This document shows, piece after piece, positions 1-33,579 of a stretch of DNA of 33,579 nucleotides. The stretch comes from Cyanobacteriota bacterium. Lineage in GTDB: Bacteria; Acidobacteriota; Vicinamibacteria; Vicinamibacterales; UBA2999. A program made the position numbers and the translations under genes. The stretch is from positions 1 to 33,579 of the forward strand of contig JAIEMQ010000014.1 in assembly GCA_019752015.1 (NCBI GenBank), read 5' to 3'. Every line of letters starts with the position of its first letter. The first letter of the stretch is position 1. The notes under the pieces were generated by a model. It made no database searches and was not told where the DNA came from. It was given only the letters and a program-made list of their open reading frames with translations.

Positions 1-83
1 AGAGAGATCTCTCTCTCGTGATCCCATCTCGATTCATGCCGAGAGCCGAGCCGCAAACGCGCTTATTTTGGGACTAGGGACAC

Positions 84-1820
84 GTGCACCAATACGACCT
101 GATTCTCACTCTCACGGCCGGGCTGGGCGGCGCGCTGCTGCTCGGCTACATCACGCAACGACTCGGACTTTCGCCGATCGTCGGCTATTTGCTGGCGGGA
201 ACGCTCGTCGGTCCGAATACTCCCGGCCTCACCGTTGATGCGGCCATGGCCGAACAACTCGCCGAGATCGGCGTCATCCTGTTGATGTTCGGCGTCGGCC
301 TGCAATTCCACCTCGAGGAGCTGCTGGCGGTGCGCGGCATCGCGCTGCCCGGCGCCATCGTGCAATGCGCGGTGTCGACACTCGCGGGCGCGGCACTCGC
401 GCATGCCTTCGGCTGGGGCTGGGACGCGGGCATCGTCTTCGGCATCGCCCTCGCCGTCGCCAGCACCGTGGTCGTGATCCGCGTGCTGTCGGATCACAAC
501 GCGCTGCATACGCCGGCCGGTCATGTGGCCGTCGGCTGGCTCGTGGTCGAAGACGTCTTCACCGTTCTCGCCATCGTCATGCTGCCGGCGCTCTTCGGCG
601 GCACCGAATCGGGACAACCGCTCTGGCTGGCGCTGACGCTGACGATTCTCAAAGTCGGCGGCCTCGTCGCCTTCACCGCGATCGTCGGCTCCCGCGTCAT
701 CCCCTGGATCCTCGACAAGATCGCGATGACCAGGTCGCGAGAGCTGTTCACGCTGACCGTGCTCGTTATCGCGCTCGGCATTGCCGTCGGCTCATCGTTC
801 ATCTTCGGGGTGTCGATGGCGCTGGGCGCGTTTCTCGCCGGCATGGTGGTCGGCCGATCCGATTACAGCCTGCGCGCCGCCTCGGATGCGTTGCCGATGC
901 GCGATGCGTTTGCGGTGCTGTTTTTTGTCTCGGTTGGATTGCTGCTCGATCCGGGATCGCTGTTCGATTCACCGTGGCTGTTCGCGGGCACGCTCGCGAT
1001 CATCCTGGTGATCAGCCCTGTTGCCACGTTCGTGTTCATGTGGGTGATGCGCCGCCCGTTCGGCGAATCCATCGCGGTCTCCGTCGCGCTCGCGCAGATT
1101 GGCGAGTTCTCGTTCATCCTCTCGACGCTCGGCCGCGAGCTCGGTCTGTTCACGATGGAAGCCACCAACACCATTGTTGCCGCATCGATCGTGTCGATCG
1201 TCGTCAACCCGCTGCTGTTCCGCTCGATTACGCCGATGACGAACTGGGTCAGCGCCCGCCCGTCGCTGCGGAGAGTGCTCGATCGTTCGGCGCCGGTCGA
1301 CGGCGGCGAGATCACCCAGGAGATGCGGGCGGCCCGCGCCGGCCATCGCGCGGTGTTGATCGGCTACGGGCCAACCGGCAAGACTGTCGCGCGTCTGCTG
1401 AAAGAGAGCGGCATCGAGCCAACCGTCGTCGAATTGAACATCGACACGGTGCGCGCGATCAGGCAGGAAGGCGTTGATGCGGTCTACGGCGACGCGACCC
1501 GGCCCGAAACGCTGATCGAGGCCGGGATCCAATCCGCCGGGAGTTTGATTCTGACGTCGGCGGGCATGGCGAACAGCACCGAAGTCATTCGAGCGGCGCG
1601 CGAGGCCAACCCCGCAGTCCGCGTCCTCGCACGAGCGATGTACCTTCGCGATCTTCCGGACATCAAGGGCGCCGGCGCCGACACCGTCTTTACTGGCGAA
1701 GGCGAGGTCGCGCTCGCGTTCGTCGAGGACCTGTTGTCGCGGCTCGGCGCGACCGCCGAACAAATCGAGCGCGAGCGCGCGCGCGCGCACACCGAACTGT
1801 TTGGCGAGCACTCCGCATAG
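84..1820 (+). CDS. Kef/YbaL-type cation:proton antiporter (CPA2) with C-terminal TrkA-N domain
   Basis: This 578-residue inner-membrane protein probably exchanges K+ or another monovalent cation for protons. Residues 1 to about 385 form a run of hydrophobic segments typical of the Na+/H+ exchanger fold. They include the early stretch LGLSPIVGYLLAGTLVGP, characteristic of CPA2 transporters. A Rossmann-type TrkA-N domain follows, with the nucleotide-binding motif GYGPTG near residue 425 and an acidic residue after the next beta strand (VVELN). That layout matches KefB/KefC/YbaL, whose transport is gated by a cytoplasmic nucleotide-binding domain. The start is GTG at 84, with AGGGA a few bases upstream. 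The membrane-protein gene that follows begins 16 bases after the stop, or overlaps if an earlier TTG is used, so the two may be cotranscribed. The transported ion cannot be decided from sequence alone. Confidence 0.92.
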   Translation: MHQYDLILTLTAGLGGALLLGYITQRLGLSPIVGYLLAGTLVGPNTPGLTVDAAMAEQLAEIGVILLMFGVGLQFHLEELLAVRGIALPGAIVQCAVSTLAGAALAHAFGWGWDAGIVFGIALAVASTVVVIRVLSDHNALHTPAGHVAVGWLVVEDVFTVLAIVMLPALFGGTESGQPLWLALTLTILKVGGLVAFTAIVGSRVIPWILDKIAMTRSRELFTLTVLVIALGIAVGSSFIFGVSMALGAFLAGMVVGRSDYSLRAASDALPMRDAFAVLFFVSVGLLLDPGSLFDSPWLFAGTLAIILVISPVATFVFMWVMRRPFGESIAVSVALAQIGEFSFILSTLGRELGLFTMEATNTIVAASIVSIVVNPLLFRSITPMTNWVSARPSLRRVLDRSAPVDGGEITQEMRAARAGHRAVLIGYGPTGKTVARLLKESGIEPTVVELNIDTVRAIRQEGVDAVYGDATRPETLIEAGIQSAGSLILTSAGMANSTEVIRAAREANPAVRVLARAMYLRDLPDIKGAGADTVFTGEGEVALAFVEDLLSRLGATAEQIERERARAHTELFGEHSA

Positions 1821-1836
1821 CCGCACCAATGGCGCA

Positions 1837-3321
1837 ATGACAGCAGCCCGGCTCGCCGTCGTTGCGCCAATCCTCGCGGCGTCGTGGGCCGCATTCAACG
1901 GACTGCTCTACGCAGCCGACACCGGCAGAAGATACCGCGCCGAGTCGGGCTGGTTTGTTTTTGCGTCGGTCCTGCTGATCGTCGCAAGCTGCGCAATCAC
2001 CCGCGGCATGCAGCAGAGCTCGACTGAGATCGCACCGGACCGTCACATTCGCAACATCAGCCTGATCGGTCTTCTTCTCGGAGCCGCGCTTCTGTACTTC
2101 CCGACGATCTCGATCGGATTGTTATCCGACGATTTCAGTCTGCTCGCTCGCGCTCGAACGGGAATGCTCGCGGATCCTGGCTGGGAATTCCTGCGTCCCT
2201 TCCCTCTCGGGATCTGGCGGATCCTCGACGCACCCTGGCTGCTGCACGCGCTCAACATCGGCCTTCACGGTTTCAATGCGTGGCTCACATCGTTGCTGGC
2301 GATCAGGCTCGGCCTGCCGCAACGACTTGCGCTGCTGGCCGGCGCGCTGTTCCTCGTCAACCCCGCGTCGGTCGAAGCCGTCGTATGGGCCGCTGGTGTG
2401 TTCGACGCCCTCCTGACAACGCTGTCACTGACGGCGTGCATCGTGCTCACCACCGCAAGCAGCAGCATGATGACGACGATCACGATCGCGGCACTCAGCG
2501 CGGCGGCATTGATGACGAAAGAGACGGCGGTGATGCTGCCCGTGATGCTGACGATCGTTGCCGTGGCGTCACCGCACACGACGCTGCGGCGGGCCGCGCT
2601 GCCGATCGCCGTCTCATTGGCCCTGGTTCTTCTCTACGTTCCGATTCGCATGATGGCCGGATTCGCCGGCGCACCGCCTGTTGCTGCTGCAGGTTTCTCC
2701 GCATACGACCTCAAGGAGATGCTGAGCAGGCCGTTCGGCACGCTCGGACTCCCGTTCCATATCGACTTTGTGAAATCACACTCGTGGGTGCCGTTCGTAT
2801 TCATGCTGCTCTGGCCGGCACTGCTCGCATGGTCCGCGATCCAGTGGTCACGCCACCGGAAAGATGCGATGCAGATCCTCGGATGCGCAGCATGGATTCT
2901 CGCGTCGGTCGCGCCGCTGACCACGATGCTGTTCATCGCCGATGATCTGCAGAACGCCCGCTATGTCTACATGGCATCCGTGGCGTGGTCGATTGTTCCG
3001 GTCGTGCTGGTGCGAGCGTTCAGGCTGTCGCGGCAACTGATCGTCATCGCGCCTCTGATCGCGTTGTTCCTGTTCGCGACGTCAGCGCACCAGTCCGCGT
3101 GGACGGATGCCGCACGCGAGCGGGATCGCGTGCTGGCCGCGTATCGAGAGAGCGGATTGAGTTGCTCACCGGAGGGCGCGCGCGGACTGCCGGATCATGT
3201 CCGCGGCGCCTACGTGTTTCGAAACGGTTTCGCTGATGCCGTCGAATCGATGGCGGTCCCCGCCGCTCGTAATGCCGCGTGCGTGCTGGTGTGGGACGGC
3301 ACCCGCTTCACGCCGGATTAG
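1837..3321 (+). CDS. polytopic membrane protein, GT-C glycosyltransferase-like
   Basis: The product of about 494 residues has roughly ten or more hydrophobic segments. Several features recall GT-C mannosyltransferases of the PMT/TMTC type: an acidic pair, D98-D99, in SDDF within the first extracytoplasmic loop; a loop of the form NPASVEAVVWAAGVFDALL, close to the P-x-VEAVxWxxG-x-D pattern of TMTC proteins; and MTKETAVMLP further on. Such enzymes move sugars from polyprenyl-phosphate carriers to proteins or lipids on the outer face of the membrane. ATG at 1837 is preferred because it avoids overlap with the antiporter stop at 1820; a TTG at 1801 in the same frame would overlap it. No TPR tail is present, unlike many bacterial relatives. 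Family membership is inferred from these motifs, and the acceptor is unknown. Confidence 0.7.
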   Translation: MTAARLAVVAPILAASWAAFNGLLYAADTGRRYRAESGWFVFASVLLIVASCAITRGMQQSSTEIAPDRHIRNISLIGLLLGAALLYFPTISIGLLSDDFSLLARARTGMLADPGWEFLRPFPLGIWRILDAPWLLHALNIGLHGFNAWLTSLLAIRLGLPQRLALLAGALFLVNPASVEAVVWAAGVFDALLTTLSLTACIVLTTASSSMMTTITIAALSAAALMTKETAVMLPVMLTIVAVASPHTTLRRAALPIAVSLALVLLYVPIRMMAGFAGAPPVAAAGFSAYDLKEMLSRPFGTLGLPFHIDFVKSHSWVPFVFMLLWPALLAWSAIQWSRHRKDAMQILGCAAWILASVAPLTTMLFIADDLQNARYVYMASVAWSIVPVVLVRAFRLSRQLIVIAPLIALFLFATSAHQSAWTDAARERDRVLAAYRESGLSCSPEGARGLPDHVRGAYVFRNGFADAVESMAVPAARNAACVLVWDGTRFTPD

Positions 3322-3866
3322 TTCTTGATCGCTCTCGCGCGAATATCGTTGAGCATCACCGGTGAGCTGGCGAAGTTCTCGAGCTCGACGGTGTTGGCGC
3401 GCGCGATGATCTTCGTCGCGACCGACATCGTGCCCTTGCCTTCGCCGTTCTTGTCGAGCTCCATCTGGATCACCGTGAACGGATAGTTGATGGTGCGGGG
3501 CTGATTCGCCGCTTCCCAGAATCCAATCGGGCGATCGGTGCCGACGATAATGCGGCGGCCGCCGTCCTCGCCCGGATCCTGGTGCGCATAACGCAGGTTG
3601 TATCCAAGGCTGTCCGGAGTCCGAATCGTGCCGACCGGCTTCAAGTCCCGCAACTCTTTGAGCAGCGAGTCGGGGCCCTTGGCGACCGCGGCGGTGAGGC
3701 GGCCACGCTCAGCCTCGCTCGACCAGCGCTCGACTCGAATAATCACGCGGCCCGCGCCCGCGCCCAAGTTGTTGTTGACGATGGCGGTCGCCGTAAACTC
3801 CTCGGGTTGCGCGTTGCTTTGCGCCGAGGCCGAGACTCCGGCCAGAATGGCCAGGCCCCAGATCAA
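3318..3866 (-). CDS. small secreted protein of unknown function, 5' end probably rearranged
   Basis: The reading frame gives about 182 residues. A hydrophobic signal-peptide-like start (LIWGLAILAGVSASAQ) is followed by a soluble domain beginning PEEFTATAIV. That domain carries phrases such as IRVERWSSEAER, SLGYNLRYAHQ and YPFTVIQMELDKNGEGKG. It resembles a recurrent group of secreted Acidobacteriota proteins of about 180 residues with no assigned function; this recognition is from memory. The start is uncertain. TTG at 3866 gives a plausible signal peptide without a good charged n-region. In-frame GTG codons at 3905 and 3917 lie inside what looks like the N-terminus of an ADOP permease (AIFSVVRGVLLKPL) read in the same frame. 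The original 5' end was therefore probably replaced by a permease fragment. It may be expressed as a fusion, or not at all. Confidence 0.6.
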   Translation of the reverse strand: MIWGLAILAGVSASAQSNAQPEEFTATAIVNNNLGAGAGRVIIRVERWSSEAERGRLTAAVAKGPDSLLKELRDLKPVGTIRTPDSLGYNLRYAHQDPGEDGGRRIIVGTDRPIGFWEAANQPRTINYPFTVIQMELDKNGEGKGTMSVATKIIARANTVELENFASSPVMLNDIRARAIKN

Positions 3867-4434
3867 GTGCTCTTCGTCGTCGTTGACGAGCGGCTTCAGC
3901 AGCACGCCGCGAACCACGCTGAAGATGGCTGGCGCGAAGCCGGCGCGTTCTTCGATGCGCAATTCTCCGCCGAGGGGTACGCCAGGGCAGCTCGCCGATC
4001 TGGCGAATCGCTTCGCGATAGAGCGGCAGCGTCTGCTCGGGCGGACGCTCGAAGTTGTGGCCGGCGTTCTCGCGTTCTCGGTGAGCGCGCGGATGCGCGA
4101 ATTCGGCGTGCGGCTCGCGATCGGATCGACGCCGTCGAACCTGTTGACGCGCATCCTCAGCGAAGGCGCGGTGATCGCCGGCGGCGGAATTGTCACGGGG
4201 GTGATCGCCGGCCTGGTGCTGTTGCGGTTCGCGGGCGGCTTCCTCGGAAACATCGAAGTGCCCAAGGCGAAGACCGGCGTGAACCTCAGCAACGTGCTGG
4301 CGGTTCACGTGCCGCTGGCGTCGCGCCAATGGCGGGTGCCGGGGCCGTGCTGATCGCGGCGGCGGTGATCGCCTCGCTGATGCCGGCAACCCGGGCGTCG
4401 CGAGTCGATGTCATGGAGGCGCTGCGAGCCGAAT
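3862..4434. pseudogene. scrambled remnants of an ADOP (MacB/FtsX) permease
   Basis: Three pieces of an orphan MacB-type permease lie here in the wrong order and on both strands. On the minus strand, about 3929-3862 encodes an N-terminal motif (AIFSVVRGVLLKPL followed by DDEEHLI). Also on the minus strand but in another frame, about 4056-3982 encodes a periplasmic-domain-like stretch (FERPPEQTLPLYREAIRQIG followed by ELP). On the plus strand, about 4065-4434 encodes the C-terminal FtsX part (SVSARMREFGVRLAIGS, then AAAVIASLMPATRASRVDV). A frameshift near 4320-4350 splits this plus-strand piece. No complete permease can be read in any frame. Recombination between paralogous permeases, or misassembly of such paralogues, could produce this pattern. 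The intact copy at 9744-12239 provides the comparison for all three motifs. Confidence 0.65.
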
Positions 4435-4453
4435 AGCTGAGGTATATCGCACG

Positions 4454-4488
4454 AGGCCCCGCATTTTGTTTATGATGCGTGGGCCTTG
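4454..4488 (+). promoter_or_regulatory. inverted repeat around TATGAT, abutting the kinase start
   Basis: AGGCCCCGCAT (4454-4464) pairs with ATGCGTGGGCCT (4475-4486) to give an 11 bp stem with one bulged T. The right arm ends on the first base of the TTG start of the histidine kinase gene. The loop contains TATGAT (4471-4476), which resembles a -10 box, but no convincing -35 is seen. It could be an operator or an mRNA hairpin limiting translation. No function is shown. Confidence 0.4.
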
Positions 4489-6045
4489 TCGACGCATGAC
4501 GACTCCGAGGTAGGTCAGCTCGAGCGCAAGAACGCCGAGTTGGCGGCCGCGCTCGAAAAGCTGCAGGCGAGCGAAGAGCGCTGGCGGACGATCGTCAGCA
4601 CCGATCCCGAATGCGTCAAGACCGTCTCGCCTGACGGCGTCCTGATCGAAATGAACCCGGCGGGCCTCGCGATGCTGGCGGCGACGTCGCTGGCGGAAGT
4701 GAAGGCGCGGCCGCTGATTGACTGGATCGCTCCCGAATACCGCGAGCAGTTCGGCGCGCTGCATCAGCGCGTGATGGCCGGCGAAAGCGATGACCTTGAA
4801 TTCGAGGTCATCGGCGTGACCGGCGTTCGCCGATGGCTGCGCACGCACGCCGCGCCGCTGCGCGACGGCGAGGGCAGGATCACCTCGGTGCTGGCGATCA
4901 GCCGCGACATCACCGGGCAACGCGAGCTCGAGGCGCAGCTCCGCCAGTCGCAGAAGATGGAAGCCATCGGCCAGCTCGCCGGCGGCATTGCCCACGACTT
5001 CAACAACATCCTGACGATCATCCAGGGCTTCGCAATGACCCTCCTCGACGGCGAGGCCGGCGCGGATTCGCGCCGCATCGCGACCGAGCACATCGTTGAA
5101 GCGTCGGAGCGCGCGGCGGGCCTGACTCGTCAACTGCTCGCCTTCGGACGCCGGCAGGTGATGCAGACTCGCGACGTCGATCTGAACGACCTGGTCGCGA
5201 GTCTCGCGAAGATGGTGCAGCGCGTGCTCGGCGAGCACATCAACCTGCAGCTGCAGTTGTCGGCACGGCCGATCTCGGTCAACGCCGATCCGGGATTGAT
5301 CGACCAGGTGTTGATGAATCTCGTGCTCAACGCTCGCGATGCGATGCCCGGCGGCGGGCTGCTGCGCATCGACACGTTCGCGCGGATGTCGCCCGCCGGC
5401 ATCGAAGCCGTGATCCGCGTCGTTGACACCGGCACCGGCATTCCCGAGGAGCGCCTGAGCAGGATCTTCGATCCCTTCTACACCACCAAGGACGCCGGCA
5501 AGGGTTCAGGCCTCGGACTGGCGACCGCCTTCGGCATCGTCGCGCAGCACGGCGGCCGCATCACCGTTGCGAGCCGCGTTGGAACCGGAACGACGTTCGA
5601 GGTGATCCTGCCGGTCGCGAATCGCGCGGCGGAACCGCCAACGGCGCGCACCAGTCCGGCGGCGCCCGACGGGGAGACCGAAACCGTGTTGCTGGTCGAA
5701 GACGAGTTCGGCGTCCGCATGCTGACCAAGACCGTCCTCGAGCGTGCCGGCTACAAGGTGATCGTGGCGGTCAACGGCGCGGAGGGCGTGCGCGCGTTCC
5801 AGGACGCCGGCGGCCGCGTCGATCTGGTGCTCACCGACATCGTGATGCCGGGCGGCATGAGCGGACGCGAGCTGGTGGATCGGTTGCTGAAGATCACGCC
5901 GGGACTGCGGGTGATCTTTACCAGCGGCTACGCCACCGACTTCGCGGGGAACGAGCTGGTGCTGAAAGAACGCCAGTGGTTCCTGCAGAAGCCGTCGAGG
6001 CCGGCGACGATTCTTGCCGCGGTGCGCAGCGCCCTCGACGCCTGA
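4486..6045 (+). CDS. cytoplasmic hybrid histidine kinase: PAS, HisKA, HATPase, receiver
   Basis: This 519-residue sensor kinase has no membrane segment, so it probably senses a cytoplasmic signal. A short N-terminal coiled coil (ERKNAELAAALEKLQASEERW) leads into a PAS domain (about 28-150). The HisKA H-box, GGIAHDFNNIL, carries the phospho-accepting H170. The ATPase domain shows an N-box (NLVLNARDAM), G1 (DTGTGIPEE), F-box (FDPFYTTK) and G2 (GSGLGLATAFGI). A receiver domain follows from about 400 (VLLVEDE), with the predicted phosphorylated D451 in LTDIVMP and a conserved Thr/Ser in IFTSGYA. The only reasonable in-frame start is TTG at 4486, because nearby ATGs are in other frames. No partner regulator lies nearby and the target is unknown. 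The gene converges on the PilT-family gene with about 23 bases between the stops. Confidence 0.92.
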   Translation: MSTHDDSEVGQLERKNAELAAALEKLQASEERWRTIVSTDPECVKTVSPDGVLIEMNPAGLAMLAATSLAEVKARPLIDWIAPEYREQFGALHQRVMAGESDDLEFEVIGVTGVRRWLRTHAAPLRDGEGRITSVLAISRDITGQRELEAQLRQSQKMEAIGQLAGGIAHDFNNILTIIQGFAMTLLDGEAGADSRRIATEHIVEASERAAGLTRQLLAFGRRQVMQTRDVDLNDLVASLAKMVQRVLGEHINLQLQLSARPISVNADPGLIDQVLMNLVLNARDAMPGGGLLRIDTFARMSPAGIEAVIRVVDTGTGIPEERLSRIFDPFYTTKDAGKGSGLGLATAFGIVAQHGGRITVASRVGTGTTFEVILPVANRAAEPPTARTSPAAPDGETETVLLVEDEFGVRMLTKTVLERAGYKVIVAVNGAEGVRAFQDAGGRVDLVLTDIVMPGGMSGRELVDRLLKITPGLRVIFTSGYATDFAGNELVLKERQWFLQKPSRPATILAAVRSALDA

Positions 6046-6046
6046 T

Positions 6047-6074
6047 CCCTGTCTGCCTGTCTGCCTGCCTACCT
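6047..6074. repeat. GGCAGACA-type low-complexity repeat island
   Basis: Read on the minus strand this is a run of GGCAGACAG-type units. It fills the gap between two convergent genes and supplies the TAG stop of the PilT-family gene (6069-6071). The same unit recurs on the plus strand at 15143-15181. Confidence 0.6.
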
Positions 6075-7250
6075 GGTAATCAACGAGTCTTCGTCGGGCA
6101 CGTCCGCCAGTGCGACCTTCAGGTTGCCGGCGTTCGTCGCATAAAGCAGCGCGGTGCTCTGCGAGATCGCGCCTGAGCGGACCAGCTTTTCCAGCTCGCC
6201 GTCGAAGTACTGCATGCCGTCGAGCGCGCCGTCGCGCATCGCATCGAGCAGCGACTTGCCTTCCTTCTCGCCCATCTCGATGTACTCGCGCGTGCGCATG
6301 GTCGCCTTGAGCATCTCGATGATCGCCATGCGCCCGCCGCCCTTCTTCGGGATGAGGCGCTGCGAAATGAAATAGCGGAACGAGGCGGCCAGACGGCCGC
6401 GCACCGCCTGTTGATCCGACACTTCAAACGTGCCGACGATGCGTTCGACGGTCTTCGACGCGTCAATGGTGTGCAGCGTCGAGAACACGAGGTGTCCGGT
6501 CTCCGCGGCGGTCAACGCGATTTCAATCGTTTCGCGATCGCGCATCTCACCGACCAGGATCACTTTCGGCGCCTGTCGGAGAGCGGCGCGCAGCGCCAGC
6601 GCGAACGTCGGCGTGTCGGTGTGCAGCTCGCGCTGATGGACCGTGCCTTTCTTGTGCTGGTGCAGGAACTCGACCGGATCTTCGATGGTCAGGATGTGAT
6701 CGGCGCGGTGGGTGTTGATCAGATCGATGATCGCCGCAAGCGTCGACGACTTGCCGGAGCCGGTCGGGCCGGTGACCAGCACGATACCGTTCTTCAGCGT
6801 CGAGCAATCGGCGATCGCCGGCGGCAGGCCGAGCTCCTGGATCGACGGAATCTTGTGCGCGATCATGCGCATCACGATCGCGAACGAGCCGCGCTGCCGG
6901 AATACGTTGACGCGGAAGCGGCAGCGCTCGGGCAGCTGATACGAAAGGTCGCTCGAGCCGGTGTCGAGCAGCGTGCGCAGATAGGTGTCGTTGCCGTTGA
7001 TCAGGTCCTTCGCAATGCCCGCGGTGTCCTCGGGGCGCAACGACGCAAATTCCGGCACGCTGACGCTCACCAATTCGCCGAAGCGCTCGACCTGCGGCGG
7101 CCGTCCGGGCGAAAAGATCAGGTCGCTGATGCCGTTGCCTGAATCGAGCATCTGCTCGATCACCTTCGCCGTGGGAATCGCGCGCGTTTCGGACGTCCCA
7201 AACAGCGCCGCGTTCATCTCCGCGACGTTCATTTCGGATGTTTTCTTCAT
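6069..7250 (-). CDS. pilT: PilT/PilU-family type IV pilus retraction ATPase
   Basis: The 393-residue cytoplasmic secretion ATPase would form a hexamer at the base of a type IV pilus and power retraction. Walker A is GPTGSGKSS at about 151-159. It is followed by an Asp-box-like segment (LTIEDPVEF), a Walker B-like segment (VILVGEMRD) and a His-box segment (TGHLVFSTLHT). The C-terminal tail (DGMQYFDGELEKLVRSGAIS) resembles PilU more than PilT, and the PilT AIRNLIRE-type motif is not obvious. The start is ATG at 7250. It overlaps the DUF72 stop by four bases (ATGA) and lacks a strong ribosome binding site, which suggests translational coupling. No other pilus gene is in the window, so its partners must lie elsewhere. 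Whether it is PilT, PilU or a third paralogue is open. Confidence 0.92.
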   Translation of the reverse strand: MKKTSEMNVAEMNAALFGTSETRAIPTAKVIEQMLDSGNGISDLIFSPGRPPQVERFGELVSVSVPEFASLRPEDTAGIAKDLINGNDTYLRTLLDTGSSDLSYQLPERCRFRVNVFRQRGSFAIVMRMIAHKIPSIQELGLPPAIADCSTLKNGIVLVTGPTGSGKSSTLAAIIDLINTHRADHILTIEDPVEFLHQHKKGTVHQRELHTDTPTFALALRAALRQAPKVILVGEMRDRETIEIALTAAETGHLVFSTLHTIDASKTVERIVGTFEVSDQQAVRGRLAASFRYFISQRLIPKKGGGRMAIIEMLKATMRTREYIEMGEKEGKSLLDAMRDGALDGMQYFDGELEKLVRSGAISQSTALLYATNAGNLKVALADVPDEDSLITR

Positions 7251-8038
7251 GAGGGACGGTAGCTTACCTCATCCACGGGAAATCCGGGACGCGTCAGCTC
7301 CTGCAGTTCACGCGCGTTGAACACGGCCATGCCTTCCGGGTCGTTGTTGAAATACGCGAACACGTCGCGGCCGTCTTGCGCGTGCTCCAATAGACGAGCT
7401 GCCCACCGTTCGATCCGTGCAATTTCGTAACGTCCGAAGTAGCGCCCGCCCGGCCCGTGAAAACGCACGTAGACGATCGGGCCGATGTCCGGTTCAGTGA
7501 TCGCGGAGCCGGCCTTGTCGTGGAGACACAGCGTCACCGACCGCGCGCGCAGCACGTCGAAGACTTCGTCGACGTACCACGACGGATGACGAAACTCGAT
7601 CACGTGACGGAGCGCGAGCGGCTTCGGATCGCCGCCAACTTCGCCAAGGGTGCCGGGCAGCAGCGAAAGAAAATGATCGAGGCGCGGGATGTCGCGATGA
7701 AAGTTTGCCGGCAACTGGTACAGGATCGGGCCGAATCGATCGCCGAGCTCGCGCGCGTGATCGAACAGCCGGATGACCGGCTCTTCGGGATCGAGCAGGC
7801 GCTTGAGATGCGTGAGAAAGCGGCTCGCCTTGATCGCGTAGAGAAAATTCTTCGGCGCGCGGTTGTGCCACGCCGCAAACGTCTCCGGTTCCGGAAGCCG
7901 GTAAAAGGTGTTGTTGATTTCGACCGTGTCGAAGAGCGTCGCGTAATGATCGAACCACAATCGCCCCGGCATCTCCGCCGGATAGACCGGGCCTCTCCAG
8001 TGCTTGTAGTTCCAGCCGGAGCAGCCGATGCGGATCAC
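7247..8038 (-). CDS. DUF72 (YecE-like) family protein
   Basis: This protein of about 263 residues begins IRIGCSGWNYKHWRGPVYP, the signature opening of the DUF72 family. It continues with family-like stretches such as FNTVEINNTFYRLP (here DTVEINNTFYRLP), the EFRHPSW strand end and YVRFHGP. The fold is predicted to be a TIM barrel; the biochemical function of the family is not established. The preferred start is GTG at 8038, which puts the protein start directly before IRIGCSGW. A TTG at 8071 is in frame but would run 32 bases into the upstream PEGA gene. The upstream stop TGA (8042-8040) and this start share a base, and the downstream PilT-family gene overlaps by four bases, so the three genes look like one tightly coupled operon. 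Confidence 0.9.
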   Translation of the reverse strand: MIRIGCSGWNYKHWRGPVYPAEMPGRLWFDHYATLFDTVEINNTFYRLPEPETFAAWHNRAPKNFLYAIKASRFLTHLKRLLDPEEPVIRLFDHARELGDRFGPILYQLPANFHRDIPRLDHFLSLLPGTLGEVGGDPKPLALRHVIEFRHPSWYVDEVFDVLRARSVTLCLHDKAGSAITEPDIGPIVYVRFHGPGGRYFGRYEIARIERWAARLLEHAQDGRDVFAYFNNDPEGMAVFNARELQELTRPGFPVDEVSYRPS

Positions 8039-8039
8039 A

Positions 8040-8726
8040 TCATCTCGCCGCGATCGGCTCGAGCTCGGCAAAGAGCCGCGTCACGCGATCGGCGGGCACC
8101 TGCACGACGCGGGTCCAACGCCGATAGCCGTCGCGCTCGATCCAGATCAGATGCGAGCCGGCGCGAAGGCCGGTGAGCCGAAGCGGCGTGTGACCCGCGC
8201 TCTCGCGATTAAGAAAAACGTCCCCGCCCGGCTTGGCATCAATCGACAACGTCCCGACGTATCGGGGTGCCTGAGGTGCCGGGGTGCCTTGGCGTGCCTG
8301 GGGTGCTCGCGGTGCCTGGGGTGCAGGTGCGAGAGGTGCGAGACCCGCCGTTTCAACCGGCGATGGCGTAGTCGATTGCGGCTCAGGAACGATAGTTTGT
8401 GCCGCGACTGCCGGGGGCGCCGCCATCGTCAGGTCGCTGTCGCCGCCGAGATACATCCAGCCGAAAACGCTGATGCTCGCGCCGATAATCAAGCCGGCGA
8501 TCGCCCGCGTTGTTTGCGATCGCGAGGATTTCACGGCGCGCGCAGGAGCGGCGACCGTCCGGCCTGTGTTGCGGATGTCGTTCACTGTGCGGACTAATGT
8601 CGCCAGTTCACGCTCGAGGTGTTCGACCCTTGCAAGCAGCGAATCGGCAGGTTTTGACGCAGGCCCGCCGGGTTCACTCGAAAACGAGAGCAGCGGATCG
8701 GAGTCTTCGACGGGCAGCAGTGACAC
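8040..8726 (-). CDS. PEGA-domain membrane-anchored protein (copy 1)
   Basis: The 228-residue product has an N-terminal cytoplasmic part with a short coiled coil (LLARVEHLERELATLVRTV), one membrane segment at about 73-93, a low-complexity Ala/Pro/Gln linker and a C-terminal PEGA domain (about 156-225). The PEGA domain carries GTLSIDAKPGGDVFLNRE and RAGSHLIWIERDGYRRW. PEGA domains are usually extracytoplasmic and associated with the envelope. GTG at 8726 is chosen because GGGAGG stands about seven bases upstream (8728-8740); an in-frame TTG at 8759 has no such site. The neighbouring gene at 8778-9365 is a clear paralogue with the same layout. The linker is encoded by repeated GGCACC-type units. 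The function is unknown; anchoring or binding at the cell surface is a reasonable guess. Confidence 0.85.
   Translation of the reverse strand: MSLLPVEDSDPLLSFSSEPGGPASKPADSLLARVEHLERELATLVRTVNDIRNTGRTVAAPARAVKSSRSQTTRAIAGLIIGASISVFGWMYLGGDSDLTMAAPPAVAAQTIVPEPQSTTPSPVETAGLAPLAPAPQAPRAPQARQGTPAPQAPRYVGTLSIDAKPGGDVFLNRESAGHTPLRLTGLRAGSHLIWIERDGYRRWTRVVQVPADRVTRLFAELEPIAAR
8264..8342. repeat. GGCACC-type repeats encoding the PEGA copy 1 linker
   Basis: Imperfect units of the type GGCACCCC and GGCACGCC follow each other on the minus strand. In frame they give Ala-Pro-Gln/Arg repeats between the membrane anchor and the PEGA domain. Copy 2 of the PEGA pair lacks this repeat. Confidence 0.55.
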
Positions 8727-8777
8727 GGCAGACCTCCCGGGGCTCCGTGTTGCTGCCAATCATGTGCCAAGAAGGAG

Positions 8778-9365
8778 TTACGGTTCGACGTCGGGCTCGA
8801 GATCGGCGGTCACTCGCGTGACCGTCTCGGCCGGCACGGTGACGACGCGAGACCAGCGGCGATAGCCGTCGCTCTCCACCCAGACGAGGTGCGAGCCCGC
8901 TCGAAGATTGTCCACGCGCACCGGCGCGGCGCCGACCGCCTTGCGATTGACGAACACCGTCGCGCCCGGACGATCCGACTTCACCGCCAGCGTGCCTTTG
9001 TAAATCGTCGGCTTGCCAACGGGAGAGATCGGCGATGTCATCTCGACCGCCACGGGAGCGGGCGACAGTTCTTGCATCTTGATCACGGGTAACGGCGCGA
9101 GATGTTCCGCCCGGACGCTGGCGCGCTCGACACGCGGCGTCGCGATCACCTGCCACGACAACAGCCCCGCCGCGAGCAACACGACGATCGCCGCAGGCGT
9201 CATCGAGGCACGGCTCGGCGGCTCGATCGCGACGACGGCTTTCGCGGCCTTCGAGCGATGGCTGCCAGGCTGATTTTGAAGTTCACGGAGCGCGCTGCTG
9301 AGGGTGGCGATCTCGAGCTTCAGGGACGTGACTTCAGATTTGAGGCGCCGTACTTCGTCTTGCAA
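8778..9365 (-). CDS. PEGA-domain membrane-anchored protein (copy 2)
   Basis: This 195-residue protein starts with a coiled coil (MQDEVRRLKSEVTSLKLEI), has one membrane segment at about 55-75 and ends in a PEGA domain (about 125-195). The domain motifs GTLAVKSDRPGATVFVNRK and RAGSHLVWVESDGYRRW align with those of the downstream copy, so the pair arose by tandem duplication. The start is TTG at 9365, supported by GAAGGA about five bases upstream; no in-frame ATG is available at the right place. The 51-base gap to copy 1 contains that gene's ribosome binding site. The linker here is a normal mixed sequence rather than Pro/Ala repeats. The function is unknown. Confidence 0.83.
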   Translation of the reverse strand: MQDEVRRLKSEVTSLKLEIATLSSALRELQNQPGSHRSKAAKAVVAIEPPSRASMTPAAIVVLLAAGLLSWQVIATPRVERASVRAEHLAPLPVIKMQELSPAPVAVEMTSPISPVGKPTIYKGTLAVKSDRPGATVFVNRKAVGAAPVRVDNLRAGSHLVWVESDGYRRWSRVVTVPAETVTRVTADLEPDVEP

Positions 9366-9428
9366 AATATTCCTTCGACCAAAAACACGAGGAGACGATC
9401 GCGAGGGGATACGCGATCGTAACCCGGT

Positions 9429-9590
9429 TCAGGCCGTTTTCTTCTCGGCCTTCAGCTTCATTTCGTTCTGGCCCTGAAGGATTGAACACCACTGCTTGTG
9501 GTCTGCCACCGGCATACCACATTCGACACAGACCTGAACGCGCTGCTTCGGCGGTTCGCTCTTGCCTAACAATTTGCTCAGAAACGACAT
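9429..9590 (-). CDS. 53-residue Cys/His protein, possible zinc knuckle
   Basis: The small protein MSFLSKLLGKSEPPKQ... has a compact motif CVECGMPVADHKQWC at residues 21-35. It contains a CxxC pair plus His and a further Cys, which suggests a single zinc site. It ends in a Lys-rich tail (KLKAEKKTA). ATG at 9590 has a strong ribosome binding site (GGAGG about six bases upstream), which supports a real gene despite the short length. It lies 63 bases upstream of PEGA copy 2 on the same strand and may be the first gene of that operon. The zinc ligand assignment is inference. No function is known to me. Confidence 0.72.
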   Translation of the reverse strand: MSFLSKLLGKSEPPKQRVQVCVECGMPVADHKQWCSILQGQNEMKLKAEKKTA

Positions 9591-9641
9591 GAAACCTCCG
9601 TTTTTCTTGATACGTTCGACGGCTGAAATAGGTTCATGGTT

Positions 9642-9697
9642 GGCCACAGAAGGCACAGAAAGCACAGAAAATTGTGGCTTCTGTGCTTTCTGCGGCC
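9642..9697. repeat. CACAGAA-type repeat forming a long imperfect hairpin
   Basis: Units such as CACAGAAGG and CACAGAAAG on the left (9642-9665) are mirrored by CTTCTGTGCTTTCTG on the right (9674-9697). About 20 of 24 positions pair, around an eight-base loop. It lies between the divergent starts of the 53-residue protein gene (minus) and the ADOP permease gene (plus). A related copy is at 12688-12735. Confidence 0.65.
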
Positions 9698-9743
9698 CTG
9701 GCCTAACAACCCCCCGTTTCGGTGGCCCGTCTAACCCCTTCGA

Positions 9744-12239
9744 ATGACGCCTCCTACCAACGATCTCAAGCTCGCCGTCCGCGGCCTCTTCCGTAACCCG
9801 CTGTTCTCGATCGTGGCGGTCCTGTCGCTGTCCCTTGGCATCGGCGCCAACACCGCGATCTTCACGCTCATCGATCAGATCCTGCTGCGGAAGCTGCCGG
9901 TCAAGAACCCTGAGTCGCTCGTGATGCTGTATCAGCAGGGCCCGCACAGCGGCAGCAACATGGGCGCGCGGATGCACTCCTACCCGATCTACCAGGAGTA
10001 CCAGAAGCGCGCCGAGCCGCTGGCGGAAGTGATCGCGCGGCGGCTCGCGGATGCCTCGATCGCCGTCGACAACCAGACCGAGCGCATCGACATCGAGATG
10101 GTGTCGGGCAATTACTTTTCGATGCTTGGCGTCGGCCCGGCGGCGGGACGCGTCTTCAATTCGCAGGAAGACGATCAGGTCTACCAGGGACATCCGTCCG
10201 TCGTGATCAGCTACGACTACTGGATGCGCCGCTTCAACGGCGATCACTCCGCGATCGGCAAGAAGATCCTCGTCAACAACTATCCGATGACCATCGTCGG
10301 CGTGTCGGCGGCAGGCTTTGCCGGCATCGATCCGGCGCGCTCGCCGCAGATGCGCGTGCCGATCCTGATGAAGCCGGTGATCGTCCCCGAATGGGGCTGG
10401 GTGAAGATGGACGACGAGCGCACCCGGTGGGTGCAGGTGTTTGCGCGATTGAAGCCCGGCTACACGATCGAAAGCGCCCAGGCGCCGCTGCAGGGGCTGT
10501 TCACGCAGATCCGGCAGCATGAGCTGACGCTGCCGGGCGCGAAATATTTTTCGGCGTTCAATCGCGAGCAGTTCCTGACCGGAAAGCTGCGGCTCGAAAA
10601 GGCCGACGTCGGCTACTCGCCGCTGCGCAACGATTTCTCGACGGCGCTGATCGTGTTGATGGCGATGGTCGGCCTCGTGCTGCTGATCGCGTGCGCGAAC
10701 GTCGCGAACCTGCTGATCGCGCGCGGCTTCATGCGCCAGCGTGAGATCGCGGTGCGGCTCTCGCTCGGCGCGACTCGCGGACAGCTGGTCCGCCAGCTGC
10801 TGACGGAGAGCGTGCTGCTGTCGCTGATCGGCGGAGCGATCGGCATCGGCTTGTCGATCGTGTTGACGCGCGGCCTGATCGCGTTCATTCCGCAGCAGCA
10901 GCCGCTCTTGATCGAGCCCACTCCGGATCTGCGGATCCTGACGTTCACGTTCGGGCTGACGCTCATTACCGGCATCGTGTTCGGACTGTTGCCGGCGCTC
11001 AAGGCGAGTAATCCCGATCAGTGGGCGACGCTCAAGGACACCGTCGGCGGCATTGCCGGCTCCGGCGGATCGCTGTTCCTCCGCAAGGGCCTCGTTGCCG
11101 CGCAGGTGGCGTTGAGCTTCCTGCTGCTGTTTGGCGCGGGGCTGTTCGTGCGCAGCCTCCAGAATCTGCAGACCACCGACACCGGCGTGCAGATGGACAA
11201 TCTCATCACCTTCCGGCTGTCGCCCGCGCTCAGCGGCTACGACAACCCGCGCACCGTGAATCTCTATAGCGAGCTGCTCGAGCGGCTGCGCAGCACGCCG
11301 GGGATCAAGTCGGCGTCGCATGTCGCGGTGTCGATCCTCTCGGGCGACGAATGGGACAGCACTACGTCCGTCGAAGGCCACGACGCGAAGGACGGCGAGG
11401 ACATGCAGGCGTACATGAACGCGCTGTCACCCGGCTACTTCGATACCATGGGCATCAAGCTGCTCGATGGCCGCGACTTCAGGGCCAGCGACATTGTCGA
11501 GAACCCGAAGATGGCGATCGTCAATCGCAAGTTCGCGCAGCATTTCTTCGGCGACAAGCCGGCGGTCGGCAGGCGTCTCGGCCGCGGGCTCGGTCCCGAA
11601 ACGAAACTCGACATCGAGATCATCGGCGTCGTCGAAGACTCGCTCTATGAGGGCCCGCGCGAGGGCGTGCGCCGCCAGGTGTTCTGGCCGGGATACGGCG
11701 GCAGCGCCACGTTCTACGTGCGCACCACCGAAGCATCGGCGTCGGCGTTCAACGTGATCAGGAGCGAAGTGAAACGGCTCGACGCGGGCATGCCGGTCTA
11801 CGACGTCAAGACCGTGCAGGGCCAGCTCGATGAAACGCTGCTGACGGATCGCCTGATCGCGCTGCTCTCCGCGGGCTTCGGCATGCTGGCGACGCTGCTC
11901 GCATCGATCGGCCTCTACGGGGTGATGGCGTTCATTGTCGCCCGCCGCCGCAAGGAGATCGGCCTGCGTCTCGCGCTCGGCGCCGAGCCGGCCGGCGTGT
12001 TGTGGATCGTGATGCGTGAAGTGCTGATCCTGCTGACGATCGGCCTGGCGATCGGCGTGCCCGCGGCGATCGGACTTGGCCGCTACGTGTCGTCGCAGCT
12101 TTACGGAATCCAGCCGAACGATCCGTGGATGGCGATTGGCACGGTGCTGTTGCTGACGGTCGTCTCCGCCGCAGCCGGGCTCATTCCGGCAACGCGCGCG
12201 AGCCGGATCGATCCGATCCTCGCGCTTCGCTACGAATAA
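9744..12239 (+). CDS. ADOP-type MacB/FtsX permease
   Basis: The 831-residue inner-membrane protein has the ADOP layout. A short cytoplasmic lead (DLKLAVRGLFRNPLFS) comes first, then TM1 with LGIGANTAIFTLIDQILLRK and a large periplasmic MacB_PCD domain. Three TMs of an FtsX domain follow (about 290-410; RQREIAVRLSLGATRGQLVR), then a second periplasmic domain and a second FtsX domain ending ATRASRIDPILALRYE. No ATPase gene is adjacent, as is usual for orphan permeases of this class, and no PadR regulator lies beside it. The substrate is unknown; relatives export macrolides, peptides or lipoproteins, or transmit mechanical signals. ATG at 9744 has no clear ribosome binding site. The gene ends one base before a compound hairpin element (12240-12305). 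Confidence 0.93.
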   Translation: MTPPTNDLKLAVRGLFRNPLFSIVAVLSLSLGIGANTAIFTLIDQILLRKLPVKNPESLVMLYQQGPHSGSNMGARMHSYPIYQEYQKRAEPLAEVIARRLADASIAVDNQTERIDIEMVSGNYFSMLGVGPAAGRVFNSQEDDQVYQGHPSVVISYDYWMRRFNGDHSAIGKKILVNNYPMTIVGVSAAGFAGIDPARSPQMRVPILMKPVIVPEWGWVKMDDERTRWVQVFARLKPGYTIESAQAPLQGLFTQIRQHELTLPGAKYFSAFNREQFLTGKLRLEKADVGYSPLRNDFSTALIVLMAMVGLVLLIACANVANLLIARGFMRQREIAVRLSLGATRGQLVRQLLTESVLLSLIGGAIGIGLSIVLTRGLIAFIPQQQPLLIEPTPDLRILTFTFGLTLITGIVFGLLPALKASNPDQWATLKDTVGGIAGSGGSLFLRKGLVAAQVALSFLLLFGAGLFVRSLQNLQTTDTGVQMDNLITFRLSPALSGYDNPRTVNLYSELLERLRSTPGIKSASHVAVSILSGDEWDSTTSVEGHDAKDGEDMQAYMNALSPGYFDTMGIKLLDGRDFRASDIVENPKMAIVNRKFAQHFFGDKPAVGRRLGRGLGPETKLDIEIIGVVEDSLYEGPREGVRRQVFWPGYGGSATFYVRTTEASASAFNVIRSEVKRLDAGMPVYDVKTVQGQLDETLLTDRLIALLSAGFGMLATLLASIGLYGVMAFIVARRRKEIGLRLALGAEPAGVLWIVMREVLILLTIGLAIGVPAAIGLGRYVSSQLYGIQPNDPWMAIGTVLLLTVVSAAAGLIPATRASRIDPILALRYE

Positions 12240-12305
12240 GGTCCGGCTAAAGCCGGACCCTCACAGGATTTCAGTAATTGTGAGGGTCCGCCTTTTAGGC
12301 GGACC
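12240..12305. terminator. compound triple hairpin between convergent genes
   Basis: Three adjoining perfect stems are visible. GGTCCGGCT/AGCCGGACC (12240-12259) has a two-base loop. CCCTCACA/TGTGAGGG (12258-12286) encloses the middle. GGTCCGCCT/AGGCGGACC (12285-12305) has a three-base loop. The stems share bases at their borders, so not all can form fully at once, and the outer GGTCCG and CGGACC can also pair across the whole element. The position between converging stops at 12239 and 12309 fits a bidirectional terminator. The structure also resembles dispersed REP-like elements. Confidence 0.7.
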
Positions 12306-12308
12306 GAG

Positions 12309-12740
12309 TCATTCAACCTTGAAGTTGCGGGTCCCCACCTGCACGCCGTCGATCAGGACGTCGACGCTGTAATCGCCCGGAGGGAATCCACCTGAGTTCT
12401 GCAAATGGAACTCGGTGGATTTCGGTCCGGTGTTGTAATCAACAGACTTCGTCGGCTCGGCCACGACCTTGTTGCCGAACTTCCAACGCACGCCGATTAC
12501 TCCCTTGCCCACGCCGGTCTGCACCGCCACATAAATCGTTTCGCTCGGCTTGAACAACGTCGTGATGCTGGCCACGCTGCCGTCCTGATTGAGGGAGCGT
12601 CCAATCTGAATATTGGCGACCTCGAGCGGACCCGAGCAGGCTGCCGACGCCGCAATCGCGAGCGCAACTACCAAAACGCGAATCAGCCCTTCTGAGCTTT
12701 CTGTGCCATCTGTGGCCCTGCCTTTTTCTGTGGCCCTCAC
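12309..12740 (-). CDS. small lipoprotein with Ig-like C-terminal domain
   Basis: This 143-residue protein has a hydrophobic stretch (VLVVALAIAASAAC) ending in a lipobox-like ASAAC, so it is probably anchored to a membrane by lipid after cleavage. The mature part carries IYVAVQTGVG, VIGVRWKFG and PPGDYSVDVLIDG, which look like beta-sandwich strands. GTG at 12740 is chosen because it overlaps the stop of the metallo-beta-lactamase-fold gene by four bases (GTGA) and AGGAG lies five bases upstream. Its first 18 or so codons (RATEKGRATDGTESSEG) are encoded by a CACAGAA-type repeat, so the n-region of the signal peptide derives from repeat DNA. If the repeat is untranslated, an internal TTG would have to serve as the start. 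The function is unknown. Confidence 0.72.
   Translation of the reverse strand: MRATEKGRATDGTESSEGLIRVLVVALAIAASAACSGPLEVANIQIGRSLNQDGSVASITTLFKPSETIYVAVQTGVGKGVIGVRWKFGNKVVAEPTKSVDYNTGPKSTEFHLQNSGGFPPGDYSVDVLIDGVQVGTRNFKVE
12688..12735. repeat. second CACAGAA-type repeat copy, inside the lipoprotein 5' end
   Basis: Read on the minus strand, units GCCACAGAAAAAG, GCCACAGATGG, CACAGAAAG and CTCAGAAGG follow one another. They match the unit type at 9642-9697. The repeat is in frame with the downstream lipoprotein and encodes its first residues. Confidence 0.6.
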
Positions 12741-13636
12741 TGCTTCTCCTCGGCGATGCGGGCCTCGAGGCCCTTCATGGCGGCTGCCGCCAGTACCTTG
12801 CAGCCGTGATCGACGAACGGATCCGGATCCGATGGCTGCATCGCCGCGCGCTGCTTGATCTTGGCATCGAGGTTCGTCGCCGACGGATGCGTCGAGATGA
12901 CGATGTCGCAGGGCAGCTCCGCGAGCCGGGTGATGCTGCGCCGGAACAGGTCGACGCGATCCGGCACCGCGGTGAACCTGAATCCAGGCGCCGACACCGC
13001 GGAAATGCTGTCGGCGTAAACAATGTTGAGGCACTTGAGGCCTTCGCAGGCTTTCCAGGTCCACGTCGTGCTGCCCGGCGTGTGGCCGGGAGTGAAGATC
13101 GCGGTGATTTCAATGTTGCCCACGCTCAGCGGCTGCTCGTCGCTGGTGATCACCTCGACGTTCTCGACGGGCGGAAAGCCGTTGAACTCCTTGCCGAATC
13201 CGTATTGCGGATCGTCGGTCGTGTTCTCGCCGCGTTGGAGCGCGCTTGCGCCGGAGCGGCTGGCCGCCACCCTCGCCCTGCTGGCGCGCTGCAGCGCTGC
13301 GATGCCGCCTGCATGGTCGTAATGAGCGTGCGAATTCACGATCAACCTCACGTCCTGGGTCTTGAAGCCAAGCTTGCGGATGTTGGCGTCGATCAGCGCC
13401 GCGGATTGCTCGAGCCCGCCGTCGAGCAGCACGTGACCCTCGTTACCGGCGATCAGGATCGCCGACAGGCCGTCGGTGCCGACGAAGTAGGTGTTGCCAA
13501 ACACCTTGAACGGCTCGCGCGGCTTGTTCCACTCGTCGCAGCTGTCGCACTTGTGCGGCGGGTCGGAAAAGAATCGGGGGGCTTGAGGCGCTTGAGCGAA
13601 CGAGAGCAGCAGGACCAGCAGGACCGTCACCTTCAC
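12737..13636 (-). CDS. subclass B3-like metallo-beta-lactamase fold hydrolase, exported
   Basis: The 299-residue protein starts with a signal peptide (VTVLLVLLLSFAQA) and has the full B3 metal-binding set. NSHAHYDHAGG gives H103, H105, D107 and H108; FTPGHTPGSTTW gives H185; ISTHPS gives H250. Other B3-like phrases are GLSAILIAGNEGHVLLDGG and YADSISAVSAPGFRF. B3 enzymes hydrolyse beta-lactam rings in the periplasm with two zinc ions, but many environmental relatives have weak or other lactonase/hydrolase activity. Activity on beta-lactams is therefore inferred, not shown. GTG at 13636 is chosen because it places the signal peptide at the N-terminus; AGAGG lies just upstream. The lipoprotein gene overlaps the stop by four bases and is probably cotranslated. 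No regulator of the AmpR or BlaI type lies next to it. Confidence 0.87.
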   Translation of the reverse strand: MKVTVLLVLLLSFAQAPQAPRFFSDPPHKCDSCDEWNKPREPFKVFGNTYFVGTDGLSAILIAGNEGHVLLDGGLEQSAALIDANIRKLGFKTQDVRLIVNSHAHYDHAGGIAALQRASRARVAASRSGASALQRGENTTDDPQYGFGKEFNGFPPVENVEVITSDEQPLSVGNIEITAIFTPGHTPGSTTWTWKACEGLKCLNIVYADSISAVSAPGFRFTAVPDRVDLFRRSITRLAELPCDIVISTHPSATNLDAKIKQRAAMQPSDPDPFVDHGCKVLAAAAMKGLEARIAEEKQ

Positions 13637-13714
13637 ACCTCTATTCTGCCCTGTTTTGATGACGTCCGTTTGTGACCAGCCCGGTCCGGCAATTCGATCT
13701 AAGCTCGGTCGGTG

Positions 13715-15265
13715 ATGGAGCTGGACCGCAAGGTCTGCGATCGGGCGCGGCGGTCGCGCGACGCGCGCTTCGACGGCAAGTTTTTCATCGCCGTCACCAG
13801 CACGCGGATCTATTGCCGCCCGATCTGCCCGGCTCGCTCGCCAAAAGACGAGAACGTCCGCTACTACCCGACAGCCGCGGCCGCGGAGGCGGCCGGGTTC
13901 CGTCCGTGCCTGCGCTGCCATCCGGAGGCGTCGCCGGGCACGCCGGCGTGGTATGGCACGTCGAGCATCGTATCGCGGGCGTTGCGGCTGATCGGCGACG
14001 GCGCGCTCGATCGCGAAGGTGTGGAGGCGCTCGCCGATCGGCTTGGCGTCACCGCCCGCCACTTGCGTCGGTTGTTCGTGCAACACCTCGGCGCCACGCC
14101 GATCGAAGTGGCGCTCACCAGGCGCGTGCACTTCGCGAAGAAGTTGCTCGACGAGACGCGGTTGCCGATCGCGCAGATCGCATTCGCGTCGGGATTCGGC
14201 AGCCTTCGACGATTCAACGGCGAGATCCGAAGGACGTTCTCGCGGACGCCGGCGGAGCTCCGCAAACGCGCGCGCAAGCAGGCCGGCAGTCCGGAATGCT
14301 ATCGCTTCCGCCTTGCCTATCGCCCTCCGTACGACTGGCAACACGTGATCGGATTCCTCCGCGCCCGCGCGACACCTGGCGTCGAGCTCGTCGAAGACGA
14401 TCGTTATCAGCGCACGATCGCCGTGGGCGGGACGACGGGAACGATCGCGATCGGGCCGGCCGACGGATCGGCCCTGTTGCTGGAAGTGCAGTGCGGCGAT
14501 CCGCGCGCGCTGCTGACGATCGTCGAGCGAGTGCGGCGCATGTTCGACCTCGGCGCCGATCCGTCGGTGATCGCCGGCCAGTTGTCCGGCGACTCCCTGT
14601 TGCGGCGGGCCGTGGCCGCGCACGCCGGGATCAGGACTCCGGGCGCATGGGACGCCTTCGAAGTCACGGTGCGCGCCATTCTGGGCCAGCAGATCTCGGT
14701 CAAGGCGGCGACGACGATCGCCGGACGGATCGCGACGCGCTGGGGCACGCCTGTTGGCAGTGCAGAGTCAGGAGTTAAGAGTGCAGAGCAAACACTCACG
14801 CGTTTGTTCCCCACGCCTGCTCAGCTTGCCGATGCGCCGCTCGAAGAGGCGGGCATCACGTCATCGCGAGCCGCGACGTTGCGAGGGCTGTCGGCCGCCG
14901 TTCGTGACGGGGCCGTCGTCTTCGATGGACTGACAACACTCGACTCGCTGCGAGCGATCGCCGGCATCGGCGAATGGACCGCGCAGTATGTGGCGATGCG
15001 CGCGTTGAACGAGCCGGACGCGTTTCCGTCAGGTGACTTGATCCTGCGGCGGATGGCGGGCGACTGCAGCGCGCGCGAGCTCGAGCGCCGCAGCGAAGCA
15101 TGGCGCCCATGGCGCGCCTATGCCGTGATGCTGCTGTGGCAGGAACAGGCAGACAGGTCGACAGGCAGACAGGCAGACAGGGGGATTCGACATGCGCACG
15201 TGGGCTCTCATTTGCTCGCTCGGAATGCTGCTCGCCGCATCACGACCGGCGCACACGCAAGGTAG
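13715..15265 (+). CDS. alkA: Ada-N / AraC / AlkA fusion DNA repair protein
   Basis: The 516-residue fusion has three parts. The Ada N-terminal zinc domain has four cysteines (C34, C38, C65, C68 in IYCRPICPAR and CLRCHPE); C34 corresponds to the methylphosphotriester acceptor of Ada. An AraC-type helix-turn-helix region follows (about 85-185; LADRLGVTARHLRRLF). Then comes an AlkA N-domain plus HhH-GPD glycosylase (about 195-480), with ILGQQISVKAA, GIGEWTAQYVAMRA and a catalytic Asp in FPSGDLILRR. It would excise alkylated bases and may regulate its own repair genes. The O6-methylguanine methyltransferase domain of Ada is absent. ATG at 13715 directly follows an in-frame GTG at 13712. Two oddities are an insert GSAESGVKSAEQ in the glycosylase domain and a tail of about 40 residues after the usual LW end. 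Both are encoded by low-complexity repeats. Confidence 0.9.
   Translation: MELDRKVCDRARRSRDARFDGKFFIAVTSTRIYCRPICPARSPKDENVRYYPTAAAAEAAGFRPCLRCHPEASPGTPAWYGTSSIVSRALRLIGDGALDREGVEALADRLGVTARHLRRLFVQHLGATPIEVALTRRVHFAKKLLDETRLPIAQIAFASGFGSLRRFNGEIRRTFSRTPAELRKRARKQAGSPECYRFRLAYRPPYDWQHVIGFLRARATPGVELVEDDRYQRTIAVGGTTGTIAIGPADGSALLLEVQCGDPRALLTIVERVRRMFDLGADPSVIAGQLSGDSLLRRAVAAHAGIRTPGAWDAFEVTVRAILGQQISVKAATTIAGRIATRWGTPVGSAESGVKSAEQTLTRLFPTPAQLADAPLEEAGITSSRAATLRGLSAAVRDGAVVFDGLTTLDSLRAIAGIGEWTAQYVAMRALNEPDAFPSGDLILRRMAGDCSARELERRSEAWRPWRAYAVMLLWQEQADRSTGRQADRGIRHAHVGSHLLARNAARRITTGAHAR
14757..14796 (+). repeat. GAGTTAAGAGTGCAGAG-type insert in the AlkA domain
   Basis: The stretch with GCAGAGTCAGGAGTTAAGAG and GTGCAGAGC is a low-complexity purine-rich repeat unlike the flanking sequence. 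It is in frame and adds roughly twelve residues before LTRLFPTPAQLADA, where AlkA proteins usually have a short loop. Confidence 0.5.
15143..15181 (+). repeat. GGCAGACA-type repeat at the AlkA 3' end
   Basis: Units CAGGCAGACAGG and GACAGGCAGACAGGCAGACA follow the codons for the expected LW end of the AlkA domain. They are read as a QADRSTGRQADRG tail. The same unit is present on the other strand at 6047-6074. Confidence 0.65.
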
Positions 15266-15629
15266 GCCGGCAATGGCGAACGATCTCGAAATCCTGACCA
15301 AGCTGAACGACGACTACATTCAGTCGGTGCAGCACTCGAACGTCAGGCGCTTCGATGAGATCCTCGCCGACGATTTTCTCTGCTCGAATCCTGACGGCAC
15401 GCTGATCGATCGCAAGGCGTTCCTCGCACAGACCGCCAAGCCGGTGACGATCAAGAACCTGGAGGCGCACGACGTCAACGTGCGGCTGATGGGCGATTTC
15501 GCGATCATCCATGCGCGGACGAGCTACACGATGGCCGACGGCGCCGAGGGCGGCGGCCGCTACACCGACGTGTGGGCGCGCAGAAATGGGAAGTGGCTCG
15601 CGGTTTCAGCGCATGTGACTCGCAAGTAA
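15192..15629 (+). CDS. secreted NTF2-like (DUF4440/SnoaL-type) protein
   Basis: This 145-residue protein begins with a signal peptide (MRTWALICSLGMLLAASRPA, cleavage near HTQG). The mature part has the cone-shaped NTF2-like pattern: a helix with LNDDYIQSVQHSNVRRFDEILADDF, then NPDGTLIDRKAFLA, then strands NVRLMGDFAIIHARTSYT and YTDVWARRNGKWLAVSAHVT. Such proteins bind small molecules or act as enzymes, but the family name alone gives no reaction. ATG at 15192 lies eight bases after a GGGGG run and within the apparent 3' extension of the Ada/AlkA gene, so 74 bases are shared in different frames. Cotranscription with the repair gene is likely; a shared job is not implied. Confidence 0.85.
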   Translation: MRTWALICSLGMLLAASRPAHTQGRPAMANDLEILTKLNDDYIQSVQHSNVRRFDEILADDFLCSNPDGTLIDRKAFLAQTAKPVTIKNLEAHDVNVRLMGDFAIIHARTSYTMADGAEGGGRYTDVWARRNGKWLAVSAHVTRK

Positions 15630-15639
15630 GATTAGCCAC

Positions 15640-16248
15640 GTGCGCGTGGCCATTGTCGGCGGACCCGGTGTCGGAAAGAGCACGCTGGTCCGCCAGCTCG
15701 CAGACCTGTATCACAACGGAGCCTACGGCGAAGGCGAAAAGGGCGTGTGGGATCCGCGCGTCCTCGAGGACATTGCCGCGGGCCTCAACGCCGTTGGCGT
15801 CACCGAATACTTTGCGCGGCTCTACGACGCGAACTACCGCGATGCGGCGATGCACGACGGGCCGCGGCGGGTGATCTTTTTCGAAGGCGCGCGCATCACG
15901 CTCGAAGCGCACATGGCGGAATATCCGGCCGAAGACCATGCGGCGCTGCGCAAGGTGCTCTCCATCGGCGATGCGTGGAATCCCGATCGCGTCATCGTGC
16001 TGACGTCGAGCACCGACACGATCGAGAAGCACATTCGCATGCGCAATCGCGACCATGAAGACGTCGAGAACATGGTGCGGCGCTTCCGGCTGATCGACGG
16101 CGAGTTCCGGCGCCTGGCGCCGCTTTACGACAACACGATCGTGATCGACCGCGACAGCAAGGAATTCCACGAGCGCGCCGGGCTCCTGAGCATCATCAAG
16201 CTCGCCGGCCTGCCGATGTTCATCGAGATCCCGTACGTGCGCGCCTGA
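15640..16248 (+). CDS. P-loop NTPase, nucleotide/nucleoside kinase-like
   Basis: The 202-residue protein starts MRVAIVGGPGVGKSTL, a strong Walker A. A strand RRVIFFEGAR follows at the usual Walker B place, then RVIVLTSSTDTIEKHIRMRN-RDHE with clustered Arg residues, resembling the lid of small kinases such as deoxynucleoside or adenylate kinase. No DRS motif of deoxynucleoside kinases is seen, so the substrate is open. Start is GTG at 15640, ten bases after the previous stop. The C-terminal 29 bases overlap tail-to-tail with the minus-strand TPR protein gene. I recognise the fold but not the family. Confidence 0.75.
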   Translation: MRVAIVGGPGVGKSTLVRQLADLYHNGAYGEGEKGVWDPRVLEDIAAGLNAVGVTEYFARLYDANYRDAAMHDGPRRVIFFEGARITLEAHMAEYPAEDHAALRKVLSIGDAWNPDRVIVLTSSTDTIEKHIRMRNRDHEDVENMVRRFRLIDGEFRRLAPLYDNTIVIDRDSKEFHERAGLLSIIKLAGLPMFIEIPYVRA

Positions 16249-18667
16249 GGCCTTCTCTCGAGACGTCCGATTCCGGGACGAGCCACAGCGCCTCTGCGAA
16301 ATATTTCGCCGCCTGGGCGCGGTTGCCCGCATTCAATTCCAGCACGCCGAGGTTTTCGTAGGCGGTGCTGTCGTGCGCGTCGAATGACAGCGACTTCTGA
16401 AAGGCCTCGCGGGCGAGATCGAGCTGCCCGAGTTTCGTATAGGCCGCGCCGATCAGATCGTAAGTGGGCGCGTAATTCGGATCGATCGCGATGGCTCGCC
16501 GCGCGTTGGCGACCGCGGTGGTCGCATCGCCATGGAGAAAGGCCGCCGCGGCCGCGTAGTACTCCGTCGACGCCTGATTTGGTGCTGTCTTACGCAGCTC
16601 TGCGACCGCGTTATCAAGAGGCACCGTGTCACCTGCATCCGCATACAGCGAGGCCAGCTGCGCAACCCCGAGCGGCGATTTCGCGGCAGCTTCCCGCGCG
16701 ATGGCGATTGCATCATCACGCCTGTCGTCGGCGGCGAGCAGCTTCGATCGCGCAACCATCGCGTCGGCGCTGTCGGCATTGCCGATGGCCTTAAGAGCCT
16801 GCGCAGGCTTCTTCAGAATCAACGCAGTCTTGACCAGGCCTTCGAGCGCCGCCGAATCGGAGGGATCTTCTTCGATCGCGCGCTCGAAGTCCTCCATGGC
16901 GACTTGAAAATGATCGGCGCCGAACAGCATGGCGGCGCGGTTCCTGAAGAGTCCCGCGACAGCATGACCGGACGAAAACAACGGGCGAATCGCAGGGCCG
17001 TCGCCCGCCCGGCGGCGATGAATCTCGCGCGGCGCGGTGAATTCGAGGGTGAGGCGGTCATCGGTGAAGATCGGCGCTCCAGCGGTGTATGCAGCCAGAT
17101 CTTGGGGACGCCCGATCATCAGCGACGTAATTGAACCGGGGTCGAGCGCTCGAATGCTTGTGAGATCGGCGGACACCTCCGTCCGCTTCATCCGATCGGC
17201 CACGCGCGCCATCTCGGGCGCCCGCTCGTCTGTCGTCGCCAGCATCAGCACGTCGTTCGTGCCGACGAGCCAGACGGTGGCGTACGGGTACACGGAATTG
17301 AAGGTGGCAACGACCGACTTCAAGTCCGCATCGCTGATGTTGTAGGCGTTTACCCACTGGCAGATCACGCCGCCGGGCGCCAGCCGCTCACGGGCGCTTT
17401 CGAAAAACTCCTTCGTGAATAGCGACGACACGCCGGCGATCCATGGATTCGACGGCTCCGAGACGATCACGTCGTACTTGCGATCGGAGAGCGCCAGATG
17501 CGATCGGCCATCGCCGATGATCAGGTTCGTGCGCGGATCAGCAAGGGCGTTGCGATTTTCGTTCTTGAAAAACGCCGACGCCTCAACGACCTCCGGCGAG
17601 ATCTCCACGACATCGGCGCGCTCGATCGGATGCGTCAGCGCCGCGCCAACGGTCATGCCGCTGCCGAGACCGAGGATGAAGACCTGCTTCGGCTCGCGGT
17701 GCAGCATCAGCGGAATGTGCGCGATCAGCTTCTGTGTCAGCATGTCGCCGCGATTCGACGCATCCGTCTTGCCGTCCACCGCCAGCGTGGTCGTGCCGGT
17801 GAGCCTCTTCACGGACACGGTCGCGGCCGCGCCCTCCTTGTAATAGAGCAGCTCGCCCGCCTTCAACTGCGTCTCGAGATCGAGATCCTTCGGCACATAC
17901 GGCGCGTACATGTAAGCGCCCGATGCGAGCAGCTCGCGATCCCAGCCGGGGCTGGTGACGACAAGCACGATCGCAACCGCGGCGGTAACCAGTCCTGCGA
18001 CGCGCGATGTGCCCGTCACAGCGCCGGAAAAGATCAACACGGCCGCGCACGCGATCAGGCACCCGCTCACGATCCACAGCGTCGGCGGCGACGTCCCTTC
18101 GGTTCGATCGGTCATCAATACCGCGAGCACACACAGCGCCGCGATCGTCGTGCCGGCCATCGCGACATAGATCGTTGCCCGCATCCCGATCGACGGAATC
18201 AAAACGAACCCCGCGAGCATCGATCCGATCGCCGCGCCAACCGTGTTCACGAAATACAGCCGGCTGCTCTCCTTCGCCGGCTCGCTCGATGCGCGCGCGA
18301 ACCAGCGGATCGCCATCGGGAACGTGGCGCCAAGCGCGATCGCCGGCACCATCACCATGAAGATGCAGCTGACAATGCGAATGAATTCGAACCACGCGCC
18401 GCCGGCGCCGTTGTCGTACGCCGATCGCAGCGCCGGGGTGAACAGCGACAACTCGATCGGCAGCAGCAGCGCGCAAATCACCACGGCGATTTCGAGGGCG
18501 ATGTAGGCCTGCAGGCAGCGGCGCGGAGTCCACGACGAAGCAGCGCGGCCGCCGGCCGCGGCGCCGATGGCGAGTCCGCCGAGAAATGCCGCGACGACGG
18601 CGCTGGCGGCGGCGGTCGTGTGGCCGAGGTAAAGGGTCAGCAGTCGCGTCCAGGTCACCTCATACAC
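16220..18667 (-). CDS. fused membrane / spermidine-synthase-like / TPR protein (5' frameshift)
   Basis: The open frame gives 815 residues. Residues 1-270 contain about seven or eight membrane segments. A class I methyltransferase-like spermidine synthase domain follows (about 325-460): VFILGLGSGMTVGAALTHP, VVEISPEV, NLIIGDGRSHL and VIVSEPSNPWIAG. The last 240 residues carry TPR-like repeats (AMEDFERAIEEDPSD, ARRAIAIDPNYAPTYDLIG and KSLSFDAHDSTAYENLG). Such fusions are common in environmental genomes, and aminopropyl transfer has not been shown for most. The frame opens at a GTG coding VYEVTWTRLL, which in relatives is preceded by a segment like FLLSGLAGL. Exactly such a segment is found upstream in another frame, so one base seems to be missing near 18670. 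The 3' end overlaps the P-loop NTPase gene by 29 bases. Confidence 0.85.
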   Translation of the reverse strand: MYEVTWTRLLTLYLGHTTAAASAVVAAFLGGLAIGAAAGGRAASSWTPRRCLQAYIALEIAVVICALLLPIELSLFTPALRSAYDNGAGGAWFEFIRIVSCIFMVMVPAIALGATFPMAIRWFARASSEPAKESSRLYFVNTVGAAIGSMLAGFVLIPSIGMRATIYVAMAGTTIAALCVLAVLMTDRTEGTSPPTLWIVSGCLIACAAVLIFSGAVTGTSRVAGLVTAAVAIVLVVTSPGWDRELLASGAYMYAPYVPKDLDLETQLKAGELLYYKEGAAATVSVKRLTGTTTLAVDGKTDASNRGDMLTQKLIAHIPLMLHREPKQVFILGLGSGMTVGAALTHPIERADVVEISPEVVEASAFFKNENRNALADPRTNLIIGDGRSHLALSDRKYDVIVSEPSNPWIAGVSSLFTKEFFESARERLAPGGVICQWVNAYNISDADLKSVVATFNSVYPYATVWLVGTNDVLMLATTDERAPEMARVADRMKRTEVSADLTSIRALDPGSITSLMIGRPQDLAAYTAGAPIFTDDRLTLEFTAPREIHRRRAGDGPAIRPLFSSGHAVAGLFRNRAAMLFGADHFQVAMEDFERAIEEDPSDSAALEGLVKTALILKKPAQALKAIGNADSADAMVARSKLLAADDRRDDAIAIAREAAAKSPLGVAQLASLYADAGDTVPLDNAVAELRKTAPNQASTEYYAAAAAFLHGDATTAVANARRAIAIDPNYAPTYDLIGAAYTKLGQLDLAREAFQKSLSFDAHDSTAYENLGVLELNAGNRAQAAKYFAEALWLVPESDVSREGLRRARTGSR

Positions 18668-18720
18668 CGGCCCGCCAAGCCCGAGCAGGTGTAGGCCAGC
18701 AGAAACAACAGCGAAGTCAC
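18668..18720 (-). pseudogene. out-of-frame first TM of the spermidine-synthase-like gene
   Basis: From GTG at 18720 one reads TSLLFLLAYTCSGLAG, a perfect fit to the first membrane segment of this family. It is followed by a stop after RCMR. The continuation VYEVTW is in another frame, reachable by adding one base at about 18668-18672. Either the gene is frameshifted or the sequence has an error. Confidence 0.65.
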
Positions 18721-18755
18721 GTCAACAGGGTACCGCGATTGCAGATGACCTTCCC

Positions 18756-19913
18756 ATGGCAGAGTCGACACCCGTATCAGTGCAGCCTTTGAGTCAGCGA
18801 ATGGAAACACTGGCCGCGTTGGAACCCAGTCCGTTTCCAGTGATCAGCCTGTACCTCAGCCTCACGGCGGATCAAAACAGCAGGGAGAACTGGGATCAGT
18901 TCGTCCGCAAGGTCTTCAACGAGCGCGGCAAGGCACTGCGCGTTGACTCGCCCGAGCGCGGCAGCTTCGACAAGGATGCCGAGCGCATCCGGCAGTATCT
19001 CGACCAGCCGCGCGATGCGGCCTGCCGGGGACTCGCGATCTTCGCGAGCTCGGGCTCCGAGCTGTTCGAGGCCATTCCGCTCGAGACAGAGTTCGACGAT
19101 CACTGGATGTTCGTCGGCTCCGTGCCGCATCTGTATCCGCTGGCCAAGCTGATCGACAGCTACCCGCGATACGTGTCGGTGATGCTCGACACCAACCGGG
19201 CGCGCATTGTCGTGTCCAGCCTGGCGGCGGCGGAACGCGAAGCCGAAATCAAGAGCGACAAGACGCGCCGCACGTCGAAGGGCGGCTGGTCGCAGGCGCG
19301 CTATCAGCGCCGCGCCGACAACGTCCACATGCATCACATGAAGGAAGTCGTCGACACGCTCGACAAGATCGTGCGCGAAGAGAACATCAATCAGATCGTG
19401 ATCGCCGCCGATGAGAACGTGCTGCCGAAGCTCAAGGAACAGATGCCGGCGCACCTCGCCGAGAAGATCGTCGACACCGTGACACTGCAGCGCCACGGCG
19501 CCGCCGGCGATGCGATGCTCGAAACGACCTTCGATGCCATCCGCGCCAGGGACGCAGAGTCCGACGTCGAAAAAGTCCAGGAGCTGATGGACGAATGGCA
19601 GGGATCGGGTCTCGGCGTGACGGGCCCTGAAGCGACGCTGAGCGCCTTCGAGCTCGGCCAGGTCGAGGAACTCATCATCACCGGATCCGTCGACACGCTG
19701 AAACCGGTGCAGAAGCTGCCCGAGACGGCCGCCGCCGAAATGACGGCGGAAACATCGGCGGCGAATGCATCGATCGACGAAGCGCGGCTCAAACTGTCCG
19801 CAGAACTCATCAAACGCGCGCAAACGACTGCCGCCCGCATCCGCTTCATCGAGGATGCCGCCCTGCTTCAAGAGGTCGGCGGCGTCGGCGCACTGTTACG
19901 GTTCCGCATATGA
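18756..19913 (+). CDS. eRF1-like protein of the bacterial baeRF/Vms1 group
   Basis: The 385-residue soluble protein has a layout like bacterial archaeo-eukaryotic release factor homologues (baeRF). An N-terminal domain contains FPVISLYLSLTADQ. A middle RNase H-like domain contains RYVSVMLDTNRARIVVSS, then a loop KGGWSQARYQRR near residue 176 that stands where Vms1/eRF1 proteins carry their GxQ-type catalytic loop. A C-terminal domain contains ELGQVEELIITG and ends VGGVGALLRFRI. Vms1 cleaves peptidyl-tRNA on stalled ribosomes; a similar ribosome-rescue role here is inference. ATG at 18756 opens only 35 bases from the divergent GTG at 18720. The four-base ATGA overlap with the next gene indicates translational coupling. 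Confidence 0.75.
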   Translation: MAESTPVSVQPLSQRMETLAALEPSPFPVISLYLSLTADQNSRENWDQFVRKVFNERGKALRVDSPERGSFDKDAERIRQYLDQPRDAACRGLAIFASSGSELFEAIPLETEFDDHWMFVGSVPHLYPLAKLIDSYPRYVSVMLDTNRARIVVSSLAAAEREAEIKSDKTRRTSKGGWSQARYQRRADNVHMHHMKEVVDTLDKIVREENINQIVIAADENVLPKLKEQMPAHLAEKIVDTVTLQRHGAAGDAMLETTFDAIRARDAESDVEKVQELMDEWQGSGLGVTGPEATLSAFELGQVEELIITGSVDTLKPVQKLPETAAAEMTAETSAANASIDEARLKLSAELIKRAQTTAARIRFIEDAALLQEVGGVGALLRFRI

Positions 19914-20164
19914 GCAAACACAACAAAGTCAATCGGGATGCCTACACGCAGCGCGGCCGGCTGACGCCGGACGAAGCCGCGCGCGAGCGCATGAAGCAGG
20001 TGCAGGCCGGGTCGACGCGACAGATGGAAGGCCGTCCGCACTCGGAGTTCAAAGCCACGACGTCAGGCGACGCGGAAACTGATCCTGCTGATGAGACGGA
20101 CGACGAGCCCGTGACAGACGAAGACAATCTGGACGACGAGAGCGACGGCAGCACCAGTAAGTGA
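19910..20164 (+). CDS. 84-residue acidic disordered protein
   Basis: The product starts with a basic half (SKHNKVNRDAYTQRGRLTPDEAARERMKQ) and ends in a strongly acidic tail rich in Asp, Glu, Thr and Ser (DETDDEPVTDEDNLDDESDG). No hydrophobic core is seen, so it is probably disordered. The start ATG overlaps the stop of the eRF1-like gene by four bases. Conserved coupling would support a functional link, perhaps binding to the ribosome or to the eRF1-like protein, but that is only suggested by position. I do not recognise the family. Confidence 0.7.
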   Translation: MSKHNKVNRDAYTQRGRLTPDEAARERMKQVQAGSTRQMEGRPHSEFKATTSGDAETDPADETDDEPVTDEDNLDDESDGSTSK

Positions 20165-20186
20165 GCCTGTCTCGCCGAAGCGCGAA

Positions 20187-20237
20187 TTGTTTTTGCGCGA
20201 AGCGGAATAGAATGACCACCGCCCCGCGGAGCGGGGC
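20187..20237 (+). promoter_or_regulatory. possible promoter and 5' hairpin for the metalloprotease
   Basis: TTGTTT (20187-20192) and TAGAAT (20208-20213) are spaced by 15 bases, weakly sigma-70-like. A perfect stem GCCCCGC/GCGGGGC with a GGA loop (20221-20237) would lie at the very 5' end of the transcript and might stabilise it. The ribosome binding site AGAGG (20246-20250) precedes ATG at 20261. Confidence 0.35.
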
Positions 20238-20260
20238 CAAGTAACAGAGGTGGTCAAACG

Positions 20261-22900
20261 ATGTTGAAGAAGTCAGTCCTGCTCGTCGGCACCCTGATGC
20301 TGGCGAGCCCAATCCTCTACGCGCAACAACAGCAACAGGCACCCGGTCCGGTCCGGACCGTCGACGAGCGCACGTCGGGAATGAAAAAGCTCGACGGCTA
20401 CTTCCCGCTCTACTGGGATGAGCGCACCGGCGGGATGTTCCTCGAGATTCCGCGGCTCGATACCGAGTTCCTGTTCAACACCGGACTCTCGGCCGGCCTC
20501 GGCTCCAACGACATTGGTCTCGATCGCGGCGGCGGCGGCGGCAGCCGCGTGGTCCGCTTCGAGCGCGTCGGCCCGCGCGTGATGATGGTGCAGGGCAACC
20601 AGTCGTTCCGATCGAGCAGCAAGAATCCGCTCGAGAGAAAATCGGTCGAGGATTCGTTCGCGAAGTCGATCATCTGGGGCTTCGCCGTCGAGGCCGAGTC
20701 GCCGGGCCGCATCCTCGTGAACGCGACCGACTTCTTCATGCGCGATCTGGTGAATGCCGCGCCGCGTCTGCGCCCGGGCAACTACAGCGTTGACCGCACG
20801 CGCAGCGCGTTCTATCTGCCGAACACGCGCAACTTCCCGAAGAACACCGAGGTCGACATGACCTTGACCTTCGTCCAGGGTCCGGCCGGCGGTGCTGGTG
20901 GCGGCGGCGGTGGCGGCGGCGGCCCGACCCAAGGCCCGGCGCCCATCGGCGCGGGCGGCGGCGGTGGTGGCGGCGGCGGATTCGGCGGCGGCCTGTTTTC
21001 AGGATCCGTCGGCAGCGTCACGCCTTCGCCCGACGCGGTGACGATGCGCGAGCATGCATCGTTCGTGGAGCTGCCGGATGCCTCGACGTTCCAGCCGCGC
21101 AACGACGATCCGCGCGCCGGCTACGGCGGCCTGACGTTCGTGGATTACAGCCAGCCGATTGGCGAGCCGATCCAGTTCCGCTACATCCGCCGTCATCGCC
21201 TGCAGAAGAAGGATCCGAACGCGGCGATCAGCGAGCCGATCAAGCCGATCCAGTACTGGGTTGATTCCGGCGCGCCGGAAGATGTGAAGAAGGCGCTCGT
21301 CGAAGGCGCCAGCTGGTGGAACGAGGCGTTCGAGGCGGCGGGCTTCCGCAACGCCTTCAAGGTCGACGTGCTGCCGGCGGATGCCGATCCAATGGACATC
21401 CGCTACAACATGATCAACTGGGTCCATCGCTCGACCCGCGGCTGGAGCTCGGGTGGATCGGTTTCCGATCCGCGCACCGGCGAGATCATCAAGGCGACCG
21501 TCACGCTCGGATCGCTGCGCGATCGCCAGGACTACATGATCTTCGAGGGCCTGCTGTCGCCGTACGTCAATGGCGACGAGCGTCCCGCGGTGCTTTACGA
21601 GACGGCGCTGAAGCGCATCCGCCAGTTGTCGGCGCACGAGGTCGGCCACACGCTCGGCCTCGGCCACAACTACTACGACAGCAACAAGGGCTGGGTGTCG
21701 GTGATGGACTATCCGCATCCGCTCGAAGTGCTGAACGAAGACGGCACGATCGATCTGTCGAAGGCCTACGAGCAGAAGATTGGGCTGTGGGACAAGATCG
21801 CGATCAACTACGGTTACCGGCAGTTCCCCGCCGGCACCGACGAAAAGACGGCGCTGACGAAGATCCTCACCGACGCGTGGGGCGAGGACCTGCGCTACTA
21901 CACCAACCAGGACACCGACATTCATCCGAAGGTCGAACAGTGGTCGAACGGCGTCAACCAGGAGGTCGAGTTGACGCGCCTGATGCGGCTGCGCCGCGCC
22001 GCGCTCAATCGCATCGGCCTCAACACGATCCGCAAGGGCGTGCCGACGGTCATGATCGAAGAGCCGCTCGTGCCGATCTACATGTATCACCGCTACGCGG
22101 TGGAAGGCGCTTCGTCGATGATCGCCGGCCAGGACTTCACCTACGCGTTCCGCGGCGACAGCACCACGCCGGTGGAGTGGGTGAACGGCGAGATGCAGCG
22201 CAAGGCGATCGATGCGCTGTCGGCGACGTTGAAGCCGAGCGAGCTGACGATCCCGAAGAAGATCCTCGATCTGCTGCCGCCGCGGCCGCCAGGCTACGGC
22301 ATGCATCGCGAGCTGTTCCCGCGCACGACCGGTGAAGGATTCGATCCGATCAATCCGGCATCGATCGCCGCCGAAGTCACGATCGGCTTCATCCTGCAGC
22401 CCGATCGCGCGGCGCGCATGGTCGCGCAGAACGCGATCGATCAGTCACTGCCGGGTCTCGGTGAAGTCATCGATCGCCTGATCAGGGCGACGTTCGATCA
22501 GCCGACGTCGGGCACGTACGAAGCGGAGGTGCGGCGCGCCACCGAGCGCGTGCTCGTCGATCGCGTGATGTGGCTGGCGCAGTCGGCGCCGAACGCGCAG
22601 GTCCGCGCCATCGCCGCGCTGAAGCTCGATCGCATGCGCGCGCGTTCGGCAACCGCCGGCGCCGCCGCGACAATGGCGGAGGGCGAACGCGCCCATCGCA
22701 ACCTGCTGGCCGCCGACATCAAGCGCTTCCTCGAGCGCCCCGTCGTCGATCAGATGGGCGGCCGCATTGTTCCGCCGTCACCGGCGCCGCCCGGCGCGCC
22801 GATCGGCGACATGGGCCAGAACTGGCTGGCGCGTCCCTCGCAGTGCGAATGGGATGAGGTCAGTCCGGAGATGTGGCTGCACTACGTGCCGCAGCAGTGA
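20261..22900 (+). CDS. secreted DUF5117/DUF4953-type zinc metalloprotease
   Basis: The 879-residue protein has a signal peptide (MLKKSVLLVGTLMLASPILY, then AQQQQQ). The N-terminal half carries the DUF5117-type segment (GYFPLYWDERTGGMFLEIPR, VRFERVGPRVMMV). A zinc site H459-E460-V-G-H463-T-L-G-L-G-H469 follows, a metzincin-type HExxHxxGxxH, with SVMDYPHP downstream as the likely Met-turn. The C-terminal region resembles DUF4953. It probably acts outside the cytoplasm as a peptidase; the substrate is unknown. A glycine-rich insert (about residues 207-248) sits in the N-terminal half and is coded by GGC-rich DNA. The 3' end overlaps the minus-strand symporter gene by 41 bases. Confidence 0.92.
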   Translation: MLKKSVLLVGTLMLASPILYAQQQQQAPGPVRTVDERTSGMKKLDGYFPLYWDERTGGMFLEIPRLDTEFLFNTGLSAGLGSNDIGLDRGGGGGSRVVRFERVGPRVMMVQGNQSFRSSSKNPLERKSVEDSFAKSIIWGFAVEAESPGRILVNATDFFMRDLVNAAPRLRPGNYSVDRTRSAFYLPNTRNFPKNTEVDMTLTFVQGPAGGAGGGGGGGGGPTQGPAPIGAGGGGGGGGGFGGGLFSGSVGSVTPSPDAVTMREHASFVELPDASTFQPRNDDPRAGYGGLTFVDYSQPIGEPIQFRYIRRHRLQKKDPNAAISEPIKPIQYWVDSGAPEDVKKALVEGASWWNEAFEAAGFRNAFKVDVLPADADPMDIRYNMINWVHRSTRGWSSGGSVSDPRTGEIIKATVTLGSLRDRQDYMIFEGLLSPYVNGDERPAVLYETALKRIRQLSAHEVGHTLGLGHNYYDSNKGWVSVMDYPHPLEVLNEDGTIDLSKAYEQKIGLWDKIAINYGYRQFPAGTDEKTALTKILTDAWGEDLRYYTNQDTDIHPKVEQWSNGVNQEVELTRLMRLRRAALNRIGLNTIRKGVPTVMIEEPLVPIYMYHRYAVEGASSMIAGQDFTYAFRGDSTTPVEWVNGEMQRKAIDALSATLKPSELTIPKKILDLLPPRPPGYGMHRELFPRTTGEGFDPINPASIAAEVTIGFILQPDRAARMVAQNAIDQSLPGLGEVIDRLIRATFDQPTSGTYEAEVRRATERVLVDRVMWLAQSAPNAQVRAIAALKLDRMRARSATAGAAATMAEGERAHRNLLAADIKRFLERPVVDQMGGRIVPPSPAPPGAPIGDMGQNWLARPSQCEWDEVSPEMWLHYVPQQ

Positions 22901-24305
22901 CGCGTGATACCAGCGGCAGCAGGATCATTCCTGCTGCCGCTGCCACCGTCTTGAACGGCAGCCATTCCGGATAGGGAATCAGCGCGGCCATTCCGAAAAG
23001 TGGCTCTCCCCCACCCAGCCGCAGGATCAGCGAGACAAAGAACGCGGCCATCGACCCGGCGAGATTCGCTTTCGGATCGTAGAGCGCATAAACGAGCTGC
23101 GGGAACAACAGGACGAACACCAGGTCGCTCGTGAAAAACCACAGTGCCTGCACGCTCTGAACTTCCAGCGCCATCCACACCGCGCCGATGCCAATCAGCA
23201 GGATGGCGACACGCATCACCAGCGTCAACCGGCTGACCGGTGTGCCCGGTTGAATCAGGCGCTGATAGACGTTCCACGCGAACATCGATCCCGCGGACAG
23301 AATCGACGACGAGAAGCTCGAGGTCACCGCGCCGACGATCGCAGCGAGGCCGAGCAGGCCGACGATCCCCGGCGTGACGTAGCGGAAGATCATCGGCATC
23401 GCATCGGCGGGCTGCGCCGCCAGTCGATCCGCGAGCGCCGGCGGCCACACATACGCGAACGCGACGAGGCCGATCAGCAGCGGCGGAATCGTCAGCACGA
23501 TCGTCAGCAGGCCCGAAAGGATCGAGTGCGCCTGCGCGGCGCGCGGCGATCGGCACGACAGCACGCGCTGGAAATAGCAGTTCCACGGCACGCCGCCGAG
23601 CATCAGCATCATGCTGACGTCCCACCAGCCCATCGTCGAAAACGACGGCGCATGCGGCGCCGCCTGGTAGACGGCCCACGCGTGGCTGAGACCGCCGGCC
23701 GCGGACAGCGCGAACGGCAGCGCCGCGGCGAGGCCAATCCCGACGAGCAACAGCTGAAAGGCGTCGGTGTAGGCGACCGCCCACATGCCGCCGGCCATCG
23801 TGTAGAACGTGACGACCACCGCCGACAGCACGATGCCGGTCGCGAGATTGAGATCGAGGACGACGCCGAAGGTCGAGCCGAGCGCCACGAGCAGCTCGGC
23901 GCTCCAGAACATCTCGGCCAGCACCGCGGGCAGGGCGAGCACCAACGCCCACCTGGCGCCGAAGCGCGCCTCGAACGGATCGATCAGCGTGTGGTACTCG
24001 CGCTCGCGCATCCGCCGCGCGAAGAACAGGCCGCCGATGATCAGGCTGATGCCGAAACAGACGCCGCCCTGCAGCCCGCTGGCGATGCTGCTGCGGTAGG
24101 CGCCTTCCGCGGTACCGAGCAGGTAGCCGCCGTCGACCCAGGTCGCCGTCATGGTGAAGGTCGCCAGCGACACGGGCATGGCGCGGCCGGCGACCATGAA
24201 ATCGTCCGCCTCCGCGCCCTTGATACCTCCGGCGCTCCGGCGCGAGGCCAGCCAGCCGATGCCGATGAACGCGGCGTACATCACGACGATCGCGGCGAGC
24301 GCCAT
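22860..24305 (-). CDS. sodium:solute symporter (SSS family)
   Basis: The 481-residue membrane protein has about 13 hydrophobic segments. Family-like phrases include DDFMVAGRAMPVSLATFTMT, ATWVDGGYLLGTAEGAYRS, MAGGMWAVAYTDAFQLLLV and SSSILSAGSMFAWNVYQRLI. SSS proteins take up solutes such as sugars, amino acids, choline or carboxylates with Na+. The substrate is not evident; the AGGMWAVAYTDAFQ region is reminiscent of choline- or sugar-type members, which is weak evidence. ATG at 24305 is chosen over an upstream in-frame codon because everything before it lies in the operator array. The start is 15 bases from the first TTACG site of that array, so the gene may share its control with the divergent ATPase. 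Tail-to-tail overlap with the metalloprotease gene is 41 bases. Confidence 0.9.
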   Translation of the reverse strand: MALAAIVVMYAAFIGIGWLASRRSAGGIKGAEADDFMVAGRAMPVSLATFTMTATWVDGGYLLGTAEGAYRSSIASGLQGGVCFGISLIIGGLFFARRMREREYHTLIDPFEARFGARWALVLALPAVLAEMFWSAELLVALGSTFGVVLDLNLATGIVLSAVVVTFYTMAGGMWAVAYTDAFQLLLVGIGLAAALPFALSAAGGLSHAWAVYQAAPHAPSFSTMGWWDVSMMLMLGGVPWNCYFQRVLSCRSPRAAQAHSILSGLLTIVLTIPPLLIGLVAFAYVWPPALADRLAAQPADAMPMIFRYVTPGIVGLLGLAAIVGAVTSSFSSSILSAGSMFAWNVYQRLIQPGTPVSRLTLVMRVAILLIGIGAVWMALEVQSVQALWFFTSDLVFVLLFPQLVYALYDPKANLAGSMAAFFVSLILRLGGGEPLFGMAALIPYPEWLPFKTVAAAAGMILLPLVSRVTAAARSAATSPD

Positions 24306-24319
24306 GGCCGGTCCGGATT

Positions 24320-24379
24320 TTACGCTGATTTGCGTAATCATTACGTATAATTGCGTAATGGTTACGCCAACCAACGTAA
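24320..24379. promoter_or_regulatory. three phased TTACG-N8-CGTAA sites with exact 21 bp period
   Basis: TTACG stands at 24320, 24341 and 24362; CGTAA stands at 24333, 24354 and 24375. Each unit is an 18 bp palindrome with an 8 bp spacer, and successive units repeat every 21 bp, or two helical turns, so all sites face the same side of the DNA. The joints form CGTAAtcaTTACG (perfect) and CGTAAtggTTACG (one mismatch). TATAAT (24346-24351) lies within the central unit, and the ATPase start lies at the border of units 2 and 3. This looks like an operator array for a dimeric regulator. Confidence 0.75.
24346..24360 (+). promoter_or_regulatory. TATAAT -10 box placed for a leaderless ATPase mRNA
   Basis: TATAAT (24346-24351) is followed by six bases and then the ATG (24358-24360). 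Transcription starting about seven bases after a -10 would begin on the A of the start codon, and no ribosome binding site is present. No good -35 is seen, which could mean dependence on an activator at the flanking palindromes. Confidence 0.6.
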
Positions 24380-25527
24380 CGGCGGACAACCCGTTCGTCT
24401 ACGGCGAGATCGTCAGCGCCGCCGCCTTCGCGGACCGCGAGGAGGAGCGCGAGCGGCTCGGCCGCGACCTGGCCTCGGGCCAGAAGGTGTTCCTGATCTC
24501 GCCGCGCCGCTACGGCAAGTCGTCGCTGGTCCGCGACGTGATGCGCGGCCTGGCGCGCCAGAAGATCCTGACCGTCGAGGTGACCGTCGCCGCCTCGAGC
24601 TCGTACCTCGGCTTCCTCGAGTCCTACGCGCGCGCCCTGGTCGCGGCCGACACCCCGGCCGGACGCCTCAAGCGCTGGACCTCGGAGCTGCTTGGCGCGA
24701 TCCACCCCGAGCTTCGGTTTGCCGCTGATCAGTCAGGCGGCACCAAGTTCTCGATCGGCTTTCCCTCCGTTCGATCGGTGCGGGACACCGCGCGCGTCGC
24801 CGCCGAAGTGTTCGCGCTGCCGGCGCGCATCGCCGAGGCGCGCAAGCAGCGGCTGGCGATCGCCCTCGACGAGTTCCAGGCGATCACGTCGTTCGACGGC
24901 GGCACCGTCGAGAACGCGCTGCGCGCCGCCGTCCAGGATCAGCGCCAGGTCGGCTACGTGTTCTCGGGATCAGAACCGTCGTTGATGGAGCGGATGCTCG
25001 GGCCGCGCCGGCCCTTCTACAAAGCCGGGCCGGTGATGCGTCTCGACAAGATCAACCCGGACGACTTCGCGGTCTTCATCGACGAGCGCTTCAAGGCCAG
25101 CGGCGTTCGTCCCGAAGCCGGCCTCGGCGAGGCCATCGTCGATCTCGCCGCCAACGTCCCCTACGATGTGCAGCGCCTCGCGCACGAGACGTGGGACGAC
25201 GTGAGGGAGGCGGGGAAGAAGGCGGCCGGCCTCGACGATCTGCACGTGACCCTGACCCGCCTGCTCGGCGAGCAGCACACCGTGTTCGAGGAGTCGTGGC
25301 AGCGCCTGACGCTGCCGCAGCGCGCGGTGCTGCGCGCGGCCGTGATCGAAGAAGGCCGCGAGCTGATGTCGGCGGACGTCCGGGCCCGGCATCGCCTGCC
25401 CGGCACCTCGACCATTCAGGCGGCGCTGGCCGCGCTGCTGCGCCAGGACATCATCACCAAAGACGGCGGCCGCTACGTGACCGTCGACTCGCTTTATCGT
25501 GAGTGGGTGGCGCGGAAGACCTACTGA
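24358..25527 (+). CDS. PF01637-like STAND ATPase
   Basis: The 389-residue protein opens MVTPTNVTADNPFVYGEIVS followed by AAAFADREEE, a pattern typical of archaeal/bacterial ATPase-2 (PF01637) proteins. Walker A is in LISPRRYGKSSLV (about residues 48-60), and the acidic Walker B-like segment is in IALDEFQAITSF. GYVFSGSEPSLMERML resembles the sensor 1 region, and a C-terminal winged-helix-like region includes LTLPQRAVLRAAVIEEG. Members act as switches or bind DNA, but roles are mostly unknown. The starting bases of the gene belong to the third operator unit. The leaderless-like start and operator array suggest autoregulation or tight control. The bactofilin gene follows 38 bases downstream on the same strand. 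Confidence 0.85.
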   Translation: MVTPTNVTADNPFVYGEIVSAAAFADREEERERLGRDLASGQKVFLISPRRYGKSSLVRDVMRGLARQKILTVEVTVAASSSYLGFLESYARALVAADTPAGRLKRWTSELLGAIHPELRFAADQSGGTKFSIGFPSVRSVRDTARVAAEVFALPARIAEARKQRLAIALDEFQAITSFDGGTVENALRAAVQDQRQVGYVFSGSEPSLMERMLGPRRPFYKAGPVMRLDKINPDDFAVFIDERFKASGVRPEAGLGEAIVDLAANVPYDVQRLAHETWDDVREAGKKAAGLDDLHVTLTRLLGEQHTVFEESWQRLTLPQRAVLRAAVIEEGRELMSADVRARHRLPGTSTIQAALAALLRQDIITKDGGRYVTVDSLYREWVARKTY

Positions 25528-25565
25528 TCGTCTACGATTCGTCCGAAATCTCTGTGGGGGAACCA

Positions 25566-25907
25566 ATGAGCGACGAGCGGCGGAAGGCGGCGTGGATCGG
25601 CGGATCAATCCTCGTCAAGGGGGATGTGGTCTCGACCGAGGACCTGGTGATCGACGGCAAGGTCGAGGGCACCATCGAGCTTGGCGATCACAGCCTGACG
25701 ATTGGCCAGAGCGCGTCAGTGACCGCGGACCTGGTCGCGAAGTCGGTCTCGATCAGCGGCACCGTCAAGGGCAACGTGATGGGCAACGGCAAGGTGGAGC
25801 TCAAGTCGACCGCCAAGGTCGAGGGCGACATCAGCGCGCCGAAGTTCCTGATGGAAGAAGGCGCGGTCCTGGTCGGGAAAGTCGTTACGGGGACGAAGAA
25901 GAAATGA
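25566..25907 (+). CDS. bactofilin (polymer-forming cytoskeletal protein)
   Basis: The 113-residue protein MSDERRKAAWIGGSILVKGD carries the bactofilin beta-helix repeat pattern: VVSTEDLVIDGKVEGTIEL, LTIGQSASVTADLVAKSVSI, SGTVKGNVMGNGKVELKS and AKVEGDISAPKFLMEEGA. Each turn is about 18 residues, with small side chains and Gly at the corners. Bactofilins polymerise without nucleotides on the inner side of the membrane and affect cell shape, polarity or pilus placement. ATG at 25566 has a purine-rich GGGGGAA upstream. It is short, with almost no flanking tails, as in BacM-like members. The preceding ATPase gene ends 38 bases upstream and they may be cotranscribed; a functional link is not known. 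Confidence 0.9.
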   Translation: MSDERRKAAWIGGSILVKGDVVSTEDLVIDGKVEGTIELGDHSLTIGQSASVTADLVAKSVSISGTVKGNVMGNGKVELKSTAKVEGDISAPKFLMEEGAVLVGKVVTGTKKK

Positions 25908-25909
25908 AT

Positions 25910-25963
25910 CTCTTGAACTGTTGACCTCGTGATCTTTTGATCACAAGATCAACAGCTCAAGAG
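25910..25963 (-). terminator. 25 bp stem-loop behind the creatininase-like gene
   Basis: Two 25-base arms (25910-25934 and 25939-25963) flank a four-base loop. On the minus strand 22 pairs are Watson-Crick and three are G-U wobbles, so the RNA stem is complete. Read on the plus strand the same three positions become A-C mismatches. The hairpin lies right behind the minus-strand stop at 25972, and a moderately U-rich stretch follows. It probably ends that transcript. Confidence 0.65.
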
Positions 25964-25971
25964 CTCACAAG

Positions 25972-26949
25972 TTACTTTTGCTCGGCGAGAAGCTTTTTGA
26001 TCTGCGCCACGGTGGCATCCACACCGATCTTCTGAATATCTTTTCCAATCTCTTTCGTCGACTCGTGCGGCGAGCCTGACAGGCCGTTATTGACGCGCGG
26101 CGGCGCGTTCGGATCCTGCTGACGTCCGCCGCCGCCACCGCGCTGCGGCGCCGGAGGATTCTCGCCGCGGGCGATCGCGGCTTCTCGCGCCAGGCGCGCA
26201 TCGCGCGCCAGGCGCGCATCGCGCGCCGCCTTCCACTGCTCCGGCGTCTGCCCCGTCGGATCGAACGGCACCGTCTTGTAGTTCGGCCGCACGTACGCGC
26301 CGGGCACCGGCTCGAGGAACAGCATCTTCGACGTTTCCATCATCGCGCCGTGCCCGCCGATCGGCAGCTTGTGATTGTAGAAATACAGCTGCACCTCGTC
26401 CTGGTACTTCGAATAAAAGTCGGGCACGTAGTAGACGTGCACGCCGCGTGACGCGTACTTCGCGTTCATCTCGTCGGCGGCTTCCTTCATCATCTGCTGG
26501 CCGCCGCCGTGATCGCCCATCACGAAGACATTCTTGAAGCCGTTCCAGATCATGCTTTCAATCTCGGCGAGCTTGACGCCCTTGAAGATCTCGCGCGACA
26601 CCGTCAGGCCGCCGGGAATGTTCGAGCCGTCGCTGACGCCGGTGGCGCCGACGTCGATCGGCATGACCGGCGCGACCAGCGTGTTGCCGATCTGCTTCGC
26701 CGCGTCGAGCGCGGTGTGCTTCGACATGATGGTGTGGCCGGCGAGGATGTTGTGCGGACCGCGCGCTTCGGTGCCGCCGTTGGCGATGATCACGTTGATG
26801 AAGCCGGCCTTCTGCTTCTCGACGAGCTCGCTCGACGTGAGCAGCTCCATCTCGAGGATCTCGCTGACCGGACGGCCGGTCTGGACCAGCTGCGCAAATG
26901 CCGGCGCGCTGACGAGCACCACCGCTATGAATGCCGTAAGTTTCTTCAT
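25972..26949 (-). CDS. exported creatininase-family protein with divergent metal site
   Basis: The 325-residue protein starts with a signal peptide ([20 protein letters not shown]). The creatininase-like core shows [18 protein letters not shown], where classical members have ExHGPHLPLGTD. It also has [11 protein letters not shown] (for NGHGGN) and [10 protein letters not shown] (for HAGE-ETS). The usual His after E-x is an Arg and the Asp is a His, so the di-metal site is altered; whether it is active is unknown. Creatininase relatives are amidohydrolases acting on small amides, usually in the cytoplasm. Export and the C-terminal low-complexity segment ([27 protein letters not shown]) are unusual. 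ATG at 26949 is chosen over upstream in-frame codons because the extension there is repeat-derived. Confidence 0.8.
26186..26227. repeat. 18 bp tandem repeat within the creatininase-like gene
   Basis: GCGCGCCAGGCGCGCATC-like units occur twice plus a partial copy. On the minus strand they encode ARDARL repeats in the Ala/Arg-rich tail. Length variation between strains would be expected. Confidence 0.55.
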
Positions 26950-26970
26950 AAAAGAAAATCCCCCAAGCGT

Positions 26971-27008
26971 CATTCTGCCTTTTGCCTTTTGCCTTTTGCC
27001 TTCTGCCT
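26971..27008. repeat. AAAAGGC-type repeat island
   Basis: On the minus strand, units GGCAGAA and GGCAAAA follow the TAA stop of the PQQ dehydrogenase gene with no gap. They fill most of the 58-base space before the creatininase-like start. Translated, the repeat gives the [11 protein letters not shown] type of pseudo-extension. Confidence 0.65.
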
Positions 27009-28240
27009 TATTTCTTCGGCACAAGCCTGAGGAGTCTACCCTGCGCGCTATCGGTCAACAGATAAATCGCGCCGTCGGGTCCGGTGCGGACGTCGCGGAT
27101 CGCCTCGCCTTTCGGGCCGAGATCCTTCAGCAATCGCTCCTCACCGGTGATCGTCTCGCCGTTCATCGTCAGGCGCACCAGGTCGCGCGAGCCGTGGCCG
27201 CCGACGAACAGGTTGCCCTTCCACTGCGGGAACAGGCTCCCCGTATAGAACGTCATGCCGCTCGGCCCGATGATCGGATCCCAGTAATAGATCGGCTGCT
27301 CCATCCCGGCCTGCTGCTGAATGCCGCCGGTGATCGGGCCGCCCTGGTATTCAATGCCGTAGGCGATGGTCGGCCAGCCGTAATCCTTGCCCTTGCGCGC
27401 GATGTTGATCTCGTCGCCGCCGCGCGTGCCGTGCTCGATTTCCCACAGCTCGCCGGTCGCCGGATTGAGCGTCGCCGCCTGGATGTTGCGGTGTCCGTAG
27501 GACCAGATCTCGGGCAGCACGCCGTCCTTGCCGACGAACGGGTTGTCCTTCGGGATCGAGCCATCGGTGTTGATGCGCACGATCTTGCCGATACCGCTGT
27601 CGAGCTTCTGCGCCTGCATGCGGCCGGGGATGATCGAGCGATCGCCCTGCGTCACGAACAGCGTGCCGTCGCGCCCGAACACCAGGCGACTGCCGAAGTG
27701 GAGCGTCGATCCCGGCATCGACGGACGCTGGCGGTAGATCACCTGCACATCCTCAACACGCGGCGCCGCCGCATCGTCCACGAGCCTGCCCTTCGCGACC
27801 GCGGTGTTGTTCTCGTTGTTCTCGCGCAGCTCGGCGAAGCTCCAGTAGATGACGTTGTTCTTCGCGAACGCCGGATCGAGCGCGACGTCGAGCAGGCCGC
27901 CCTGTCCGCGCGCATGCACGGCGGGAAGTCCGGTGACGGGCTCGGACAGTTTTCCGCCGGCGGTGACGACGCGCAGCCGGCCCGGGCGCTCGGTCACGAG
28001 CATCTTGCCGTTCGGCAGGAAGGCGACGCTCCACGGATTCGCCAGTCCTTCGGCGACGGTGACGACGTCGAAGGCGACGCCGAGTTTCTGTTCGGGCGCA
28101 TCGGTCTGCCCCGCGAACGCGGGCTGTTGTGCTGGATTGTTCGCCGGCCGCGGATCGGCAGGCGTTTGTGCAAGGGCGGTATGAGCGGACAGCGCTGTCG
28201 CCGCGAACGCAATGATGATCACGTAGAACCTGGGTCTCAT
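27008..28240 (-). CDS. exported PQQ-dependent aldose sugar dehydrogenase (YliI/Asd-type)
   Basis: The 410-residue protein has a signal peptide ([20 protein letters not shown], then TALAQ) and a six-bladed propeller of the soluble glucose dehydrogenase/HHIP type. Features include [101 protein letters not shown] and [10 protein letters not shown]. These match YliI-like aldose dehydrogenases that oxidise sugars in the periplasm with PQQ and Ca2+. No PQQ synthesis genes are in the window, so the cofactor would have to be made elsewhere or imported. ATG at 28240 is near CAGGG. The stop overlaps the start of the AAAAGGC repeat. The upstream winged-helix gene ends 12 bases before this start, so the two are likely one operon. 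Confidence 0.92.
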
Positions 28241-28252
28241 AGACCCTGAATT

Positions 28253-29338
28253 CTATACGACCGACAATGTCGCGGGCAGGCCGAGGAATTCGCCGTAGCA
28301 ATCCGCCGCGTTGGCCACGGCGCGCAGCTGCATGGGCGTCAGCTTCTTGTAAGGCGCGACTTCAATCTTGACGTTGTTGCCACCAATCGTGCGCGACCAG
28401 CCGCCGGCCAGGCGGCCGTCGATGATCAGGTGATTGGCAAATGCGCCGCCGCTGCGCGCCACCACGTTCGCGGCGCGCGACTGATCGACGAACGCGCCGC
28501 GATCCTTGTAGGCAATCAGGTATTCGTCGTAGTTCGGCAACAGCATCGCCGTCACGGCTTTCGACGCCTTGCCCGGAGCGTCCGCGCTCCACACCGTGGA
28601 GCCGTCGATCTGCGACGATTCGAGCATCGGGCGGACCGAATCGATCGCCAGCTGCGCGTCCTTCATCGTCAAGCCCGACCACCACGAGAAGTCGCGTACG
28701 GTGGCGGGGCCGTGGCTGGCGAAATACCGCTTCGCAAGCTCGGCAAGCGCTTCATCGCGATCCCTGGTCTTCGCTTTCGGTGCGCGCTCTTCGAGCAGCG
28801 CGTATGTGAACTGCTTGTCGCGGCGCGGGCCGCTGCAGATCACGCCTTCGAGCTCGGCCTGCATCACGAGATACGCGAGCTTCAGGCCGTGCGCGGGAAT
28901 CTTCGCGCGGCTCAGGTGCTCGGCGATCTCCGCGCGCGTCAGCGTGCTGCCGCCTTCGAGCACCCGGTGGATCATCGCGCAGCTCTTGTTGAAGACCTTC
29001 GCGTCGAGACCGGCCTGCCGGTAGTAATACGCGTTGACCTTGTTCAGGCGCGGCGCGCTGAGCGCGAGCATCCACTTGATGTCGGCGGGCGCCACGAAGT
29101 GCCACGTCGGGCGCAGCACGTGGGTGCGCAGGATCAGCCCATCGTTGAACGCCTGCTCGACGTCCCCGTCCTGGCAGCCGGGCGCGCGCAAACCGATCGC
29201 CCACTTCGCGGCGGGATAGTCCTGCGCCTGCATGGCGCCGAGCCACGACACCACGTCGGCGGGCTTGCGGAGTTTCGAGCCGGTGAGTTGTTGATTGCGA
29301 AGCCGCGCGCTCAGTAGTTCGGCAGGAGTAGCGGCCAT
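28253..29338 (-). CDS. winged-helix protein of the AlkZ/YcaQ (HTH_42) type
   Basis: The 361-residue soluble protein begins MAATPAELLSARLRNQQLTG. It has WLGAMQAQDYPAAKWAIGLR, which carries the Gln-x-Gln/Asp motif known in AlkZ-like glycosylases, and THVLRPTWHFVAPADIKWML. Winged-helix segments follow, with RAEIAEHLSRA and GPATVRDFSWWSGLTMKDA, and LLPNYDEYLIAYKDR. AlkZ unhooks DNA crosslinks and removes bulky alkylated bases; this more distant group has not been characterised in general. ATG at 29338 is chosen since the family starts there; no clear ribosome binding site is visible. It is read together with the PQQ dehydrogenase gene but shares no obvious job with it. Glycosylase activity is inference from the motif. 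Confidence 0.85.
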   Translation of the reverse strand: MAATPAELLSARLRNQQLTGSKLRKPADVVSWLGAMQAQDYPAAKWAIGLRAPGCQDGDVEQAFNDGLILRTHVLRPTWHFVAPADIKWMLALSAPRLNKVNAYYYRQAGLDAKVFNKSCAMIHRVLEGGSTLTRAEIAEHLSRAKIPAHGLKLAYLVMQAELEGVICSGPRRDKQFTYALLEERAPKAKTRDRDEALAELAKRYFASHGPATVRDFSWWSGLTMKDAQLAIDSVRPMLESSQIDGSTVWSADAPGKASKAVTAMLLPNYDEYLIAYKDRGAFVDQSRAANVVARSGGAFANHLIIDGRLAGGWSRTIGGNNVKIEVAPYKKLTPMQLRAVANAADCYGEFLGLPATLSVV

Positions 29339-29357
29339 GGGGAAGCCGGATGTGACA

Positions 29358-29379
29358 CCGGCGTCCCACCGGACGCCGG
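29358..29379. terminator. perfect 9 bp hairpin between two minus-strand genes
   Basis: CCGGCGTCC and GGACGCCGG flank a CACC loop, between the stop at 29397 and the winged-helix start at 29338. There is no U tract, so it may act as a weak terminator or as an RNA structure near the start. A chance GC-rich palindrome is possible. Confidence 0.35.
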
Positions 29380-29396
29380 CATCAACGACCTCTGTA

Positions 29397-30242
29397 TCAG
29401 TAGCCCAGGGGAACGGCAGAGTCAAAGCGAACACGGAGCACGGTCCCTTCCGGAAGACGGACGTCCTTGCCCTCGGTCGCCGCGATCACGCCGCCGCCGC
29501 CGATCAGAATGCCTGCGACCGCGCCCTTCACGCCGCCGAGGATGCCGCCGATGATTGCGCCAACCGCGGAGCCGGCGCCGATGCGCGCGGTCTCGCCCTT
29601 GAGGCCTTCGCTCTCGAGCGCCTGGGTCACGTAGGCGCGGACGTCGTAGCTGCGGTTGTTGACGCGCAGCCGGTTGAACTCAACCGTCATGCTGCCCTTG
29701 CGATCGGTGCGGCTGGCGCGATCGACCGACGTCACCCAGCCGGTCAGCGTCGATCCGGCCGGCACCAGCAGCTCGTTGCCGTTGTACAAATCGATCATCG
29801 TCGTCGCCTCGACGCGATCCTCGACCTGGGCGGTGTCGGAGGTCAGCGCCGTCGTCAACCGCACGTCGATTTCCTGGCCGCTCGCAATCTCGAGGCTGCC
29901 TCGGCCCTGGTTCGATGGATAGCGGTTGTCTCGGTTGGTCGTATCGGAGGCACCCGATGAGGACGTGCGCGTCGTGCGATTCATGTAGCGCTCGAGGCGA
30001 TCGCTGAGGCGCTGCCGTTCGGTGCGCGTCACGGTCTGGCCGAGGCGCTGCTTGACGCGCAGATATCCGAGCTCGTCGCGGAGATCGCTGATCTCCTGCC
30101 GATCGGCGCTCGTCGGATTGCGGTCGTAGGCCGCCTGGACATCCTCGTATCTCCGCTCGAGCGTCGCGATGTCGATTGCCACCTGCGCAAAAGCCACGTT
30201 GGCGGCAAGGACCAAGGAACCAAACATCAATCCGATCTTCAT
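29397..30242 (-). CDS. secreted coiled-coil protein with C-terminal beta domain
   Basis: The 281-residue protein has a signal peptide (MKIGLMFGSLVLAANVAFAQ). An Arg/Glu-rich coiled coil follows (about 25-90; DIATLERRYEDVQAAYDRNP, RQEISDLRDELGYLRVKQRL), then a Ser/Thr/Asn-rich linker. The beta domain (IASGQEIDVRLTTALTSDTA, LLVPAGSTLTGWVTSVDR, VEFNRLRVNNRSYDVRAYV) has the pattern of TrbI/VirB10-like or pilus-associated barrels. A Gly-rich hydrophobic hairpin (GSAVGAIIGGILGGVKGAVA) precedes the end. Probably located in the cell envelope; not recognised more precisely. ATG at 30242 is preceded by GGGGGTGAAAG. Confidence 0.8.
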   Translation of the reverse strand: MKIGLMFGSLVLAANVAFAQVAIDIATLERRYEDVQAAYDRNPTSADRQEISDLRDELGYLRVKQRLGQTVTRTERQRLSDRLERYMNRTTRTSSSGASDTTNRDNRYPSNQGRGSLEIASGQEIDVRLTTALTSDTAQVEDRVEATTMIDLYNGNELLVPAGSTLTGWVTSVDRASRTDRKGSMTVEFNRLRVNNRSYDVRAYVTQALESEGLKGETARIGAGSAVGAIIGGILGGVKGAVAGILIGGGGVIAATEGKDVRLPEGTVLRVRFDSAVPLGY

Positions 30243-30459
30243 CTTTCACCCCCGGCCTCGCCGTAGCTCGCGCGAAATTCCGCAAGCAGGGCGGGCATAC
30301 CTGGTCTTGAGCAAGTGTCGTGCCGGGGAAAACCATCGGCAAACGAGCTCAGCTGCACGATCAAGCTCGTCCGTCTACACTTTCTGTGGAAGCGATCACC
30401 CTACAGAGGGCAGATCGGGTCGGCGCGATTTTGAAACGAAATGGCGCGAGGATGCGACT

Positions 30460-31854
30460 ATGAAATTGCTGAGCCGCCTGGTGATCGTCATCACACTGAC
30501 CGCGACGACTGTCGCGGCGCAGACCAAGGTGACGCCACCGAAGAACAAATACACGCCGGAGCAGGACGTGCAGATCGGCCGCGAGGCTGCGGCGGAAGTG
30601 CGCCAGCAGTACCCCATCATCAACGACGATCAGATCAACGGCTATCTCGATCGGCTTGGCGCGCGGCTGGTTGAAGCCGCGCCGCGCGAATTGAACAACC
30701 CGGTCTTTCAGTATTCGTTCAGTCCGGTCAACTTGAAGGACATCAATGCGTTCGCGCTGCCGGGCGGACCGATGTTCGTCAACCGCGGCATGATGGAGGC
30801 GGCGCAGACCGAAGGCGAGGTCGCCGGGGTCATGTCGCACGAGCTCGCGCACGTACTGCTGCGTCACGGCACCGCGAACGCGACCAAGGCGCAGGGCTTT
30901 CAGATCGGCGCGCTGGCCGGGGCGATCGCCGGCGCGGTGATCGGCGGCGGCTGGGGCCAGGTGATTCAACAGGGATCGCAGTTCGGCCTCGGCACGTGGC
31001 TGATGAAATACAGCCGCGAGTACGAAAAACAGGCGGATCTCGTCGGCGCGCAGATCATGGCGCGCGCCGGATACGATCCCCGCGATCTCGCGAACATGTT
31101 CGAGACCATACAGCGGCAGGGCCGCAACGGTGGACCAGAGTGGTTGAGCAGCCACCCGAATCCCGGCAACCGCACACAGTACATCACGCAGGAGGCATCG
31201 CAACTTGCCATCGGGCCGCGTCCGAGTCAACAGAGGTTCCTGCAGACGAAGACACGGCTGTCGCAGATGGGACCCGCGCGCACCATGGCCGAGATCGAGC
31301 GCAACGGCACCGTCGGTGGCAACACCGGCGGCCGGCCGGGCGGCTCTGCTGGAAGAATCGGCGATAACGTGCCGGCGCCGTCGCGTCAATATCGAACCGT
31401 GCAGGGCGGCCAGCTTTTCACGGTGACCATTCCGTCCAACTGGCAGGCGCTTTCGGCGAATAACTCGATCAAGTACGTGCCGGCGAATGGGTATGGCGAC
31501 TTCAACGGGCAGCGTGCGTTGACGCACGGTGTCGAGGCCGGTGTCGCTCGCGCATCGTCAGGCAATCTGGATCAGGCGACGCAGACGCTGATCGACGGCT
31601 TCGTTCGGGGCAACAACGGCATGCGCGTCGCCGGCGGTGGGGCGTCCTCACAACTGGCGGGATGTCGAGCGATCGTGACGTCGCTCCAGGGCCCGTCGGC
31701 GCTCGGCGGCGTGGAGCGCGTCGACGTCCACACGACGCTCTTGAGCAACGGCGACCTGTTCTATGTGGTCACCGTCGCGCCCGAGCAGGAGGTTGGCGTT
31801 TATGGCGAGGCGTTCGATCGGGTCGTGCGTTCCGTCAAGCTGAACGATCGATAG
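30460..31854 (+). CDS. exported M48-family zinc metalloprotease
   Basis: The 464-residue protein begins with a signal peptide (MKLLSRLVIVITLTATTVAA). The protease domain has NAFALPGGPMFVNRGMMEAA, the zinc motif H127-E-L-A-H131 in SHELAHVLLRH, and EYEKQADLVGA with E189 as the likely third ligand. These match periplasmic Oma1/BepA-type M48 proteases that clip or quality-control envelope proteins. After residue 280 there is a Gly/Arg-rich linker and a second domain (TVQGGQLFTVTIPSNWQALS, GVERVDVHTTLLSNGDLFYV) of unknown kind, replacing the TPR tail of BepA. ATG at 30460 has GAGGA about eight bases upstream, so longer in-frame codons further upstream are not used. A strong hairpin follows the stop. 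Confidence 0.92.
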   Translation: MKLLSRLVIVITLTATTVAAQTKVTPPKNKYTPEQDVQIGREAAAEVRQQYPIINDDQINGYLDRLGARLVEAAPRELNNPVFQYSFSPVNLKDINAFALPGGPMFVNRGMMEAAQTEGEVAGVMSHELAHVLLRHGTANATKAQGFQIGALAGAIAGAVIGGGWGQVIQQGSQFGLGTWLMKYSREYEKQADLVGAQIMARAGYDPRDLANMFETIQRQGRNGGPEWLSSHPNPGNRTQYITQEASQLAIGPRPSQQRFLQTKTRLSQMGPARTMAEIERNGTVGGNTGGRPGGSAGRIGDNVPAPSRQYRTVQGGQLFTVTIPSNWQALSANNSIKYVPANGYGDFNGQRALTHGVEAGVARASSGNLDQATQTLIDGFVRGNNGMRVAGGGASSQLAGCRAIVTSLQGPSALGGVERVDVHTTLLSNGDLFYVVTVAPEQEVGVYGEAFDRVVRSVKLNDR

Positions 31855-31865
31855 AAAAGGACCAG

Positions 31866-31893
31866 GGCGCCCGGGGACACTTCCCCGGGCGCC
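31866..31893 (+). terminator. perfect 12 bp stem-loop after the M48 protease gene
   Basis: GGCGCCCGGGGA (31866-31877) and TCCCCGGGCGCC (31882-31893) flank a CACT loop. It lies 12 bases after the stop at 31854 and ahead of the convergent stop at 31936, with no obvious U tract. A bidirectional role is likely. Confidence 0.75.
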
Positions 31894-31935
31894 GCCGGTC
31901 TGCCGTCGGCCCTGTCCGTGTGTCGGCGTGGCCGA

Positions 31936-32508
31936 CTAGTTACTGCTGGCGGCGGTCGCGGGCGTCGTGAGCGAGAGGATGTCCGCTCTCGCCTCGCCCT
32001 TCGCTCTCAGCGCTTCAACGCGCGCGTCGATGTCGGGCCGCGAAGCGCGAATCGCTTCCTCAAGCGACTGACCTTCCGTCAGCACGCGATGCTTCAACAG
32101 GATGAACGGCACCTGCGTATTGCGCGCGGCGTGCGCAAGCGTCGCGAACTGTTCGGCGCTCGTAAAGCCCTCGACCGCGAGCGGCAGCTTGGTGCCGCGC
32201 GCGAGCACCGGCTTCATGCGTTCATGGAGCTCAGGCGCCGACACCGGAATCGTCATCACCAGCCTGGGAGTCGATTCGGGCATCGGCGCCACGACGGCGC
32301 TCGCGGCTGCGCGTGGGACACGATTCTTCACGCGCTGTGATCGAGCCGGCGCCGCCGGCGCCGCGGGCTCCTCAACAGCCTTCACGGTGGCAGTGGCCGG
32401 CTCAGGCGCAGCCGAGCGGCTCATCGTCAATTCCGAGCCGATCCACGCACCGAGCACGAGGCCGCCAACAAGGCCGAGCGTCGCGGCTGAGCTTTTACCG
32501 GTTTTCAT
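31936..32508 (-). CDS. membrane-anchored protein of unknown function
   Basis: The 190-residue protein has an N-terminal membrane segment (ATLGLVGGLVLGAWIGSELT) and an Ala/Pro/Val-rich linker (VEEPAAPAAPARSQRVKNR). A compact C-terminal region follows (about 90-185; PELHERMKPVLARGTKLPLA, GFTSAEQFATLAHAARNTQV, PFILLKHRVLTEGQSLEEAI). The start is ATG at 32508, with GGAGGTGAGAG directly upstream, one of the best ribosome binding sites in the window, so the gene is probably well translated. The protein is probably anchored in the inner membrane with the C-terminal region in the periplasm. The family is not recognised. Confidence 0.8.
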   Translation of the reverse strand: MKTGKSSAATLGLVGGLVLGAWIGSELTMSRSAAPEPATATVKAVEEPAAPAAPARSQRVKNRVPRAAASAVVAPMPESTPRLVMTIPVSAPELHERMKPVLARGTKLPLAVEGFTSAEQFATLAHAARNTQVPFILLKHRVLTEGQSLEEAIRASRPDIDARVEALRAKGEARADILSLTTPATAASSN

Positions 32509-32647
32509 CTCTCACCTCCATAAGTCTTCTTGACCGGAGAGGACTCCAAGTTTCGTACCGCGCGTTTCCGGCGCGAATTCGCGATCTTCGCTGCTTGATC
32601 TCCGGACTTTTTACATGGTCGAGGATAAGATTCCTGCCGGAGACGCA

Positions 32648-33579
32648 ATGAAGCTCATGAGCATTTCGCGTATGGTGGCCGTCGTTGCACTCATCAATAG
32701 CGGCAGCGTGTTGATCGAAGCGCAAGCGCCGAAGCCTGTTCCTACAACGGTGTGGGCGGCGAAGCCGATCAAGACGCCGCGCTACAAGGCGGGATTGAAA
32801 CCGTGGGTCAAGCTCGACGAGATCAAAGCGCGGCATGCGCGCGAGGTGAATTGGCGTGAGGTGATCGTCGACGACGGCCGATTGAAGGCTGAATATTTTT
32901 CAGCGGCGCCCGGAACGAAGGTCGCGAAGAGTTTTCATCCGGATACGCGTGAATGGTTTGCGATCGTCGAAGGCCAGGTGCGCGTGGAAATCGAAGGACT
33001 GGAGCCGTTCGTCGCCGCGCGAGGATCGCTCGTGAATGTGCCGCGGCAGACGATCTACTCAGTCGAAACGATCGGCAGCGCACCGAGCCTGCGTTTCACG
33101 CTGAACGTCTCCGGCGCGAAAACCGTGTTCACGAAAGATGCTGAGCCTGCGTCGCCGCCGCCGGCCGGCAGCGTATGGATCGAGGCGCGGATCAATCGCA
33201 CGCCGGGCCGATACGAAGAGTTCAACGAGCCGCACCTGAACATCCATGAGGCCGCGGCGAAGAACGAGAAATATTCGGGCGGCCGCTTCGTCCGCGACGA
33301 CAAGTCGGAGATGCTCGTAATCTACGGCCACGAGAAAAACATGCCGCCGCTGGATCCGAACGAAAAGGGACACTTCCACGCCGAGAGCGCGGAGATGTGG
33401 CTGGTGTTCTCGGGGAAGATTCGCTACTCGTTCGAGGGCCAGCAGCCGTTCATCGCCAGCGAAGGCGACGTGGTTTACGTGCCGTCGAACACCTGGCATG
33501 CCATGGCATTGATCCGATTCCGTGGACACTTTCCGGAAGGCGGATACGATGTCCAGAATGGGATCAAGCAAGACGGGAA
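32648..33579 (+). CDS. exported bicupin protein, 3' end beyond the window
   Basis: About 310 codons are visible before the right edge, with no stop. A signal peptide (MKLMSISRMVAVVALINSGS, then VLIEAQA) is followed by two cupin folds. The first has KSFHPDTREWFAIVEGQVRV and GSLVNVPRQTIYSVE. The second has GHFHAESAEMWLVFSGKIRY and EGDVVYVPSNTWHAMALI, with His and Glu residues fitting a metal site. Cupins include dioxygenases, isomerases and binding proteins, so the reaction is unknown. ATG at 32648 has CCGGAG about seven bases upstream. The second cupin has more intact metal-ligand candidates than the first. The gene is on the plus strand, opposite and adjacent to the membrane-anchored protein gene. 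Confidence 0.8.
   Translation, partial: MKLMSISRMVAVVALINSGSVLIEAQAPKPVPTTVWAAKPIKTPRYKAGLKPWVKLDEIKARHAREVNWREVIVDDGRLKAEYFSAAPGTKVAKSFHPDTREWFAIVEGQVRVEIEGLEPFVAARGSLVNVPRQTIYSVETIGSAPSLRFTLNVSGAKTVFTKDAEPASPPPAGSVWIEARINRTPGRYEEFNEPHLNIHEAAAKNEKYSGGRFVRDDKSEMLVIYGHEKNMPPLDPNEKGHFHAESAEMWLVFSGKIRYSFEGQQPFIASEGDVVYVPSNTWHAMALIRFRGHFPEGGYDVQNGIKQDG

Follow-up and report, generated by a model that had tools for sequence, protein, structure and literature searches.

The window, by which we mean the whole analysed stretch of 33,579 nucleotides, contains an ATPase gene that lies between a divergent symporter gene and a downstream bactofilin gene and whose start is overlain by an array of palindromic units. 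The relevant features are the following:

22860..24305, minus strand: sodium:solute symporter gene (PF00474), divergent, with its ATG at 24305; not constant in relatives
24320..24337, no strand: array unit 1, TTACG-N8-CGTAA, exact match with 0 mismatches
24333..24345, no strand: inner palindrome CGTAA-N3-TTACG of units 1/2, from the sequence
24341..24358, no strand: array unit 2, TTACG-N8-CGTAA, exact match, holding TATAAT and the A of the start codon
24346..24351, plus strand: -10-like box TATAAT in the N8 of unit 2, from the sequence
24354..24366, no strand: inner palindrome CGTAA-N3-TTACG of units 2/3, from the sequence
24358..25527, plus strand: ATPase gene (389 aa, Walker motifs SPRRYGKSS and LDEFQ), proposed self-regulator
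24362..24379, no strand: array unit 3, TTACG-N8-CGTAA, exact match within the ATPase reading frame, a lineage-specific addition
25309..25521, plus strand: C-terminal winged-helix part of the ATPase, residues 318-388, from an AlphaFold2 model
25566..25907, plus strand: bactofilin gene (PF04519), downstream; not constant in relatives

The sequence-only reading of this DNA had described three palindromic units in a 21 bp period, and these are indeed perfect at 24320, 24341 and 24362. Allowing up to three mismatches, the three-unit pattern occurs once in the window and in none of 100 dinucleotide shuffles. The A of the ATG at 24358 is the last base of CGTAA in unit 2, and TATAAT is separated from the ATG by 6 nt, from which a leaderless mRNA of the ATPase gene is inferred as likely. 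With the box enclosed by the spacer of unit 2 and the first base of the ATG closing that unit's CGTAA, units 1 and 2 alone already span the probable -10 box and the start codon. A scan of the window promoter for a -35 element revealed no good one, the best-scoring promoter having five mismatches to TTGACA. With conserved dyad sites over the gene's own promoter and start, the arrangement matches that of an autoregulated operator, the -10 box and the leaderless start being inferred from the sequence. The inner palindromes offer an alternative division of the array. As claimed, the third unit is situated in the coding sequence, but at its place none was seen in the nearest orthologues.

Matches to the ATPase (E<=1e-5) were obtained in 77 of 193 genomes of the class, three of which (G109, G024 and G031) contain merely distant homologues of 23-33% identity; the remaining 116 genomes, many of them incomplete, gave no match at this threshold. 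The earlier reading had proposed recurrence of the units at 21 bp spacing upstream of orthologues as the check on its claim, and this check was passed: the set comprised the 72 distinct orthologues whose upstream DNA could be read, and in 70 of them two or more units follow each other at exactly 21 bp, with no more than 4 mismatches in the 20 half-site bases. As a control, 1,082 random windows from the same loci never showed fewer than 6 mismatches. When additional units were counted at the 21-bp pitch with 2 mismatches allowed per added unit, 64 of the 70 arrays had two and 6 had three, so that the number three holds for the window but not for most of its relatives. All four half-sites of the two-unit array are conserved, with 0.89 to 2.0 bits in the half-site columns, 0.15 to 0.80 bits in those of the N8 (one exception at 1.04) and 0.79 to 1.18 bits in those of the N3. 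In 41 of the 70 arrays a CGTAA half-site ends on the first base of an in-frame ATG or GTG, the array end is at most 30 nt from the conserved NPF codons in 60, and the TTACG-TATAAT/TATACT-NN-CGTAATG layout of unit 2 is found in 17 of the 72 orthologues (one base of the last half-site being free to vary). Two orthologues (G037 and G078) have no array despite a full-length protein with a C-terminus like that of the others. The record titles of 31 named loci are mostly Acidobacteria or Acidobacteriota, with three Vicinamibacteria or Vicinamibacterales and two Acidimicrobiia; one of the latter (L105, VFZG01000045.1) holds an 83% identical orthologue amid Acidobacteriota relatives, and its title may be wrong.

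The two-unit pattern (up to 2 mismatches) is present in 62 of the 193 class genomes, compared with 0 for the reversed control. In 61 of the 62 it is located at an ATPase start, within about 200 bp; 60 of these are at or not more than about 200 bp upstream of a listed ATPase match, as judged by contig and coordinates, and that of G138 lies upstream of an ATPase truncated by the contig end. In G035 (L137 near 2175; G035:C44) an orphan two-unit array was detected for which no ATPase was found, possibly a remnant after gene loss. Apart from the orphan and from a pair at 22 bp at another place in G142, paired arrays are confined almost entirely to the ATPase promoter, and genomes of the window's class have essentially one array each. 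Single units do not form a general regulon, a possibility rejected on the basis of 16 exact units outside the ATPase locus in 43 family genomes (by our count) versus 48 for the reversed control. The 5.9 Mb genome of the window itself contains one extra exact unit (G000:C2:135201), inside an apparent dihydrolipoamide acyltransferase gene (L001; assigned by reading, without a family search), and its forward count including this unit is 4, equal to that of the reversed control.

A neighbouring regulator as the controller of the array was likewise rejected, as no neighbour gene is constant in relatives. In about 4-5 kb around 32 loci no gene cluster except the ATPase exceeds 9 members, and the nearest neighbours of the orthologues fall into 20 clusters on the left and 19 on the right. 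These clusters are rough owing to a crude gene caller, spurious frames and loci in which the ATPase itself was missed. In the absence of a constant neighbour cluster, the general binder of the array cannot be a linked regulator.

The ATPase carries the Walker A and B motifs SPRRYGKSS and LDEFQ, invariant in 29 sequences, and Arg41, Gly44, Lys45, Asp162 and Glu163 (A2 numbering) are invariant in 18 wide members, of which 17 match ATPase_2 (E<=0.01). The window protein itself matches ATPase_2 and AAA_16 below the Pfam gathering scores (24.7 versus 33.2 bits and 27.7 versus 32.6 bits, respectively); the STAND label given to it earlier is only loosely testable. Nothing was gained from NCBIfam (0 families), PADLOC (two matches, best E 0.022) or a PDB sequence search (2fna, E 0.073). 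AlphaFold2 predicts an AAA core and a C-terminal winged helix with an overall pLDDT of 80.7 and a pTM of only 0.57. The winged-helix-like C-terminus proposed from the sequence is borne out by this prediction, with mean pLDDT values of 80-95 in blocks over residues 311-389; it is modelled with helices 319-330, 339-344 and 350-362 and strands 366-369 and 372-375, helix 350-362 being the candidate recognition helix. In VIA-align the top scores belong to TnsC chains, which align with the core only (Z up to 14.4), and matches over the whole protein included PABY2304 (Z 13.4), SSO1545 (Z 13.2) and Orc1/Cdc6 (Z near 12). The rmsd of these whole-protein alignments is near 10 or more, which we read as a different orientation of the domains. 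SSO1545 and PABY2304 also rank first in Foldseek.

Among 42 proteins the array-array match rises with protein identity from 6.9 below 35% to 10.1 at 35-55%, 15.3 at 55-75% and 26.1 above 75%; flanking DNA stays at 6.3 to 7.2 over the same bins (e.g. 6.3 below 35% and 7.2 at 55-75%). A Mantel test of array wording against the ATPase gave 0 of 999 permutations. It was run on 32 of the 42 proteins, after omission of ten (L161, L174, L177, L182, L230, L226, L180, L181, L214 and L216) with no clear array cut out or with a missing or cut C-terminus; the identity bins and a separate scoring of 24 same-genome pairs retain all 42, badly cut arrays included. Within the 32 proteins, paralogue pairs of the same genome have a median array match of 6.5 (n=16), pairs from different genomes 7.0 at a core identity below 40% (n=439) and 20.0 at 55% or more (n=29). 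Over all 42 proteins, 22 of 24 same-genome pairs score 5-9 and the remaining two 11 and 19; the score of 19 belongs to a pair of G289 paralogues that are 42% identical. Five of the six paralogues of G714 each have a different array, and none was seen at the sixth. At the level of these comparisons, array wording follows the protein and not the genome, for which a binder encoded by the gene itself would be the simplest account, although binding as such is inferred. Operator similarity relates to the AAA core with 0.76 and to the winged helix with 0.77 (pairs with a core identity of at least 30%), the partial values being 0.33 and 0.41; core and winged helix track the array about equally, so that the reading head is not singled out. 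Pairings of S-[ST]-x-Q with TT[AG][CT]G and of V/I-K-[KR]-A with GTAT half-sites hint at a possible code between recognition helix and half-site, which is post hoc and untested.

Many homologues of about 23-46% identity, encoded in other Acidobacteriota classes and on plasmids, have their own repeat arrays at the gene start. Their words include the GTATTATAC, TAACAAC, CGTTCCGAA and TTGCG types, commonly at a 15-bp pitch; a group comprising G563, G566, G580 and G503 uses TTACGC-type words at 15 bp. G109, from the window's genus, contains a 31% identical homologue instead, which lacks the TTACG pair but has a separate array at 15 bp. In a repeat test on one protein per 60%-identity cluster (significance at p<=0.05), the upstream stretch was significant in 20 of 33 core-family clusters, 14 of them at the floor of the test and 11 with pitch 15. 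The controls gave 0 significant stretches out of 33 for coding and 4 out of 32 for downstream DNA. For all 52 clusters the corresponding numbers are 29 upstream versus 2 of 52 coding and 4 of 44 downstream. When the proteins of the core family were not collapsed into clusters, significance was reached upstream in 60 of 114 stretches, in coding DNA in 3 of 114 and downstream in 21 of 107; the last value indicates that downstream DNA is not free of repeats. The test was non-significant in 13 of the 33 core clusters. Being based on self-similarity, it is weak for 21-bp arrays because the N8 varies, and by eye L177, L221, L229 and L174 among the non-significant clusters do have an array, as does L220 outside the tested stretch. 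No clear array was seen by eye in L161, L168, L214, L226, L230, L251 and two Geobacter copies in L170, one of which is significant in a longer stretch. Plasmid-borne homologues, annotated merely as ATP-binding protein or hypothetical protein, were significant (p<=0.015) in Vibrio, Bacteroides, Phocaeicola and one Geobacter copy and non-significant in Arcobacter, Marinomonas, Malaciobacter, Sulfurimonas, Parabacteroides and the second Geobacter copy. A similar design, often with a 15-bp pitch, recurs in many distant homologues.

On the Malaciobacter and Arcobacter plasmids (L277 and L275), the ATPase promoter is flanked on either side, about 55-70 bp apart, by AT-rich repeats of some 14-19 bp that are identical or nearly so, as if for a DNA loop; they were noticed by eye and are non-significant in the 11-24 bp test. 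In a more distant ATPase subfamily (L184, L186, L187, L188, L200, L201, L204 and L205) upstream CAACA/TGTTG palindromes with a pitch of about 15 bp are visible by eye, and of its representatives L184, L186 and L200 are significant at pitch 15 and L201 is not. The array design may reach beyond the ATPase family described here.

Taking these data together, we consider it probable that the array is the private operator of the ATPase, which would bind it and repress its own gene; binding, repression and signal are all inferred. The winged helix at the C-terminus of the ATPase would make the contact, and the protein would probably sit as dimers, or as a larger assembly, on one face of the DNA, 21 bp corresponding to two turns. 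Once bound, it would mask the region from the -10 box over the transcription start to the start codon and thereby repress its own transcription; the ATP/ADP state or an unknown signal would free it from the array. The ATPase had been named earlier as a candidate binder of a cooperatively bound array, a reading supported by the recurrence of unit and spacing in orthologues, and its candidacy is strengthened by the lack of a constant neighbour, the Mantel result and the predicted winged helix, without any binding data. In 23 of 42 homologues the best-scoring -10 falls within the cut-out array (no control was run), and together with the position over the -10-like box and start codon in the window this makes autorepression more likely than activation, the sign of control being inferred. 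The two orthologues without an array, the array without an ATPase in G035 and phage contigs that contain such arrays and no ATPase in the stretch examined speak against the self-operator, and the array could also activate instead of repress. The 13 non-significant core clusters, the raised downstream controls in the uncollapsed set, the lack of a convincing -35 in the window and the nearly equal tracking by core and winged helix weigh on the same side.

It is conceivable, if unlikely, that a separate and unlinked transcription factor dedicated to the ATPase gene binds the array and that the ATPase is a mere target. No binding data exist to dispute this, the winged helix could have another target, and two orthologues retain the protein without the array. 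However, array wording follows the ATPase across genomes, five paralogues in one genome differ, and no neighbouring gene is constant, so a different unlinked regulator would be required for each paralogue and lineage, each co-inherited with its ATPase.

We rate as similarly unlikely that the sites activate the promoter, the ATP-bound ATPase recruiting RNA polymerase in the manner of the STAND activators MalT and IniR. Activated promoters often have no good -35, as is the case in the window. For IniR, a STAND ATPase whose ATPase domain resembles SSO1545, activation of one operon has been reported (PMC5760070). The units of the window nevertheless lie over the -10 box and start codon, a position in which bound protein normally keeps the polymerase out, and exact TTGACA elements at several divergent promoters (L217, L228, L206 and L160) suggest that an activator may be unneeded. 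STAND activators of the MalT/IniR type have their sites upstream of the core promoter, a placement that differs from the one seen here, where the -10-like box and the first base of the start codon are part of unit 2.

Slightly more doubtful is the view that the ATPase chiefly uses the array as a site of work, whether iteron, centromere-like element or nucleation point of a DNA assembly, with self-regulation being secondary, as might be modelled on Orc1/Cdc6 or plasmid initiators beside their own genes. The fold likeness to Orc1/Cdc6 and, for the core only, to TnsC fits this view, as do the essentially single array per genome in the window's class, the plasmid location of some homologues and the loci in which, by eye, two arrays or up to four units are found. 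Yet in many orthologues the array keeps a fixed relation to the start codon, and it overlaps promoter-like sites; the gene is unmatched in 116 of 193 class genomes (many incomplete), which makes it unlikely to be required for chromosome replication, and the genes near the chromosomal ATPase loci appear ordinary by reading. Chance or a functionless mobile repeat deserves practically no credence and found no support, being ruled out by the exact 21-bp register in 70 of 72 orthologues, with half-sites strongly conserved and spacer bases variable, and by its absence from the shuffles, while single units at other genomic places are no more frequent than the control pattern.

The best solved folds over the whole protein are those of SSO1545 (PDB 2fna) and PABY2304 (PDB 2qen), archaeal AAA+ ATPases of unknown function with 16-18% identity to the window ATPase and aligned up to residues 385-386; to our knowledge neither an operator nor self-regulation has been reported for them. 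Orc1/Cdc6 proteins are replication initiators that read repeats near their own gene and share the AAA+ core and C-terminal winged helix with the window ATPase, whose gene, in contrast, is not found in most class genomes and is overlapped by its array at the start. MalT has a separate sensor domain besides its ATPase and DNA-binding domains; a sensor of the MalT/IniR type has no counterpart in the window ATPase, the 389 residues of which comprise the ATPase core and the winged helix and end there. Closest in working style among the described relatives is IniR, the STAND ATPase regulator of iniBAC in mycobacteria (PMC5760070). It resembles the window ATPase in combining an SSO1545-like ATPase domain with a DNA-binding domain and in having one dedicated target, and differs by activating another operon and by its extra MalT-like sensor and SdiA-like DNA-binding domain; in the main text no mention of palindromes, direct repeats or autoregulation was found (PMC5760070). 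RepA, the ParA-type ATPase of repABC replicons, provides a case, according to the title of the source, of ATPases that specifically autorepress their own individual operons within one genome (PMC4492784), but it belongs to a different ATPase family and acts within a partition/replication operon (operators were not compared). In the titles and abstract starts listed by searches of an open-access library no description of such arrays for this ATPase family was found, most subscription papers being outside this scope.

The differently worded arrays that follow the protein suggest a large ATPase family whose members may each read and control their own gene. A self-operator would offer a directly testable DNA target for ATPases of unknown role and a route to their bound and released states, and the matched winged helices and operators would represent a natural series in which changes of specificity could be studied. 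Should the ATPase prove to be the binder, addresses private to each paralogue would be a feature of the family in general.

Two exact TTACG-N8-CGTAA units with a gap of 3-5 were also found in 12 viral contigs (L258-L269), three of which share the same array, while the reversed pattern occurred 0 times; none of the 12 encodes the ATPase within the stretch examined. A viral scan at gap 6-16 yielded 3 contigs (no control was run), and a wide viral search by alignment brought no gain. One might speculate, very doubtful as it remains, that the ATPases form a large unrecognised class of AAA+ switches with private, changing addresses and no cross-talk between paralogues, and that the phage copies of the array serve as sensor or decoy in a host-phage conflict, in which incoming arrays would titrate the ATPase away from its promoter or bring it to the invader. 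Separately, the genome G142, which also has the ATPase with its own array, contains a second two-unit array with a 22-bp pitch (L252:2758-2797; G142:C46:19257-19296) ahead of an excisionase-like gene (PHROG 66, E 9e-8), followed by two genes with weak or no PHROG match.
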